Source: Methanomassiliicoccales archaeon (GTDB lineage: Archaea > Thermoplasmatota > Thermoplasmata > Methanomassiliicoccales > UBA472). Taken from it: a stretch of 64,000 nt of DNA. A model generated the notes under the pieces. That model was not told where the DNA came from and ran no database searches. It saw nothing but the letters and a program-made list of their open reading frames with translations. The DNA lies in the NCBI GenBank assembly GCA_013415865.1, contig CP058896.1, forward strand, positions 1,407,957 to 1,471,956, given 5' to 3'. Of the stretch, positions 1 to 64,000 are shown piece by piece (the stretch's first letter is position 1; each line of letters opens with the position of its first letter). The translations under genes and the position numbers were made by a program.

Positions 1-320
1 CGGCTGTACGCACGCTCATGACCGAAGAGCTGAACCGCATGGGCGCTGAGATGGCTCTCTCGGATATGGTAAAGAGCATCATAACAGGAGAGATGGCCAA
101 GAGGCTATCCACTGTCAGCAAGGTCATAGTGCCGATAAAGAGGGTGGAGATCCGCAAGACCGAGGTGCTCGAGATGGGCGTGGGCGGTCAGGACACCCCC
201 ATCGTCTCGCAGGTCGAGGAGGTCACCGAGGAGACCGTCGAGGCAACAGAGCCTTCTACCGAGGCGACCGCGACAGAGTCAGAGGTCATCGAGGAACCAT
301 CCGAAGAGAAGGAGCAGTGA
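1..320 (+). CDS. rps3ae: 30S ribosomal protein eS1 (S3Ae), C-terminal part
   Basis: This is the C-terminal end of ribosomal protein eS1 (S3Ae), a small-subunit protein found in archaea and eukaryotes. The reading frame is already open at the first base (codons begin at base 3), so the gene is truncated by the window edge. The family end motif 'VIVPIKRVEIRKTEVLEMG' is visible. After it comes an acidic tail of about 40 residues rich in Glu, Thr and Ser, longer than the usual short acidic end. A tRNA-Met gene begins 12 bases after the stop. The identity is firm; the meaning of the tail is unknown. Confidence 0.88.
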   Translation, partial: AVRTLMTEELNRMGAEMALSDMVKSIITGEMAKRLSTVSKVIVPIKRVEIRKTEVLEMGVGGQDTPIVSQVEEVTEETVEATEPSTEATATESEVIEEPSEEKEQ

Positions 321-332
321 ACGATAAACAGT

Positions 333-442
333 GCCGGGGTGGCTCAGCCTGGTGGAGCGTCGGACTCATAGGGAGTTAAGAGACACCACACCCTCGCTCC
401 GAGGAAATCCGAAGGTCATGGGTTCAAAGCCCATCCCCGGCA
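333..442 (+). tRNA. tRNA-Met (CAT), elongator type, with a 36-nt intron
   Basis: The sequence folds as a full cloverleaf: acceptor GCCGGGG/CCCCGGC, D stem GCTC/GAGC, anticodon stem TCGGA/TCCGA, T stem ATGGG/CCCAT and discriminator A. The anticodon loop becomes CTCATAA when an intron is removed at the canonical site after position 37, at about 371-406. The acceptor matches archaeal elongator tRNA-Met rather than the initiator. The bulge-helix-bulge is relaxed: CTC/GAG gives only three central pairs, with 4-base bulges, so the exact cut sites could shift by a base. A complete 3' CCA is not encoded (ACCT). Confidence 0.88.
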
Positions 443-547
443 CCTACCTTTGATCTCTTTTCTAGGCCTATTTGCCCTAGTACAATGCTCTGTATCTATG
501 GTCAGTTTCAAGTACTGATCGCATCAATGCACTGAAAAGGTGCACAG

Positions 548-1744
548 TTGAGACTTATAATATATACTGGCAAGGGCGGCGTTGGCAAGACCTCGATATC
601 GGCCGCAACCGCCATCAAGTGTGCGAGGATGGGATATAAGACCATAGCGGTCAGCACAGATTCCGCTCACTCCCTCGCAGATTCGCTTGACATCGAGCTC
701 TCGGGCGAGGTGAAGAGGGTCGAGAAGAACCTATACGCGATCGAGATCGACGTCCTGCATGAGATGGAGACAAGATGGAAGGAACTGGGAAAGTACTTCT
801 CGGATTTCATGGAATCCCAAGGGCTGGACCCGATCAACGCCAAGGAGATGGCGGTGTGGCCTGGGATGGAGCTTATGTCCGCTCTTTTCTATGTCGAGGA
901 GTTCTACAAGACCAAAGAGTATGATGTTGTCGTGATGGACACCGCCCCGACGGCCGACACCCTCAGGCTCCTTAGCTTCCCGGAGGTGTCTGACTACTAT
1001 TTCGAGAAGGTCTATCGGATATTCAAGAACCTCATAAAGCTGGCACGTGCGACCGTCGGGAAGTTCATGAACGCGCCCCTCCCTTCGAACGCCTTCTTGG
1101 AGGACATAGAGAGCATAAGGGACAGGATGAAGCTTGTCAGGGACATCCTCCAGGACCCAGAGATAACATCCATCCGCCTGGTTCTGAACCCCGAAAAGAT
1201 GGTGATAAATGAGACGAAAAGGGCCTTTACCTACCTTTCGCTCTATAACCTGACCGTCGAGGCCATCGTGATCAACAGGCTCCTTCCTGAGGACAGCTAT
1301 GATCAATATCCAAGGGAAAAGGTCGAGGAGCAAGAGAAGTACATGGAATTGATCCAAGAGTCCTTCGGTCCTGTCAAGCAGCTGAGGTCGTACCTTTTCA
1401 AGACGGAGGTCGTCGGAAGGGATGCATTGAAGATACTAGGGGACAACATATTCGGCAAGGAGGACCCTTCGCAGATCTATTCGACGGAGAAATCCATGCT
1501 CATATACAGGGAGAATGGTATGGATATAATATCGCTCAAGCTCCCCTACACCGAGAAGCCCGAGGTAGAGTTATATAAATCGAACGATGTGTTGATAGTA
1601 AAGGTAGGATGGTACAAACGCTCGGTCGTCCTCCCTTACGCATTGGTAAGGAAGAACACAACAAGAGCGGAGTTCAAGGACGGGCGTCTGCTCGTCTATT
1701 TTGAGGAGGAGGAAAAGGATGCCGAGGAGCAGAAAGAAGTCTGA
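548..1744 (+). CDS. Get3/ArsA-family ATPase with C-terminal Hsp20-like domain
   Basis: This is a cytosolic P-loop ATPase of the Get3/ArsA family, whose members target tail-anchored membrane proteins or power arsenite export. The deviant Walker A 'GKGGVGKT' is at residues 8-15, and the family segment 'DTAPTADTLRLL' is near residue 131. Residues about 326-385 look like the small Hsp20-like beta-sandwich found at the end of some archaeal ArsA homologues. The start is TTG at 548, supported by a GGTG ribosome site just upstream and by the P-loop position. No arsenic genes are nearby, so a Get3-like chaperone role is more likely than arsenite transport. The next gene overlaps its 3' end. Confidence 0.85.
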   Translation: MRLIIYTGKGGVGKTSISAATAIKCARMGYKTIAVSTDSAHSLADSLDIELSGEVKRVEKNLYAIEIDVLHEMETRWKELGKYFSDFMESQGLDPINAKEMAVWPGMELMSALFYVEEFYKTKEYDVVVMDTAPTADTLRLLSFPEVSDYYFEKVYRIFKNLIKLARATVGKFMNAPLPSNAFLEDIESIRDRMKLVRDILQDPEITSIRLVLNPEKMVINETKRAFTYLSLYNLTVEAIVINRLLPEDSYDQYPREKVEEQEKYMELIQESFGPVKQLRSYLFKTEVVGRDALKILGDNIFGKEDPSQIYSTEKSMLIYRENGMDIISLKLPYTEKPEVELYKSNDVLIVKVGWYKRSVVLPYALVRKNTTRAEFKDGRLLVYFEEEEKDAEEQKEV

Positions 1745-2051
1745 GGGGCCTATGGAAGAGGAGGGGCCGCAGGTCGAAGAGGATGAGGGGACTGTTATGG
1801 ACAGTTTCATCAACGCAGAATCCTCGCAGCACCTCCTGAAATCGGGATTGGAGTTCGTCCAGGCGGTCGAGAAGGCGATACCAAAGCGATCGGTGCCCAA
1901 GGAGGTCAAAGTCCACATTCACAACATCGAGAAGGAGGTCCTTCTCATGGGGCGTGCCCTGATCGATTGGAAGATCAAGGAGATCGAAAGGAGGACCACC
2001 TCTAAGGGTAAAACGAAAGAGCCGAAGATGAAGAAGATCGAGCTCCAGTAA
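1719..2051 (+). CDS. Small charged protein of unknown function
   Basis: I do not recognise a family. The ORF overlaps the end of the Get3-like gene by 26 bases in another frame, and the chosen ATG has a purine-rich GAGGAGGAGGAAAAGG upstream, so translational coupling is likely. The product is about 110 residues. It has a basic start, then an acidic stretch, then a predicted helical middle ('LLKSGLEFVQAVEKAIPKRSVPKEVKVHIHNIEKEVLLMGRALIDWK' in two parts around residues 35-80), and a Lys-rich end. There is no membrane segment. Coupling to the Get3-like ATPase suggests a partner or co-regulated protein, which is inference only. Confidence 0.6.
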   Translation: MPRSRKKSEGPMEEEGPQVEEDEGTVMDSFINAESSQHLLKSGLEFVQAVEKAIPKRSVPKEVKVHIHNIEKEVLLMGRALIDWKIKEIERRTTSKGKTKEPKMKKIELQ

Positions 2052-2076
2052 GGGCCTTAAAAGGCTGGTGGTCGGG

Positions 2077-2640
2077 TCACTCCGAGCCCCGGTCCTCAGC
2101 GCATTCAGGGCATATCAGGTCGCCCTCCATCAACCTCAACTGTTGCGAGTAACCACCACATATCTCGCAATAGCCGGAGGTCGTACCGCCCTCTACCATG
2201 GACCTACCACCTGTCATTATCCTTGACCATTCCCTCGTCACATCGATCAACGCCGGCGACAGCCTCAGTATGTCATTTTCTGTCAGCATGCCTACCAGTC
2301 TACCTTCAGTTGTTACAGGTAGCCGCCTCACCTTCCATTTGGACATCAGCTTTGCCGCCTCTGTGACCTTCGTCTCCGGGCCGATCGTTCGCAACGGGGC
2401 CGACATAACTTCTCTTACAAGGACCTTTGAAGGGTCTCTCCCCTCCGCCACGATCTTGTTCACGAAGTCACGTTCGGTCAATATTCCTATCGGGGCGTCC
2501 TTATCCACAATGACCAGGCTGCCGACACGGGACGCGCTCATCACCTTGGCCGCCTGCTGAACGGTCATATCCGGCGCACCAGTGCGAGGTCTTTTGCTCA
2601 TGATCTCCTCGACAAGTATCTCCCTGACGTCGTTCTTCAT
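2077..2640 (-). CDS. CBS-domain pair protein with C-terminal zinc ribbon
   Basis: Two CBS domains fill residues about 12-130 (motifs 'MTVQQAAKVMSASRVGSLVIVD' in part, and 'TKVTEAAKLMSKWKVRRLPV'). A small zinc ribbon follows, with CEIC at about residue 157 and CPEC near the end. CBS pairs bind adenine nucleotides such as AMP, ATP or S-adenosylmethionine and act as energy sensors. The zinc ribbon could bind nucleic acid or a partner protein. The gene is single and divergent from the AMMECR1 gene. A TATA-like TTTATCG lies about 25 bases before the start, which suggests a leaderless mRNA. The regulated target is unknown. Confidence 0.8.
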   Translation of the reverse strand: MKNDVREILVEEIMSKRPRTGAPDMTVQQAAKVMSASRVGSLVIVDKDAPIGILTERDFVNKIVAEGRDPSKVLVREVMSAPLRTIGPETKVTEAAKLMSKWKVRRLPVTTEGRLVGMLTENDILRLSPALIDVTREWSRIMTGGRSMVEGGTTSGYCEICGGYSQQLRLMEGDLICPECAEDRGSE

Positions 2641-2764
2641 GATTGACTATTGTATCCCATCGACGATAAACATATTCCACGAGGTTCGGTCGTGCCCCAT
2701 CGGAAAATGCCCATGTTCCTCCATAAGTGATAAATCCCACCAGGAAAATTGGATACAGATAAGA

Positions 2765-3358
2765 ATGAACGACATCGAGGGACAGACCGCGGTAAGGTTG
2801 GCTAGGCAGGCCGTCGAGGCCGAGGTCACCGGTGGTGCCGGAGGGGACGTTTTCCTTCCAAGCAGCTTCCAGGAAAAGCGAGGCGTCTTCGTGACCCTTG
2901 AGAAATATCCTGAGATGGACCTTCGTGGCTGCATTGGCTATCCAGAACCCATATATCCTTTGGGCGCGGCGATCATGAGGGCGGCCGAGGCCGCATGCCA
3001 CGACCCAAGGTTCCCATCGTTGAAGAAGCACGAGCTTACGGAGATCGTCGTAGAGGTATCGATATTGACACCGCCCGAGGAGATAAAGGTCAAAGACAGG
3101 AAGCAGCTGCCTGAGATCGTAAGGGTGGGCATCGATGGTCTGATAATGGAGAGAGGTCCCTTCAGAGGTCTGTTGCTGCCCCAGGTGCCGGTCGAATGGA
3201 AATGGGACGCGACCACTTTTCTTGAGCAGACGTGCATAAAGGCAGGCCTGACCCCCGACAGGTGGCTCGACCCCGGTTGCCGCGTCTATAGATTCCAGGC
3301 GGAGATCTTCGCAGAAGAGGCCCCGAAGGGAAGGATCTCCCGTAAGGAGCTGAAGTGA
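2765..3358 (+). CDS. AMMECR1-domain protein
   Basis: The product of about 197 residues carries the AMMECR1 signature 'LRGCIGYPEP' (residues about 57-66) and the following 'RAAEAACHDPRFPSL' segment. The family is conserved from archaea to human, and its biochemical role is still unsettled. I chose ATG 2765 because the domain begins right after it and a TATA-like GATAAATC sits some 30-40 bases upstream. An upstream extension of the frame looks non-coding. The stop codon overlaps the start of pyrC, so the two genes are probably cotranscribed. Confidence 0.82.
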   Translation: MNDIEGQTAVRLARQAVEAEVTGGAGGDVFLPSSFQEKRGVFVTLEKYPEMDLRGCIGYPEPIYPLGAAIMRAAEAACHDPRFPSLKKHELTEIVVEVSILTPPEEIKVKDRKQLPEIVRVGIDGLIMERGPFRGLLLPQVPVEWKWDATTFLEQTCIKAGLTPDRWLDPGCRVYRFQAEIFAEEAPKGRISRKELK

Positions 3359-4638
3359 TGGACATAGTGTTGGAAGGGCGTGCCTGGTTCAAAGGCCGTC
3401 TTGAGCAATGCTGCATAGGCATCGAGGATGGAAAGGTCGCGGCAGTGAAAAGGAGCCTCGATGGTGATAGGAAATATCATTACGGGGACATGGTCATCCT
3501 GCCAGGGGCCATAGACGCACACGTTCACTTCAGGGAACCTGGGTTCACTGACAAGGAGGACTTTTCAACCGGCTCGATTTCGGCCGCCTTCGGGGGCGTC
3601 ACATGCGCCTTCGACATGCCGAACACCAGGCCCGCAACGGTGACCCTTGATGTTCTCAGGGAGAAGAGGTCCATGGCCAGCAGGAGATCGTGGATCGATT
3701 TCGGCCTCTTCGCCGGGGTCACGCCCAACAATGATATGGGGTCCATGGCAAAGGAGGCGATAGGCTACAAGATGTTCATGGGCTCTTCCACCCAGAGCAT
3801 ATTGGTGACCAAGGACGAGGACATCAAAAGGGCGCTCGAGGTGGCAAAGGAAAAAGGAAAGGTGCTCAGTGTACATGCGGAAGAGGAGCACATGATCAAG
3901 AAGGACCTCGCCACATCATTGGCGGACCACGCGGTCAACAGGCCTTCGAAGGCGGAGGCATCGGCGATCGAGAGGCTAGCCAGGCTCAATGAACAGACAA
4001 GGGTCAACATATGCCATGTGTCGAGCGTGGAAGGCATGATGGCATTGAAGGGCAGGGCGTTCATCAAAGAGGTCGCCCCGCATCATGCCCTTCTCGACCT
4101 GGACTTTAAACTTGGGGCGAAGGGAAAGGTCAACCCTCCTTTGAGGCAAGGGACGGACCGCGATGCCGTCCTCGCCGCTTTCCAGCAGGGAAGGTTCGAT
4201 ATCTTGGCCTCTGACCATGCCCCTCACTCGCTGGAGGACAAGGCCCAGGAGTTCAATTCCGCACCGTCCGGGGTACCGGGGGTGGAGACGATGGTCCCGA
4301 TCATGCTATCGTTGGTGAAGAAAGGGAAGTTGGACATGTCCGTTCTGGTGAAATGTGCGGCCCATAACCCGGGGGACATATTCGGTCTGAAAAAAGGAAG
4401 GATCGAACCTGGGTATGACGCGGACCTGATGGTGATCGACCCTGGAAGGACCACCAGGATCAGAGGAGAGGACCTGCACAGCAAATGCGGTTGGACCCCT
4501 TTTGAGAAATGGGATGCGATCTTCCCGGTCTCGGTGTTCCTGAGGGGCGAGGAGTTAATAAGGGATGGGAACATCGTGGGCGAAAGGAAAGGAAGGGACG
4601 TCATTGCCTCTCAACAGCTATCAGGTCGATCTCAGTGA
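3355..4638 (+). CDS. pyrC: Dihydroorotase
   Basis: This enzyme interconverts N-carbamoyl-L-aspartate and dihydroorotate, the third step of pyrimidine synthesis. Metal ligands of the amidohydrolase fold are visible: 'DAHVHFREPG' (HxH), the Lys of 'GYKMFMGSS' that is carboxylated in this family, 'CHVSS', and the catalytic Asp in 'SDHAPH'. At 427 residues it has normal length for class I dihydroorotase. The start is GTG 3355 inside the AMMECR1 stop, or the ATG three bases later. The following gene begins inside its last codons, so the two are likely in one operon. Confidence 0.93.
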   Translation: MMDIVLEGRAWFKGRLEQCCIGIEDGKVAAVKRSLDGDRKYHYGDMVILPGAIDAHVHFREPGFTDKEDFSTGSISAAFGGVTCAFDMPNTRPATVTLDVLREKRSMASRRSWIDFGLFAGVTPNNDMGSMAKEAIGYKMFMGSSTQSILVTKDEDIKRALEVAKEKGKVLSVHAEEEHMIKKDLATSLADHAVNRPSKAEASAIERLARLNEQTRVNICHVSSVEGMMALKGRAFIKEVAPHHALLDLDFKLGAKGKVNPPLRQGTDRDAVLAAFQQGRFDILASDHAPHSLEDKAQEFNSAPSGVPGVETMVPIMLSLVKKGKLDMSVLVKCAAHNPGDIFGLKKGRIEPGYDADLMVIDPGRTTRIRGEDLHSKCGWTPFEKWDAIFPVSVFLRGEELIRDGNIVGERKGRDVIASQQLSGRSQ

Positions 4639-5731
4639 GCTCGATGGTAAAAAGTTCTCATGCCTTGACGGATGCGGGCTCTGCTGCCTATGCCAGCCCG
4701 AGCTGTTAGAACAAGAGGTGACCTATTTCCGAAAACATCACTCAGACAGGCTGGTGGCGAAAAAACACCCTCATAAGCACTTCGCGCTGTCGTTGAAGAA
4801 GAAGGTCGGCTCCTGCTCCTTTCTCAACAACAGGCGCTGTGATATATACAACATGAGGCCGCACTATTGCAGACAGTTCCCCTTCCACATCTATGTGGGC
4901 AACAGGGTCCAGGTCGAGCTTGACCTTTCCTGCAGAGGAGTTTGGGCCGATAAGGGGGAGGATTGCACCTCCATAGGTGCCAGGTTGATAGCTGATAATG
5001 ATCGCGCATTACGCTCGACCTTCGAACAGGCCGATGAGGTCCACAGGCAGTTCTTCAAGAACTGCCTGGACATGGAGTGTGACTGCAGGCCCACTGAGCT
5101 AAGGTCCGCCTTTGCCAAGATAGTGAGCAACATGTCGGACCTATCGTTCATATCCTCGCTGCTCGAGGCGTCGGCCGAAGAGGAAAAGGTAGAGATCGGT
5201 GCTCTGAGGTACATGCCCCTCGATGGAACAAGGATGAGAGAGCTGAACGAGGCGGCCACCGAGGCCGCGAGGGACTCCTTGGGCTCTGCAGACCCGTTCG
5301 ACGCTCCGATATACCTTGCGGAGGACCTCAGCTGGAACCTTTTCCGTTTCGAGGACGAGATGATAGAGAGATACATTCTCACCGATGAGGGCGACCTGGA
5401 CCACATCAGCAGCATAGACCCTTCCTCGATCGTCCTCAAAGGTGCGCTGCCCGATGGAAAAAAGGTACTTGAGGGATACATCGCTATGCTGAACAGAAGG
5501 GACAGCATTTTGGGCAATGCGTACTATCTCATGGACGAATACGCCTATGAGGATTATATGTCGAACATTTATACCGGTGTACTTGCCACCTCTGCCCTCG
5601 AGGTGCTCTGGAGGGCGTCCCTTATCTCCAACGTGTTCGGAACGGAGCTCGACGCAAGGGGAATAAGAGAGGGAATAATATACTACGACATGGACCGACT
5701 GGACGCGCCGACCATAGGCGCCTTCATCTGA
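4604..5731 (+). CDS. YkgJ-family cysteine-cluster protein (Fe/Zn chelate)
   Basis: The N-terminal region has the cysteine pattern 'CLDGCGLCCLC' and later 'CSFLNNRRCDIY...HYCRQFP', typical of the YkgJ/UPF0153 family thought to bind iron or zinc. The remaining 250 or so residues are acidic and helical and match nothing I know. I prefer TTG 4604, with GGAAGGGA 5-10 bases upstream, over the more upstream ATG 4565, because the upstream peptide overlaps pyrC and lacks conserved features. Either start gives the same domain. The function is unknown, and there are no membrane segments. Confidence 0.7.
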   Translation: MPLNSYQVDLSELDGKKFSCLDGCGLCCLCQPELLEQEVTYFRKHHSDRLVAKKHPHKHFALSLKKKVGSCSFLNNRRCDIYNMRPHYCRQFPFHIYVGNRVQVELDLSCRGVWADKGEDCTSIGARLIADNDRALRSTFEQADEVHRQFFKNCLDMECDCRPTELRSAFAKIVSNMSDLSFISSLLEASAEEEKVEIGALRYMPLDGTRMRELNEAATEAARDSLGSADPFDAPIYLAEDLSWNLFRFEDEMIERYILTDEGDLDHISSIDPSSIVLKGALPDGKKVLEGYIAMLNRRDSILGNAYYLMDEYAYEDYMSNIYTGVLATSALEVLWRASLISNVFGTELDARGIREGIIYYDMDRLDAPTIGAFI

Positions 5732-5807
5732 TGCTTGGACAGAGTTTGAATGGCCATCATTTACAATAACCTTCAAATAGTGAAGGGTTCATCGGGAAAA
5801 ACGGTGC

Positions 5808-6029
5808 ATGAGCTTGCAGAAACCTCTGAACGTCCTCAACCAGGCGATCAATAAGCAGGTCATGGTGGAGCTGAAGGGAAACCGCGAGTACCGCGGCGTT
5901 CTGGATGGCTACGACCCGCACATGAACCTCGTACTTAAGAACGCCGAGGAGCTCATCAAAGGGGAGGTCGTCAGGAAGCTCAACATCACGATCGTCCGCG
6001 GGGACAATGTCATCTTCATTTCACCATAA
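5808..6029 (+). CDS. LSm (Sm-like) RNA-binding protein
   Basis: This 73-residue protein has both Sm motifs: Sm1 from '[27 protein letters not shown]' (given in part, residues 9-35) and Sm2 '[10 protein letters not shown]' near the end. Archaeal Sm proteins form heptameric rings that bind U-rich RNA. It lies 13 bases upstream of the eL37 gene and then purF, an arrangement also found in other euryarchaea. The start is the ATG immediately before the Sm fold. Confidence 0.93.
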
Positions 6030-6042
6030 GGAGTTGTAATCA

Positions 6043-6210
6043 ATGACGAAGGGAACGGCAGCGCACGGAAAGATGGGCGACAGGAAGACTCACATCCCTT
6101 GCCGCAGGTGCGGCAGGCGTGCCTACAACGTCAGGTCCTCCGTTTGCGCTTCATGCGGATACGGGAAGACCACCAAGATCAGGCACTATAACTGGGCAAA
6201 GACGCACTGA
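6043..6210 (+). CDS. rpl37e: 50S ribosomal protein eL37
   Basis: This small, basic 55-residue protein starts MTKGTAAHGK and has a four-cysteine zinc finger ('CRRCG' at residues 20-24 and 'CASCG' at 35-39). It matches eL37 in length, charge and finger spacing. It follows the LSm gene by 13 bases with an AAGGAG ribosome site, and purF starts 16 bases after its stop, so LSm-eL37-purF are probably one operon. Confidence 0.92.
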   Translation: MTKGTAAHGKMGDRKTHIPCRRCGRRAYNVRSSVCASCGYGKTTKIRHYNWAKTH

Positions 6211-6226
6211 GCCCGAGGTTCACATA

Positions 6227-7633
6227 ATGCAGGACGCGCCGAAACACTTCTGCGGGGTTGTCGGGTTCGCATTGTCCTGTGACGCCGTCCCCCACTTGAA
6301 AAAAGGACTTAGGGTCATTCAGCACAGAGGTCAGGAGGCCGCAGGCATAGCGGTCTCCAACGGCAGGTCGATCCGATATCTGAGAGGGATGGGCCTTGTC
6401 CATGAGGTGCTATCGGGCCACAATTTCAACGCCCTGAGCGGGAACAAGGGCATAGGGCACGTCCGCTACAGCACGACCGGTTCAAGCTGTTCCGAGAACT
6501 GTCAGCCTATAACCGTGACCACGATGGCCGGTGACATCGCGCTTGCTCACAACGGCGACATAGTAAATGCAGACAAATTGAGACAGAGGCTCCAATCAGA
6601 GGGCTGGGCCTTCCTCACCACCACCGATTCTGAGATCATAGTGAGGATGATGGCCACAGAGCTCTCCATGAACCCAGACCCTGTCCGGGCCATCAAGAAT
6701 GTCATGAAGGTCATCGAGGGGGCCTATTCATTGACCATACTCGTCGGCGACAGGGTGTTCGGTGTAAGGGACCCTCTGGGCTTCAGACCGTTATGCATAG
6801 GAAGGTTCCCGGAGGGATATGCGTTAGCGTCCGAGTCGGCGGTCTTCGATGTCATGGGCGGCGAGTTCGTAAGGGACGTCGCGCCGGGCGAGATCGTAGA
6901 GCTGACCCATACAGGTTTCACCTCGACCAAGACCCCGAGCCCTTCCCACAGGGCACATTGCATGTTCGAATGGGTGTACTTCGCGCGACCCGACTCCGTT
7001 CTTGATGGAAAGGAGGTGTACCGCGTGAGGAAGAACCTCGGCCACATACTCGCCAAGGAGCAGCCGGCCGATGCCGACGTGGTCGTGGCCGTCCCTGACT
7101 CAGGTCGCGCGCACGCCCTCGGGTTCTCTGAGACCTCGGGCATACCATATGAGGAAGGGTTCATGAAGAACCGATACATCGAAAGGACATTCATCATGCC
7201 GGAACAGACACAGAGGGACGAGGGGGTCCTTCTCAAGCTGAATCCGATCATCTCCACGATGAAGGGGAGGAGGGTAGTCATCGTGGACGACTCCATCGTG
7301 CGCGGAACGACGATGAGGAAGATAGTCCAGATGACAAGACGTGCCGGAGCGAAAGAGGTCCATGTCCGTATAGGATGTCCTCCGATAATAGCCCCATGCT
7401 ACTATGGCATCGACATGAAGACGAGGGAGCAGTTCGCTGCGATCAATCGCACTTTCGAGGACATAGCGAGGTTGATCACGGCGGACAGCGTTGGATACAC
7501 GTCCTTGAAAGGCCTCGTCCAGGCGTTAGAGGTAGATGAGAACGACCTTTGCCTTGCCTGTATAACCGGCGAGTATCCTACGAGCATCGCTGGTGAGAAG
7601 ATGAGGTTCCAAAAGAAGCTCGAGCTGTCCTAG
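6227..7633 (+). CDS. purF: Amidophosphoribosyltransferase
   Basis: PurF transfers the amide nitrogen of glutamine to PRPP, the first committed step of purine synthesis. The glutaminase nucleophile is the Cys of 'FCGVVGF', preceded by a short propeptide (MQDAPKHF) that would be cleaved. The PRPP loop is 'VVIVDDSIVRGTT'. Four cysteines (HCMFEW, IGCPPI and LCLACITGEYP) correspond to the [4Fe-4S] ligands of the Bacillus-type enzyme, so this is the oxygen-sensitive iron-sulfur form. The ATG at 6227 is the one that puts the propeptide in place. Confidence 0.95.
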   Translation: MQDAPKHFCGVVGFALSCDAVPHLKKGLRVIQHRGQEAAGIAVSNGRSIRYLRGMGLVHEVLSGHNFNALSGNKGIGHVRYSTTGSSCSENCQPITVTTMAGDIALAHNGDIVNADKLRQRLQSEGWAFLTTTDSEIIVRMMATELSMNPDPVRAIKNVMKVIEGAYSLTILVGDRVFGVRDPLGFRPLCIGRFPEGYALASESAVFDVMGGEFVRDVAPGEIVELTHTGFTSTKTPSPSHRAHCMFEWVYFARPDSVLDGKEVYRVRKNLGHILAKEQPADADVVVAVPDSGRAHALGFSETSGIPYEEGFMKNRYIERTFIMPEQTQRDEGVLLKLNPIISTMKGRRVVIVDDSIVRGTTMRKIVQMTRRAGAKEVHVRIGCPPIIAPCYYGIDMKTREQFAAINRTFEDIARLITADSVGYTSLKGLVQALEVDENDLCLACITGEYPTSIAGEKMRFQKKLELS

Positions 7634-7639
7634 GACCGC

Positions 7640-8347
7640 TCATTCTTCCTTTCTGCGGCCGTACGGGCAGATGTACAGGCACATCCCGCACACCTTCAAC
7701 ATGCCCTGGTTCTCCCTCTGTTTCAGATATCTGTCGCATTTGTAGGCATCGAACCTTGCCTCTCTTGGCTCACCATCGATGTACTCGCGTCCCGTGAAAG
7801 CACCGACCGGGCAGGCGTTGACACAGGCCGTGCACTCGCCGCATCTTGAGGCCATGGGTCTTCCGGAGGCCTTCAGGGGCGCATCTGTGAGGACCGTCGC
7901 CCATCGGACCCTCGGCCCTCTCTCTGGAGTAACAAGAAGACAACTCTTCCCTATCCATCCCAGCCCGGCAAGGTGTGCGGCCATCTTGTGTGACACTACG
8001 CCCCTGAGCTCTTTATCGTCCGCAACGGCCGAGGCGGCGACCGGCATGGCCCTATGTCCTGCCCTTTGGATCACCGTGGCGATCCTCGAGGCCAGAGCAT
8101 CCAATCGGTCATTTATGATATCATAGGCATGGGTCTGATAGGACACCGCCGCCCATTTATCATCCCTGGATGGGACAAGGTCGACGACATCGTCCATAAG
8201 AGATATGCCTATCGATATCGCAAAATCATATGGCGCAATGTCCAGACCGTAGCTTATCCTCTTTTCCTTGTGAGGCCTCAGGTCGGCTATACCGAAGAGG
8301 TCATATTCCCCTGATATTGACCTCTTTATCGCGCCCTCTAATGACAT
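7640..8347 (-). CDS. 4Fe-4S double-cluster protein, QueG-like
   Basis: The C-terminal third has the ferredoxin-like pattern 'CGECTACVNACPVGAF' and a second group 'CDRYL...CGMCLYICPYGRR', typical of the double [4Fe-4S] domain next to epoxyqueuosine-reductase-like proteins. The N-terminal part resembles the accompanying domain of archaeal relatives whose role is unknown. I place the start at the ATG beginning MSLEGAIKRS because a TATA-like CATATTAAATTA lies upstream of it. Two further in-frame ATGs upstream are possible. It is convergent with purF. Confidence 0.7.
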   Translation of the reverse strand: MSLEGAIKRSISGEYDLFGIADLRPHKEKRISYGLDIAPYDFAISIGISLMDDVVDLVPSRDDKWAAVSYQTHAYDIINDRLDALASRIATVIQRAGHRAMPVAASAVADDKELRGVVSHKMAAHLAGLGWIGKSCLLVTPERGPRVRWATVLTDAPLKASGRPMASRCGECTACVNACPVGAFTGREYIDGEPREARFDAYKCDRYLKQRENQGMLKVCGMCLYICPYGRRKEE

Positions 8348-8466
8348 AAACATGAAATCTGTAAAGTTGATGATAATGTTTGCCGATGTGGCCCCCAGTC
8401 CTAATTTAATATGCCAGGCTGAAGTAGGAAACATTTAATTATGACAATCATGTTGCCAATCCCACC

Positions 8467-8539
8467 GGGCAGGTAGATCAGTTGGAAGATCGCTACCTTG
8501 GCATGGTAGAGGCCGGGGGTTCAAATCCCCCCCTGTCCA
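8467..8539 (+). tRNA. tRNA-Ala (GGC)
   Basis: This is a complete intron-free cloverleaf. The acceptor GGGCAGG/CCTGTCC includes the G3:U70 pair that marks tRNA-Ala. The anticodon stem CTACC/GGTAG encloses TTGGCAT, and the T stem is CGGGG-type with loop TTCAAAT. The discriminator is A, and CCA is not fully encoded. An AT-rich TTTAATTATG lies about 30 bases upstream as a promoter. Confidence 0.93.
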
Positions 8540-8556
8540 CTTCTCCCTTACATTTC

Positions 8557-9471
8557 TCACACTGAGAACAGGTTCGTGCTCAGATACTTCTCTCCTCTGT
8601 CGGGGAATATGGTCACTATGACTCCTTTGTCGATCTTTTTAGCTATCTCGACGGCGGCGTACATCGCGGCACCGCTGCTCATTCCAACAAATATTCCCTC
8701 CTTCTTGACGATCTGACGGGCCATCTCATAGGCGGCCTCTGTCTCGACCATGATCGTGACATCTATCTGGTCGGGATCATAAATGGCCGGGACGATGGCC
8801 TCCTCCATGTTCTTCAGCCCTTGGATATAGTGCCCTTTAACTGGGTGGGCGCTCACTATCTTGATGTTGGGGTCATGCTCCTTCAGGGCCTTCCCTACCC
8901 CCATTATGGTCCCAGACGTTCCGAGCGCAGAGACGAAGTAATCGATCCGTCCGCCGGTCTGCCTCCATATCTCATCCCCAGTGGTCTTGTAATGGGCCAT
9001 CTTGTTGTATTCATTTGAGAACTGGTCGGGCATGAAATATTTGTCAGGGTTCTTCCTGACCAGCTCCCTGGCGAGCCTTATCGCCCCGTCGGTGCCATAT
9101 CTGCCCTCGCTCAATGTGACCTTCCCACCAAAGGCCTTGATCATCTGGCGTCTCTCCACCGACACGCTGTCGCTCATGACGATCTCCACGTCGTAGCCTT
9201 TGATGGCCCCGATCATCGCGAGGGCCACTCCAGTGTTCCCAGAGGTCGGCTCGATTATGGTCTTACCTTTCTTCAGTTTACCCTCTTCCTCGGCCTGCTG
9301 GATCATGCTCAGGGCTATCCGGTCCTTTATGCTCCCAGTGGGATTGAACCCTTCGACCTTGGCATAAATGGTCGCCTCTTTGTTAGGATTGAGCTTGTTG
9401 ATCTTGACCATGGGCGTGTTGCCGATGGCATCCAATATTGTCTCCTTGACATCTAGTGATGACCTTTTCAT
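8557..9471 (-). CDS. cysK: Cysteine synthase family PLP enzyme
   Basis: This fold-type II PLP enzyme resembles O-acetylserine/O-phosphoserine sulfhydrylases, which make cysteine. The substrate loop 'GNTPMVKINKL' is at residues about 17-27, the PLP lysine is in 'NPTGSIKDRIAL', the phosphate loop motif 'PTSGNTGVALAM' follows, and the 'SALGTSGTIMGVG' loop is present. Its length of 304 residues is normal. The ATG beginning MKRSSLDVKE is preceded by AGAAGGAC, a good ribosome site. The sulfhydryl acceptor cannot be decided from the sequence. Confidence 0.9.
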   Translation of the reverse strand: MKRSSLDVKETILDAIGNTPMVKINKLNPNKEATIYAKVEGFNPTGSIKDRIALSMIQQAEEEGKLKKGKTIIEPTSGNTGVALAMIGAIKGYDVEIVMSDSVSVERRQMIKAFGGKVTLSEGRYGTDGAIRLARELVRKNPDKYFMPDQFSNEYNKMAHYKTTGDEIWRQTGGRIDYFVSALGTSGTIMGVGKALKEHDPNIKIVSAHPVKGHYIQGLKNMEEAIVPAIYDPDQIDVTIMVETEAAYEMARQIVKKEGIFVGMSSGAAMYAAVEIAKKIDKGVIVTIFPDRGEKYLSTNLFSV

Positions 9472-9654
9472 GTCCTTCTCTCGCGGTGTAATCGGGGAGC
9501 TTGGATAATAATTTGGTCCCTGGTCCTGCAATAGCAGGGACGAAGGCAAGGGCCCATCTGTTGGCGATCATGCCGATGACCAGGGGTAGCACCGATGAAC
9601 ATGCTCTATGGAAATACCCTGACCTCCTGATCTGCGAACTTGAAGGGCCAGATC

Positions 9655-10122
9655 TCACCGGGCCCCTTTGTAATATCTTACGTTGGCAGGAAGCATAAGA
9701 GCGATAAAAATGGCGACACCAAATGCCACTGTGAAGTAGGTGGCGGCGAAATCCAGTCCGATCAGGTAACCTTCCACGAGCAGCCAGGCCACGAGGATCA
9801 CCATCAGCGATAGTCCTCCGGTCCATGACCAATGCCTCCCTGTCATCTCGCTGGCCCATTCGAAGGCCATCTCTTTCCTGGTAATGGCGCCATAGGCCAA
9901 AAGTAATGGGCCTATTCCATAAATGCAGAAAAGAAATAATCCTACCGGCAGGAAGCTGTTGAACGGGACCTTTTCACGATATTCCTCTGTGAAACCAAGA
10001 AGGCCCCCCGAGGGGTCAACGATGAGCATAACGCCCGAGACTATTCCCATGATACCATAGATGACGAGGAGAGCCGTCAGCAATAGGACCGTCCAGGGCC
10101 TTTTATTCTCTGTATATTTCAC
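9655..10122 (-). CDS. Four-helix integral membrane protein, unknown function
   Basis: This 155-residue hydrophobic protein has four likely transmembrane helices: residues about 12-34, 58-80, 95-115 and 123-145. No known motif is visible. It is a single gene divergent from carbamate kinase. I cannot assign a function. Confidence 0.65.
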   Translation of the reverse strand: MKYTENKRPWTVLLLTALLVIYGIMGIVSGVMLIVDPSGGLLGFTEEYREKVPFNSFLPVGLFLFCIYGIGPLLLAYGAITRKEMAFEWASEMTGRHWSWTGGLSLMVILVAWLLVEGYLIGLDFAATYFTVAFGVAIFIALMLPANVRYYKGAR

Positions 10123-10187
10123 ACACCATCAACGCTTGGACCGTTATTATAGCTACGCTTGACAACTTGGCACCGGTCATGAAACAT

Positions 10188-10214
10188 TCATACACCTTGC
10201 GCTTGAATGTATGA
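10188..10214. promoter_or_regulatory. 7-bp inverted repeat upstream of carbamate kinase
   Basis: TCATACA at 10188-10194 and TGTATGA at 10208-10214 form a perfect inverted repeat with a 13-base spacer. It ends 16 bases before the likely start codon of the carbamate kinase gene, in the divergent intergenic region. It could be an operator. No regulator is known, and short repeats of this size can arise by chance. Confidence 0.35.
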
Positions 10215-10230
10215 TAGAAGAGGAAACCAA

Positions 10231-11217
10231 ATGATGAAGGCATGCAGGGAGGGAGGCCGCGTTGTAAAGAGCATGATGGTGGCGCTCGGCGGCAATGCCA
10301 TCCTCCGTTACAAGGATAGGGGTACCGCCGAGGAGCAGCTAAGGAATGTGAGACGGACGGCAGCGACGCTCGTGGATATGGTCAAGGAAGGTCGGATGAT
10401 CGCGGTGACCCATGGAAATGGCCCTCAGGTAGGCGACATAATACTGAAGAACGAACTTGCCAAGGGGCGACTTCCGATGATGCCTGTTGACATCTGCGGT
10501 GCCGAAAGCCAAGGCATGATCGGGTATATGCTGCAGCAGTCGTTGAGGAACGAGCTCGAGGATAAAGACATGGACATACCGGTGGCCACCGTGATAACAC
10601 AGACCGTCGTCAATCCCAATGACCCCTCGTTCGAAAGACCAGAGAAGCCGATAGGTCCTTACTACACGAAGGAAGAGGCGGAACAGATCATTGCAGAGAA
10701 GGGCTGGTCAATGATGGAAGAACCGGGTCGCGGTCATCGGAGGGTCCTTCCATCACCCAGGCCATTGGACATAATAGAGTCGGACATTATCCGGAAGATG
10801 TTCGATAGCGGGACGATCGTGATCGCCGGCGGAGGGGGAGGGGTCCCCGTGGTAAGGGATATCGACGGTCGGTTGAAGGGAATAGAGGCCGTCGTCGACA
10901 AGGACCATACAGCGGAACTGCTGGCCACCTGCCTCGGTGTGGACACCCTCCTCATCCTTACCGATGTGGACAACGCCTACGTTGACCATGAACGACCAGG
11001 ACGAAGGCCGATCGGGAAGATCGGAACGAGGGAAGCAAGAAAATTGTTGTCAGAGGGGCATTTTGGCAAGGGCAGCATGCGGCCGAAGGTCGAGGCCGCC
11101 ATCGATTTCGTCGAGGCAGGAGGAAGACTCTGCATAATCACCTCTCCAGAGAGGGCAAGGGATGCATTAAGGGGCGAGGCTGGCACCATCGTTCTAAATG
11201 ATGTTGATGTCAGATGA
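10231..11217 (+). CDS. arcC: Carbamate kinase
   Basis: This enzyme interconverts carbamoyl phosphate and ADP with carbamate and ATP. The amino-acid-kinase fold motifs are clear: 'ALGGNAIL', 'THGNGPQVGDI', 'AGGGGGVPVV', 'VDKDHTAELLA' and 'LTDVDNAYVD'. I chose ATG 10231 because GAGG lies 8 bases upstream. The fold itself could begin at ATG 10273, since the residues before it are not conserved. No arginine deiminase genes are adjacent, so the source of carbamoyl phosphate is not shown here. Its 3' end overlaps the convergent radical SAM gene by 8 bases. Confidence 0.9.
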   Translation: MMKACREGGRVVKSMMVALGGNAILRYKDRGTAEEQLRNVRRTAATLVDMVKEGRMIAVTHGNGPQVGDIILKNELAKGRLPMMPVDICGAESQGMIGYMLQQSLRNELEDKDMDIPVATVITQTVVNPNDPSFERPEKPIGPYYTKEEAEQIIAEKGWSMMEEPGRGHRRVLPSPRPLDIIESDIIRKMFDSGTIVIAGGGGGVPVVRDIDGRLKGIEAVVDKDHTAELLATCLGVDTLLILTDVDNAYVDHERPGRRPIGKIGTREARKLLSEGHFGKGSMRPKVEAAIDFVEAGGRLCIITSPERARDALRGEAGTIVLNDVDVR

Positions 11218-12244
11218 GATCAAGGTCGAGCCCCCTGGCATGTTGGACCGCTCTATCGAACTCATCTGAGGTTATGTACCTGTCCATCCCAGGGAACGAG
11301 GAGGCCAAGTACATAGGTCGATATTGGGCCATGATGTTGACCAAGGCCCCAGGGATATTGTCCTTTATCCATTCCAGGGCAGGCAGGGTACAACAGTCGA
11401 CATGGCCTGGCAATACAAGATGTCTCACTATCACCTCGGCCTGAGAATATGCTATCAGATGGTTCCTCGTAACCACCTCCATGTACCTGTCCACCATCGA
11501 TAACCGTTTTCCGCATTCATCGTTCCCATATTTCAGGTCGGTCAGATACACATCCACGACACCGTCCAACAATCTCATGGCCTCTTCCGTCAGGTACATG
11601 TTCGAATTCCATACCTGGGGGATGTTAGTTGAACAATGGCAGAGGGTCTCTAGGATGAAATGGAGGTCTGGTGTGGGCTCCCCCCCGACCCAGTTCACGT
11701 TCTTGGCCTTCATGCTGAAGCGGCGTCTCTGCCCATCTCCAGATGCCATCTGTTCGATGATATCGGCCATTTTACGTGGTTCAATCTCACTCCCAGAATA
11801 CGGGTCTGTACTGATATCATGGTTCTGACAGTAGATGCATCGGAGATTGCATCCTGAGAAGAAGACAGTAAGAGATGGTACCAGGACATCCTCCTCGCCC
11901 ATGTGCAGGAATGCGCTCGATATCCTAGGTCCGAGCACTCCGCACCTGCCCTTTTTTCCCGACGCCCTGTCGACACCGCACCTATGCTCACAGAAACGGC
12001 AGCTCCTTATCATGTCCTTCGCTATGGATAACTTGAGGTCAAGGAGGTTGGGCCTCTTGATCTGGACGTCTCCATCGGTCTCGATCCTTTTTTGAAGGTC
12101 GGACATCATGTCGTAATGCAATCTCACCTTCTCATCAAGTGAGAGCTGGATATGATCATCGACCTGGACAGACCTGCAATGAAGATATCTCGCCGAGCTT
12201 TTTCCATTGAGTATCTGTCGGTATCGAGCTAGGCCGGGGGGCAT
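11210..12244 (-). CDS. Radical SAM enzyme, PflX-like (COG1313 type)
   Basis: The radical SAM cluster motif is 'CNLRCIYCQN' (CxxxCxxC, with the aromatic before the last Cys). An upstream cysteine group 'CRFCEHRCGVDR...GRCGV' is characteristic of the PflX-like group of putative glycyl-radical activating enzymes. The 'WVGGEPTPD' glycine motif binds S-adenosylmethionine. The natural substrate of the group is not established, and no glycyl-radical partner is nearby. The start is uncertain: an internal ATG at 12109 is also possible. Confidence 0.8.
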   Translation of the reverse strand: MPPGLARYRQILNGKSSARYLHCRSVQVDDHIQLSLDEKVRLHYDMMSDLQKRIETDGDVQIKRPNLLDLKLSIAKDMIRSCRFCEHRCGVDRASGKKGRCGVLGPRISSAFLHMGEEDVLVPSLTVFFSGCNLRCIYCQNHDISTDPYSGSEIEPRKMADIIEQMASGDGQRRRFSMKAKNVNWVGGEPTPDLHFILETLCHCSTNIPQVWNSNMYLTEEAMRLLDGVVDVYLTDLKYGNDECGKRLSMVDRYMEVVTRNHLIAYSQAEVIVRHLVLPGHVDCCTLPALEWIKDNIPGALVNIMAQYRPMYLASSFPGMDRYITSDEFDRAVQHARGLDLDLI

Positions 12245-12767
12245 CGATATGAACGTGGTGCAACATCATATTGAACCTTTTCCCTTCCCTCAGTCGCTCA
12301 TATGGGGCACGTTCGGGCCGTCTCCGGTCCGGTCCTTTTGATATCCCTTAATCTCATGATGCGCAGGTTTCTCAAACATCACAGAGCGGACAAATTTCAT
12401 TCAGGACGCTGGCGGTCCAGAACTCCGACTTTTCTAACAACAATATAGATCATGCTGTTCGTCCTTGGGCCAATAAGAAATGGTCAGGTCTCCACCTTAT
12501 GAAAGCATGTGATATCACCCTTCTTGGAATGCGCATCGTTCTTATCGACCCTATTCACACCGACATCTTAGATTCCGAGTGTCATCGTTTGTTTATGACT
12601 AATTTTTTACAATTGTTCCATAGAGAATATTTTTATATTTAAATCGTTAAATTTTACACATTTTAATTAATAACGATCCAAATCGAACGATATATCAGAA
12701 TGTATTTAACCATCGTAGTGTGAAATTAATAGTGACCACGAGACCGTGGTACCGAGGTGAAGGAGAG
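12245..12767. other. AT-rich intergenic region with promoter elements
   Basis: Over 500 bases have no convincing gene. The stretch 12590-12720 is strikingly AT-rich for this window. It contains ATCGTTA near 12646 and its complement TAACGAT near 12671 as a 7-base inverted repeat. TATA-like TATTTAA near 12710 fits a promoter reading right. A short hairpin CCACG-AGAC-CGTGG lies near 12737-12750, just before the microprotein start. No replication-initiator gene is nearby to support an origin. Confidence 0.5.
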
Positions 12768-12827
12768 ATGTCGGCCTTCATGGTCGTTTATCCGGGCCTT
12801 AAAAGGCGCTGCCACCTTTGGTGTTGA
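12768..12827 (+). CDS. Possible 19-residue microprotein or leader peptide
   Basis: The reading frame encodes MSAFMVVYPGLKRRCHLWC. It has an unusually good ribosome site (GAGGTGAAGGAGAG directly before ATG), a TATA-like element about 55 bases upstream, and a run of nine T immediately after the stop. It ends in a Cys-His-x-x-Cys cluster, and the next gene downstream is a zinc-ribbon protein. This looks like a short independent transcript or a leader peptide with an attenuator. The ORF is very short, so chance is not excluded. Confidence 0.4.
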   Translation: MSAFMVVYPGLKRRCHLWC

Positions 12828-12836
12828 TTTTTTTTT
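12828..12836 (+). terminator. T9 run, likely terminator
   Basis: Nine consecutive T directly follow the stop of the 19-codon frame. Archaeal RNA polymerase stops at T-rich tracts without needing a strong hairpin, so this is a plausible end for the short transcript. Confidence 0.5.
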
Positions 12837-12928
12837 ATCCATGGGCATCAGCGCACCTTAGGGCCAGAGGCTATGAAAGACGTTGTCATCCAGAACCTGG
12901 GGAAAAAACAAAATGGAGGACGAGGGCG

Positions 12929-13099
12929 ATGCTCTACGACAGGGTGCTCCAATGCGGAGAATGTGGTTATATATGGGAGGTCATGATCGGGATGAAGATG
13001 CTCCACATATGCCCCAAATGCGGCTCACGGGACGTTTTCATGCCGATGTATGACGGTACCGTTGACCACGACATCCTTGACCCGCATCTCTTCTCATGA
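12929..13099 (+). CDS. Small zinc-ribbon protein
   Basis: The 56-residue protein starts MLYDRVLQCGECGYIWE and has two cysteine knuckles, CGEC (residues 9-12) and CPKC (27-30), spaced as in a zinc ribbon. The start has GAGGACGAGGG just upstream. Such small ribbons may bind RNA, DNA or a larger complex. No family role can be given. Confidence 0.72.
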   Translation: MLYDRVLQCGECGYIWEVMIGMKMLHICPKCGSRDVFMPMYDGTVDHDILDPHLFS

Positions 13100-13165
13100 G
13101 AAGCGAGGTAGGTGAAGGGTGGGCTGCATCGATGTAGTGGCAACGCCATAATCCCGATATGCATG

Positions 13166-13888
13166 TCAACCTCCCACGAGGGTGATTATCGTTATCATTA
13201 CTACCCCGCTCATTGCCATTATCACCCCTGCTTTGAACCTTGGCCCCCTCACCCTTCCTGCCCAGACGTATCCGATGAAGAACATTATTACGATCCCGAT
13301 GATGTTGCTCAGTATTATAGGGGTCAATAGTCCGATCAGGAAGATATGCGGGATGAGGACAGGGAGCGCGGCAAGAACGTAAAGAAGGAACGAGGCCACG
13401 GCTCCGATGACGTCCCACCTGTCCAGGCCTGACCTGACAGGTCTGGTCTTCTTTGAATGCATGTAAATATCATCAACGATCTTGCGCCTGTCCTCAGGAT
13501 GAAGGGCAGAGACAACAGTACCTTCCAGACTCGCATCTATCATCTCCTTCGCCTCTTCCTCGGTGAGTTCCCTCAAGGAATGGAGGTCGCTATAGGCAGC
13601 GTTCTTGTCCACAGCCGCCCTCAGAAGGTATATGATAGAGTCGGAGATGCCCCATGCAGCGTTCACCAGGAGGGTCGCGGTGATCACAAAAGCGTCGGAC
13701 TCCCTGCCATCCAACGTGAACCAGAGGGCATTGGTCACCGCAAGGGCGGTTATCACCCCGTAAACTATCTCCGAGAGCGTATCGCTAGGCGTGAGCACGG
13801 TAAGGAGAGAGCGCCCCCTGCCCTCCATTTTCTTGCCTAAATGCCCCTTCCTCATTGAAAGGATGTGGGGTCTTTCCGTTCCGGTCAT
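13166..13888 (-). CDS. VIT1/CCC1-like membrane protein
   Basis: The segment 'LSEIVYGVITALAVTNAL' resembles the first helix of the vacuolar iron transporter (VIT1/CCC1) family. About five hydrophobic helices are present: two near residues 37-85 and three from 155 to the end. A central soluble part contains 'LTEEEAKEMIDASLEG'. Family members move Fe(II) or Mn(II) across membranes, but this protein is divergent and the metal-binding Glu pattern is not complete to my eye. The start is uncertain (13888 or 13855). Confidence 0.6.
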   Translation of the reverse strand: MTGTERPHILSMRKGHLGKKMEGRGRSLLTVLTPSDTLSEIVYGVITALAVTNALWFTLDGRESDAFVITATLLVNAAWGISDSIIYLLRAAVDKNAAYSDLHSLRELTEEEAKEMIDASLEGTVVSALHPEDRRKIVDDIYMHSKKTRPVRSGLDRWDVIGAVASFLLYVLAALPVLIPHIFLIGLLTPIILSNIIGIVIMFFIGYVWAGRVRGPRFKAGVIMAMSGVVMITIITLVGG

Positions 13889-13937
13889 GTCATCTAGACG
13901 ACCACATGACAGCAATGATTATCACCCTACCGGTCAA

Positions 13938-14522
13938 ATGTCGGGCATGAACCTCAGGTCTAAATCGGGCCTGCTGATCTTCATCGGCGCGGTCCAGTTC
14001 TTGATACTCATGATCATAGCCGAGACGCAATATCCTGGATACAGCGCTTCTGAGAACTATATCTCTGACCTTGGCCTCTGGGAGTATGATTCCGCGTACA
14101 TATTCAACCCATCGGTCTCGCTGTTCGGCGCATTGGGCATCTGCGGTTCTTACCTTCTCTTTAAAAGCACCGATCGGAAGACCTTTCCTGTGCTGCTGAT
14201 GTTGTCGGGCGCAGGGGCGGTCGGTGTCGGTATATTCAATGAGGATGTGGAAGGCGTGCATTTCATCGTCTCGGCCATCGCGTTCGGGTTCGCTGGGCTC
14301 GCTGCAATATCATCGATACAGGTCTTTCCGCGCACGATCGGGGCTGCAGGTCTGGTCCTCGGGACCCTAAGCCTGGTGGCCATGGCCCTGTACGTTTCAG
14401 ACACCTATCTGGGGCTCGGGCCCGGAGGCATGGAGCGCATGATATTCTATCCGGTGATGGGATGGGTCCTGGCGATGAGCGGCCATCTGATGTCGGCCGA
14501 GATCAGCACGAAAGAAAAATGA
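13938..14522 (+). CDS. DUF998-family integral membrane protein
   Basis: About 194 residues form six hydrophobic helices, with the segment 'ENYISDLGLWEYDSAYIFNPSV' typical of DUF998 proteins ('..YSDLG....A..FN'). The family function is unknown. The gene is divergent from the VIT-like gene, sharing about 50 bases. The second ATG at 13947 is an equally good start. Confidence 0.75.
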   Translation: MSGMNLRSKSGLLIFIGAVQFLILMIIAETQYPGYSASENYISDLGLWEYDSAYIFNPSVSLFGALGICGSYLLFKSTDRKTFPVLLMLSGAGAVGVGIFNEDVEGVHFIVSAIAFGFAGLAAISSIQVFPRTIGAAGLVLGTLSLVAMALYVSDTYLGLGPGGMERMIFYPVMGWVLAMSGHLMSAEISTKEK

Positions 14523-14549
14523 TGGTCCTGGCCCAGCTGTAAGGAGTAC

Positions 14550-15572
14550 TCATTGTCCGTCCAGGAACTTCGCCCAGGCATGCCTTTTCCGGCCCTTCCA
14601 GTCGGCATTGTGATAGACATAGCTGAAGATAAGGGGGACAACGGTCGTGGCCTCAGCGTAGACCATCTGCTCATAGGTGGTCTGGACCTTCCCCCAGGAG
14701 CTCGCCTCTTTCAACGTTGAGCTGGAGCAGGCACCATCCCTCACATCCGCCACGGTTATCTGGACCGCGTACTGGTGCATCGGGACCTCGACGCCGAGGC
14801 ATTCTGCGCAGACGACGGTGTCCTGTGCGAAGTTCTTTGGGACCCCGCCGCCTATCATGAACAGCCCCGTGGTCTTGGCGGCCATCTTGATCTTCGTCAG
14901 CTCGTAGAAATCCTTCACCGAGTCGATGGAAACGTGCTCCTTGGGATGCTTATGCTGATGCATCACCAGTCCAAAACCCGCGCTCGAGTCCGAGAACGCC
15001 GGGCAGAAGATCGGGACATCATGTTTGTACGCGAGCTCGACCAACGACCCCTTCTTCTTGGCATTCCTCGTCAGATAACGCCCCATCTCCCTGATGAACT
15101 CCCTGGAGGAGTATGGCCTTGGCTCCAGCCTGTCCGCTATCCTTTGTACCGTGGCATCGCATTTCTGCAGCTCCTCCTCATCGATGAAGGTGTCATAGAT
15201 GCGGTCTATGTAATTATCCCTCAACATATGGTCGTCGATAAAGGGCGTCCCATGATAGTGCTTGAAACCTAGCGCCTCGAAGAAGTCCATGTCCACTATC
15301 GATGCACCGGTGGCGACCACCACATCGATCATGTTATAACGGACCATGTCGGCATAGACCTGCATGCAGCCTCCGGCCGAGGTGCTTCCGGCCAAGGTCA
15401 ATATCGTCGTGCAGTCCTTGTCCTCGAGCATCAGCTTCAGGATGTCGGCGGCCCTTGCTGTGTCTCTTGAGGAGAAAGACATCTCGCGCATGCTATCGAT
15501 GATCGGCGTGGAGTCATACTTCGTCGCGTCAACATGCTTGACCTCCTTCCTCAACAGATCCTTTTTCTTCAT
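14550..15572 (-). CDS. dys: Deoxyhypusine synthase family protein
   Basis: Deoxyhypusine synthase moves the aminobutyl group of spermidine to a lysine of initiation factor aIF5A. Family features are 'LTLAGSTSAGGCM' (NAD loop), 'VVVATGASIVDMDF', 'GGGVPKNF' and 'SSWGKV', whose Lys matches the catalytic lysine. The segment 'ADVRDGACSSSTLKEASSWGK' differs from the typical archaeal/human 'INTAQEFDGSDSGA' region and resembles the DHS-like branch known from bacteria, so the substrate may differ. At 340 residues the length is normal. It is a single gene, convergent with the DUF998 gene. Confidence 0.82.
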   Translation of the reverse strand: MKKKDLLRKEVKHVDATKYDSTPIIDSMREMSFSSRDTARAADILKLMLEDKDCTTILTLAGSTSAGGCMQVYADMVRYNMIDVVVATGASIVDMDFFEALGFKHYHGTPFIDDHMLRDNYIDRIYDTFIDEEELQKCDATVQRIADRLEPRPYSSREFIREMGRYLTRNAKKKGSLVELAYKHDVPIFCPAFSDSSAGFGLVMHQHKHPKEHVSIDSVKDFYELTKIKMAAKTTGLFMIGGGVPKNFAQDTVVCAECLGVEVPMHQYAVQITVADVRDGACSSSTLKEASSWGKVQTTYEQMVYAEATTVVPLIFSYVYHNADWKGRKRHAWAKFLDGQ

Positions 15573-15774
15573 GGTCTCACCTCGGGCCTTTCACTTCTTG
15601 CCTCGATGTCCTAAGTACTAAGTGAAAGCTCGCATTGATGAAATATTGGTACATCTCTTAAAATTATCATCTCCTTCGACCGTCCAGACAGCCTACGGTC
15701 CAATCTTATAGTCTACCTCTTTTTTAATGGCAAGATATAAGTCGTCCCTCCATCGATGTGGCCTGTTGAAGCGG

Positions 15775-16668
15775 ATGATGATCGATTCACATGTCCACCT
15801 TTGGCTCAGGTCCATGCTTCCGGACGAGATCATAATGGCATATCTTGAGCCCTGGCTTGCGCTTTCGGACTTCCTTGACCTGAAGAAGGACAAGGAGGAC
15901 ATGTTCCCTCAGTCCCAGGTGAGGCCGGAGAGCCTTTTGGAATCTTTGGACTCCGCCGGGGTCGACAAGGCCATCATACTTCCATTGGATTTCGGGGTCG
16001 TGGCCAAGCCCAAACAGGATGTGGAGGAGTACAATGATTGGGTGTTCGAGAGCTGCGCGCGATATCCCGACAGGCTCATCGGGCTCATGGGGATCGACCC
16101 CTCCAGGGGAGAGCAGGCGATATCGCTCATGAGGAAATACCATTCCAAGTTCGAACCAAAGGGCATCAAGATCTATCCCCCGACCGGCTGGTACCCTTCC
16201 GAGGAAAGGATAGCGGCCTTTTGGAAGGAAGCCAACGATATGGACCTAACTGTCGTGACGCATGCCGGGGCCAGCTGGGGGCCTCTCCAGGAGGAGAGGA
16301 GCAGACCGTTGCACATGAGGCCCATCCTCGAAAGATATCCGGACCTGAGGGTGGTCATCGCACATCTGGGGGGGAAGTACCGGAACGACACCTATGAGAT
16401 GGCCCCTGAATTTCCGAACATGTATACCGATTGTTCAGCCCTGCAAGGTTGGCTGCCGTCGGAGCCGTCGGTGGTCATCGACAGGCTGAAGGAGGCGGTC
16501 ACGAAGGTAGGGCCTGACCGGGTCATGTTCGGCTCTGATTGGCCGCTTTTTGACCTGAACTATCCGTATCAGAGATGGTGCATGTTCATGCGGGAGGAGA
16601 TGTATTGCGATGAAGGGACGAGGGAGAAGATACTCGGCCTCAACGCAAGGCGCATCTTCAGGCTCTGA
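15775..16668 (+). CDS. Amidohydrolase family 2 metal-dependent hydrolase
   Basis: A TIM-barrel hydrolase with the metal-binding 'IDSHVHLW' at the very start, 'VVTHAGASWG', 'VIAHLGG' and 'MFGSDWPLFDLN' near the end, the layout of the Amidohydro_2 family (decarboxylases and lactonases). The start is the ATGATG pair at 15775/15778; the upstream extension is not conserved. It abuts a convergent nitroreductase gene. The substrate is unknown. Confidence 0.85.
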   Translation: MMIDSHVHLWLRSMLPDEIIMAYLEPWLALSDFLDLKKDKEDMFPQSQVRPESLLESLDSAGVDKAIILPLDFGVVAKPKQDVEEYNDWVFESCARYPDRLIGLMGIDPSRGEQAISLMRKYHSKFEPKGIKIYPPTGWYPSEERIAAFWKEANDMDLTVVTHAGASWGPLQEERSRPLHMRPILERYPDLRVVIAHLGGKYRNDTYEMAPEFPNMYTDCSALQGWLPSEPSVVIDRLKEAVTKVGPDRVMFGSDWPLFDLNYPYQRWCMFMREEMYCDEGTREKILGLNARRIFRL

Positions 16669-17235
16669 TCAGGTAAGAGGCACGCCCCACTCATCCTTGA
16701 AAAAGTTCTCACCGATGGGCTTGCGCACCGGTCGCTCCGCCTCCGCCGCTATCTGCTTCTCCGACATCAAGGACATGTCGGTGTCAGGGTAGCCACATAT
16801 GACAAGGGTAATCACTACATACTCGTGAGGGACCTTGAGCACCTCCTTGACCTTCAGCGGGTCATAGCCTGCTATGGGATGGGCTATGATCCCAAGCTCG
16901 GTCGCCTGCAGGAGCATCTGGCCCACCGCAAGGCCACATCCGAACAGGAAATAATTCCTATTGTCGCTCAGCTGGCAGTCGTCGTCCTGTTTGGCGCACA
17001 CCGCGAGGACCATAGGCGACCTTGTGGCCCATCTGTTCCCCTTCGTCAAGGCCTCCTTGAGAGCGGCAAGTCTTTCTTGGCCTCGTACCGCAACCACCCT
17101 CCAGGGCTGTTGATTGTTGCATGACGGGGCCAACCGCATGGCCTCCACCATCTTGCCAAGGAACTCTATCGGAATATCATTGGTGGATATCGCCCTCTTT
17201 GCCCTCCTTTTCTGCACCGCCTCATCGACATTCAT
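16669..17235 (-). CDS. Nitroreductase-family FMN oxidoreductase
   Basis: This 188-residue protein has the nitroreductase N-terminus 'AVQKRRAKRAIS', the FMN-binding 'APSCNNQQPWR' and the C-terminal Gly-rich 'ICGYPDTD'. Such enzymes use FMN and NAD(P)H to reduce diverse substrates or act in cofactor metabolism. It lies end-to-end with the amidohydrolase gene (stops adjacent, convergent), so their roles need not be linked. Confidence 0.85.
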   Translation of the reverse strand: MNVDEAVQKRRAKRAISTNDIPIEFLGKMVEAMRLAPSCNNQQPWRVVAVRGQERLAALKEALTKGNRWATRSPMVLAVCAKQDDDCQLSDNRNYFLFGCGLAVGQMLLQATELGIIAHPIAGYDPLKVKEVLKVPHEYVVITLVICGYPDTDMSLMSEKQIAAEAERPVRKPIGENFFKDEWGVPLT

Positions 17236-17388
17236 AGTTCCACCTTCGATAGTATCCTACCAGACCGGACATAATGATTACGGGTCATGACGAAGCCATG
17301 GTCCATCAGGGATCGTCCGTCCTCGAAAAGAGGAGCGCCTAGAAGGACCATAAAGATTTAAATGCGAGCAGGCCATCGAGGGGGATGC

Positions 17389-17516
17389 GGGCCCGTGGCT
17401 TAGCCTGGATATAGCACTGGCCTTCTAAATCGGTCCTACGGGCCCGATGAGGTGAGCCAGTGGTCTCGGGTTCGAAACCCTGGAACAACAGGGCGAAACT
17501 CCCGACGGGCCCGCCA
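17389..17516 (+). tRNA. tRNA-Arg (TCT) with two introns
   Basis: Acceptor GGGCCCG/CGGGCCC, anticodon stem CTGGC/GCCAG and T stem TCGGG/CCCGA are all clear. Two introns must be removed. The first, 17428-17454 (27 bases), is at the canonical site 37/38 and leaves loop CTTCTAA. The second, 17477-17499 (23 bases), lies in the T loop at 59/60. Its TTCG/CGAA central helix with AAA and ACT bulges is a perfect bulge-helix-bulge, and splicing restores TTCGAAT. CCA is encoded. A TTTAAATGCG promoter lies about 25-30 bases upstream. Confidence 0.92.
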
Positions 17517-17570
17517 TAGGCATAAGTTAATAAACGCCGATTCAATCAGGGCAAAAATATTGGTGACTGA

Positions 17571-17678
17571 ATGAAGAGAAGTTCACGCGCCTGGAAGAAG
17601 AGAGGCAAGCAGCGCTGGAAGTGGCGCAAGAAGAAGATGAGACGCCGCAAGCGTGCACAGAAGATGCGTAAGCGTTGA
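17571..17678 (+). CDS. rpl41e: 50S ribosomal protein eL41
   Basis: The 35-codon frame encodes an almost wholly Arg/Lys/Trp/Met peptide beginning MKRSSRAWKKRGK and continuing with 'KWRKKKMRRRKRAQKMRKR', which closely matches the tiny ribosomal protein eL41 ('KWRKKRMRRLKRKRRKM'). A TATA-like TTAATAAA lies about 40 bases upstream, and GGTGA precedes the ATG. The gene is too short for most gene finders. It sits 54 bases after tRNA-Arg and only 12 bases before tRNA-Trp. Confidence 0.85.
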   Translation: MKRSSRAWKKRGKQRWKWRKKKMRRRKRAQKMRKR

Positions 17679-17690
17679 CGCTGAACAACT

Positions 17691-17862
17691 GGGGGTATGG
17701 GGTAGTCAGGTATCCTCGCGGGCTCCAGTTAATTGGGTGTGATTGCTAACGGGTTTTCTGATCCGGTGATGAGTAACTGGAGCGATGACCCATTAGTTCG
17801 CGCAGGGTAGCTCCCTGCGTGGAAGAAACCCGCTGATCTGGGTTCAAATCCCAGTGCCCCCA
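17691..17862 (+). tRNA. tRNA-Trp (CCA) with a 99-nt intron
   Basis: Acceptor GGGGGTA/TGCCCCC, anticodon stem GCGGG/CCCGC with loop CTCCAGA after splicing, T stem CTGGG/CCCAG and discriminator A. The intron occupies 17729-17827 at the canonical 37/38 site. The anticodon CCA identifies tRNA-Trp. No TATA element precedes the gene, because eL41 coding sequence lies directly upstream, so it is probably cotranscribed with eL41. CCA is not encoded. Confidence 0.92.
17729..17827 (+). ncRNA. C/D-box guide RNA within the tRNA-Trp intron
   Basis: Box C-like GTGATTG (17739), box D' CTGA (17758), box C' GTGATGA (17766) and a D-like ATGA (17785) are in order. The D' guide CGGGTTTT pairs with the 3' exon so that the fifth base before the box faces nucleotide 39. 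The second guide TAACTGGAGC (17774-17783) pairs perfectly with the exon-intron junction so that its fifth base faces C34. These are the two positions methylated by the tRNA-Trp intron in haloarchaea. The last D box is degenerate (ATGA instead of CTGA). Confidence 0.82.
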
Positions 17863-18271
17863 CATTACAATCAAGGTCCAAGATTTCTAAACCTTGGACG
17901 TTTTAATCGATTTCTTTGATGTAATCTTTATAGACTATAGCTTAATAGCTTAAGATAATTGAATTATGTCCCGCTCATCTCATTGATGTTCCCCCCCCTT
18001 ATTTATCATACCGTCCGGTCATTAATCACACTTGCTATGCGACAACATTAATCCTTTACAATATGGCCAGTTTATTAAAAGAGACCGTACTAGACGGTCC
18101 CGAACCAAGATAGCTTTACCATCTTATCTCCCGGCCTTAATCAAAATTTTTATTATCTCTCAAAACAAGGACATTTAAGGCAGATAAAAAACCTCATCAA
18201 ATGCCAAGAGACGCTCCGAGAGGACTGTCATGTTGGAAGATGACCATGGTCCATACAATGTATGGCGATCC
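17863..18271. other. Intergenic AT-rich region, promoter of the surface protein
   Basis: There are about 400 bases without a gene. Several AT-rich tracts (near 17900-17960, 18070-18090 and 18140-18190) could hold promoters, but none is decisive. I see no RNA fold or repeat worth naming. The upstream part of the surface-protein frame (18230-18271) is probably untranslated. Confidence 0.5.
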
Positions 18272-21200
18272 ATGTCAGTGAGAACGTTTCGAAAATCTTC
18301 TTGTCCATTGCGAAAATTGTCAGTCCTCCTCATTGTCCTGGTTTTCTTGATCTTAGCGATACCTCTGCCAGGGAACAGTGCGCCGGCGCGCATCATAACC
18401 CTCACCTCCCCTAACGGCGGTGAGATATGGAACGGTGGCGTCTCCCATAATATCGCGTTCACGACCACCACCGACGAAGGTGTGGTCATGTTATATTACT
18501 CGTCAGATGGAGGCACAACCTATCCGAACCTCATCGGTCATGCGGACTGCACAGGAGGGTCGCAGACCTATGCATGGTCTGTACCGAACAACCTCAATAG
18601 CACTACTGTTAGGGTCAAGGTGGAATGGAGGTCGAAGTATGACCCTCCATTTCTAGTGTTCGGGTCCGATACAAGCGATGAAAATTTCACCGTTAGACCG
18701 AGCACCGTGCTCAGGTTCACCCAGGTAGAGGCATTGATGAACTATGGGCGGTACTCTCTAGTGAAATGGGACCTCTTCGACGGCCTTCAGAACGTGGGCG
18801 TCCTCGATCTGTTGGTAAGGTATCGGACGGACGGGACCTGGGGGTCTTACGTCGAGCTGGGAGGGCCTTATTCTTACATAAGCCCTACACAAGGTGGGAT
18901 ATGGTTCATGCCCGATTATTATGAGAGCGCGTATGGGCAGCTCAAGATAAGGGCCTGGACCGAGAAACCGGGCGGGGTCCTGCTCACCGAGGCCGTCAGC
19001 GATGAATTCGAGATCAGCTCCGCATATATCATTCTGAAGAGCCCGAACGGCGGGGAGAACTATCACGCCGGCGAGACCTGCAGGATACAATGGGCGACCG
19101 CCAACGATGCCGTCGGGATAACAGGGATAGCGCTCTATTACTCGCTCAACTCAGGAACGACCTGGAACGTCATCAGGTATTCTGTCGAGAACACGTTCAA
19201 TTTTGATTGGACGATACCTTCCGGGATCAGTACCGCAAAGGCCCGTGTGAAGGCGGTCATCCTATATCTGGAATGGACCGAGATGGCGAACGACTCAAGC
19301 GATGGGGATTTCACCATATATTCGAGCCCTCAGGAGCCGATCGTGACCTTGCTATATCCTAACCCCATAATTGACGGGTATATTGTCCTCAGAGGAGGGG
19401 AGATATGTAACATACGATGGACCTCCTCAGGCGATTTCGACCTGTTCTATCAGTTCCGTATCTTCCTGTCGACGGACAATGGGACCTCCTGGTCGTTCCT
19501 GATGAACGCCCCCAAGTATGAGGACAGCGTCAACTGGGTCGTACCATCGATCGATACCCAAGGAGCAAGGATAAGGGTCGAGCTGGAGACCATTGACACG
19601 AACTTCGTCAGGTCATCGTCCGTCCATTCCTTCTTCATATTCACGACCGTCATATGGAACAGGCCGCCCGTTGCCGTGGTAGGGGGACCGCAAAGGGTCG
19701 CCGAGCATACAAGCGTTACATTGAACGGCGCCTCCAGCTACGATCCCGATGGGGACCATCTCAGCTATGAGTGGACATTGATAGGGCCGTCCGGCCGCTC
19801 TGTGACGCTCAATAACCCGTACAGTGCGACGCCATCCTTCACGCCAGATATCGAGGATCATGAGGTGACGTTCATATTCGAGCTGAAGGTCAGTGACGGC
19901 CGGCCCGTTCCGGACCGATACCTGGATGACGTGGCAAGGACCACGGTCACGGTCACTCCTCTCGCACCAAAGATCCTAAGCTTCACTCCCAGTGGAGGTT
20001 GGGCTGGGACGAACGTCACAGTGACGGGGACCGACCTTAAGGGTTCTCAGATCTTCATAGGGGGAGTCCTCACCGCTACCGTGCCCATATACCCCACGCC
20101 CGACCAGCCCGACCCCGACACTTCCTGGAAGTTCCGTATCGTTGAAGGCGTGCCGACGGGCATCCATAGCATCGAAGTGAGGAACAGTGCAGGGTCTGGC
20201 ACATCGTCATCGCAGATCGAGATATTCCCAGTTCCATGGTATCCCCTTGAATATGGGTTCTCATGGGGCAACCAGGCGAAGGATTACCTGACCTATCCAT
20301 GGGCGTTCTGGGAGGATGGGAATTATAAGGACACCTTCGGAAATGACGTCTACATCAGCATCTGGGTGTGCCTAGGGATACCATATTGGACATATGAGGA
20401 CGGATGGCAGTGCTGGGGCTATGAGATAGAACAACCGATATGCCCTGATCCATTGGCCGCGTTATGGTACGGCATAGCCTATTGTCACCTTGCCCAGAAT
20501 GGCGAATGCTTCGGTTTCAGCGCGGTCTCCCTGGAGTTCTATCATGGGGTCATACGTCCTGAGGAGCTGCAGTGGGGGAGATATGATGTCAACAATCTCA
20601 CCTTCTCCGGCGAACTTCAAAGAAGGGTCGAATATTTGCACGGCTCCCAGGTCTCGGCAGAGTGCGTGCATTATTGGGTCGAGGAGCATCTGGCCAATCT
20701 GGCGCCCTCCATATACGGGATGTCAGGGATGGGCAGGGTGCTGTATATGGTGGAATCGGCCGTGGCCAGTGGGGAGCTTGGGGTCATATCGATAGTAGAC
20801 GGTATACATGGTCATGTCGTGGTACCGTATGAGGTGCAGGACATCGACAGCACTCATACCCGGATATATGTGTATGATATCAACAAGCCCGAATGGTCCA
20901 ATTGGTCAAGGGCGGAGGGGAAGCTCTATGATCCAGATGACAGGGTCAACAATCCGCCCTACATAGAGATAGACAAGAGCGGATACTATTGGGAATGGTC
21001 TTACTACATGGGGGGCGATATCGGATGGTGGGGAGGTCCGATGGGACTTACCTTTGTACCTGCATCCACCGTCCTCGGTGATAGGACGCTGCCGACGACG
21101 CTCGACGGCCTCTACGACCTCGTGTTCGGTTGTGCCACCGGCTCGATAGAGAGCGAGGAAGGAGGGACCATCGGATTGCTAGAGAACGGCACATGGGTGT

Positions 21201-21934
21201 CTGAGATACCAGGGGGCTCGCCGATATGGTTCTACCAAGGGTCTGACCAGCCTTACTCGGCCTTCTACCTTCCGCCGGGCAACTATACGATGCATATCGA
21301 TGGGAGAGAGGAAGGAAGCTACGATTGGGGCTGTTTCATAGGGGACAGGGCGGCATATTCCCTGATCGGCGTCGAAGGGGATGAGGAGACCGAGGATACC
21401 GTGGAGATTCAGGTGAAGGATGACAACCCGTATGCGGGGATCATAACCTTCAGCACGTCGGACGAGAGGAAGTCCTATTCCTCGACGCAGATCAAGAAGT
21501 TCGGGGAAAGGGAGAGGGTATACAAGATCATCAACGCCAGCATATTCAGCGACAGCATCGCTGTCATAAACACCACCGATGACTTCAACGGTATAATGAT
21601 TTACAACAACGGGCCGCACAAGTTCACCTTCGACGTCGAGTTCCAGGGGAACGTCCTGGACCAGGCCATCTGGGAAGAGGTCAACGGGACGCTGACGGAC
21701 CTCCCGAAGGCGCTCAAGAGAGGGATAACGATCAAGCCATATCAGACGTTGATCATCAGACCGAGCACCTGGCTGGACCTGATGCATGCGGAGGTCGAGG
21801 TCATAGAGGTGACTCCGGGAGAGGACGTCGATGACGATCACGATTACGTTCTGTGGGCCATCCTGGGCATAACGGTGATATTAGTGGTGGCGGCGGTAGC
21901 GTGGACGGTCATCAGGAAGCGTCGTAAGGCCTGA
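18272..21934 (+). CDS. Large anchored surface protein with PKD/IPT and Cys-peptidase-like regions
   Basis: The 1220-residue protein has a signal peptide (hydrophobic core at about residues 15-37) and a C-terminal membrane helix followed by RKRRKA, so it is exported and anchored. Three related modules begin with 'SPNGGE'-type motifs near residues 45 and 257 and a weaker one near 365. A PKD domain lies at about 465-560 and an IPT/TIG domain at about 565-650. The region 660-930 has Cys746 in 'GECFGFS', His848 in 'GHVVVPY' and Asp869 in 'YDINKP', an order like papain-type peptidases. The start is the ATG before the basic n-region. Activity is inferred, not shown. Confidence 0.75.
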   Translation: MSVRTFRKSSCPLRKLSVLLIVLVFLILAIPLPGNSAPARIITLTSPNGGEIWNGGVSHNIAFTTTTDEGVVMLYYSSDGGTTYPNLIGHADCTGGSQTYAWSVPNNLNSTTVRVKVEWRSKYDPPFLVFGSDTSDENFTVRPSTVLRFTQVEALMNYGRYSLVKWDLFDGLQNVGVLDLLVRYRTDGTWGSYVELGGPYSYISPTQGGIWFMPDYYESAYGQLKIRAWTEKPGGVLLTEAVSDEFEISSAYIILKSPNGGENYHAGETCRIQWATANDAVGITGIALYYSLNSGTTWNVIRYSVENTFNFDWTIPSGISTAKARVKAVILYLEWTEMANDSSDGDFTIYSSPQEPIVTLLYPNPIIDGYIVLRGGEICNIRWTSSGDFDLFYQFRIFLSTDNGTSWSFLMNAPKYEDSVNWVVPSIDTQGARIRVELETIDTNFVRSSSVHSFFIFTTVIWNRPPVAVVGGPQRVAEHTSVTLNGASSYDPDGDHLSYEWTLIGPSGRSVTLNNPYSATPSFTPDIEDHEVTFIFELKVSDGRPVPDRYLDDVARTTVTVTPLAPKILSFTPSGGWAGTNVTVTGTDLKGSQIFIGGVLTATVPIYPTPDQPDPDTSWKFRIVEGVPTGIHSIEVRNSAGSGTSSSQIEIFPVPWYPLEYGFSWGNQAKDYLTYPWAFWEDGNYKDTFGNDVYISIWVCLGIPYWTYEDGWQCWGYEIEQPICPDPLAALWYGIAYCHLAQNGECFGFSAVSLEFYHGVIRPEELQWGRYDVNNLTFSGELQRRVEYLHGSQVSAECVHYWVEEHLANLAPSIYGMSGMGRVLYMVESAVASGELGVISIVDGIHGHVVVPYEVQDIDSTHTRIYVYDINKPEWSNWSRAEGKLYDPDDRVNNPPYIEIDKSGYYWEWSYYMGGDIGWWGGPMGLTFVPASTVLGDRTLPTTLDGLYDLVFGCATGSIESEEGGTIGLLENGTWVSEIPGGSPIWFYQGSDQPYSAFYLPPGNYTMHIDGREEGSYDWGCFIGDRAAYSLIGVEGDEETEDTVEIQVKDDNPYAGIITFSTSDERKSYSSTQIKKFGERERVYKIINASIFSDSIAVINTTDDFNGIMIYNNGPHKFTFDVEFQGNVLDQAIWEEVNGTLTDLPKALKRGITIKPYQTLIIRPSTWLDLMHAEVEVIEVTPGEDVDDDHDYVLWAILGITVILVVAAVAWTVIRKRRKA

Positions 21935-22410
21935 AGGCCGTTCATCACCAACAAGGGCACGGCCTTCTTACAAGCAAAGTATAACGTCAAGGAACTTTAG
22001 ACGACCTCGTCCTCTCTTGGAGAATGGTCTCATCGGTCGACGGTCTTGATCCTAGTACGGGTCTGAAGAGGACCAAATATGATGACCAGTGTTCATGGGG
22101 ACGGTCTAGGCCATGAGGTTTATTGTCCGAGCGATGAGCGTCGGGCCTATTTTCATATGAGCTACGGGCTCTTGGGACCATCCGAGGCCATCAGGACCAT
22201 CGTGATGGTCTGCCATAGGTCTTTAATTCACCGACATGTCGGCCTATTGTTTTATGTTGGCCAAGGGCCGACCCCAATCCAATATACTATCAAAAAAAGA
22301 ATGGCGACCGACCTGTCCAGGCATCACCTTTTTTAATTTTAAAGGTCTGGAGAGATCGATATTTCTAGTCCAACTCAGATTTTAAACTAGTTCGATTGAT
22401 AAAACGACAA
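21935..22410. other. Intergenic region with no gene
   Basis: There are about 475 bases with no convincing ORF. An 8-base inverted repeat, AAGGCCGT/ACGGCCTT (21934-21966), overlaps the stop of the surface protein but has no T tract after it. A TATA-like TTTTAAACTAG near 22379-22390 probably belongs to the following small RNA candidate. Confidence 0.5.
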
Positions 22411-22505
22411 CCTTTTAGTATTCGGTGGAAATAAGGAAATAGGAGCCCCCGTGGACCTTCTCCAACTTCCCCACCATTTTGATTTACGGGGGCTCTCACT
22501 TTTTC
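22411..22505 (+). ncRNA. Candidate structured small RNA
   Basis: GAGCCCCCGT (22443-22452) and ACGGGGGCTC (22486-22495) form a perfect 10-pair stem with a 33-base loop, followed by CACTTTTT as a terminator. The loop holds CCTTCTCC and CTTCCCC, complementary to purine-rich ribosome sites. GGTGG at about 22423 could pair with CCACC in the loop as a pseudoknot. A TATA-like TTTAAA about 25 bases before 22411 gives the proposed start. No reading frame is present. The direction and ends are inferred. Confidence 0.5.
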
Positions 22506-22566
22506 ATAACTTTTCTAGATATGGTCTTTTCAAAATGACATAGTTGATATCGTCCACGTCAATCGT

Positions 22567-23514
22567 TCATCTTCTCTGGTCTTCCTTTATCAATGACCTT
22601 ATCATTGCCTGCGTCCTCTCTGGGGATGCTACCGTGTTTACCAGATGGACACGGGTCTTCGAAAGCAGGCGCTCATAGAACTCGGTCCTTATCTTCATCT
22701 TCCTCATGTCCCTGACGAGCTGATGGGGGTTGCAGAAATCCCTGGATGTCAGATAATTTAGGGCCTCTAAAGGAGATAGCTCATGAACAATATCATCATC
22801 ATCCGCATCCCTTTTAAGGAGGATGATTTCCTTGAGCGGTGTCATCGGCACGACTGAATTGATCCCAGCGGCCCATCTCACGTTGACGATGGCCCTGCCC
22901 TTGTTATCGGGCACCGAGCCCTCTAGCAAACGCGAATATTCTGGCCAGATCTTAGCAATGTCGGCGTCCACATAGCAGTTCTTCTCGCTCCCGTAGGCGT
23001 CCGGCCTCGCACCTGGCCTCACGAAGAACCAGTCGTCCGTGATCAACCTCGCACCCTCCATCCTCAACAGGCCCCATGCATGGGTGGTCTTGCCGGTCTT
23101 CGAGGGCGCTATCATCGCCACTCCCTTACCATCGATATCGAGCGCCGCCCCGTGGACGGAGTTTATATGATGCTCATCCTCCAGGAGGTCCCCTGCCACA
23201 GCGAGCGCCAGGCTCTTCACCCATCCATAATAGTCGAAGTTGAAAAGGAAAGCGGTCTTCGCTATCGGCTCATATAGCACCTTTGTCCTGCCAGAATCGT
23301 CGTCGAGCAGTATCAGCCTCCCATGGGACCTCACGTTGTCCGACATCGCGTAGAAGTTGTCCTCCCAGCGCTCTTTCATATCCCTGTTCAAGGTGTATAG
23401 CTTGATGGCGCATCCATGGATGTCGGCCTTGCATGTGTAGAAAGGCTTTGAGCTGTGCTCGAGATAAAGCTCGTCCTTTCTCTCAGGCGTTATCAGCTCC
23501 ACTGAGTAGCTCAT
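22567..23514 (-). CDS. HPr-kinase-like P-loop kinase, substrate unknown
   Basis: The central region carries the HprK catalytic pattern: 'SVHGAALDIDGKG' with His121, the P-loop 'PSKTGKTT' at 138-145 with a conserved Lys, and 'ITDDWFF' with Asp160-Asp161. HprK phosphorylates a serine of the sugar-transport protein HPr, but no phosphotransferase system is visible here. Archaeal relatives must act on something else. The gene follows citramalate synthase by 27 bases on the same strand, in the ACT-hom-cimA run. It could be a small-molecule kinase of that pathway (inference). Confidence 0.72.
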   Translation of the reverse strand: MSYSVELITPERKDELYLEHSSKPFYTCKADIHGCAIKLYTLNRDMKERWEDNFYAMSDNVRSHGRLILLDDDSGRTKVLYEPIAKTAFLFNFDYYGWVKSLALAVAGDLLEDEHHINSVHGAALDIDGKGVAMIAPSKTGKTTHAWGLLRMEGARLITDDWFFVRPGARPDAYGSEKNCYVDADIAKIWPEYSRLLEGSVPDNKGRAIVNVRWAAGINSVVPMTPLKEIILLKRDADDDDIVHELSPLEALNYLTSRDFCNPHQLVRDMRKMKIRTEFYERLLSKTRVHLVNTVASPERTQAMIRSLIKEDQRR

Positions 23515-23541
23515 GTGACCTTCAACCCTCTACAGGCCGAA

Positions 23542-25110
23542 CTATTTTTCCCCGCCCGCATTACCGTTGATGCCCTCTTTCATCAATTTGTACTCAATTG
23601 CGTCCATGAGGGCCATCAATGAGGCCTCGATGATGTTTCCAGATACACCAACGGTCGTCCAGGAGCTCTTCCCGTCGGTGGACCTTATCAGCACACGCAC
23701 ATTGGCCGCCGTGGCGTCCTTTCCGTCGATTACCCTGACCTTGTAATCGATAAGCCTGACCTCGGACAATACTGGATACAACCTTGTGAGGGCCTTTCTC
23801 AACGCCCTGTCCAAAGCATTCACAGGACCGTTCCCATCGGCGGCCGTGTGCTCCACATTGCCATTATGGTCGACCACGCGTATGCTCGCCTCTGATATCG
23901 TGGAAGGCCCTCCCACGTCCATGAAGAGCCTGAACCCTTCGAGCTTGAAGGGCTGGGTGTTCTCCCCTTTCATCTTCCTTACCAAAAGCTCTAGGCTCGC
24001 CTCGGCCGCCTCGAAGGAGAACCCTTGCGACTCGAGCTGCTTGACCCGTTCAAGGACCTCCTTCCCATCGGCCTTTGAACCGATCCCAAGCTGTTCTGAT
24101 TTCGCAAGTAGGCTGGAGGTCCCGGCGAGCTCGGATATCAATATCCTTCTCTCGTTCCCGACAAGCTTTGGGTCCATATGCTCGTAGGTACGGCTGTCCT
24201 TGAGCACGGCCGAGACGTGCACACCCCCTTTATGTGCAAATGCTGACCTGCCGACGAACGGGAGCTTCGGGTCCGGCTCGATGTTCGCGACCTCCCCCAC
24301 CAGGTGTGAGAGCTTGGTCAACTTTGAGACATCTGGTATGTTCGAGACCATGCCGAGCTTTATCAGGAGGTTTGGGATTATCGAGCAGAGGTTGGCGTTG
24401 CCGCATCTCTCCCCCAGTCCGTTCACGGTCCCTTGCACCATGACCGCCCCGGCCTTGACGGCCGCGAGCGAATTGGCGACCGCCAGCTCAGAGTCGTTGT
24501 GGGCGTGGATCCCGACCTTGACGTCGAACATCGATACGACCTGCCCGACGGCCTTCGCGACCTCGTCCGGGAAGCTCCCTCCGTTCGTATCACATAGACA
24601 TACATATTCAGCTCCAGCTCTGACCGCCCTCTCTATGATCTTGAGCGCATATGCCTGATTGCCCTTCCATCCATCGAAGAAGTGCTCTGCGTCAAATATC
24701 ACCCGCCTCCCGTTCTCTCTGAGATAAGAGATGCTCTCAGATACCATGTCCAGGCCCTCCTCCAGCGAGCATTGGAGCGCCTTTTCCAGCTGCATGTCCC
24801 AGGACTTGCCGAAGATACAGACCCATTCGGTCTGTGCCTCGATCAGGCTCTGCAACCCCTTATCGTCGGCCGGAGTCGTCCCGACCTTCCTGGTCGACCC
24901 AAAGGCCACGAGCTTTGACCTTTTGAGATCGGCGTCCGCCGCGGCCCGGAAGAATGCCCTGTCCTTCGGATTGGAACCAGGATATCCGCCCTCTATGAAA
25001 TCCATCCCGAACCGGTCGAGATGTCTCATTATCTCGAGCTTGTCCTCGGTGGAGAATGATACTCCTTCGGACTGGGCCCCATCCCTCAAAGTAGTATCGT
25101 AGAAGACCAC
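23542..25110 (-). CDS. cimA: Citramalate synthase
   Basis: A DRE-TIM-barrel acyl-CoA condensing enzyme with 'YDTTLRDGAQSEG' at the start, 'CDTNGGSFPDEV', and the 'GIHAHNDSELAVANS' metal-binding HxH motif. A C-terminal LeuA-type regulatory region follows at about residues 380-510. The features match the citramalate/isopropylmalate-like group, in which pyruvate and acetyl-CoA give citramalate on the way to isoleucine. At 522 residues the length is normal. It lies 88 bases after homoserine dehydrogenase on the same strand. The alternatives, 2-isopropylmalate or homocitrate synthase, are less likely. Confidence 0.87.
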   Translation of the reverse strand: MVFYDTTLRDGAQSEGVSFSTEDKLEIMRHLDRFGMDFIEGGYPGSNPKDRAFFRAAADADLKRSKLVAFGSTRKVGTTPADDKGLQSLIEAQTEWVCIFGKSWDMQLEKALQCSLEEGLDMVSESISYLRENGRRVIFDAEHFFDGWKGNQAYALKIIERAVRAGAEYVCLCDTNGGSFPDEVAKAVGQVVSMFDVKVGIHAHNDSELAVANSLAAVKAGAVMVQGTVNGLGERCGNANLCSIIPNLLIKLGMVSNIPDVSKLTKLSHLVGEVANIEPDPKLPFVGRSAFAHKGGVHVSAVLKDSRTYEHMDPKLVGNERRILISELAGTSSLLAKSEQLGIGSKADGKEVLERVKQLESQGFSFEAAEASLELLVRKMKGENTQPFKLEGFRLFMDVGGPSTISEASIRVVDHNGNVEHTAADGNGPVNALDRALRKALTRLYPVLSEVRLIDYKVRVIDGKDATAANVRVLIRSTDGKSSWTTVGVSGNIIEASLMALMDAIEYKLMKEGINGNAGGEK

Positions 25111-25198
25111 TCTGCGGTCAAATAAATAAATCCCTTCTTTGTGAGGCGACCATGATACTCCCTGCCATGTTAGTCGCTGTCTATGTCGGCTTCACTAT

Positions 25199-26215
25199 TT
25201 AATGCCTATGCGTGCTGCCGTTCCTGTCCCGCATGATAGCCCACAGGTCGCTCATGACGGCACTTGCCGTCTCGTGCCTTCCCGCGCCTCTTCCTGCGAC
25301 GGTTATCTCACCGGCCAGGTCGGTCTGTATGTGGAATGTGTTAAGGGTCCCGCTGATGCTTAGCGGATGTCCCCTGGGGATCAGCCTGGGCGAGACCTCG
25401 ACCCCCCTGTCGGTGATCTCCCCGATGAGGCGGATGACCTTCTTTTCGGAAGCGGCCAGGTTAACAGCGTCCAGGCTCACACCTCTTATGCCGGTCCTCT
25501 CGACGTCATGTACCGTGACATCCATCCCCATGATGGCATTCGCCAGTATGGCCACCTTGCACGCGGAGTCTATCCCGTCTATGTCATAGGAGGGGTCGGT
25601 CTCAGCGTATCCCAGCTGTTGCGCCTCCCTGAGCGCCGGTTCCCATGGTAGACCTTCGGATTCCATCCTGCTGAGGATGAAATTGCAAGTCCCGTTCATT
25701 ATGCCCCTTATCGAAGAGATCCTCTCGCATTTCAGCAGCTCATTCGCCAGATTTATCACGGGCGTCGCTCCGCCGACCGAGGCCTCGAACCTTAGAATGC
25801 AACCTTTCTTCTCCGCAAGCCTGGCCAGTTCTCGGAACTTCAATGCCAGGGGGCCCTTGTTGGACGTGACAACGTCCCTTCCGGCAGACAAAGCTGCCCT
25901 GATATGGTCTATGCCGGGCCTTGCGTCGGTGATGTTCGTGGGCGTCATTTCCACCAATACATCATATTTGATATCGGCCAGCATCTCCTTGATGGTCTTG
26001 CTGCGCTTCTGCCCGAGAGAGCCCCTCCCGACCTTGGTCTTGACAAGGTCCGATGGGTCGAGCCCCTTCTCTGAAACGGCGTATGTACTCGAATCGAACG
26101 CCCCGACGACCCTGACCCCTTCGCCGTACCTGTCGACGAAGAGCTTGTTCTTCAGATGGATGGCCTCTGCCACTCCCTGACCGACCGTGCCGAAGCCCAC
26201 TAGTACGACGTCCAT
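25199..26215 (-). CDS. hom: Homoserine dehydrogenase
   Basis: This enzyme reduces aspartate semialdehyde to homoserine with NAD(P)H. It shows the N-terminal nucleotide loop 'VGFGTVGQGV', 'VTSNKGPLA', 'FEASVGGATPVINL', 'GIMNGTCNFILS' and 'YAETDPSYDIDGIDSACK'. It has no fused ACT domain; a separate ACT gene precedes it and ends two bases before its ATG. Length of 338 residues is normal for the short archaeal form. An upstream GTG at 26224 overlaps the previous stop and is less likely. Confidence 0.93.
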   Translation of the reverse strand: MDVVLVGFGTVGQGVAEAIHLKNKLFVDRYGEGVRVVGAFDSSTYAVSEKGLDPSDLVKTKVGRGSLGQKRSKTIKEMLADIKYDVLVEMTPTNITDARPGIDHIRAALSAGRDVVTSNKGPLALKFRELARLAEKKGCILRFEASVGGATPVINLANELLKCERISSIRGIMNGTCNFILSRMESEGLPWEPALREAQQLGYAETDPSYDIDGIDSACKVAILANAIMGMDVTVHDVERTGIRGVSLDAVNLAASEKKVIRLIGEITDRGVEVSPRLIPRGHPLSISGTLNTFHIQTDLAGEITVAGRGAGRHETASAVMSDLWAIMRDRNGSTHRH

Positions 26216-26216
26216 C

Positions 26217-26717
26217 CTAATCACCGAACCCCCTGATCATAAGGAACCCGGACCTTTTCGCTCTGTCCCGCATGAACCGGTTCGCCTTCTTTATTGTCTC
26301 CTTGTTCCTTACCTTCCCAGATATCAGCGCCGCTTTCTCCTTCGAGGTCGAGATGGAGTACCTGACATCGATCGACTCTACGTCGCCAAGGGCCTGGATG
26401 CCATCTGTTATCCTCTTCATCTCGTTAGGGGAAACATCACCGACGATGACATACTCCAATGGGAAGGTCTCGAAAAGGTGGTCTATCTTCAGGATGTCAA
26501 CTCCCCTTTCCTTCCACTCGCCAACGATCTTATCGAGGACCTTCTCACCAGTGACCTCGAAGGTCAGGTTGACCCCTATTCTCCCGGCAGACACCTTGTC
26601 ATGGCTATGGACCACGCCAACGATGTTCCCGTCGTTCTTCGCTATCGGCTCCAGCGCACCGATCAGCTGTCCTGGCACGTCCTTGAGTCGAAGGTCCACG
26701 TTCACTCTCAAATCCAA
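26217..26717 (-). CDS. ACT-domain protein
   Basis: The first half, starting 'VDLRLKDVPGQLIGALEPIAKN', is a classic ACT fold that binds amino acids. The second half resembles another regulatory module, 'YVIVGDVSPNEMKRITDG'. It is directly coupled to homoserine dehydrogenase, suggesting that it regulates that enzyme in trans. The start is TTG 26717, about 30 bases after the TATA-like GATAATATAG. A GTG four codons later is also possible. Confidence 0.82.
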   Translation of the reverse strand: MDLRVNVDLRLKDVPGQLIGALEPIAKNDGNIVGVVHSHDKVSAGRIGVNLTFEVTGEKVLDKIVGEWKERGVDILKIDHLFETFPLEYVIVGDVSPNEMKRITDGIQALGDVESIDVRYSISTSKEKAALISGKVRNKETIKKANRFMRDRAKRSGFLMIRGFGD

Positions 26718-26775
26718 ACCCCTGCGAACGGGAGGGTAAACGAGCTGCTATATTATCAAATTGAGCAGAACCTCA

Positions 26776-26877
26776 TGGCGCCGAGGGGGAGATTTGAACT
26801 CCCGAGTCCTTGCGGACACAAGCTTGCTGGCGGTATCGGTTCCAGGCTTGCGCCTTACCGGTCTGGGCCACCTCGGC
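26776..26877 (-). tRNA. tRNA-Ser (GGA) with a 15-nt intron
   Basis: On the minus strand the acceptor GCCGAGG/CCTCGGC, anticodon stem CAAGC/GCTTG, long class II variable arm (TGTCCGCAAGGACTC) and T stem GGGAG/CTCCC are clear. The intron at 26825-26839 is only 15 bases. CTGG pairs with CCAG as a perfect 4-pair central helix with 3-base bulges on each side, and splicing leaves loop CTGGAAA. The discriminator is G and CCA is encoded. TTTTAAATGCG upstream is the same promoter type as for tRNA-Arg. Confidence 0.9.
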
Positions 26878-27137
26878 TGATGGAGAGCGCTATCGGTTCT
26901 TCGCATTTAAAATTTGTGAGGTCCACATTATCACGAGATGACGGTCTTGTCATATTTACTGAGACATTTCATGTAAGTCGCCTGCTTAGGGAAATGGTCG
27001 ATCCATCCCAAGTCCTAGGCCGGCGACCATAGACATGATAGACCCATCATTCGATGATGTTGTATGTCCAGAGCAGAGGACATCGTACACGACCGCCAAT
27101 CGTGGACCGGTCGCATGAAGTAAAATAGGAATGCCGC

Positions 27138-27926
27138 TCAAACCCCCCTGAGCATGGCATCACCGTCCCTGATGGTAGGACGACCTCTTCTGGCAAGCTC
27201 AAGGTCGTGACGGTCTATCTCGATGACCTTCACATCCTCATCAAAGTATCTGCACTTGGCGAGGCGGTCCCCCCTTGGACCATACGCCTCGCTCCCTCCG
27301 AAGAAGACCATTCCAAGCTGTGCCCCCACCTGGTTCACGTAGATACTGTAGACGGTGTTCTCGATGGCCCTTGCCGGCACGATCCTCTCAAAGAAGTCCC
27401 TTGATGTGTACGGAGAGGCTGATATCGTGATCAGCGCCTCGGCGCCCGAAAGCGCATGCGTCCTCGCGATCTCCGAATGGAAAATGTCATAGCAGATCTC
27501 GATCCCCAACCTGAAGCCCTTATGGGTCATCATGACCGGGCCGTCCCCTGCCCCAAAGTAGAGCCCCTCCTCGAACGGACCGAAGGTGGCAGGGTACTGC
27601 TTGTCATAAACTTGAACACCCTCCTTCTCTGAGACCATGACCGCGCTGTTGCGGAGGATGTTAGGGAGGTCATCATCGAGACGGGCCATTCCAAAGAGTA
27701 TTGCACAATCATGTTCCTCGGCGAGACGTTCTATCTTTCGGACGCTCGGGCCATGCAAAGGCTCCGCCAATGAGTTGATCCTGTCCCTCACCATGTAACC
27801 GGTGAGGTACAGCTCGCAGAACACGAACAGGTCAGCATCCTGTTCACCGATCAGTTTGCCCATCTTGGCCACATTGACCTCTTTGTCCGCAAGCGCGCAC
27901 CGGAGCTGGGCAAGAGCTATCTTCAT
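27138..27926 (-). CDS. Nitrilase-superfamily carbon-nitrogen hydrolase
   Basis: The Glu-Lys-Cys triad of the nitrilase fold is visible in 'FCELYLTGY', 'VYDKQYPATFGPFEE' and 'LGIEICYDIFHSE'. The family includes amidases and glutaminase-like subunits, but the substrate cannot be read from the sequence. Length of 262 residues is normal. It lies 65 bases after a small membrane protein and AIM24 on the same strand. Confidence 0.87.
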   Translation of the reverse strand: MKIALAQLRCALADKEVNVAKMGKLIGEQDADLFVFCELYLTGYMVRDRINSLAEPLHGPSVRKIERLAEEHDCAILFGMARLDDDLPNILRNSAVMVSEKEGVQVYDKQYPATFGPFEEGLYFGAGDGPVMMTHKGFRLGIEICYDIFHSEIARTHALSGAEALITISASPYTSRDFFERIVPARAIENTVYSIYVNQVGAQLGMVFFGGSEAYGPRGDRLAKCRYFDEDVKVIEIDRHDLELARRGRPTIRDGDAMLRGV

Positions 27927-27991
27927 CGGTCACCATGACCTACGGGAATTATATTCTACCTTTGCCTGAAATGAACGAGATCACCGCAACT

Positions 27992-28261
27992 TCATCTTTT
28001 TTCGTCCTCTTTCACCGACCTGACATCATCAAGACGGTAGTTTCCCGGCTCAGCACCGCCCCCCCTCTTCAACATGTACAGAGGGATGGCCGCGATAACA
28101 CCGACGATGGCCAACAAGGCCACCATTATGATGATCACGCCTATGGCCAACAGGGCGAGCAGCACCAGGAGGTCGAGGTTCATGAGGGCGACCATTATCA
28201 GCAGTACCGCTCCGATGCCGAGCAACGTCAGCACTAGTGCATCTCCCCATTTGGTCGCCAT
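27992..28261 (-). CDS. Small two-helix membrane protein
   Basis: This 89-residue protein has two or three hydrophobic stretches (about 9-27, 30-49 and 50-62) and a charged tail. Its ATG lies one base after the stop of the AIM24-family gene, so the two are tightly coupled. I do not recognise a family. It could anchor or insert with its neighbour (inference). Confidence 0.65.
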   Translation of the reverse strand: MATKWGDALVLTLLGIGAVLLIMVALMNLDLLVLLALLAIGVIIIMVALLAIVGVIAAIPLYMLKRGGGAEPGNYRLDDVRSVKEDEKR

Positions 28262-28262
28262 C

Positions 28263-28970
28263 TCAGATCCCTATCCTTATCCCGCCAGAATCCCCCTGCC
28301 TCGGGAGATAGGGCACCATGGCGTTCGCGAGCTTGCTCATCGTCATCGACTGCAGCACGACCTTTCCCGGTCCGCGCAGGAGGGTGACGAAAAGACCTTC
28401 TCCGCCGAACAGGGCGGTCTTGACCCCGCCCACGCTCTGGATGTCGTATGTGACGCTGTTCTCCCAAGCCACGACATGTGCTGTCGATACCTTCATCGTC
28501 TGCCCCGGCATCAGATTGTATTCGATGAAATCGCCACATCCTGAGATGAAGGCCGTCCCTTCCCCTCTCACGCTCTGAAGTATCAGACCCTCCCCGCCGA
28601 ACAATGTTGCCCCGAACTTTCTCTGGAAGGCGATGTCGAGGTCCACGGCCTGCTCAGCACAGAGGAAGGACGACTTTTGGAGGATCCAATGCTTGCCACC
28701 GCGCAGGTCCAAGGCCATTATCTTGCCCGGCACCTCGCCCGCGAATCCGATGAGACCGGTACCTCCCTCGGCATGGAAATTCGTCACGAAGAAAGATTCT
28801 CCGCTGACCGCGCGTTTAAGGCCCTTCAATATGCCCCCAGACGCTTTGGCCTCCATGCGCACGTTCCCGCTCATGTAGACCATGCTCCCGGCCTCTGAGT
28901 ATATTACCTCGCCTGGATTGAACTCTATGTTCACGAACTGAAGGTTGTCCCCGCTGATGTTATATTTCAT
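28263..28970 (-). CDS. AIM24 / TIGR00266 family protein
   Basis: The 235-residue, Gly-rich beta-structured protein shows the family repeats 'GGILKGLKRAVSGESFFVTNF', 'GGEGLILQSV' and 'GGEGLFVTLLRGPGKV'. Relatives include mitochondrial AIM24 and many bacterial and archaeal proteins of unsettled function. It starts an operon with a small membrane protein and a nitrilase-like enzyme. Confidence 0.85.
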   Translation of the reverse strand: MKYNISGDNLQFVNIEFNPGEVIYSEAGSMVYMSGNVRMEAKASGGILKGLKRAVSGESFFVTNFHAEGGTGLIGFAGEVPGKIMALDLRGGKHWILQKSSFLCAEQAVDLDIAFQRKFGATLFGGEGLILQSVRGEGTAFISGCGDFIEYNLMPGQTMKVSTAHVVAWENSVTYDIQSVGGVKTALFGGEGLFVTLLRGPGKVVLQSMTMSKLANAMVPYLPRQGDSGGIRIGI

Positions 28971-29144
28971 CTTTCGACCCCTAAGGCCCCTAAAGGCAAG
29001 GTCACGTATTTCAGCTTGTGGAGCCTCCTATAGGATAAGGGCATCCATACTTCTGAGACCACATCATATCGGAGCCCTCGGTCTTTTAAGGTCTTGATGT
29101 CCAAGGGTGACCTGATTTATATTTGCGATGAAGTTACTGGCACG

Positions 29145-32100
29145 ATGTCCTCCGAGCTGTTTCGCATAGAGGTCAACCAGATCGGCGAGTACGTGCAGAT
29201 GGGCTCCTGCCCACGCAGGTTCAAGCTCGACCTAAATGGAAGGGAGCTCGCGAAAAAGGTGCCCTTCTTCACCAGGGCGCTCAACCCGTTGGACCCTGTC
29301 CTACAGGAGATGGGGAGGGAAAGGGAGGAGAGATGGGAGCTGTCCCTTATCAGGGCTGGCCATACCAAGATATCATCGAAGGATGAGGATGGCGAGAGGC
29401 AAAGCATCTCTTGGGAGGAGTTTGTAGAGAGACTAGGGAAGGAAGCGAGACCTGGGGCACCCTTCTATGCAAGAGAGGTCGAGCTGTCTGGAACTATCGG
29501 CCGGTTCTCCATACACGGTCGCTGTGATTTCATCGTCCTGCATTGGAAAGACGGCAAGCCCAAGTTAAGGGTCGTCGAATGCAAGGCAAGCAGGAAGGAC
29601 AAGACATATCACCGGGTCCAACTGGCAGCCTACGTGTTATTGATCAGGGCCTATCTGGCCGACGGGACCTTCAACATTGCTGGCCACCTTCTTGAGGCAT
29701 CATCGCTGGAGGGGGTTGTGGCACGGATAGACGAGAAAGGAGATAACCAGGAGATAATGTCGCTGCCTTCCTTCGACCTGACGACAGAGATGGAAGATGT
29801 CCTGAGGCTCCTCTCAGAAGGAGGGGAGCTGGATAGGATCACTTCGACCGACATCGACGAGCTGAGCTACAGGATCGACAGAAGATGCGACCCCTGCGTC
29901 TTCAGCGTGATATGCCTTCCGGAATCGGCCAGGTGCAGAAGGCTTGAGCTCCTGGACATGGACCCATCCTCCCTCAGGGTGCTGAGGGAGAACGGCATAG
30001 GGGACATCGATGACCTTGCCGAGCTGGACGCACGTTCTGAGACCGCCCTGAGGATAAGGAGGTCACCAGGGTTCGTCGGCAACCTCACATCGCTCATATC
30101 GAAGGCCAAGGCCAGGAGGGCGACCTTACCTGGGTCGGCCAAAGATGGCTATGAGGTGGAGAAGCTACCTGGCCTTCAGATCGGGTCGCTCCCCGCCCAT
30201 GAGGGAGGGGATGGCCGTCTGGTCAGGGTATATATGTCCGTCGACTACGACTATGTCGAGGACCGCATCGGAGGTCTTTCGGCCCATGTGACGACCAGCC
30301 CTTACAGGGTCCATACTCCATATGTGATGGAGAACGGTCGGTTCCGCCCCTTCCCTGGGATTGTGGAAAGGTCTTCAGATGATGGGGGCACCTTCGCACG
30401 AGAAAAGCAGGTATCAGGGTCAGACGTCATCATGTTCAGGGACAGACCATGGACAAGGGACCGGGCAAAGGACGATGCCGGTGAGGCTGAGCTGATATCC
30501 TCTTTCTTCAACTCTCTAGTGGAGGCCATGGTCAAGGAGGCAGGAAAGGACAGCGCCCCCGTGCATTTCTACATCTGGAAGCGGGACGAGATGTCAACCC
30601 TCATCGAAGGATGCTCGAGGTGCGGAGGGGGACTTCTGGAACATCTCTCCGAGCTCATGGGTTGCAGGCAGCCCTTGGAACAGCTCATATTCACCTCATT
30701 GGACGAAGAGGTCCGCTCCAGATATGCCTTAGGATGGTCGGGGAGCGGGCTCGCTGTCGTCTCATCCCTGAGATGGTTCGGTGAAAGGTATCATTGGCAC
30801 AGGACGGTGGAGGGCAGGGAGGTGGACCTCTCTGATGTCTTCCGACAGGGCATATTCGATTTCTCATCGCCCTTGGCGCTCCGAGAGGATGGCAGCTGGG
30901 CCAGGCCAGGTGAGGAAGGGACACCATATGTGTTCGAGGTAAGGAGCAGGAATCATGACTCCCTTCCAGTACCATACTGGCATGCGGTATGGGGAACCTT
31001 GCCCTCACCTGACGGTCCGATGAAGTACACCACGAGGGAGACCATTAAAAGGTTCATGTCAGGGGGCGACCCCGCGCTCCTGAGGGAATATCTGAGGGCG
31101 AGGGTCATGGCGCTCAGATGGGTCGAGGAAAGGATATTCCCTAAGAACAAGGACATCAGGAAGCCCGCCTTGGACCTGACCTCTTTGAAGAGGTTCAGAC
31201 TGCCTGGGTCCTCACCTGCGAGGGCCGCGGTCGACTTCCTGAGGATGGACCATCATGTCAAGTTCAACGATTGGATGGCCATGATGTCCCTTCCCCCTCT
31301 CGACCGGGTCTCCCAGGGCCTGAGCGTTCCCGTGAAGGATGTCCAGACCATCGCTGATGAGAGCTGCGGTGAATATCGGTTTTATGCCAAGCTCGACCTT
31401 GAGAGATTTGGGGAGACCACGGCGAGCTTCAGGGACAAGATGACGGTCGATCTGGGTTCTTGGGTGAGGCTGGTCCCTTATGACGGGGACATCTTGGCCC
31501 AACAGGGCCTCAAAGATATGCTCTTCGGTGGCCGGACCTGCATGGTGGAGCAACTGGACCTTGAAAAAGGGACCGTCGTCCTGAAGGTCATGCTCCTGGA
31601 CGGGGACCGGTATCGTTTGCCGAGCCTGACGCCGAAGGAGGGCCTTTTCTGTCAATACGCGACATTGGACGACAGCCCTTCCGACATGGTCGCTGGGAGG
31701 GTCGAGCATAGGCTGCTGTCCGCTGAACGCTCTGCGGTGATGTCCTGGTTCGACATGACCTCCCCCATGGTGCCGGCCTTTCCCGAGCTGGGGCCAGGCG
31801 CATGTTCAAGATATGAGGCCCTGCTGAAGGACCTGGAGTTCGACGGGGTTCGGCTCGGTGATGACCAGGTGAAGGCCATCTTGGACGGGCTGTCGGCAAG
31901 GGTGCAGCTCATGCAAGGTCCCCCCGGGACAGGAAAGACAACCACGACAGCCGTCGCCACACTGCTAAGGACGGTCCGTCAGGGACCTGGGGAGATCACA
32001 TTGGTGGCCGCGAACACGCACATGGCCATCGACCGTCTCATTGATGACATCAGGAAGAGGTCCGGGCCGTTCTTGGACGGGCTCAGGCGCATCGGGGCAT

Positions 32101-33779
32101 CGCCCGTTCCAATAGGTGTCTACAACATGAAGGAGCTTGAGAAGGAAAGGTCTTATTGGCACAAGCTCAACCAGCTCAGAGGTACGGAGAGGCTGATAGT
32201 CGGAGGTACGACCAATGAGGTCCTCAAGCTGGCGCAGAAGATGGACTCGGTCGAGCCTTATAGGAGCGGCCATGGGTTCAAAGTGAGCTGCCTGGTCGTC
32301 GACGAGGCCAGCATGATGGTGATGTCCCATTTCCTGGCATTGGCCTCTCTGGTCGATGCACAGGGCACGATCATGCTCTCAGGGGACGGAAGGCAGCTCT
32401 CACCGATAACCGCGCACGATTGGGACAACGAGGACCGGCCCTCCTTCGTGCGATATCAGCCGTTCACAAGTGCGTTCGACGCCGTCGACTCCTTGATCAG
32501 ATCTCCTGGGAACTCAAAGCAGATGATATGCAGGTCAGCACTCGACCGGACCTATCGGCTGCCGAGCGAGGTCGTCGAGCTGATCTCTGGCCTATACCAG
32601 AGGGATGGGATTGAGCTTAAGGGGAGCAAAGGCACCGTCAGGCGCACGGTCGAAAAGGGCAAGGACCCCTTCTCTGTCGTATGGAAGGAGGGTGGGATAT
32701 TCTTGATCGTCCACGACGAAGGGCGTTCAAAACGGACGAACAGGTTCGAGGCGTCGCTCATAGAGGAGGTGGTGAGGGCGTCGAATGGCCTCGACCCGTC
32801 CTCCGTGGCGGTGATGACTCCTCATAGGGCACAGAGGGCGCTGCTGCAGGAGGTGCTCAGGCCATATTCGGTCGAGGTGGACATAATCGACACCGTGGAG
32901 CGGCTCCAGGGAGGAGAAAGGGCGACGGTCATAGTCTCCGGCACACAGAGCGACCCCTCATCGATCTCCAGCACCGCGGATTTCATCCTAGACCTTAACC
33001 GTTCCAACGTCATATTCTCTAGGACAAAGGAGAGGCTGGTCGTGGTCTGCTCCCAGGCGCTCCTCGACAGCGTCCCATCTGATACAGAGCAGTACATGTC
33101 CGCGTATCTCTGGAAAAGGTTAAGGGGCATATGTAAAAGGGAGCTCACGTCCTTCGAATGGGACGGACATAAGGCCAAGTTGATGGTGCCGGACCTTGAG
33201 AACGTGACGATCATAGGTGCTGATGGACAGAGTAACTTTGAACGCCCTTGCATCGTCCCAAGGAAGGAGGCCAGGTCAGATCTAAAGGTCACAAGCGCAG
33301 GGCCGAAAGGACGAAGGTCGTTGCTCGGCCCCCCTCCCAGGACAGGAATAGTCGTCGATGGCAGCAACGTCGCCCTGCACGGCACCGATGGAAAGAAGGC
33401 ATCACCAGAGCAGTTGAAGAGGTGCTATGAGGACCTCGTGCGGACCTACGGTTTCACGGACGTCTATATAATCATCGGGCCGGGGCTGAGGCATAAGATG
33501 ACGCCAGAGGAGTTCGAGGAGCTGGAGAGGCACTTCGAGGCGAAGGCAGCAGGTCTGGACCATAAGATATTGTTGCAGGCCCCGGCCGGGGCCTATGACG
33601 ACCTTTTCACCATCCGCTTCGCGATCTACGACGACCTCCTGATATTGACCAATGACAGATATCGGGACATCATCGAGAGGAGCCCTGAGTATGAGTATGA
33701 CATCCGTACGAGGTCTGTCAGGTATATGTTCCCCGGAGGCTCTTTGATAGTGGAGAAGTGGCCCGACTATGTCATGTGA
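29145..33779 (+). CDS. Cas4/Dna2-like nuclease, SF1 helicase and NYN ribonuclease fusion
   Basis: At 1544 residues this is the largest protein here. Residues 1-260 form a RecB-type PD-(D/E)XK nuclease with Asp128, Glu145, Lys147 and later 'RVQLAAY'. Cys22, Cys248, Cys251 and Cys257 fit the iron-sulfur pattern of Cas4, AddB and Dna2. A spacer region follows. The SF1 UPF1/Dna2-type helicase has Walker A at 925-932 (GPPGTGKT), DEAS at 1053-1056, 'GDGRQLSP', 'DRTYRLP' and 'NVIFSRTKERLVVV'. Residues 1400-1544 are a Zc3h12a-like NYN/PIN RNase with 'VVDGSNVAL' and 'TNDRYRD'. A TATA box (TTTATATTT) about 26 bases before ATG 29145 supports that start over the upstream ones. Confidence 0.82.
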   Translation: MSSELFRIEVNQIGEYVQMGSCPRRFKLDLNGRELAKKVPFFTRALNPLDPVLQEMGREREERWELSLIRAGHTKISSKDEDGERQSISWEEFVERLGKEARPGAPFYAREVELSGTIGRFSIHGRCDFIVLHWKDGKPKLRVVECKASRKDKTYHRVQLAAYVLLIRAYLADGTFNIAGHLLEASSLEGVVARIDEKGDNQEIMSLPSFDLTTEMEDVLRLLSEGGELDRITSTDIDELSYRIDRRCDPCVFSVICLPESARCRRLELLDMDPSSLRVLRENGIGDIDDLAELDARSETALRIRRSPGFVGNLTSLISKAKARRATLPGSAKDGYEVEKLPGLQIGSLPAHEGGDGRLVRVYMSVDYDYVEDRIGGLSAHVTTSPYRVHTPYVMENGRFRPFPGIVERSSDDGGTFAREKQVSGSDVIMFRDRPWTRDRAKDDAGEAELISSFFNSLVEAMVKEAGKDSAPVHFYIWKRDEMSTLIEGCSRCGGGLLEHLSELMGCRQPLEQLIFTSLDEEVRSRYALGWSGSGLAVVSSLRWFGERYHWHRTVEGREVDLSDVFRQGIFDFSSPLALREDGSWARPGEEGTPYVFEVRSRNHDSLPVPYWHAVWGTLPSPDGPMKYTTRETIKRFMSGGDPALLREYLRARVMALRWVEERIFPKNKDIRKPALDLTSLKRFRLPGSSPARAAVDFLRMDHHVKFNDWMAMMSLPPLDRVSQGLSVPVKDVQTIADESCGEYRFYAKLDLERFGETTASFRDKMTVDLGSWVRLVPYDGDILAQQGLKDMLFGGRTCMVEQLDLEKGTVVLKVMLLDGDRYRLPSLTPKEGLFCQYATLDDSPSDMVAGRVEHRLLSAERSAVMSWFDMTSPMVPAFPELGPGACSRYEALLKDLEFDGVRLGDDQVKAILDGLSARVQLMQGPPGTGKTTTTAVATLLRTVRQGPGEITLVAANTHMAIDRLIDDIRKRSGPFLDGLRRIGASPVPIGVYNMKELEKERSYWHKLNQLRGTERLIVGGTTNEVLKLAQKMDSVEPYRSGHGFKVSCLVVDEASMMVMSHFLALASLVDAQGTIMLSGDGRQLSPITAHDWDNEDRPSFVRYQPFTSAFDAVDSLIRSPGNSKQMICRSALDRTYRLPSEVVELISGLYQRDGIELKGSKGTVRRTVEKGKDPFSVVWKEGGIFLIVHDEGRSKRTNRFEASLIEEVVRASNGLDPSSVAVMTPHRAQRALLQEVLRPYSVEVDIIDTVERLQGGERATVIVSGTQSDPSSISSTADFILDLNRSNVIFSRTKERLVVVCSQALLDSVPSDTEQYMSAYLWKRLRGICKRELTSFEWDGHKAKLMVPDLENVTIIGADGQSNFERPCIVPRKEARSDLKVTSAGPKGRRSLLGPPPRTGIVVDGSNVALHGTDGKKASPEQLKRCYEDLVRTYGFTDVYIIIGPGLRHKMTPEEFEELERHFEAKAAGLDHKILLQAPAGAYDDLFTIRFAIYDDLLILTNDRYRDIIERSPEYEYDIRTRSVRYMFPGGSLIVEKWPDYVM

Positions 33780-33825
33780 CAACAGGTGAAAGGGAAAAAT
33801 AGGCCCGCGACGCTAAAGGTCATCC

Positions 33826-34626
33826 ATGCCTCAAGGTCCAAAGCACGATGTCGAGATGGTGCTCGTCGAGTTCATCAGGCAGAAGGTCGAAGAGAGCGGG
33901 GCGGAGGGCGTGGTCGTCGGCCTGAGCGGCGGCGTGGACTCGGCGCTCGTGGCGAAGCTCTGCGTCATGGCCATAGGACCAGAGAAGGTGAAGAACCTCT
34001 TCCTGCCATCAACGACGACGCCCGAGCAGGACCGGAGGGATGTACGGGAGCTTTCAACGCTACTTGGGACCGAGCTGGTCGAGATCGAGATATCGCCGAT
34101 GGTCGAGGCCTTCAGGTCCGCACTTCCGGAGATGGGACGGCGCGAGCTCTTAGGGAACGTCATGGCCCGGGTCAGGATGATCGTGTTATATCACTATGCG
34201 AGAATGGAGAACAGGCTGGTGATGGGCACCGGGAACAAGTCAGAGCTGCTGATGGGGTACTTCACCAAGTTCGGAGACGGTGGCTGTGACCACCTCCCCA
34301 TAGGAGACCTCTACAAGACCGAGGTCTGGGAGCTTGCCAGGAAGCTGGGCCTACCATCATCCATCATCGAAAAGGAGCCTTCGGCGGGCCTTTGGCCAGG
34401 TCAGACCGATGAAGGGGAGATGGGAGTGAGGTATGAGCACCTTGATAGGATATTGGCCGGGATAGAGAGGGGCCTTCCGTTGGAGGAGATATCCAGGCGG
34501 ACCGGGATAGACATGACGGTCGTTGAGATGGTCTGGAAGAAGCATCTTGCCTCGGTACACAAGAGGAAGATGCCGATCATACCAAAGGTCGGTCTGCGGA
34601 CCATAGGGATCGATTGGCGGGAGTGA
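33826..34626 (+). CDS. nadE: NAD synthetase, ammonia-dependent
   Basis: NadE amidates nicotinic acid adenine dinucleotide to NAD. The ATP-pyrophosphatase P-loop 'GLSGGVDSALVAKL', 'GTGNKSELLMGYFTKFGDGG' and 'KEPSAGLWPGQTDE' are all present. The 266-residue length fits the ammonia-using form without a glutaminase domain. Its start lies 46 bases after the helicase fusion, so it may be cotranscribed. Its end overlaps the convergent PH-domain gene by 50 bases. Confidence 0.94.
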   Translation: MPQGPKHDVEMVLVEFIRQKVEESGAEGVVVGLSGGVDSALVAKLCVMAIGPEKVKNLFLPSTTTPEQDRRDVRELSTLLGTELVEIEISPMVEAFRSALPEMGRRELLGNVMARVRMIVLYHYARMENRLVMGTGNKSELLMGYFTKFGDGGCDHLPIGDLYKTEVWELARKLGLPSSIIEKEPSAGLWPGQTDEGEMGVRYEHLDRILAGIERGLPLEEISRRTGIDMTVVEMVWKKHLASVHKRKMPIIPKVGLRTIGIDWRE

Positions 34627-35107
34627 CCGTCTCGGAAAGTGCCCTCAACGCCCTTTCAATGTCAACGCAGTCAAAGATTATCGTGTCGACGCCTTTACCG
34701 AAGACAGAGCCGAACCGCTGCCTATATGTCAGCTTCAGCATGATGAGGTCATTCCTCCTTGTGGTGACATAGAGCCTTGCACCCCTGAGATTGAAGAGGA
34801 CACCGGTCCTCCAGGGCCCGCGCTCGACCCTCTCGACCTCTCTTATGTTCGAAAGAGGGACCCTCCCTCTGAAGAAGAGCCCCTGTCTCAGGACGAGCGT
34901 GCCGTCCTCGATGTAGTGATATGTGAACATCGGGACCACGCCATAGATGACCACGGCGGCGAGCGCGATCAATGCGGCAGGTACGATCATAGCGCTCCCG
35001 GCCGAGAACGAGCTCAACAAAATGATCAGCATCAAGGTCATCAGGAGAAGCAGGGCCGTGACAACAAGAAAGCTCCCTCGGCCGTATCTCAGTTCCACCT
35101 TTGCCAT
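34577..35107 (-). CDS. Bacterial-PH-domain (bPH2/DUF304) membrane protein
   Basis: Two hydrophobic helices (about residues 14-31 and 36-57) are followed by a beta-rich region 'YHYIEDGTLVLRQGLFFRGRVPLSNIREVE' of the bacterial PH type. The function is unknown; such proteins sit in membranes. ATG 35107 is about 26 bases after a TTAAAC element; an ATG three codons upstream is also possible. Confidence 0.75.
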   Translation of the reverse strand: MAKVELRYGRGSFLVVTALLLLMTLMLIILLSSFSAGSAMIVPAALIALAAVVIYGVVPMFTYHYIEDGTLVLRQGLFFRGRVPLSNIREVERVERGPWRTGVLFNLRGARLYVTTRRNDLIMLKLTYRQRFGSVFGKGVDTIIFDCVDIERALRALSETVTPANRSLWSADRPLV

Positions 35108-35215
35108 GAGGTCCATAAGGGAAGTGGCGTTTAATCAACATTATCAATGTGGTAATGACCGGTGTGGGAGACCCCAAAACCTTTAATTAGAACCACTTTA
35201 TTTGGGGCAATACCG

Positions 35216-35291
35216 GCTCCCGTAGTGTAGTGGCCAATCATGAAGCCCTCTCGAGGCTTCGACTCGGGTTCAAATCCCGACGGGAGCACCA
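35216..35291 (+). tRNA. tRNA-Glu (CTC)
   Basis: Acceptor GCTCCCG/CGGGAGC, anticodon stem AAGCC/GGCTT with loop CTCTCGA, and T stem TCGGG/CCCGA, without an intron. CCA is encoded. An archaeal TATA-like CTTTAATTAG lies about 30 bases upstream. A T-rich tract about 30 bases downstream can end the transcript. Confidence 0.93.
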
Positions 35292-35320
35292 ATTTACTAT
35301 CCGCGATGTCTCCGAAGGTC

Positions 35321-35327
35321 TTTTTTT
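35321..35327 (+). terminator. T7 run after tRNA-Glu
   Basis: Seven consecutive T lie 30 bases after the tRNA-Glu CCA end with no gene between, a plausible terminator of the tRNA transcript. Confidence 0.45.
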
Positions 35328-35462
35328 CATTTTGAGCCTAAGACTGTTGGGCATATTGGTTACGATAGTCTCCTTGGCCATGTTCATTTAGGTCGACCAG
35401 CCCCCCTTTTTTCAAGATAGTTAATAATACCACACCGAGGTCTTTCATGCCCATGGTGGTAT

Positions 35463-35993
35463 ATGACAAATGAAAAAAGCCCCTCAGTCCCCTCGTGGTG
35501 GGACAGGCACGTTTCAAAGGAAGCAAACAAGGACGTACTGAAAGCATCAGACAGGGCGGGCAACGTCATCGGAGCCGTGTTCTCCGTCATCGTAATTCTG
35601 TATTTCATTGAACTCTACAGCTCCAGTTCTGGGTTCTTCAAGGAAGATATCACAGATATCGAGCTAGGTCTGTTCTTCTGGGCAGCAATATTCGGAATAT
35701 CCCCAAGCATTGTAAGGGCGACCGTTGGGTCAAGGAACATCTCGAGGCCTTTGGACATACTGTCCACGATCTTTGTCCTTATCGCCGTCCTGGTGTTGCT
35801 CTCATCGTTCCCATTCGACTTCGAGCATCTCGACGACCTGCTACCTGGACCTCTGAGGTTCATGCTAAACTGGATCAATGACGGTGTCGCAAGGGCGTTC
35901 ATGTGGTTCATAGCCATAGTGAGCTTGTTCATGGTCCCTTATACGACGGCGTTGTATCTGAGCGTGAGAAAGAAGCTCTCTGGCGCCGCCTGA
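35463..35993 (+). CDS. Integral membrane protein, unknown function
   Basis: This 176-residue protein has a soluble start (MTNEKSPSVPSWWDRH), then about four hydrophobic helices near residues 33-52, 66-82, 95-115 and 145-168. It is convergent with the EcfS gene, with only 4 bases between the ends. No family is recognised. Confidence 0.65.
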   Translation: MTNEKSPSVPSWWDRHVSKEANKDVLKASDRAGNVIGAVFSVIVILYFIELYSSSSGFFKEDITDIELGLFFWAAIFGISPSIVRATVGSRNISRPLDILSTIFVLIAVLVLLSSFPFDFEHLDDLLPGPLRFMLNWINDGVARAFMWFIAIVSLFMVPYTTALYLSVRKKLSGAA

Positions 35994-35997
35994 GATG

Positions 35998-36696
35998 TCA
36001 ATCAGACCGAACGACCTGAGGTTCTCGGTGCCCATACGTCACCCTTATCCTTTGCCTGAACCTCTGGAATATCTTGATGGTCGGCCCTCCCAGCACGAGG
36101 GCGAAGATCACGTTCCCGAATATGTGGAGCGCACCGAAGGGAAGGCCTGCGACGAACGTAGGGATGAAAAGGTCCGGGTCGGCCTTGTAGAAGGTTATCC
36201 AGCTGCTGAAGTCCATGAGGGTGTTGTATGCCATGCCAAGGATTATTCCCAAAAGGACGACGTCCTTCACTGTTATCTCCTTCATCCTCTGACCAAGATG
36301 GCCAGCGATCATCCCGACCATCGCCCAGGCCACCATCTCCCATGCTGTCCACGGCCCTTGTCCGAAGAACATGTTCGACACGAAGGCGGTCATCGATCCG
36401 ACCATCGCCCCGGCGAGGACGCCGAACACCAGCCCCGTCACGATGATCAGGAACGTGCAGGGCTTGATGTTCGGAAGGGCGGCGAACGGTATCCTCGAGG
36501 CCGCGGTTATCGCCGCGAGTATCCCGATCAGTGCGACCTCCTTCGAGCTTATCTCAGACTCCTCGAACTTCGCAAATATCACACCAAGGATGAGGAGGAG
36601 CAGGATGAACGACAGGAACGCCGCATACTCCGATACCAAAGAGCTCATGAACACCGCCATGTAGAGCAGAAGGAATGCCATGCCGATGGACGCCAT
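35998..36696 (-). CDS. ECF transporter S component
   Basis: EcfS components bind one vitamin or metal in the membrane and dock on the EcfA-EcfT energy module. This 232-residue protein has about six helices and the family segment 'PNIKPCTFLIIVTGLVFG' followed by 'VSNMFFGQGPWTAWEMVAW'. It is the last gene of a five-gene minus-strand run with EcfA, EcfT and two exported proteins. The segment resembles S components proposed for cobalamin, but the ligand is inferred, not shown. Confidence 0.87.
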   Translation of the reverse strand: MASIGMAFLLLYMAVFMSSLVSEYAAFLSFILLLLILGVIFAKFEESEISSKEVALIGILAAITAASRIPFAALPNIKPCTFLIIVTGLVFGVLAGAMVGSMTAFVSNMFFGQGPWTAWEMVAWAMVGMIAGHLGQRMKEITVKDVVLLGIILGMAYNTLMDFSSWITFYKADPDLFIPTFVAGLPFGALHIFGNVIFALVLGGPTIKIFQRFRQRIRVTYGHREPQVVRSD

Positions 36697-36725
36697 GACA
36701 AGCGCATCACTTATCCTGACCCCTC

Positions 36726-38186
36726 TCAGACCACCACCCCCTGTCGTGACCTTGCAAGGTCTATGACCCCATCGAGGTCCATCGGTTCCAATCTACCCTC
36801 TTTAAGGTTCATCACCCTGGTCGCATGTTCGGCAACGAACCTATAGTCGTGGGTAACGAGCACGATGGTCATGCCCTCGTCCCTGAGCTCGTTCAAGATA
36901 GCGGCCAATTTCGTTTTCATGCTGTAGTCCAGCCCTCTTGTCGGCTCGTCTAGTATCAGCAGCTTAGGGCGACCGACGATGACCGAGGCCAGCGCCGCTC
37001 TCTCCCTCTCGCCGCAGCTAAGGTCCCTGGGGAACTTGTCCTTGTATTTCTCAAGGTCGAGCACCCTCAATGTCCATTCGATCCGTCCGCTCCATTCTTT
37101 CTTATCGACCTTCAGATTCCCCAGGGTGAACTCCAGCTCTTTCTCGAGCGTGTCTTCGAACAGGTAGTTGTTCGGGTTCTGGCCAAGAAAGCCGACATCC
37201 TTCGCTAAACTGGCCGTCGTATGCTCGGAGATGTCCCTCCCCAGGACCTCCACCTTCCCTTCCCACGGCCTGAGCAGGCCGTTCAGATGTTTTAGCAAGG
37301 TAGACTTCCCACAACCGTTCAGACCGACGATGGCCACGACCTCTCCTTTCCTGACCTCGAGGTCCAGACCGCACAGGACCGGGACATCGGTGTACCTGAA
37401 GCTCAATCCTCTGGTGCGCAGTACAATATCCCCGGTCTTATGTCCGTTCGATGACCTGATGAGATCCGCAAGGAGCCCCTGGGCCTTCAGATGGGGGACC
37501 ACCTTGTCCGTCGTGGAGTCCATCTCGATCGTTCCATTTCGCATGAAAACGACCCGTTTCGCGTATTGGAGGCAGCGTTCTAGCCTATGCTCGACCAGCA
37601 CGATGCCGACGCCCTGCTCGTCGTTGATCTGTTTCAAGAACCTGAGGAAGAGCGATGCGGTCTCCTCATCGAGCTGAGAGGTAGGCTCATCAAGGACGAT
37701 CATCTTAGGCCTCATGGCGATGACCGATGCCAGAGCGAGCTTCTGCTTCTCTCCACCGGAGAGCTCCGGGATGAACCTCTTCATCAGTCTGGTAAGATCG
37801 AAGTACTCTCCATATCTCGCGACCCTCTCCTTCATCTCTTCCTGAGGGACGCCAAGGTTTTCCATGCCGAAGGCCATCTCGTTCTCCACATTGGTCATGA
37901 CCAGCTGGTTCTCAGGGTCCTGGAAGACCATCCCTATCTTCGCGGCCAATCGGGCCGGGGGCGTCCTCCTTGTATCCTGGCCTTCGACGAGCACGCGGCC
38001 AGATACTTTGCCACCATAAAAATGAGGGATGAGCCCGTTCATCGCCCGGCATAGGGTGGACTTACCGCATCCAGAAGGCCCGACTATAAGGACGAACTCC
38101 CCTTCCCTTATCTCAAGGTCTATGTTATTGAGCACGTTCCGGCCGGTCTCCCCATATGCGAAGGAGAAATTCTCCATCCGTATCAT
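36726..38186 (-). CDS. ECF transporter ATPase, double-domain EcfA
   Basis: Two complete ABC domains are fused in 486 residues. The first has Walker A 'GPSGCGKST' (about 36-44), signature 'LSGGEKQKLALAS' and 'MIVLDEPTSQLD'. The second has 'GLNGCGKST' (about 290), signature 'LSCGERERAALAS' and 'LLILDEPTRGLD'. The second signature has Cys for the usual Gly. It is the energy module for EcfT and overlaps the EcfT gene by four bases. A fused pair replaces the usual two separate EcfA genes. Confidence 0.92.
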   Translation of the reverse strand: MIRMENFSFAYGETGRNVLNNIDLEIREGEFVLIVGPSGCGKSTLCRAMNGLIPHFYGGKVSGRVLVEGQDTRRTPPARLAAKIGMVFQDPENQLVMTNVENEMAFGMENLGVPQEEMKERVARYGEYFDLTRLMKRFIPELSGGEKQKLALASVIAMRPKMIVLDEPTSQLDEETASLFLRFLKQINDEQGVGIVLVEHRLERCLQYAKRVVFMRNGTIEMDSTTDKVVPHLKAQGLLADLIRSSNGHKTGDIVLRTRGLSFRYTDVPVLCGLDLEVRKGEVVAIVGLNGCGKSTLLKHLNGLLRPWEGKVEVLGRDISEHTTASLAKDVGFLGQNPNNYLFEDTLEKELEFTLGNLKVDKKEWSGRIEWTLRVLDLEKYKDKFPRDLSCGERERAALASVIVGRPKLLILDEPTRGLDYSMKTKLAAILNELRDEGMTIVLVTHDYRFVAEHATRVMNLKEGRLEPMDLDGVIDLARSRQGVVV

Positions 38187-39052
38187 CTTCTCCCCCCTGC
38201 GAATATCGGCAAGAACAGAGCAATCTCGACCATGATCACTAAGATGTCATCGATACAGATCGACAATGGCGCTCCGTTGATATAGTCAGCGTTCCCGAAC
38301 CCCAGGATGAACATTGCGATCCCGAACGGAAGAGCAGCCAGGAAGGATGCGATCATGACCTTGTCCTTTTTTGACAACGGCCTATCGTGATACCTTGTAC
38401 GGACACCAGCGCCAAACCCCCTGGCCTCCATCGCCTCTGCGACCTCGATGGCCCTGTCCATCGAGTTCAGCATCAGTGGCATCATTATCGGCGCCCGCGC
38501 CTTCGCCTTCACTAAGATGTTACCGGAATCGAACTCGACGCCCCTCGCCTTCATCGCGTCCTCGATGTTCTTGGAGTCCATCGCTATTGTCGGGTACATC
38601 TTTGTGGCTATGGAGAGGCCGGTGATCGTCTTGTATCCGAACTTGGATAGGGTCCGCATCATCTCGTCAGGATGCACTGTAAAGGTCAGGATGGCGAACG
38701 ATGCGATGGCCAAGAACAGCCTGGCGCACATGCTCGAGGCGAAAAGGACAGATTCTTCCTTGACCTCGATGGGCCCGATCTCGAACAGGACCGTGCTCCC
38801 TTGCGAGAAGAGGATGCTGAAAAGGAACAGGAACGCCGCCACATACACGGTGTACTTGAGGAGCCCCAAGGTAGGTCTGAGCACCTTTCCCGCCGCGGCC
38901 ACCGTCATGACAAGCCCGAACAGCGCGAGAAGATAGACGGTATCAGATATCAGGATAGACAGGAGGAACATCGAAAGGACGAAGACCATTTTCGGTCTAG
39001 CGTCCATCCTATGGATCCTTGAATCTTTGTCCTGGTAAGGGAATAGGAACAT
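38183..39052 (-). CDS. ECF transporter transmembrane component EcfT
   Basis: About 289 residues with five or so hydrophobic helices and the EcfT coupling motifs 'MKARGVEFD' and 'AMEARGFGAG', the short charged 'A-R-G' helices that touch the ATPases. The ATG at 39052 lies 4 bases after the upstream DUF4430 stop; an upstream in-frame start overlaps that gene and is less likely. Confidence 0.9.
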   Translation of the reverse strand: MFLFPYQDKDSRIHRMDARPKMVFVLSMFLLSILISDTVYLLALFGLVMTVAAAGKVLRPTLGLLKYTVYVAAFLFLFSILFSQGSTVLFEIGPIEVKEESVLFASSMCARLFLAIASFAILTFTVHPDEMMRTLSKFGYKTITGLSIATKMYPTIAMDSKNIEDAMKARGVEFDSGNILVKAKARAPIMMPLMLNSMDRAIEVAEAMEARGFGAGVRTRYHDRPLSKKDKVMIASFLAALPFGIAMFILGFGNADYINGAPLSICIDDILVIMVEIALFLPIFAGGRR

Positions 39053-39056
39053 TCTC

Positions 39057-39554
39057 TCAGTCCATCTGGTTCTTTTGGAACTTCCATACGACCTCGTCGC
39101 CATCCTTTATATCGACGAAGTTGCAGGCCCTGTTGGCATAAACACCATTCACATAGTATTGCCATCCTGCTCCAGGTATCTCGTTCTCCACGCCGGCTAT
39201 TGAGGTGATCAAGGTCCCGAGCGGCTGCGACTCCTCTCCTACGATGAAGCCCCCCACCTCCGCTGCCGCCATGAGCTGCAAATAGCAGTTCGGCCCGCTT
39301 GAGATCCCCTTGAACACCCAGACCGTGTGCCCTCCATTGTCGACACTGGTCACATTCCATTCTCCATCAATGAACGTCCATGTCGTAAGGTTCCCGGGGT
39401 TCAATGAAGGAGCCCCATCGATAAAATCGATGGTGATGTCCGTTGTGACCTCCCCCTCATTGTCACCGTTGGCGGGGAAGCCGAACAGGACTATCACTGA
39501 TATTATCACGGCCGCCAAGGCCACCAGCACGACATCCTTTGAGCTCAACTTCAT
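39057..39554 (-). CDS. Exported DUF4430 (transcobalamin-like) protein
   Basis: A hydrophobic N-terminal helix (about residues 8-26) suggests export or anchoring. The C-terminal half has 'GTLITSIAGVENEIPGAGWQYYVNG' followed by 'DIKDGDEVVWKFQ', the DUF4430 fold related to the C-terminal domain of transcobalamin and intrinsic factor. It lies 6 bases before the next gene upstream in the operon and 4 bases from EcfT, so it probably hands a ligand to the ECF transporter (inference). Confidence 0.82.
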   Translation of the reverse strand: MKLSSKDVVLVALAAVIISVIVLFGFPANGDNEGEVTTDITIDFIDGAPSLNPGNLTTWTFIDGEWNVTSVDNGGHTVWVFKGISSGPNCYLQLMAAAEVGGFIVGEESQPLGTLITSIAGVENEIPGAGWQYYVNGVYANRACNFVDIKDGDEVVWKFQKNQMD

Positions 39555-39560
39555 TGGCCA

Positions 39561-41429
39561 CTACTTCCTCCTTCGTAGCATGACAAAGGCAATGACCACA
39601 AGGATGATGGTGATCGCAACTATGATGAACAATATGACAAAGGCGTCCCCCTTATCATTTGATCCTTTGACCTCTATCAGCATCTCGTAAGTTTGGGAAT
39701 CGCCATTTGGCGCCTTGACGGTCAACTTCGCGGTGTACGATCCTTCCTCATCATACTCATGGTCCACAGAGGGTCCTGTGCTCAGATCTCCATCTCCGAA
39801 GTCCCAGATGTAGTCGAAATACGTGCCTTCGGTCACGCCTTCAACTGAGAATGATACCTTCATTCCATCGACCTCGAAGGTCGAAGTGACCGTCGACGGA
39901 GGAATCTCGTTCAGATTGTAAACATAGACGTAACCGCCATCGGTTGTCGCATAGAGCTTCCCATCAGCGATTGTCGGGACACAGAGGGCATAGCTGTCGG
40001 GAGCGAGGACGATGTTGATGTACATCACCCCGCTCTCGCTGACACCGACCAACCTGCTGCTCGCCTCGTTCGTCACGAGGAAAATTGTCCCATTAACGCT
40101 GGTCGGGGCTCCTCCGGAGAGCAGCATGGTCCCAAGTGGCATTTCCCAATCTATCTCGCCATCCAGACCTATCATATAAAGTTTAGAGGAGTCGACCATG
40201 GCAATACCGCTACGGGTAAGCGTCGCTGAGGCCGGCGACACCCCTGTCACTGTTTTCCAGAGAAGGTTGCCATCATGATCGACCGCCGCAAGACCACCTC
40301 TCGTTCCACCGCTCGTTCCATTGATGAAGGTCACATAGATGTTGCCATCGTAGTATATCGGGGTGCCCCGGACCTTCTCGCCCAGATCTATGGACCATAG
40401 GACCGTAGGTGTTGAGATGTCTACTGCGAACAGCCTTCCATCCTCTGTCCCTATGTAGAGCCTTCCTTGTTCAACGGAAGGGGATGATGAATAGATGCCG
40501 ACACCCAGGTCCAGGTCCCAATCCTCCGTCCCATCCAATCTGAGACAGGTTATCTCCCCTTCTGCCGAGGCGACATAGATCCTGTTCGTTACGCCTATCG
40601 GCGAAGGAGGTCCATAGACCTCACCGGTCCCAAGGTCATAGGTCCAGACCTCCGTACCTGACAAGAGGTCAAATGCATACACGGTACCATCGGCCGAGGA
40701 GACCACGAGCAGCCCATTGAATATCAACGGTGAGGAGGTCTGATATCCCTTTCCGATGTTGGCGCTCCATCTCACTTCGCCCTCAGAATCAAGGCAATAG
40801 AGGACCGAGTCAGTATCAAGAACATGGGTGGTAGAGTTCACGATCCCGCTTGTGACCACGTAAGAAAGACCGTTCGCTGATACTATGGGAGCATCTATCG
40901 CACCATTGCTCAGGTTCTTGGAGTATGCCAGGCTGATGTTGTTCGGCGCATAGCATGATTGTGACCCACCGCCCGCGGCGTCCTGTCTGAAACTTGTCCA
41001 TGGGCGTTGGAAATATGGCGTGGCGGTCGGGGTCGCCGCATAGGACCAAGCGATCGCCGTCACGCTAGTGGCCGGCACATCGGCCGCCCCTACCCATGAC
41101 ATTACCCATGTAGACGTCGTTACATCCCAGGTATAGAGACCCCAATATATCCAATTCAAATAGTCAGGGAAATAGCCTTGGACGGCCACAATGAATGGGG
41201 ACCCACCATAGTACTCGACGGTCAACTGATATCCCAATTGCTCCGCCGCCCTCTCTGTCACATTGAAGGCGTTCATCGAAGGGTCCACATCTACCGATGC
41301 CCATCCGACCTCGCCATTTCCAAAGTCGAACAGAACCCAGCATTTGGTATCACTGGAGGTCGAATTCGCAGGCATGGCGATCAATGCAAGGAGCATTGCG
41401 CAGGCAAGAATTGTGACGATGCGTTTCAT
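39561..41429 (-). CDS. Surface beta-propeller/PKD protein, possible ECF receptor
   Basis: Signal peptide 'MKRIVTILACAMLLALIAMPANS' is followed by an N-terminal region of about 110 residues with DUF4430-like features ('YYGGSPFIVAVQGYF', 'AIAWSY'). A PQQ-type beta-propeller of repeated 'LYCLDSEGEVRW'-style blades fills about 150-490, and a PKD domain fills about 500-590. The C-terminal membrane helix ends in RRRK. This would be a large extracellular protein anchored in the membrane. It starts the ECF operon. The ATG at 41429 is chosen because a palindromic TATA region lies 24-40 bases upstream; an ATG at 41450 lies inside that region. Confidence 0.78.
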   Translation of the reverse strand: MKRIVTILACAMLLALIAMPANSTSSDTKCWVLFDFGNGEVGWASVDVDPSMNAFNVTERAAEQLGYQLTVEYYGGSPFIVAVQGYFPDYLNWIYWGLYTWDVTTSTWVMSWVGAADVPATSVTAIAWSYAATPTATPYFQRPWTSFRQDAAGGGSQSCYAPNNISLAYSKNLSNGAIDAPIVSANGLSYVVTSGIVNSTTHVLDTDSVLYCLDSEGEVRWSANIGKGYQTSSPLIFNGLLVVSSADGTVYAFDLLSGTEVWTYDLGTGEVYGPPSPIGVTNRIYVASAEGEITCLRLDGTEDWDLDLGVGIYSSSPSVEQGRLYIGTEDGRLFAVDISTPTVLWSIDLGEKVRGTPIYYDGNIYVTFINGTSGGTRGGLAAVDHDGNLLWKTVTGVSPASATLTRSGIAMVDSSKLYMIGLDGEIDWEMPLGTMLLSGGAPTSVNGTIFLVTNEASSRLVGVSESGVMYINIVLAPDSYALCVPTIADGKLYATTDGGYVYVYNLNEIPPSTVTSTFEVDGMKVSFSVEGVTEGTYFDYIWDFGDGDLSTGPSVDHEYDEEGSYTAKLTVKAPNGDSQTYEMLIEVKGSNDKGDAFVILFIIVAITIILVVIAFVMLRRRK

Positions 41430-41452
41430 GACTATCCCTTGTTTCTGCATAA

Positions 41453-41469
41453 TTGGATATATTATCCAA
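41453..41469. promoter_or_regulatory. 17-base palindrome over the ECF operon promoter
   Basis: TTGGATATATTATCCAA is a perfect inverted repeat (7-base arms, 3-base centre) in the divergent region between the ECF operon and the tandem Lrp-type regulator. It includes the TATA-like ATAATATAT reading left. A second short repeat, TTGTT-AATC-AACAA, lies next to it (41474-41487). Binding here could block the TATA-binding protein for the transport operon. The bound regulator is not known. Confidence 0.6.
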
Positions 41470-41566
41470 CTTATTGTTAATCAACAAATTCGATATTTAA
41501 CGGTTAGCTACCTAGGTGCTTGGCATTGTGATAAATGTTATATGGTGTACAAAGTCTGCACGAACC

Positions 41567-42484
41567 GTGGACGAGATCGATTTCAGTATCTGCCGTGCGC
41601 TGTTCATGGATTCGCGTCAGACCTTTGCTGAGATAGGGAAGGCCATAGGCCTGACCCCCCAGGCCGTGCATCGGAGAGTACAGGACCTTATCGAGGCAGG
41701 CGTGATCAAGGGAACGGTGGCACGTCCAACGACCTATGCGATGGGCAGGATGTGGGTCATCGTCCATGGGTGGTCCAAAGGTCGGTCAATGAAGGAGGTG
41801 GGTGACCGCCTATCCAAAAGCCCAGACATCATGGTGATGATGATGGCCAGTGGTAACTACCTGTATGTGCATGGGGCAGTATCTACTGCCAACGACCTTG
41901 CCAATTTCGTATCCTTCGTGCAAAAAGAGGCATCGATCAGCGACCCGACCGTCGCCATCGTGAACCTTCCCGCCCTCGACCCGGATAAGGCGATGACCCC
42001 TCTCGACCTTCAGATAATGAGGTCATTGAGCAAAGATTCCAGGAGGCCGGTCAGCGAGGTGGCCGAGGAGGTGGGCATCTCGGTCAAGACCGCAAGGAAA
42101 AGGATCGAGCGCCTTCAAAAAGAAGGACTGGTGAATTTTTCGATACATTGGAACCCTGATACATTGGGCGACACATTGTCCAACATCCATATAACGGTGA
42201 AGGACGGCATAGAGCGGGAAAAGGTGGCCATGGCGCTGATCAAAAGGTGCGCTCAGTATACCTTGAGGACATATTCATTCAGTAATCTTCCGAATCAATA
42301 CATCATAACGATGTGGACCAAGAACGTCCGTGACCTCCAGCAGGTGTGCGACGATCTCGAGGGCGAAGGGATATTCGATTCGGTCGTAATGCATATAATG
42401 CATGGTATAAGGTATTATGAGGAGATCAATGCTAAAAGATGGGCGGAGATGATGCCGATAAGAAAGCCAAAGGTAAGCAGATGA
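41567..42484 (+). CDS. Tandem Lrp/AsnC-type transcription regulator
   Basis: Two similar halves each begin with an AsnC-type winged helix-turn-helix: 'VDEIDFSICRALFMDSRQTF' at the N-terminus, and 'MTPLDLQIMRSLSKDSRRPV' with 'VGISVKTARKRIERLQKEG' near residue 145. Each is followed by a ligand-domain-like region. The total is about 305 residues, about double the normal size. GTG 41567 is chosen because the TATA-like TTATATGG lies about 26 bases upstream and the first helix begins there. It is divergent from the ECF operon and is its best candidate regulator. Confidence 0.82.
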   Translation: MDEIDFSICRALFMDSRQTFAEIGKAIGLTPQAVHRRVQDLIEAGVIKGTVARPTTYAMGRMWVIVHGWSKGRSMKEVGDRLSKSPDIMVMMMASGNYLYVHGAVSTANDLANFVSFVQKEASISDPTVAIVNLPALDPDKAMTPLDLQIMRSLSKDSRRPVSEVAEEVGISVKTARKRIERLQKEGLVNFSIHWNPDTLGDTLSNIHITVKDGIEREKVAMALIKRCAQYTLRTYSFSNLPNQYIITMWTKNVRDLQQVCDDLEGEGIFDSVVMHIMHGIRYYEEINAKRWAEMMPIRKPKVSR

Positions 42485-42629
42485 TCTGGCATAAGGTCTT
42501 GTTTCCCCTTTTTAATGCAATCGGTTGACGTCCGGGCAAAGTTACCCACCTCTTTTCCCCATATTTATCCCGTGTTCTTGACAAGGACCTAAGAACGATA
42601 ACGCGACATCACCTCCTCAAGTGATTTAA

Positions 42630-43052
42630 ATGTCACAGAACGAAAAGATGATCACAGGTCTCAAAGTGATATGTGTGCTTGGGCTGCTCCAGGCGGTCAT
42701 GAGGCTGGCATTCTTCAATATGATGCTGACCGGCGACCAACCGGAGCTGCAGAACGACATAACCTCCGCGGAGTTCGACTTCATGACCGTCATGTTCGGG
42801 GTCCTCGGGGTCGCAGGTATGATCACGTCGGCAGGCATCTGGTTCAGGACAGGATGGGGATACTATGGAACGATCGGGTTCAGCGCGGTCACGATACTTT
42901 TCGACATCTGGGGATTCTTAGAGGTCCAGGTCACAGCGGCCATGGGGTTCGTCTTCCCTGTGCTGTTCATCGCGTACCTCTTGTTGAAGAAAGATGCCTA
43001 TTTCTCCCAGGCGGTGAAGGTCAATGAGGGTCCTGTTGGCGTTCGGAACTAA
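42630..43052 (+). CDS. Small integral membrane protein, unknown function
   Basis: This 140-residue protein has four hydrophobic helices near residues 7-30, 49-72, 77-97 and 100-120. It overlaps the following flavodoxin-like gene by 29 bases, which implies cotranscription. I recognise no family. ATG 42648 is an alternative start. Confidence 0.62.
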   Translation: MSQNEKMITGLKVICVLGLLQAVMRLAFFNMMLTGDQPELQNDITSAEFDFMTVMFGVLGVAGMITSAGIWFRTGWGYYGTIGFSAVTILFDIWGFLEVQVTAAMGFVFPVLFIAYLLLKKDAYFSQAVKVNEGPVGVRN

Positions 43053-43566
43053 GTACGGCTCGACCGAGAAAGTGGCCATCAGGATGGCCGAAGTAATGAG
43101 GTCAAAGGGGAGCGAAGTCGTGGTAATGGACCTCCGTCAACGAAGGAAGGTCGACCTCTCTGAGTACGACATGGTGGTCTTGGGAAGCGGCATCATCGTC
43201 GGGTCATGGACCAAGGAGGCGAAGAAGTTCATCGAGGATCACAAGAAGGACCTCGTCAGGAAGAAGGTGGCCCTCTTCGTGTGCTGTGGGAACATGCTCG
43301 TGGACCCGTCAAAAGAGAGCGAGTACAGGAAATTGTACCTTGAGGACATCGCTTCGAAGGCGGGCATCGACGGCCCGGTCCCAATGGGCCTGTTCGGTGG
43401 AGAGATCGACTTCAGCAAGTACTCTTTCCTCACAAAGGCGGTCCTGAGCGGGGTGGGAGCGAAGAAGGTGTGGGAAGAGAAGGGCATCAGCCTTGACAGG
43501 CCTTATGATTTCCGGGACTGGCCAGCGATCGAGAGATGGGCATCCTCTCTTGTGGAAGGTGACTGA
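43024..43566 (+). CDS. Flavodoxin-domain protein, HemG-like
   Basis: The start 'VLLAFGTKYGSTEKVAIRMAEVM' contains the FMN phosphate loop (TKYGST), and 'YDMVVLGSGIIVGSW' and 'LFVCCGNM' follow, as in the protoporphyrinogen-oxidase-like flavodoxins. Length is 180 residues. A paralogue at 49056-49583 shares the same layout. It lies between two membrane-protein genes in an operon. The physiological reaction is not known. Confidence 0.85.
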   Translation: MRVLLAFGTKYGSTEKVAIRMAEVMRSKGSEVVVMDLRQRRKVDLSEYDMVVLGSGIIVGSWTKEAKKFIEDHKKDLVRKKVALFVCCGNMLVDPSKESEYRKLYLEDIASKAGIDGPVPMGLFGGEIDFSKYSFLTKAVLSGVGAKKVWEEKGISLDRPYDFRDWPAIERWASSLVEGD

Positions 43567-44448
43567 ATGGACGATGAGCTTGGCCTCTTTCCCCGAAGTG
43601 CGGTGGGCATTGCCGCATTGATATGCGGCATCTTGCTGGTTGTCATGGCTGTGCTGGGGCCCTTGGGCCTCGACCTTATAGAGCACCGGGTCTCACAATC
43701 AGCGAAATGGCAACTGGAGGGCCAGGATATCGCCGACCTCCTTTTCCTTGCCCCATTGTTGTTCATAGGAGGTCTCATGGCAATTCTCAACAGACCCAAC
43801 GCCAAGTACCTTCTCATCCTCGCCCCCCTTACATTGATGTACACAGGCTTGTCGATAGGGGTCGGGGCCGAATGGAGCGACCCCACGATGACAGGAAACG
43901 TCGAGGATTTCACATGGATATTCCTCGGTCTGGTGGTCGGAGGGCTATTCCTCCTTATCAGCACTCTATCCATGTTCGGGCCAGATGATATTCCAGACCT
44001 CGAAATGAAAGGCCTCCGGAAGTTCTCGATAGGGATGTCATTGTTCCTTTTCCTTTTTGCATGGATGTGGATATTCCAGGTCATTACAGTTGTGCATAAA
44101 GGGGACCTGCCAGACGGTTCCTACGCTGACGGCCCGACACTGTTCTGGACCATAAGATATCTCGACCTTGGCATAGTGGTGCCCTTGGGGTTCATGGCCC
44201 TATACCTTCTTCAGAAACATCCGAAAAGGGCCTACAGCCTGGTCCTTCTGTTCTTCGGGTTCTTCGCCACGATGGCCATCAGCGTGGATTCCATGCTGGC
44301 GGTCCAGGTCATCAAAGGGGACCAGAACTTGGGGTCGATAGGGCCTGGTGCAGGGATATTTCTGGTCCTAACTGCCCTGACCTTCTATGCGCTGTACTAT
44401 CTGTTGAGGCACAGACTTAGACCGTCCCCAACATATGGGAGGACCTGA
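43567..44448 (+). CDS. Integral membrane protein with about eight helices
   Basis: This 293-residue protein begins immediately after the flavodoxin-domain stop. It has about eight hydrophobic segments (near 13-36, 57-75, 81-98, 117-137, 156-175, 193-215, 222-240 and 260-280). No motif points to a family. Tight coupling with the flavodoxin suggests a membrane redox link (inference). Confidence 0.65.
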   Translation: MDDELGLFPRSAVGIAALICGILLVVMAVLGPLGLDLIEHRVSQSAKWQLEGQDIADLLFLAPLLFIGGLMAILNRPNAKYLLILAPLTLMYTGLSIGVGAEWSDPTMTGNVEDFTWIFLGLVVGGLFLLISTLSMFGPDDIPDLEMKGLRKFSIGMSLFLFLFAWMWIFQVITVVHKGDLPDGSYADGPTLFWTIRYLDLGIVVPLGFMALYLLQKHPKRAYSLVLLFFGFFATMAISVDSMLAVQVIKGDQNLGSIGPGAGIFLVLTALTFYALYYLLRHRLRPSPTYGRT

Positions 44449-44535
44449 CCTCCCTATTTTATCAATAAATGAGGAGGACCGACCGATAGGGCCGATCCCC
44501 TTTTACTCCCTGCACCCTCTGGGTGCGTGGTCGCC

Positions 44536-45672
44536 TTACCGCTCCCTTTTTATAAGATCAGCAGCGCTCAGGGTCGGCTGGCCGCCCCTCCCGATAAGGA
44601 ACGGGGACCTGGCCCCTGTGAATATGAGGAGCACCTTTATCGTCCTCTCGAGGTCTGGCTCTACCGAGCACCCCCATATGATCCTCGCTCCTGGGCTGAC
44701 CCTTTTTCCGACTATCTCCGCCGCCTTTTGCGCCTCTTCGACCGTCATGTCAGGGCCACCAGTGACCCGGACCATCACTCCCTTGGAATTCTTCATATCG
44801 ATATCCCCGAGCAATGGCGAGCTCAGGGCCTCGTTCACTGCGGCCGTGACACGGTCATCCTCGGAATCGGACTCGCCTATCCCCACGAAGGCCATCCCTC
44901 CCTCTTCCATGATTGTCTGGATATCTGCATAGTCAAGGTTCACAAGACCTGGTTTGGTGACTATCTCCGTTATCCCCTTGATGGTCTGCATCAGCACCTC
45001 ATCGGCGACCTTGAACGCGGCCTCCACCGGGAGCTTCGGGACAAGCTCTATCAGCTTATCGTTGAGGACCACTATCGTGGTGTCGCACACAGAGCTAAGT
45101 CTGCGGAGCCCAGCTATCGCATTCTCCATCCTTACGGCCCCCTCCGCCTTGAAAGGCAATGTTACCACGCCGATGGTCAACGCCCCGATCTGGTTCTTCG
45201 CGATATCGGCGACATAATGCGCTGAGCCGGTCCCAGTGCCTCCTCCCATACCGGCGGTGACAAATACGATGTTTGCCCCGTTCATGAAGTTCCTGATCTC
45301 GTATTGGCTCTCCATGGCCGCGTTCTCGCCCACGCGAGGTATCGCCCCTGCCCCAAGCCCTCTGGTGGTGTTCTTCCCTATCAATATCTTGGTGGGGACG
45401 TTGATCGAAAGAAGGTGTTTGGCGTCCGTGTTCAGGGCACACATCTGCGCTCCTGTGATACCAGCGTTCACGCATCGGTGCAAAGTGTTGCATCCGCCCC
45501 CTCCACATCCCATGATCTTGATGCTTATCGCAAGCTGCTCAGCATATTTTCGTATCTCCTCCTCGCCCTGCGACATCTGTACCCTCCCTTGACCATCTGG
45601 GGGTTGCTGGGGGACCCCCTTATCAACCCCCTTCCCAACATCTGCTGTTCCATCTCTTGACGTGTTCGTCAT
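44536..45672 (-). CDS. ftsZ: Cell division protein FtsZ
   Basis: This tubulin-like GTPase polymerises at the division site. The tubulin signature 'GMGGGTGTGSA' is near residue 140, the T1 loop 'GCGGGGCN' near 55, and the 'NTDAKHLL' segment follows. The N-terminus has about 45 variable residues rich in Gln, Gly and Pro. Length of 378 residues is normal. A TTATTTAAAC TATA-like box lies about 35 bases upstream, giving a very short leader. Confidence 0.95.
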   Translation of the reverse strand: MTNTSRDGTADVGKGVDKGVPQQPPDGQGRVQMSQGEEEIRKYAEQLAISIKIMGCGGGGCNTLHRCVNAGITGAQMCALNTDAKHLLSINVPTKILIGKNTTRGLGAGAIPRVGENAAMESQYEIRNFMNGANIVFVTAGMGGGTGTGSAHYVADIAKNQIGALTIGVVTLPFKAEGAVRMENAIAGLRRLSSVCDTTIVVLNDKLIELVPKLPVEAAFKVADEVLMQTIKGITEIVTKPGLVNLDYADIQTIMEEGGMAFVGIGESDSEDDRVTAAVNEALSSPLLGDIDMKNSKGVMVRVTGGPDMTVEEAQKAAEIVGKRVSPGARIIWGCSVEPDLERTIKVLLIFTGARSPFLIGRGGQPTLSAADLIKRER

Positions 45673-46089
45673 AGTGCATCCCGTAAAATCAGTTGGTGGA
45701 CGAGTTTAAATAATTTACGCTACATAAATATAAAATTATATAATATAATAAAACTCGAAGGTCCGAACATCGGGTGAAATATCAAATTATCAAGTTATCA
45801 AGTCGCCACAGAGGACCGAGAACCTTTCTCATTTCGAGACCCTCTAGATGCATGTTCGGTTCAATATCAGGGAATCAGCTCTCAAGATGCAGGCCCATTT
45901 GCTTGGACAGAAAGTGGGCATACTGGGGAACGTGGTCTGGCGAACATTAGACCATTTCACCACCTAAGGTCTTTGTTCGAAGGAACCTAGCGCCAGATCA
46001 TTCAATGGTATCGTTAAATCTAGGACATCGGGGTCAGCAGGGGCGCCCCCCCATAAACGATATCTACCCCAGAGCCGAATCAAATCCAT
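45673..46089. other. Intergenic region with the ftsZ promoter and tandem repeats
   Basis: About 415 bases contain the ftsZ promoter and a long AT-rich tract (45716-45765). At 45781-45804 there are three tandem 8-base units, ATCAAATT, ATCAAGTT and ATCAAGTC, about 110-130 bases upstream of ftsZ. A 39-codon frame at 45848-45967 is not convincing. I see no RNA fold. Confidence 0.55.
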
Positions 46090-46551
46090 ATGATAAAGGA
46101 CATCAGGATTACCGAGGTACCCCCTCAAAAGGCCATGGCGGTCCGAGAGGCGGTAGCGAACGACCAGATCCAATCCAAGATGGGGGAGTTCTTTGGAGAG
46201 GTCATGAGCTATATGGTGAGAAATGGCATTCAGCCCACAGGGCCGCCTTTTGCTTTCTATCATTCCTATGATCAGAACATTACAGATATGGAGGTCGGCT
46301 TTCCATGCGATGAGACGAAGGTGGGGGAGGGAAGGGTCATGGCCACTACGGTCCCTGGAGGGAAGATCGTCACAGCTACACATATAGGGCCCTACGACAA
46401 GCTCATCGACTCTTACAACGAGATGCTGAGGTGGATGAGCGAGAGGAGCTTGAGGCCTAAGAAGGAGATGTGGGAGAGATATCTGACAGACCCCGCCTCC
46501 ATGGAGGACCCAGAAAAATACGTTACAGAGATGTTCTGGCCTTATGAATGA
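46090..46551 (+). CDS. GyrI-like effector-binding protein
   Basis: The 153-residue protein has the pattern of the AraC/GyrI small-molecule binding domain: 'VPPQKAMAVREAV', 'PTGPPFAFYHSYD', 'VGFPCDE' and 'VPGGKIVTATHIGPYDKL'. Stand-alone members bind drug-like compounds or may hydrolyse them. Its role here is unknown. Confidence 0.82.
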   Translation: MIKDIRITEVPPQKAMAVREAVANDQIQSKMGEFFGEVMSYMVRNGIQPTGPPFAFYHSYDQNITDMEVGFPCDETKVGEGRVMATTVPGGKIVTATHIGPYDKLIDSYNEMLRWMSERSLRPKKEMWERYLTDPASMEDPEKYVTEMFWPYE

Positions 46552-46648
46552 AAAGTGCCTGTCTTTACATTTAGGTCCATGAAGGTCTAACAGGGCGCTC
46601 CCCACCCATCGAAAACCTTATGCCACAACTAACCATCCTGAGCGCTGA

Positions 46649-47938
46649 ATGGACGATGTAAGAAGAGCGGCCATCGCGAGCAAAGAGGCCTCCTACAGTC
46701 TACAGAGCATCCCAGAGGACGTTAGGAACAGGGCCTTGGGGGCGATCGCGGAAGAGATCTCTTTCAGGCGCGCCTCTATTGTTGCTGCGAACAAGAAAGA
46801 CCTGGAGGAGTCAGAAAAGGCGGGCCTCTCGAAGGTCCTGCTCAAGCGGCTCAAGTATGATGACGCGAAGGTGGACGAGACCCTGGAGTCCTTGCGCTCA
46901 TTGATGAGGCAGGAGGATGTCCTTGGCAAGGTACTTTCCAGGACGGAGCTTGACACAGGCCTCATCCTTGAAAAGGTCACATGCCCCATCGGCGTGATAG
47001 GCGTAGTATTCGAGGCTAGGCCCGAGGCCCTCGTCCAGATATCATCATTATGCATCAAGTCAGGCAACGCCGTGCTCCTTAAAGGGGGGGCGGAGGCTAA
47101 GCATACGAACGAGGCCTTGGCTCAGGCGATAAACGATGCGATCGTCAGGGTCGACCCCAGGTTCAGGTCGGCGGTCCAGCTCCTTTCCACCAGGGAAGAG
47201 TTCAGGAAGCTGTTGGACCAGGACGACCTGGTCGACCTGATAATCCCTAGGGGCAGCAATGAGCTCGTACGCTCGATAAAGGACCAGACAAGGATCCCTG
47301 TGTTGGGACATGCAGCCGGGGTCTGTCATGTCTATGTGGATGATGATGCCGACCTGGACATGGCCGTCAAGGTATGTTATGATGCGAAGGTGCAGTATCC
47401 TGCCGTGTGCAATGCCATGGAGACCCTCCTCGTCAATGAGAAGATCGCTCCTCGATTCTTGCCGATGATGGCGAGGGAATATGAGAAGGCGAACGTAGAG
47501 CTGAGGGGGGACGAGGCGACCAGGCGGATAATAGATGCGAGAGAGGCGACGGAGGCCGACTGGTCCACCGAATATAACGACCTGGTGCTGTCCATCAAGG
47601 TGGTGCCGAGCATCGATGACGCCATCGACCATATCAACACCTACGGCTCACACCATTCCGATGCGATCATCACGAACGACCCTGGCAAAGCAAGGAAGTT
47701 CCAGGAGCTGGTGGACTCTTCGTCGGTGATGTGGAACTGCTCTACAAGGTTCGCGGACGGCTATCGTTATGGGCTCGGTGCAGAGGTTGGGATCAGTACC
47801 AACAAGACCCATGCGAGGGGCCCTGTGGGCCTGGAGGGGCTGGTGATCTACAAATATCGCCTGAATGGGACCGGTCAGGTCGTCGCGGATTATGTCGGCG
47901 ATGGTGCCAGGAAATTCACTCACAGGAAGTTAACATGA
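46649..47938 (+). CDS. proA: Glutamate-5-semialdehyde dehydrogenase
   Basis: ProA reduces gamma-glutamyl phosphate to glutamate semialdehyde in proline synthesis. It shows 'GVIGVVFEARPEA', 'GNAVLLKGGAEA' and the catalytic cysteine in 'AVCNAMETLLV'. The 429-residue length is normal. Its stop overlaps the proB start as ATGA, so the order proA-proB is translationally coupled. Confidence 0.95.
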   Translation: MDDVRRAAIASKEASYSLQSIPEDVRNRALGAIAEEISFRRASIVAANKKDLEESEKAGLSKVLLKRLKYDDAKVDETLESLRSLMRQEDVLGKVLSRTELDTGLILEKVTCPIGVIGVVFEARPEALVQISSLCIKSGNAVLLKGGAEAKHTNEALAQAINDAIVRVDPRFRSAVQLLSTREEFRKLLDQDDLVDLIIPRGSNELVRSIKDQTRIPVLGHAAGVCHVYVDDDADLDMAVKVCYDAKVQYPAVCNAMETLLVNEKIAPRFLPMMAREYEKANVELRGDEATRRIIDAREATEADWSTEYNDLVLSIKVVPSIDDAIDHINTYGSHHSDAIITNDPGKARKFQELVDSSSVMWNCSTRFADGYRYGLGAEVGISTNKTHARGPVGLEGLVIYKYRLNGTGQVVADYVGDGARKFTHRKLT

Positions 47939-49029
47939 GGGACCTCAAGGCAAAGAGAGTGGTCGTCAAGGTGGGCACGAACACGCTGTGCAAGGGCGAC
48001 GGCACGGTAGACGTCGAATATATAGAGGGACTGGCAGACCAGGTCATTGAGATGGAGAAGCTCGGCATCCAGACGATCATCGTCACGTCCGGCGCCATAG
48101 GGTCAGGGTCCGCAGAGCTGGGGCTGGACGGCATCAACAAGGACGTGGCGATGAAACAGGCCTGCGCGGCAGTTGGCCAGGGAATACTGATGATGGCCTA
48201 TAGGGACATCTTCAAGATGTATGGCAAGTCGGTAGGTCAGGTGCTGTTGACATATGGTGCTTTCAGCGACAGGGTCAGGTATCTTAATCTGAAGAAGGCG
48301 ATCGAACAGATGTTCGATCTTGGCGTGGTCCCCATCGTCAACGAGAACGATGTCATCGCAACAGATGAGATCGAGGACATCTTCGGCGACAACGATAAAC
48401 TATCAGCTCTGGTAGCCAGCAAGATCGATGCGGACCTGCTCATCATCCTCACGGACGTTGATGGCCTTTATGACAGGAACCCTTTGACCGATGAGAACGC
48501 GAAACTGTTGCACGTGGTCGACGAGATAACCCCTGAGATCGAGCGGATGGCCGGTGGGCGCAAGAACGAGCGGTCCACTGGAGGGATGAGGACGAAGATC
48601 AACGCTGCGAAAATAGCAATGGCGTCGGGCTGTAATATGGTGATCGCGAACGGTGCCATTGACAACGTCATCATCAGGATCGTGAAGGGAGAGGAGATAG
48701 GTACGCTCTTCACCGCGAAGAAGGTCTATACGAACAAACAGCGTTGGATACTCTTCGCGTCGCCCAAGGGGAGGATCGACCTGGACGAAGGGGCCCAGAA
48801 AGCGGTCCGCGAAGGGAGATCTCTCTTGGCATGTGGTGTGACATCTATCGATGGCAAGTTCAAGGCCGGCGAGGTTGTCAGGATAGGATCATTCGCGAAA
48901 GGGATCTCGAAGTATTCGGCCGAGGAGATGGCCGAGCTTGTTGAGAGATGTCGCTCGGAACGAGGGGCCCTTTCGAAGAGCAACGGGAATGTGGTCGTCG
49001 AGAACGTCGACATCATGTTCACTGATTGA
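47935..49029 (+). CDS. proB: Glutamate 5-kinase
   Basis: ProB phosphorylates glutamate in proline synthesis. The amino-acid-kinase domain shows 'VVVKVGTNTL', 'VTSGAIGSG', 'NENDVIATDEI', 'FGDNDKLSALVAS' and 'STGGMRTKINAA'. A C-terminal PUA domain fills about residues 275-364 ('LDEGAQKAVREGRSLLACGV'). I chose the ATG that overlaps the proA stop; the longer upstream frame is a proA overlap. proC is not in the window. Confidence 0.95.
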   Translation: MRDLKAKRVVVKVGTNTLCKGDGTVDVEYIEGLADQVIEMEKLGIQTIIVTSGAIGSGSAELGLDGINKDVAMKQACAAVGQGILMMAYRDIFKMYGKSVGQVLLTYGAFSDRVRYLNLKKAIEQMFDLGVVPIVNENDVIATDEIEDIFGDNDKLSALVASKIDADLLIILTDVDGLYDRNPLTDENAKLLHVVDEITPEIERMAGGRKNERSTGGMRTKINAAKIAMASGCNMVIANGAIDNVIIRIVKGEEIGTLFTAKKVYTNKQRWILFASPKGRIDLDEGAQKAVREGRSLLACGVTSIDGKFKAGEVVRIGSFAKGISKYSAEEMAELVERCRSERGALSKSNGNVVVENVDIMFTD

Positions 49030-49055
49030 CCGCCTGTTATCATTGGGGCCGAGGG

Positions 49056-49583
49056 TCACTTCACAAGAGACCCTGCCCACGTCTCCACCGCGTTCCAATC
49101 CCTTAGGTCATAGACCGTAGAAACGTCCGCACCGGACAGCCCTCTCTTCACCACCTCGCTCTTCATTATCGTTCTCACGAGCAGCCCGTATTTTGGAAAA
49201 TTGATCACCCCTGCGAAGAGTCCGGTGGATACGGGTCTTATCGAAGGATATCTTGCGAGGAACTCGTCGAGGTACTCCTTCTGTGCCTTTGATATCAGGT
49301 CAGGATTGCCAGCATCTCCGCAGCAGACGAACACCGCGACCTTTTTCGAACCGAGCTCTTTCTCGTTCGTGGCGACGAACCTCTCGGCAGGTTTTGTCCA
49401 TCTGCCCATCATTATGGCGCTGCCTATCACGACCATGTCATATCTTGTTAGATCCGGCTTGTTGCCGTCCTTGACATCGTATAGGTCCGCTTCATTTCCC
49501 GTCGATCTCAACACCTTGGCGACCTTTTCTGCTATCTCTTTGGTGGAGCCGTACTTCGTTCCATATGCTACAAGCGTGCGCAT
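49056..49583 (-). CDS. Flavodoxin-domain protein, HemG-like (second copy)
   Basis: The start 'LVAYGTKYGSTKEIAEKVAK', then 'YDMVVIGSAIMMGRW' and 'FVCCGDAGNP', match the protein at 43024-43566 over its whole length. I chose the ATG at 49583 because this puts the FMN loop at the beginning; the upstream extension has no conserved features. It is divergent from an unknown gene and convergent with proB. Confidence 0.85.
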   Translation of the reverse strand: MRTLVAYGTKYGSTKEIAEKVAKVLRSTGNEADLYDVKDGNKPDLTRYDMVVIGSAIMMGRWTKPAERFVATNEKELGSKKVAVFVCCGDAGNPDLISKAQKEYLDEFLARYPSIRPVSTGLFAGVINFPKYGLLVRTIMKSEVVKRGLSGADVSTVYDLRDWNAVETWAGSLVK

Positions 49584-49680
49584 CTCATCCCCAATGGTCC
49601 GAGCATTTGTCAGGAGGCATAAAATGCTATGCTTCCCTGTGCTGACCGTAAGATATTCACGTCCGTTGTCCAATTGAAAC

Positions 49681-50352
49681 ATGATGAGCGACCGACGTAT
49701 CCTTTTTCTGACGGACCCCATCGGGACCCAGAGGAATGACCATGTCACGATCCCAGACCTGACGACCATCGCCGATGAGATCGGCAAGTTCGATCTATGC
49801 GGAAGGTCTTGGGCCGAACATCCAAGATCATGGGCCGAGCTCGTGTTCAACACTTTCAAGCCTGTATTCTGCAGAGGAAGGGTAACAACAGATCAGATGG
49901 AAGAGCTCCTTGAGGAGATCGATTGGATGGGCATCGATGGTCAGAAGTTCTGGAAGACCGGGGTGAGGGGGCAGGAGGAAAGGAGCTTTGACGAGGTGGG
50001 ACTGGATAAGTCTCGGCTTGTGGTCATATGTTCCGACAAAGCCGTCCAGGACCTTATCGGACGCAGCATTTCATATGTGTATTCTTATCATGCAAAGAGA
50101 GATGACATCAAGGGAGAAAAAGGACCTATTTTTCTCTCTGAGATCAGGCCAAGGTCGCCGTCCATATTATCTCAGATCTCAAAAGACCTTGCTGACAAGA
50201 TCGAGATCGCCGTGCTTCCGGAGCCGTCAATCGGCGGCAGGAGAGATATTAAGGGGCTCAAGATATCGGTGGAGAGGTTCGAAGAGCTGAGACAGGACTA
50301 CATCCGCAGCATCCATGCAACTCTGGGCTGTGACCGGCATGCCCTATGGTGA
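49681..50352 (+). CDS. Unknown soluble protein of 223 residues
   Basis: No family is recognised. It begins 'RRILFLTDPIGTQRNDHVTIPD', an alpha/beta-like start, and has a duplicated 'RSWAE' near residues 42-53 and a mixed helical remainder. No membrane segment or metal cluster is obvious. It is divergent from the second flavodoxin gene and lies 68 bases before the ABC exporter on the same strand. Confidence 0.6.
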   Translation: MMSDRRILFLTDPIGTQRNDHVTIPDLTTIADEIGKFDLCGRSWAEHPRSWAELVFNTFKPVFCRGRVTTDQMEELLEEIDWMGIDGQKFWKTGVRGQEERSFDEVGLDKSRLVVICSDKAVQDLIGRSISYVYSYHAKRDDIKGEKGPIFLSEIRPRSPSILSQISKDLADKIEIAVLPEPSIGGRRDIKGLKISVERFEELRQDYIRSIHATLGCDRHALW

Positions 50353-50419
50353 AAAATGCCTTCAGCATCCTCCAACGAACATAAATGATTAAGATGATTT
50401 ACAGGGGCAGGGGAAGTAA

Positions 50420-51403
50420 ATGCATTCCACAGACATTGTGATCGATGTCAGGGACCTTGTGAGGATCTACAGGTCCAACGAGGGTTTCCTCAAGAGGAGG
50501 AAGAGGGAGACGCTCGCTGTGGATCATATCTCTTTCGAGGTCATGCGAGGTGAGCTGTTCGGTGTCCTGGGCCCCAATGGGGCAGGCAAGACCACGACGA
50601 TCAAGATGTTGACCACATTGCTGACGCCCACCTCTGGTGAGGTGAAGGTCCTTGGTCACGACGTAGTTTCGGAAGCTACCGAGGTCCGGAAAAGAATAGG
50701 TCTTGTCTTAGGAGGAGAGAGAGGTCTTTATTATCGCGTGACCGCGAGACAGAACCTGAGATACTTTGCTGACCTTTATGGGGTCCCCTTGAACGTGAGG
50801 GAGAAGAGAATAGACGAGCTTCTGAGGAAGGTAGACCTTTCGGACAGGGCCGACGAGAGGGTCGAGGATTATTCGAGGGGCATGAAGCAACGGCTTCATC
50901 TGGCAAAGGGCCTCATCAACGACCCAGAGGTCATATTCCTTGACGAGCCTACGATCGGTCTTGACCCGCAGGCCGCCAGAGATGCCAGGAAAATGATAAA
51001 GGACCTTGTGGCCGAGGGAAAGACCCTCCTGCTCACGACCCATTACATGTTCGAGGCGGACGAGCTGTGCGACAGGATAGCGGTCATCAATAAAGGAAAG
51101 ATAGTGGCGATGGACACCCCGAAAGGGCTTAAATCTCTCATTAAGGACATGAGCATCATCGAGGTCGAGGGTTTTGGAATAACAGATAAGGATATCGAGG
51201 CCATCAAAAAGTTGGAAGGGGTCCGTACGGTGACCGCGTCCATGCAGGAGGACAAACAGGTCCTGAGGGTCCAGGTCTGCGACTCATCAGAGATGCTAAC
51301 GCCTGTAGCGAACAAGCTTGAGAACAGCAAGGTCATCGGAGTCAGGGTCAAGGAGCCGACGTTGGAGGACGCGTATCTGTGGTTGGTGGAAGGAAATGCC
51401 TAA
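50420..51403 (+). CDS. ABC-2 exporter ATPase (DrrA-like)
   Basis: The ABC domain shows Walker A 'GPNGAGKTTTIKM', the Q-loop region 'GLVLGGERGLYYRVTARQNL', signature 'YSRGMKQRLHLAKGL', and Walker B 'VIFLDEPTIGLDP'. A C-terminal regulatory extension follows. It is followed by two permeases overlapping or abutting, making a one-ATPase, two-permease exporter. The substrate is not known. Confidence 0.93.
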   Translation: MHSTDIVIDVRDLVRIYRSNEGFLKRRKRETLAVDHISFEVMRGELFGVLGPNGAGKTTTIKMLTTLLTPTSGEVKVLGHDVVSEATEVRKRIGLVLGGERGLYYRVTARQNLRYFADLYGVPLNVREKRIDELLRKVDLSDRADERVEDYSRGMKQRLHLAKGLINDPEVIFLDEPTIGLDPQAARDARKMIKDLVAEGKTLLLTTHYMFEADELCDRIAVINKGKIVAMDTPKGLKSLIKDMSIIEVEGFGITDKDIEAIKKLEGVRTVTASMQEDKQVLRVQVCDSSEMLTPVANKLENSKVIGVRVKEPTLEDAYLWLVEGNA

Positions 51404-52184
51404 GCTAAGAGCGATATCCGCCTCGTTCAAGCATCAGTTCCTACATTTCATTGCCGATCCCCAATGGCTGATACCGAATGTGATCCTCCCCTTCATGATA
51501 ACCATGGTCGCCCTCATCATGTTCCAGGGGCAACAGGGAGGGAACTTTGTGCTATACGCCGTCCTGGGCGGTGGAATGATGAGCATGTGGGGCAACACTC
51601 TTTATTCATCAGGTTGGTCCATCAATTTCGACAGGTGGAACGGGACCTTTGAAGAGATAATAGCCACACCGTCGCCCCTGGTCTGGATCATCGCAGGGCG
51701 CTCGGTATGGAATGCTCTTGTTGGCATTGTGAACGGCCTTTTCATATTGGTCATAGCGGTATTGTTCTTTGACGCGGACCTTTCGTTGAAGGACCCCCTC
51801 CTATTCTTCATCGCCTTCTTTGCGACATTGCTCTCCCTGTCCATGCTGGGCATGCTCTTCTGCTCGTCCTTCGTGCTGACAAGGCAGGCCGGCGTCCTGA
51901 CGAACGGTCTGGAGTATCCGATATATGTCGGGACGGGAACGATGTTCCCAATAGCAGTTCTGCCATGGTGGACGAACCCTCTGTCGTTATCTATGGGGCC
52001 CACTTGGGGGATAGATGCGATAAGGTATGCCGCCTTGGAAGATTACGAAGGGTTCGACGTCGGGTACTGGGGCGACATAGGGATCATGCTGGCGATATCG
52101 TTCATCTACTTGGCCATAGCGTTCTACCTCTTCGGCGTGGTGGAAAGGAAGGTCAGGCGGGATGGGAGCATGGTGAGGTATTGA
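51396..52184 (+). CDS. ABC-2 type permease (first)
   Basis: About 262 residues with six helices and 'RWNGTFEEIIATP' early, typical of ABC-2 transport proteins. Its ATG overlaps the ATPase stop by 8 bases. It pairs with the ATPase and a second permease one base downstream. Confidence 0.88.
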   Translation: MPKLRAISASFKHQFLHFIADPQWLIPNVILPFMITMVALIMFQGQQGGNFVLYAVLGGGMMSMWGNTLYSSGWSINFDRWNGTFEEIIATPSPLVWIIAGRSVWNALVGIVNGLFILVIAVLFFDADLSLKDPLLFFIAFFATLLSLSMLGMLFCSSFVLTRQAGVLTNGLEYPIYVGTGTMFPIAVLPWWTNPLSLSMGPTWGIDAIRYAALEDYEGFDVGYWGDIGIMLAISFIYLAIAFYLFGVVERKVRRDGSMVRY

Positions 52185-52185
52185 G

Positions 52186-52995
52186 ATGTCCAGCTACATC
52201 TTTCAGAGCGCAAGGGTTTTCTGGTCCTCGGCAGTGCTTGCGAAGAGGGCGTTGTTCGCATGGCTCAATCCCGGCCTATGGATAATGCAGATGTTCTTCA
52301 TGTCCATATTCCAGATAGCGTTCTTTGTTTACATAGTGAAGTATGCTGGAGGGAGCTCGGATATAAATGTCTCATACGTCGCCGTCGGGAACGCGATATC
52401 GTCGGTCAGCTATGTGGCGATATTCTCGGTCTGCAACATCACAGGCGAGGAGAAACAACAAGGGACGCTGGCACCAGTGCTCGCGACCCCTGCCAACAGG
52501 ATGGCCCTATTTATCGGCAGGGCCATGTTCCAGGTCCTGAACGGGATGGCGACGGTGTTCATAGCCCTCTTCTACGCCTGGGCCATCTTCGACGTCGATT
52601 TCTCGGCGACAAACTGGCCTGCCTTGGTGGCGGTGGTCGTGGTCACCTCTCTCACGATGACATGCCTCGGACTGTTGCTGAGCTCCATCGGTCTTTACCT
52701 GAGGACGTCGTTGATAATAGCGAACATCTTCCTTTTTATCGGGCTCCTTTTCAGCGGGGTGAACTTTCCGGTCAGCTATCTTCCAGATATGATCGAACCC
52801 CTCGCCTATCTCTTCCCGCTCACATACAGTACAGATGCGGCAAGAGCGGCGGTGGCCGGATCATCTCTTTTGGAGATAGGGGACCTCATGTCTTACATGC
52901 TCATATCAGGAGCGGCCGCACTGTTGCTCGGTTATGTGATATTCAGGTTCTTCGAGAGACTGTCGAGAACAAAAGGAACAATGGACAGATTCTGA
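52186..52995 (+). CDS. ABC-2 type permease (second)
   Basis: This 269-residue protein has six or so helices, including 'GEEKQQGTLAPVLATP', the ABC-2 signature for the first cytoplasmic loop, and 'YLFPLTYSTDAARAA' near the end. It starts one base after the preceding stop. The two permeases differ in sequence, so the exporter is probably a heterodimer. Confidence 0.88.
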   Translation: MSSYIFQSARVFWSSAVLAKRALFAWLNPGLWIMQMFFMSIFQIAFFVYIVKYAGGSSDINVSYVAVGNAISSVSYVAIFSVCNITGEEKQQGTLAPVLATPANRMALFIGRAMFQVLNGMATVFIALFYAWAIFDVDFSATNWPALVAVVVVTSLTMTCLGLLLSSIGLYLRTSLIIANIFLFIGLLFSGVNFPVSYLPDMIEPLAYLFPLTYSTDAARAAVAGSSLLEIGDLMSYMLISGAAALLLGYVIFRFFERLSRTKGTMDRF

Positions 52996-53032
52996 ATACG
53001 AGGAAATGAAAGAGGTTTGTCACAAGGGCTTC

Positions 53033-53569
53033 TCACTTGTAACCGAACTTGTCCCTGAACAGGCTCAGGCTGTAGGATATGGCATCGATCGCCACCGCCC
53101 GCCCCTCCCAACCTAGGACCTCGGTATGTTTCCCTTCTTCAAGCCTCTTGTAGGTCTTGAAAAACTCAGCTATCTCGTTGAGATAATGACTTGGTATATC
53201 CTCAAGCTCATGATATTCATTGTTCCTCGGGTCGCCCGTCGCCACACAGAGGATCTTGTCATCCTTCCCCTTTTCATCTGTCATGTGAAGTATACCTATC
53301 GGTCGGGCCTCCACCACACATCCAGGGAAGGTATGCTCGCTCATGATCACCATTGCATCCACCGGGTCCCCATCATCGTAATAGGTCCTTGGGACCAGGC
53401 CATAAGCGAGAGGAAAAACAACGCTGGAATGCAGCACCCTATCGAGGAGGATGTAATCATACTCCTTCGAGACCTCATATTTGTTCTTGCTGCCCATGGG
53501 CGTCTCGATGATGACATTGATTATCTCCGGCGGGTTCCTTCCGGACGGCACCTTCTTCCAAAGCGACAT
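53033..53569 (-). CDS. ppa: Inorganic pyrophosphatase
   Basis: This soluble family I pyrophosphatase hydrolyses PPi to phosphate. Its metal-binding segment 'YGLVPRTYYDDGDPVDAMV' and the N-terminal 'VIIETPMGSKNKYEV' are standard. Length of 178 residues is normal. It is a single gene. Confidence 0.95.
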   Translation of the reverse strand: MSLWKKVPSGRNPPEIINVIIETPMGSKNKYEVSKEYDYILLDRVLHSSVVFPLAYGLVPRTYYDDGDPVDAMVIMSEHTFPGCVVEARPIGILHMTDEKGKDDKILCVATGDPRNNEYHELEDIPSHYLNEIAEFFKTYKRLEEGKHTEVLGWEGRAVAIDAISYSLSLFRDKFGYK

Positions 53570-53753
53570 CTCAGGTCTCCTTTGCGCGGTACGATTGGGA
53601 TTGTCTACTTATGTCTTTTGCCATTACCCATCGGTTAGAATGTCAGTCAGGAATATGTGATTCCTCAAGGAACTCTTGAAGGTCTTTCTAATCAAAACCA
53701 TGGTTGGAGCATTTTTTTAATATGCTTGTTCATATCCTGGTCCGGGATGGGAA

Positions 53754-55016
53754 TTGTCTGGTGAAGAAGAGATCGGCACGATATTGTTCGGCCTCCTCGT
53801 GCTCATTGTGATGGCCAAGGTCGCCGGACTGCTTTGTGAATGGGCCACCCAGGCAAGCAGGGGCAGGGTCGTCATACCAGGTGTCATCGGTGAGATCGTC
53901 GCAGGCATATTCGTCGGGAACACGGTCCTCAAGGAGTTCCTCGACCTGAACGAGAACGGGGATTTCTTCTATGCCCTGAGCCAGCTGGGCGTCATATTCC
54001 TTCTCTTTGCGGTAGGTCTCGAGACCCCCTACAGCGAGCTCAGAAAGGTGGGCAGGACAGCATTCTTCGTCGCGCTCCTCGGAGTGATAATACCATTCTT
54101 CGGCGGCCTAGCGCTCTTCATGGCCCTGAACTATGGTACCAATGAGGCGCTGTTCGTCGGGGCCGCGATGGTGGCCACATCAGTCGGGATCACGGCAAGG
54201 GTCATAAAGGACATGGATCTGATGAGCTCCAAAGAGGCAAGGGTCATCATCGGGGCGGCGGTGATAGACGATGTCCTAGGCCTGATAGTCCTTTCAATCG
54301 TGGTGGGCATATCGCAGGGGAGCGAGGGGAGCCTCTTTGAGACCGCGGTCGTGGCGTCTGAGGCAGTGTTGTTCGTCCTGGCGATCATGTTCATTGGAAG
54401 CTATATCTCAAAGGTAAGGGCGAAGAAAAGGGCAGTGGGGACAGGGGAGGTATGTGCCCCGACCACCCCCGAGGGAAGGACGCTCGAGCTGAGCGCCCTG
54501 TCCATAGCGATCATCCTCTGCCTCGGCCTATCATACGCCGCCATCTATCTGAACTTGGCCGGCATCGTCGGGGCGTTCTTGGCCGGCATGCTTTTCGCTG
54601 AATATAGGGACAGGTTCTTCTGTCAGAACCAGATCGAAGCGATCAACGAGTTCTTGGTCCCGTTCTTCTTCCTTTACGTCGGTATGCAGGTCGACCTGGG
54701 GAAGTTCGGTCCGGTCATTGTGATAGCGGTGGTGCTGACGATCATCGCGATCTTTACAAAGTTCGCGGGATGCGGCCTAGGTGCGGTCAAGATGGGGGGC
54801 ACCTCGGCGGCCATTGTCGGTTCAGGCATGTTCCCGAGGGGAGAGGTGGCGATGATAGTCGCCGCCATAGGTTTCACGGCAGGGGTGGTCGAGGGGGAGG
54901 TATATTCCATGGTCGTGTTCATGGCGATCGCGACTACGCTGGCCTCGCCTCCTATGTTGAGCTACTTCTTCACTAAGAAATATGGTAAAAGGAGAGAAAT
55001 GAAAGGGACGGAATGA
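53754..55016 (+). CDS. CPA2-type cation/proton antiporter
   Basis: About 12 hydrophobic helices in 420 residues with the double-Asp motif in 'GAAVIDDVLGLIVLS', as in NapA/KefB-type antiporters. The helix 'TSVGITARVIKDM' is the conserved unwound region. Start is TTG 53754, about 30-40 bases after TTTTTTTAATATGC. It exchanges sodium or potassium for protons; which cation is not visible. Confidence 0.9.
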   Translation: MSGEEEIGTILFGLLVLIVMAKVAGLLCEWATQASRGRVVIPGVIGEIVAGIFVGNTVLKEFLDLNENGDFFYALSQLGVIFLLFAVGLETPYSELRKVGRTAFFVALLGVIIPFFGGLALFMALNYGTNEALFVGAAMVATSVGITARVIKDMDLMSSKEARVIIGAAVIDDVLGLIVLSIVVGISQGSEGSLFETAVVASEAVLFVLAIMFIGSYISKVRAKKRAVGTGEVCAPTTPEGRTLELSALSIAIILCLGLSYAAIYLNLAGIVGAFLAGMLFAEYRDRFFCQNQIEAINEFLVPFFFLYVGMQVDLGKFGPVIVIAVVLTIIAIFTKFAGCGLGAVKMGGTSAAIVGSGMFPRGEVAMIVAAIGFTAGVVEGEVYSMVVFMAIATTLASPPMLSYFFTKKYGKRREMKGTE

Positions 55017-55032
55017 ATAAGACCTAAGAGGT

Positions 55033-55200
55033 TCAGGTAGGCCAAAGATACTCGGCGATGGTCACGACCGCTATGGTGAATATCGCGAGGCCCAGGACGA
55101 TATACGGGTTGATCTTTAGGGACTTCTCATCTTCGCTATCAAAGTAACGGATAAGGCCCGCTGAAGACTGGAAACCGGACTTCTCCTTGTTGCCTGCCAT
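55033..55200 (-). CDS. Sec61 beta (SecG) translocase subunit
   Basis: The 55-residue protein starts MAGNKEKSGFQ and has 'SSAGLIRYFDSED' and one C-terminal membrane helix (residues about 32-52), the classic archaeal Sec61 beta pattern. It is a small subunit of the protein-conducting channel. An upstream ATG extends the frame, but the Met before GNKEK is the usual start. Confidence 0.88.
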   Translation of the reverse strand: MAGNKEKSGFQSSAGLIRYFDSEDEKSLKINPYIVLGLAIFTIAVVTIAEYLWPT

Positions 55201-55322
55201 CTTTATCGACCTCGCTACCTGCGCGAGAATATTTAACATTTATCTTACATCGAAGCAGAAAATGCCTTCTCCACATCAACGCAATGGTTTATATCCCGAT
55301 GGGCATTCGGTCGTTGATTTGT

Positions 55323-56864
55323 ATGCATTGGGCAGACGTCATCGCCAATGAGGTGATCAAGAAAGGTGGAAAGCACCTGATCTCAACGGGCATTAGCCCC
55401 TCCGGCTTCATTCATGTCGGCAGCCTGAGGGAGGCCATCACGGCCAATGCCATATACAAGGCCATGCTCGACAAGGGGGCCGATGTGAAACTGATCTACC
55501 TCGTCGATGACTATGACCCGCTCAGGAAGAGGTACCCATTCCTTCCAGAGCATTATGAGAGGGAGGTCGGCAAGCCCCTTTGTCAGATACCTTGCCCAGG
55601 TGATGGGTGCCACGAGTCCTACGGTCACCACTTTATCCACCCGTTCTTGGACGCGATCGCAGAGATGGGAATAAGGCCAGAGGTCTACTACACGCACGAG
55701 CTATACGAGCAGGGCAGGTTCGCCGAGCTGACTGACCTGGTCATCAGGGAGAGGGACAAGGTCGCCACGATACTCCGCGAGGTCACGGGAAGGGAGGTCC
55801 CACAGAACTTCTGGCCGGTCTCCCCTCAATGTCCACAATGCCAACATTTCACGGACAGGATCATCGGATACGAATATCCATATGTTCATTTCAAGTGCGG
55901 TTGCGGTCACGAGGGCAAGGCCGACATAAGGAACGGCCAGGCGAAATTGCCATGGAGGTTGGAGTGGGCCGCTAAATGGAAGATACTCGGGGTCACCTGC
56001 GAACCGTTCGGGAAGGACCACGCCGCAGCGGGAGGAAGCTACGACTCTGGCGTAAGGTTTGCCAGGGAGCTCTTTGATATCGAGCCCCCGTTCCCGGTCC
56101 CCTATGAGTTCATACAGTTCAAGGGCAAGGGCCAGATGCATAAATCCACGGGGACGGTGGTGACAGGGACGGATGCGCTTAAGATCACCCCAGCACCCGT
56201 ACTGAGCTACAGCGTCCTAAGATACAATCCCGAAAGGCACATCGACTATGACCCTGGCCTCGGCATCCTCGACGTGGTCGATGAATATGACAGGGTCGAG
56301 GCGATGTATTTCAAGGGCGGAGCGGATGAGAAGGACAAGGACCTTCTGCGGGCGTATGAGATCGCCCAGCCCAGGTGCGTCAGGGAGAAATTGCCGATCC
56401 AGGTGCCATATAGGCATCTGGTCTCTTTGGTCCAGATAACGGACGATTTTGAAGGTGTCGTGCAGATCCTCAAGAGGGCAGAGAATATAGCCGAACTGCC
56501 GTCCGAGGACAGGGAGGTCCTGAGACAGAGGGTCGAATGTGTGCGTCATTGGCTGGCCAACTTCGCCCCCGAGGAGGTCAAGTTCTCTGTCGCGGACCGG
56601 CCTCCCGAGGTCTCCCTTACCGATCAAGAGAAGGGGATGTTGAGGTCCATGCATAAGATACTGTCAACTGTAGAATGGCACGGTGACAACATCCATAATG
56701 CCGTATACGAATGCGCCAAGGCATCAGGCATACCGACGAAGAGCGCATTCCAGGTGCTGTATCAGATATTCATCAATAAAAAGCAAGGTCCCCGCCTGGG
56801 CTATTTCCTTTCCACCCTGGATAAGGATTTCGTGCTCGAGAGGATATCGAATTTTGCTCAATAG
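55323..56864 (+). CDS. lysS: Lysyl-tRNA synthetase, class I
   Basis: This synthetase charges tRNA-Lys and is the class I form common in archaea. The HIGH-like motif is 'ISPSGFIHVGS' and the KMSKS-like loop is 'MHKSTGTVV'. A zinc-binding segment with CPQC and CGCG is present at about residues 175-205. Length is 513 residues. ATG 55323 is supported by TTTATATC about 30 bases upstream, pointing to a leaderless mRNA. Confidence 0.95.
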   Translation: MHWADVIANEVIKKGGKHLISTGISPSGFIHVGSLREAITANAIYKAMLDKGADVKLIYLVDDYDPLRKRYPFLPEHYEREVGKPLCQIPCPGDGCHESYGHHFIHPFLDAIAEMGIRPEVYYTHELYEQGRFAELTDLVIRERDKVATILREVTGREVPQNFWPVSPQCPQCQHFTDRIIGYEYPYVHFKCGCGHEGKADIRNGQAKLPWRLEWAAKWKILGVTCEPFGKDHAAAGGSYDSGVRFARELFDIEPPFPVPYEFIQFKGKGQMHKSTGTVVTGTDALKITPAPVLSYSVLRYNPERHIDYDPGLGILDVVDEYDRVEAMYFKGGADEKDKDLLRAYEIAQPRCVREKLPIQVPYRHLVSLVQITDDFEGVVQILKRAENIAELPSEDREVLRQRVECVRHWLANFAPEEVKFSVADRPPEVSLTDQEKGMLRSMHKILSTVEWHGDNIHNAVYECAKASGIPTKSAFQVLYQIFINKKQGPRLGYFLSTLDKDFVLERISNFAQ

Positions 56865-57241
56865 GACGCCTTCGGCCTGATGCCAAGCAGGAGGATCGAT
56901 ATCCCGAGCCATACTATGAGACCGATGAACAGATAGAGAAGGTTGCCAGGGTACCAATGGTTCAACAGGACCAGCACCCCGAGCGTCAATATCAGGTCCC
57001 CCCAAAAGATCTTGAATTTACCATCATCACTGGCGACCCGGTCCGTCGATCTGACCTTCTTCCACAGACCTATAATAAGTATGTATGCCCCCAAACCAAT
57101 AAGCAATGATGGTAGGAAGAGCCCCCAGTCATTCATCTGGTCGGACATCACTATCGCGGAGGCGATAATGAACAGCACCACTGCCGCCGTCAACGTCGAA
57201 AGGCTCATCCTTGAAGGACCGCTCATATCGTTCCAATTCAC
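56858..57241 (-). CDS. Small four-helix membrane protein
   Basis: 127 residues with four hydrophobic helices (about 15-31, 38-58, 82-97 and 99-120). It overlaps the convergent LysRS stop by 7 bases and follows the Top6A gene by 23 bases on the same strand. No family is recognised. Confidence 0.65.
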   Translation of the reverse strand: MNWNDMSGPSRMSLSTLTAAVVLFIIASAIVMSDQMNDWGLFLPSLLIGLGAYILIIGLWKKVRSTDRVASDDGKFKIFWGDLILTLGVLVLLNHWYPGNLLYLFIGLIVWLGISILLLGIRPKASY

Positions 57242-57264
57242 CGTTCAAGTAATAAAACCGTGCA

Positions 57265-58365
57265 TCATCTACGCAATATGCCCAGCTCAGCGAGCTTCTC
57301 GGGAAGATACTTGTCCGTGACATAGTCCAGACCGTATTTTGCCAGAGCCTGCTGCTCTGCCTTCTTGTTAAGATGGAGCATCGTCTCTATCTCACCCCGC
57401 CAGAAATCATCTGCGAACCTGGGGTCCTTGAGCTCGGCGTTCAAAGCCCGGATGTCCATCTCGGTCAGCTTGTCGGTCGGAAGGTCGTAGTTCGTGATGT
57501 CCGATGCGGTGATCCCAATGAACTCAGCGGTCGGCGTCGCAAGATATTCAGATATATGCGCGGTCTTTATGGCGCCATATGCCACCGAGGCGAAGATCCT
57601 GAATGACCAAGGGTCACCATCAGTGAAGACCACCACTGGAAGCCCCATCTCCTCGTTGAGCCGCTTGATGAACCTCCTCGTGCTCCTCGCAGGCTGTCCT
57701 TTCAGGTGCACGAGGATCGAGTTGAAATCCTCTGCGAACCCGTTCTCCACCAGGCGGTCGAACATACCACCGGTCTCGATGGCGATGATGAAATCCGCCC
57801 CTGTCTCTATCAACTTCACCTTGTCCTTCTCTACATTATAGGGGATGCCATACCCAGAGTCCCCGACGTCCTCGAGACAATTGATCCTCTTCGTCCTGCC
57901 TTTCCTGTCCTGTTCCTCGATCGTCAGGTCGCCTATCACGCTCGCGCCGTTCTCCTCCGGCCTGAGCTTGAAATCCTCCCTCATGCACCCGGTCACTATC
58001 TCCAGGTCCTCCGCGAGGAAGTTGCTCTCATCCTGGGAATTGAACTTCGCCTTGTCCCATCCCTCAGATATGTAATACATCTCTCTCAGCGTCGAGGACT
58101 TCTTCTGAGCGATCATGTCCTCGATGAGCTCCAGCGTATACATGGTCCTGAGTAGCATCAAGGCGCCGTTCGTCTTCTTTGCGGTGCGCGCCCCAGTGGC
58201 CTTCCCGTATTTCCAGACGCCGTGCTTTTGGTCGAACTTTATGTTGCTCTTCGTCCTCAGCGGAAGGACCATCTTTGGTATCTTTCCAGAGTCGATCTGG
58301 TCATAGATGTCCGAAGCGATCTTGTGGAGCTCCTTCACAGCGTCCCGTTCTGTCTGCTCAGTCAT
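57265..58365 (-). CDS. top6A: DNA topoisomerase VI subunit A
   Basis: Top6A cuts DNA by a tyrosine in the winged helix, visible in '[11 protein letters not shown]' near residue 100. The TOPRIM metal site is '[14 protein letters not shown]' and 'TDGDPWSF'. It works with Top6B as a type IIB topoisomerase and is related to Spo11. Length of 366 residues is normal. Its start overlaps the Top6B stop by 8 bases. Confidence 0.95.
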
Positions 58366-60337
58366 CGGTCAGCGCCTCCTTCTGTTCATCATAATCGACC
58401 TCCTCTTCTTCCTCGACGGGAAGCGGCTCTATCTCGGTCACCTCAAGCCTCTTTACGTCCCAATCACCAGGAAGAGGTTCTGCGCCTATGACCATGGCAG
58501 GGTCGATACCGCTCACATACACCTCGTTCTCGTCGTACGCCTCCTTGTCCAGCCCTTTCAACATGAAGTTGATGTCTATCTTGCCCGTGGAAGGTATGGA
58601 CCTAAGCTCCCATGTCATCTTCCCGTCATCCTTCACCTCCGCCGGGAAGATCTGCAGGCCAGTATAATCGAAGCTGTCCTTGGGGACTACCATATGCAGG
58701 TTGAGCTTCTGGGACTTCGGAGTATAATTGTATATGGTCACCCTGACCTTGTGCTTCCCATTCTCATAGGTCACAGAGTCGTCGACCCAGACCACGTTCA
58801 TGATCTTGGTTATCGTGCCCGACAGGGCCGGCACGGGCCTGTTCACGATCTTGGCGCTCTTCTGCGCGATCAAAGGGAGGATGATCTGGACGATATCGAA
58901 TTTGGCCTTGGTCTTCGACTTGGTCTCTTTTTTATTCAGATGGGTCTTGAGGCTCCTTCCGCATATCTTCAACGCGAGCTCTATCTCCGACTGGATCTCG
59001 GGGATGTTGGCGATCGCCTCCTTCGCCTCCGATGTGAAGGGCACCTTGGTCGAGGCGACATGGACCAGGATGATGGCAGGCCCATATGGGATGCCGCTGC
59101 CACCCCTCTGCTCCAGGCCATATCTGCGCCAGTCTGTCGACTCTATCGCCTTCGTGATCGCACATGCGCCCTGTTGATATAGAAGCGGGACCCTGTTCGC
59201 GAACCTCAGTATCTGGACGGGCTGGTCCTTTGGTAGGTCCCCTCCATACACGATCCCTACCTCCACCAGGAAAGGGTTCCCCGCATAGACCTTAGGGTCC
59301 CTTGTGACCGGGTGGGCATAGAATTCAGGCCTCTGCTCGGCAAGAACATTCTTCAGGCCCTTTTTTATGAGAGCACCACCGATCGGTGAGAGACAGTCGG
59401 TCTGTGGGGCCATTATTTTCACCTGCCCGATGGCATCGATGAGCCTTTTGGACTCCTCTAATGTCAGCGAGTTCGTCGGCTTCTCGGTCGACATCATGGC
59501 CTTGTCGCATATCTCCTTGGCCAGGCGGTCACTTATCCTTGAGAAATCGTTCTGTAGGAATTTCGAGAGGGTCTTCATCTTCGACTCCTTCGCCATGTTC
59601 ATCAGGGTGCCAAGCTCAAGACCTTCGGGATGTGGCTTGATCTCCTTCGTTGGAGGGGGAAGTTGGTCGTGGGCCCTTTCGAAGACGATCTTCCTATTGT
59701 CGGGGTCAATGAACGTGAACCTGGCATGGGGATTGACGATTGCCGTCTGTCTCAGATATTCCATGACGGACTGTTTCCCTGTCAGATATCGCCCGTTCAT
59801 GAAGAACTCCACGCTGACGCCATGCTCCTTACCCTCCCATATGATGGGGTCTTCCTTCAGGACCTCTGGCATATTCTTCTTTGTGTTTATGATCAGGTCC
59901 AATTGCCATGCTGTCTCCTCGTTGGCCACCTTTGACCGGACCCTTGTCGGTTTTCCAGTGGTTATCTGGCCGAACATGACCGTTGCCGAGATGCCTATCC
60001 CCTGCTGTCCTCTGGACTGTCTGACAGCATGGAACCTGGAGCCATAGAGCAGACGACCGAAAACGTTCGGGATCGCCTTTTTTACGATCCCAGGACCATT
60101 ATCCTCCACGGTCACCTTGTACTCGTCCTTGCCCACCCGCTCTATCTTCACAAGGATGTCAGGGAGTATCTGTGCCTCCTCGCAGGCATCAAGGGAGTTG
60201 TCAACAGCCTCCTTCACCCCCATGATAAGCGACTTCACCTGCGAGTCAAAGCCCAGTATCTGGCGGTTCCTCTCGAAGAACTCCGAGACCGAGATCTCCT
60301 TCTGTTTCTTGGCAAGTTCCTCAGCAATAGAGCTCAT
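58358..60337 (-). CDS. top6B: DNA topoisomerase VI subunit B
   Basis: The GHKL ATPase has '[13 protein letters not shown]', 'VEDNGPGI' and '[14 protein letters not shown]', followed by a helix-two-turn-helix and transducer domain. Together with Top6A it relaxes and decatenates DNA. The ATG at 60337 is preceded by GAGAGGA; an in-frame TTG nine codons upstream is less likely. Length of 659 residues is normal. Confidence 0.95.
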
Positions 60338-60430
60338 AGCATCCTCTCTGGACAATGCGAACAAGGAATGAATGCATCCCCGGGCTCAATATCCCAAGGG
60401 AGATAGATAAAATTTGGCGGCCGGTCACCT

Positions 60431-61429
60431 TTAGCTCTTCGGGTCGAGCTCCTTGCCGCAGTTCCAGCACTTCTTGTCAGTAGCGAAGATGACAGCATTG
60501 CACTTGGGACATTTCATGTCCTCATCGGCCTTCTTTTTAGGCTCCGGCTCATCATCAAAGGTCTCCCCGCACTGGGGACACTTTGAAGCATCACCTGGGA
60601 CCTCGGCCCCACATTCGGAGCAGACGAACTTCTCCTCGGCACGGCCTTCCTTCGCGTCCGCTTCCGCCCTCCTCTTCTTCGCCTCCTCGACCTGCTTCTG
60701 CATGCGGACCTTGCTCTTGTCCATCCACCAGGTCAGGAAGAGCAACATGAAGAACAAAAGCCCGATCTGGAAGAAAGAGTAGAACATCCCTGACATTATC
60801 GCCTGGTTCATGATCTCGTCCGAGGGGGCGTTAATAGGCCCATAGCCGGCACCGGTGGCCTGCATCTCTTCTCCGTCCCATATCTCGAACTCATAGGCAT
60901 ATATCCCCTCTTTCTCCAGGGTGAGCTGTCTCTCATAGAGCATTCCTCCGGTGACGTTCTCGACGAATACCATATCGTATTGAACTGCCTCATCAGCGTC
61001 CCAACTGTTATCGACCCACAACGTGACGTTCTTGTACACGCTTGTGTTCAGGACTACTACCTGGAAGGTGTAAAGTTTAGTATCGAGGTCCTTGGTCGGT
61101 ATCACGGTGCCTCCTGAGAGCAATCCCTCCTTCTCGACCATATCGGACCCGAAATTGTTGATGTTGTTCGCCATGTTAAGGCCCCAGGCCAGGCCCAGCA
61201 CTATCAGAAGCACGAGCCCGAAGACAGCCAGCTTCTTTCTGTCCTTGAACCCGAAATAGTAGGGTACACCATACATCACAATGGCCACGGCCATTGCTGC
61301 AAAGCAGATGTACCAGGCGAACAATACAAGCAGGAGCGATAAGGTTGCGGTCAATGAAAGCCCGACCACGAGCCCGGTCTTCGAGCCGCGGAGCTTTGTC
61401 ATGACGTCTCCAAAGCCACCGTTAGACAT
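60431..61429 (-). CDS. Membrane protein with two zinc ribbons
   Basis: Two membrane helices lie near residues 20-60, and a third one (about 75-90) precedes a soluble extracellular-like region. A fourth helix is near 215-235. A coiled-coil-like charged linker leads to two C-terminal zinc ribbons: CSEC...CPQC and CPKC...CWNC. The mixed layout suggests a membrane sensor or scaffold. I recognise no specific family. The ATG at 61429 starts before a positive segment; an upstream frame extension is less likely. Confidence 0.7.
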   Translation of the reverse strand: MSNGGFGDVMTKLRGSKTGLVVGLSLTATLSLLLVLFAWYICFAAMAVAIVMYGVPYYFGFKDRKKLAVFGLVLLIVLGLAWGLNMANNINNFGSDMVEKEGLLSGGTVIPTKDLDTKLYTFQVVVLNTSVYKNVTLWVDNSWDADEAVQYDMVFVENVTGGMLYERQLTLEKEGIYAYEFEIWDGEEMQATGAGYGPINAPSDEIMNQAIMSGMFYSFFQIGLLFFMLLFLTWWMDKSKVRMQKQVEEAKKRRAEADAKEGRAEEKFVCSECGAEVPGDASKCPQCGETFDDEPEPKKKADEDMKCPKCNAVIFATDKKCWNCGKELDPKS

Positions 61430-61637
61430 CGTTCTCCTCATGCGAATCAGGGGTTTAAAGGTATTGTAGGCCCAAAGTGGCACAGACCGATAAGAAAAAA
61501 ATGGACGGGTGAGAGATGAACATCCGATACGCTAATAATGCAGACCCGTATTAGCGCCTTGTCATATAGGGATGCGCCCTGAGCCGATGGGCGGGCCGCA
61601 CATCGATGGAAGGGCCGGGTGCAATGGTGAAGTAAAG

Positions 61638-62750
61638 ATGGCCACGATCGAAGACCAGATCAAAGAGATCCAGGCGGAGATCGACAAGACGCAGGTCAAC
61701 AAGAAGACCGAATATCATCTGGGCAAGCTGAAGGCAAAGATAGCTAGGCTCAAGATCGAGGCTGAAAAGAGAAGGTCCCAAGGCGGCGGCACGGGAAGGT
61801 CCTACGGTGTGAAAAAGAGCGGCAACGCGACCGTGGCCTTGGTAGGGTTCCCCAGTGTCGGCAAGTCGACAATGCTCAACAGGTTGACCGACGCAAAGAG
61901 CGAGGTAGGCTCCTACGACTTCACAACGCTCGATGTCATCCCTGGGATCATGGAATATAAAGGTGCAAAGATCCAGGTGCTGGACCTTCCGGGTCTGATA
62001 AGGGACGCCTCGAAGGGGAAGGGCAGGGGGAGGGAGGTGCTTTCGGTGGTGCGGTCCGCCGATCTCATCCTGTTCGTCATGGACCCTTACGACACTAACA
62101 TCCATGTCCTGGTGAGCGAGCTTGAGACGGCAGGCATACGGTTGAACACCCGCCCCCCCGATGTGGTCATAACTAGGAGGGACCAGGGGGGCATCGACGT
62201 CAAGACGACGGTGGAGCTCACCAAGATGACAGAGGAATATGCCAAGGAGATCGTCATGGAATATGGCCATGTCAGCGCCGACGTCGTTATCAGGGAGGAT
62301 ATAAACGTCGACCAGCTCATCGACGTGCTCGCTGGCAACAGGATATACATGAAGGCGATAATGGCGGTGAACAAGGTCGATACGGCGGACCCGGAATATC
62401 TGGAACAGCTCAAGGTCAAGCTTCAGGAATGGCACCCCGTCTTCATCTCTGCGCAGGCAGGCATAGGGCTCGAGGAGCTGAAAGAGGCCATCTTCAAGCA
62501 CATTGACCTCATACGCGTCTACCTGAAGAAACAAGGTCAGGAAGCGGACCTGAAAGAGCCGTTGATCGTGAGGAGGGACAGCACGGTAGGTGACGTCTGC
62601 GATTCTCTGCACAGGGTCTTCAGGCAGAATTTCCGTTATGCGACCGTCTGGGGGAAAAGCGCCAAATTCCCAGGACAGATGGTGGGATTGGATCACGTGC
62701 TACAGGACGGGGACATATTATCGATAATCATCAGACGCACGGGTGAATGA
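61638..62750 (+). CDS. DRG/Obg-family GTP-binding protein
   Basis: Residues 1-50 form a basic helical start. The GTPase domain has G1 'GFPSVGKST', G3 'DLPGLIRDASKGKGRG' and 'MAVNKVD'. A C-terminal TGS domain runs from about 295 ('LKEPLIVRRDSTVGDVCDSL'). This is the DRG (developmentally regulated GTP-binding) type, linked to ribosomes in eukaryotes. The ATG at 61638 starts before the first helix; the upstream 22 residues are not conserved. It overlaps the next frame only outside the chosen start. Confidence 0.9.
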   Translation: MATIEDQIKEIQAEIDKTQVNKKTEYHLGKLKAKIARLKIEAEKRRSQGGGTGRSYGVKKSGNATVALVGFPSVGKSTMLNRLTDAKSEVGSYDFTTLDVIPGIMEYKGAKIQVLDLPGLIRDASKGKGRGREVLSVVRSADLILFVMDPYDTNIHVLVSELETAGIRLNTRPPDVVITRRDQGGIDVKTTVELTKMTEEYAKEIVMEYGHVSADVVIREDINVDQLIDVLAGNRIYMKAIMAVNKVDTADPEYLEQLKVKLQEWHPVFISAQAGIGLEELKEAIFKHIDLIRVYLKKQGQEADLKEPLIVRRDSTVGDVCDSLHRVFRQNFRYATVWGKSAKFPGQMVGLDHVLQDGDILSIIIRRTGE

Positions 62751-62796
62751 TGGTCGTTCCGAATGGCATAAATGGATGTATGTTTTTCATCGGAGC

Positions 62797-63972
62797 ATGA
62801 AGCGGAAGATGGGCCTCTCCACCCGATCGGTGGATGCTGGCGAGATCAAGGGCATAAAGGGATCTGTCAACACCCCTATCTTTCAAACATCCACATTCTT
62901 CTATCCAACTGATGATGAGGAGACGTGGAAGGGCGGTCTCCCACCAGGCACATATATATACAGCAGGCATGGCAACCCCACTGTCCAGGCGGCGGAGGAC
63001 AAGATAGCTGCTTTGGAAGGGGCGGAGAGGGCATTGGTCTTCTCTTCGGGGATGGCCGCGACCTCAGCGACCGTGTTCTCGCTTTTGAGCAAAGGGGACC
63101 GCCTCGTCTCCATGGAGGACATCTATGGTGGCACATACAATCTGTTCAAGAACGACCTATCAAGGTTGGGCGTGACGACCGATTTTGTGCCTTCTGTCCA
63201 TACTGACGACATCATCGCCGCCCTGAAGCCCGGCACAAAGCTGCTCTGGCTCGAATGCCCGACCAACCCGTTGCTCAAGATCATCGACATCCCTGAGATA
63301 TGCAGGGCGGCGAAAGAGCAGGACGTGATGGTGGCGGTCGACAGCACATTCGCCTCGCCGTACAATATGAACCCCCTTGAGATGGGGGCGGACATAGTCA
63401 TGCATTCTTGCACTAAATATCTCAACGGCCATTCCGACCTGATAGCCGGGGCAGTTGCAGGGAGGCAGGAGATCATAAATGAGGTCTGGAAGAGAAGGAT
63501 AACGATGGGCGGCACATTGGACCCGATGGGCGCATTCCTGCTGTTAAGAGGGATGAAGACATTGGCGATACGCATGAGGCAGCATAACGAGAATGCGATG
63601 ACGTTGGCCACCTATCTGCTGGGGCACGAGAAGGTACAGAAGGTGCATTATCCTGGTCTTCCATGCCATCCGCAACATGAATTGGCCAAGAAGATGATGA
63701 GAGGCTTTGGAGGGATGGTATCGTTCGAGGTAAGAGGTGGGGTGAAAGCTGCGGAAAAGGTCATGAGGTCCTTCGAGCTTATCAACGTCGCGAGCAGCCT
63801 TGGGGGCGTGGAATCATTGGCAAGCATGCCGTTGAACACATCGCATACGGCATTCTCCGCGGAAGAAAGGAGGAAGCTCGGGATCGCGGACTCGATGATA
63901 AGGCTCTCTGTCGGTATCGAGGATGTCGAGGACCTAATCGACGACCTTGAACGTTCATTGGGACACATTTAA
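62797..63972 (+). CDS. Cystathionine gamma-synthase/lyase family PLP enzyme
   Basis: This fold-type I PLP enzyme acts in trans-sulfuration. It shows 'SRHGNPTVQAAEDKIAALEGAERALVFSSGMAA' in parts, 'YGGTYNLF', and the PLP lysine in 'MHSCTKYLNGHSD'. The chosen ATG lies about 28 bases after the TATA-like GCATAAATGG. Whether it makes or breaks cystathionine, or works on another gamma-substituted homoserine, cannot be settled here. The end is complete, 28 bases before the window edge. Confidence 0.9.
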   Translation: MKRKMGLSTRSVDAGEIKGIKGSVNTPIFQTSTFFYPTDDEETWKGGLPPGTYIYSRHGNPTVQAAEDKIAALEGAERALVFSSGMAATSATVFSLLSKGDRLVSMEDIYGGTYNLFKNDLSRLGVTTDFVPSVHTDDIIAALKPGTKLLWLECPTNPLLKIIDIPEICRAAKEQDVMVAVDSTFASPYNMNPLEMGADIVMHSCTKYLNGHSDLIAGAVAGRQEIINEVWKRRITMGGTLDPMGAFLLLRGMKTLAIRMRQHNENAMTLATYLLGHEKVQKVHYPGLPCHPQHELAKKMMRGFGGMVSFEVRGGVKAAEKVMRSFELINVASSLGGVESLASMPLNTSHTAFSAEERRKLGIADSMIRLSVGIEDVEDLIDDLERSLGHI

Positions 63973-64000
63973 GACCAGCGATCGGATTGAATAAGCAAAA

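Follow-up and report, generated by a model that had tools for sequence, protein, structure and literature searches.

A methanogenic archaeon encodes a Cas4/Dna2-like nuclease, a UPF1/DNA2-type helicase and a Regnase-type RNase within one predicted protein

In prokaryotic immunity, fusions of a nuclease to a helicase are common. Cas4-like PDDEXK_1 nucleases joined to an SF1 helicase of the UvrD type, with R-M or Dcm neighbours, have already been assigned to defence (PMC5704561). Type IV restriction systems with predicted action on RNA include UPF1-like helicases (PMC11090510), and in Hachiman a sensor helicase controls, or unleashes, a nuclease (PMC12278908). In animals, the UPF1 helicase unwinds stem-loops and licenses their cleavage by Regnase-1, a Zc3h12a RNase (PMC7407380). 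Here, we describe an archaeal nuclease-helicase fusion that is set apart by a third enzyme, of the Regnase type.

The window, the whole 64,000-nucleotide stretch analysed here, belongs to a single-contig genome of 1.82 Mb (G000). This genome encodes methyl-coenzyme M reductase and the host is therefore a methanogenic archaeon. The fusion gene is uninterrupted from its ATG to the stop codon at 33777–33779 and its product reads, from N- to C-terminus, PD-(D/E)XK nuclease, helix-hairpin-helix, middle region, SF1 helicase, linker and NYN RNase (Table 1). A TTG at 29094 provides an alternative upstream start that adds 17 residues; the ATG was preferred since a 69%-identical congener aligns from its methionine. 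The sequence-only reading had assigned the three enzymes to their families, and in this order, correctly, as judged by Pfam matches above curated cut-offs, but had overlooked the helix-hairpin-helix and the long region separating nuclease from helicase. The residues it singled out (C22, D128, E145, K147, C248, C251 and C257; Walker A and DEAS; VVDGSNVAL around D1405; TNDRYRD, containing D1504 and D1508) all lie in the translation where it had placed them. It had also raised the possibility of a sequencing error that joined two genes. The same three-part order is present in four further genomes, and this recurrence, together with purifying selection on the NYN domain, excludes joined genes, a frameshift or an assembly artefact.

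Table 1 Features of the fusion gene and its neighbours, with coordinates in the window.
Feature	Residues	Coordinates	Strand	Basis or remark
Carbon-nitrogen hydrolase (nitrilase family), neighbour		27138..27926	-	Pfam CN_hydrolase
Fusion gene, whole (stop included)	1,544 aa	29145..33779	+	Single open frame, ATG 29145
First cysteine of putative iron-sulphur site	C22	29208..29210	+	Family alignment
PD-(D/E)XK nuclease domain, Cas4/AddB/Dna2-like	62-257	29328..29915	+	Pfam PDDEXK_1, E=2e-9
Nuclease active-site stretch	D128 ... E145-x-K147	29526..29585	+	Alignment of family
Other cysteines of putative iron-sulphur site	C248, C251, C257	29886-29888, 29895-29897, 29913-29915	+	
Helix-hairpin-helix-type segment	262-325	29928..30119	+	HHH_5 in 5 members; AF2
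Middle region, possibly degenerate RNase H (RNase_H_2/YprB)-like; tentative	355-580	30207..30884	+	Motif order
UPF1/DNA2-type SF1 helicase core	904-1304	31854..33056	+	Pfam AAA_30/19/11/12
Walker A, GPPGTGKT	925-932	31917..31940	+	Translation and family alignment
Walker B, DEAS	1053-1056	32301..32312	+	Invariant in 25 members
Fast-evolving linker	1341-1395	33165..33329	+	33% identity, G000 vs G001
NYN (Zc3h12a/Regnase-type) RNase domain	1401-1531	33345..33737	+	Pfam RNase_Zc3h12a, E=2.6e-12
NYN catalytic-type residues	D1405, N1408, D1485, D1486, D1504, D1508	33357..33668	+	Aligned to ZC3H12C/KHNYN
NAD synthase, neighbour		33826..34626	+	46 bp downstream of fusion gene

The N-terminal nuclease was matched by PDDEXK_1 in 24 of 25 family members. 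Its D, (D/E)-x-K and Q-xxx-Y catalytic motifs are present and conserved (D128, E145-x-K147, Q159-x3-Y163); in the family alignment D128 and K147 are invariant, and E145 is kept in the close family and is Asp in distant members. Each of the four cysteines is kept in at least 96% of the aligned rows, the last three being invariant. Their layout, one N-terminal and three C-terminal of the catalytic core, is that of the Fe-S nucleases Cas4, AddB and Dna2, and the domain probably binds an Fe-S cluster. Assignment as a CRISPR Cas4 was rejected: cas1 and cas2 are absent among the immediate neighbours (nitrilase, AIM24-like and NAD synthase genes) and TIGR00372 falls far below its cut-off.

For residues 262–700, an AF2 prediction with three sequences as input had a pLDDT of 47 and was confident mainly for the helix-hairpin-helix segment, across most of which pLDDT is about 90. 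The motif order in the middle region resembles that of RNase_H_2, and this conserved region is possibly an RNase H-like domain whose active site has eroded. Membership of the TM0106 family (TIGR03491) was rejected, with a score of 16.9 bits against a cut-off of 97.45 and an hhalign comparison of the middle region to a true member that was not significant.

The helicase is recognized, above curated cut-offs, by AAA_30/19/11 at residues 904–1090 (E down to 5e-12) and by AAA_12 at 1131–1304 (E=6e-15), and its Walker A, DEAS/DEAx, GDxxQL, QGGE and SR motifs are all conserved in the family. Among helicases, the family profile was closest to UPF1 (3e-30), followed by SMUBP-2 (2e-26) and DNA2 (2e-24), and sequence matches in the PDB were to the same three proteins. 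PADLOC matches were mainly to the helicase, with a weak match to Cas4, and none extended over a whole defence protein.

The C-terminal domain scored 47.2 bits against RNase_Zc3h12a (PF11977; curated cut-off 23) and matched ZC3H12C (1.3e-7) and KHNYN among PDB sequences. The NYN assignment is made on the support of these profiles and of the conserved catalytic residues; AF2, run on this region from a single sequence only, returned a mean pLDDT of 40. No CCCH zinc finger was found in the fusion protein. The six catalytic-type residues are complete in the window protein and in G001 and G006. Between G000 and G001, identity is 84% in the NYN domain, 76% in the helicase, 69% in the nuclease, 62% in the middle region and 33% in the linker. 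The NYN dN/dS for this pair is about 0.12, approximate at the high synonymous divergence, and the domain is under strong purifying selection within the genus of the window. Conservation beyond a drifting linker is the pattern expected of a tethered, functional domain. In G003 and G016, N1408 is replaced by Asp, G016 also lacks D1485, and NYN dN/dS is 0.40, a similarly approximate ratio that indicates weaker constraint; thus, the RNase may be weakening, or may differ, in these two genomes. Judged by sequence, the nuclease and helicase are intact, and the NYN RNase that a flexible linker joins to them looks intact as well, an anatomy that could allow a single polypeptide to act on DNA as well as RNA.

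We then consider the distribution of this family. The gene is present in 21 of the 147 genomes of the order, and the NYN-bearing form in five (G000, G001, G003, G006 and G016, the last with its copy split by contig ends), all from one taxonomic family. In a tree built on the shared 1,350 residues, the five fused members form one clade (100/100) nested inside the NYN-less family, which indicates that the fusion arose once. The copy in G002, which belongs to the same genus as the window's genome, is NYN-less and falls in another branch. Among 300 evenly sampled genomes of the class, none outside the order gave a full-length match; full-length NYN-less homologues are carried by haloarchaeal plasmids, at about 40% and about 25% identity, and by bacteria. 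The flanks examined around NYN-less relatives held no stand-alone NYN gene, and a search of plasmids with the NYN and linker sequence gave no match. Within the taxonomic family, PF11977 is confined to the five fusions and a 170-residue single-domain protein (G008). No viral relative of the whole protein was found; helicase-only matches of viral type comprised one viral protein, with the family alignment, and one from a phage.

Several further sequences were recorded. Elsewhere in the order there is one PF11977 fragment, at a contig edge; the C-terminal NYN fragment at 1–1756 of L023 (G059) lies at such an edge and is overlapped by the start of the next gene, on the same strand. The G002 match (L006 1501–5490) reads through one in-frame stop close to its C-terminal end and the G045 copy (L058 6119–10532) is spread over two overlapping frames, either of which is possibly decay or sequencing error. 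In another family of the class, a 653-residue protein (L085 55–2016, minus strand) carries an NYN domain above the cut-off and, further along, another NYN match that is weaker. In L081 (1–2013, plus strand), a protein no shorter than 670 residues has a C-terminal NYN domain behind a long N-terminal part without domain assignment, and L082 and L086 contain long frames similar to it.

The occurrence of the gene is patchy, and its locus differs between genera. In G000 and G001 it is flanked by a nitrilase-family gene and NAD synthase, in the window with an AIM24-like gene and a small ORF on the nitrilase side. In 14 other genomes of the taxonomic family, counted as those where nitrilase and NAD synthase genes were found together, the two lie side by side in divergent orientation. 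In G002, G003, G006 and G016 they are adjacent and the family gene is at another site; thus, the simplest account is that the gene reached its present site in the common ancestor of G000 and G001. Housekeeping genes, not a defence island, surround it in the window, G001, G003 and G016. In the NYN-fused G006, a Schlafen-group-3 helicase gene is downstream (L042 13355–15617), and is itself followed by a 127-residue ORF that appears MazG-like by eye.

We inspected 12 loci of NYN-less relatives outside the order. At most of them, defence-type genes adjoin the homologue or lie at most five genes away, a raw tally from replicons that include plasmids, which are rich in such genes anyway. A SacI-family restriction enzyme and a Dcm methylase are near the homologue on a Haladaptatus plasmid (L060) and on a bacterial contig (L032); the R-M proteins of the two loci are dissimilar (37% and 25% identity), hence these do not represent one recent transfer. 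The L032 record, labelled Oceanobacillus, may be mislabelled or contaminated, and carries an ObgE gene that looks alphaproteobacterial. BrxD and BrxHI are immediately upstream of the homologue in L033, as is Argonaute in L064, while L136 has HsdR-N, RNase H-like, DEAD helicase and Piwi (Argonaute) genes nearby. The remaining neighbours include an Mrr nuclease (L066), a restriction endonuclease (L137), a TmtA-like HNH protein (L061), PD-(D/E)XK and DEAD helicase genes (L138), and RNase_H_2 and MZB-type DEAD helicase genes (L065). No defence-type gene was recognized near the homologue in L062 and L063.

On two of the haloarchaeal plasmids, pairs of RNase H-like and DEAD/DEAH helicase genes flank the homologue (L065 3849–7876, L136 11761–15911). 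The RNase_H_2 protein of the L065 pair also has an HhH and its helicase an MZB domain. Both pairs resemble the MrfB/MrfA (YprB/YprA) pairing, relatives of which are defence helicases (PMC12458937).

Neighbourhood and mobility together point to a role in defence. Our preferred explanation, held with moderate confidence and ranked above three alternatives, is that the fusion protein is an accessory, horizontally shuffled nuclease-helicase that acts as an anti-invader effector on invader DNA and associated RNA, most likely in innate immunity against viruses or plasmids. Because the NYN-less relatives sit among antiviral genes, it is probably an immune protein with an added RNA cutter. An anti-invader effector is further favoured by precedent, namely the Cas4-UvrD defence fusions, the UPF1-like helicases of systems with predicted RNA targets, and Hachiman. 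The sequence-only reading had suggested R-loops or invading nucleic acid as substrates. R-loops gained no specific support; the guess of invading nucleic acid is strengthened by the R-M, Argonaute, BREX and Schlafen-type neighbours and by the patchy, relocating distribution.

We propose that a stand-alone anti-invader nuclease-helicase gained a C-terminal RNase in one archaeal lineage. The helicase would load on single-stranded invader nucleic acid and translocate, probably 5'-3' by analogy with UPF1 and DNA2, and the Cas4-like nuclease would cleave the DNA strand fed to it by this motor. The NYN domain, swinging on its linker, would cut RNA unwound by the same helicase or nascent transcripts on the invader DNA, a cooperation in cis that is modelled on the unwinding by UPF1 that licenses Regnase-1. 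In its strongest and only tentative form, the proposal is of a single-protein archaeal immune effector in which one UPF1-like motor feeds both a Cas4-like DNase and a Regnase-like RNase, and invader DNA and transcripts are destroyed together.

The best surviving alternative is a genome-maintenance enzyme, Dna2-like, that would process DNA ends, flaps or R-loops and whose NYN domain would strip the RNA out of hybrids or primers. The order of nuclease and helicase and the helicase branch are indeed those of DNA2, and the gene in the window is single-copy, chromosomal and set among housekeeping genes. However, its restriction to 21 of 147 genomes, at different loci per genus, is unlike a core repair gene, and the plasmid copies adjoin restriction and Argonaute genes. 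We consider this alternative rather unlikely. A lower probability still attaches to an abortive guard, in which the nuclease-helicase would sense damaged or foreign DNA and helicase activity would free the NYN arm as a toxin that degrades cellular RNA. A linker-tethered RNase appended to a defence-associated nuclease-helicase would suit such a guard, as would the release of a nuclease by the Hachiman sensor helicase (PMC12278908), but nothing points to a partner gene for immunity or inhibition, and the NYN-less relatives suggest that the DNA nuclease alone suffices as effector. Lastly, mRNA decay by a UPF1-like helicase and Regnase-like RNase carrying a leftover nuclease is very improbable: in profile comparisons the helicase is closest to UPF1, and NYN is the best-conserved part in the window's genus, but most relatives lack NYN, and the nuclease is no leftover given that D128, K147 and the cysteines vary little or not at all among family members.

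Should its parts act together, the protein would be a testable example of a single motor that serves a DNase as well as an RNase, and of the joining in cis, outside eukaryotes, of a UPF1-like helicase to a Zc3h12a-type RNase. Its individual domains, and nuclease-helicase fusions, are already known. The sequence-only reading was unfamiliar with any such fusion ending in an NYN RNase, and this form does seem undescribed, since the open-access literature searched held no description of the order nuclease, helicase, Regnase-type RNase. The NYN-less family of about 1,350 residues, which occurs on haloarchaeal plasmids and in methanogens and lies repeatedly next to Argonaute, SacI-type R-M and BREX-type genes, is likewise under-described. 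Its plasmid members carry only generic annotations, 'Bifunctional RecB family nuclease/DEAD/DEAH box helicase' or 'AAA domain-containing protein'.

Comparison with known systems indicates what is shared and what has been added. In DNA2 (PDB 5eaw), too, a RecB/Cas4-like nuclease with conserved cysteines stands at the N-terminus, ahead of an SF1 helicase from the UPF1/DNA2 branch; the fusion protein differs in having a 640-residue middle part with the helix-hairpin-helix, a patchy, mobile distribution and the C-terminal NYN domain. The haloarchaeal-plasmid proteins WP_276249174 and WP_302083894 are homologous over residues 1 to about 1350 (22–41% identity) and lack NYN. The Cas4-UvrD fusions share the Cas4-like pfam12705 nuclease, an SF1 helicase and Dcm/R-M neighbours, but the available text describes no NYN domain (PMC5704561), and membership was rejected because the helicase here is of UPF1/DNA2 and not UvrD type. 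MkoA of Mokosh, the PLuB helicase and DpdJ match best in the SF1 helicase core, with nothing matched beyond it and their partner genes absent here; Mokosh was rejected on these grounds. CnuH of the CoCoNuTs is a UPF1-like SF1 helicase of prokaryotic defence with predicted action on RNA (PMC11090510), whereas CoCoNuTs have as their basis a McrB GTPase together with coiled-coil nucleases, which are absent here; types II and III were rejected, as the McrB-type GTPase operon is missing and the adjacent genes are the nitrilase, AIM24-like and NAD synthase genes. UPF1 and Regnase-1 (ZC3H12A) likewise pair a UPF1-like helicase with a Zc3h12a NYN RNase, but as two separate eukaryotic proteins, without a DNA nuclease, and no CCCH zinc finger was found in the archaeal fusion. 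The single-protein effector, if correct, would be a fused prokaryotic counterpart of this pair.
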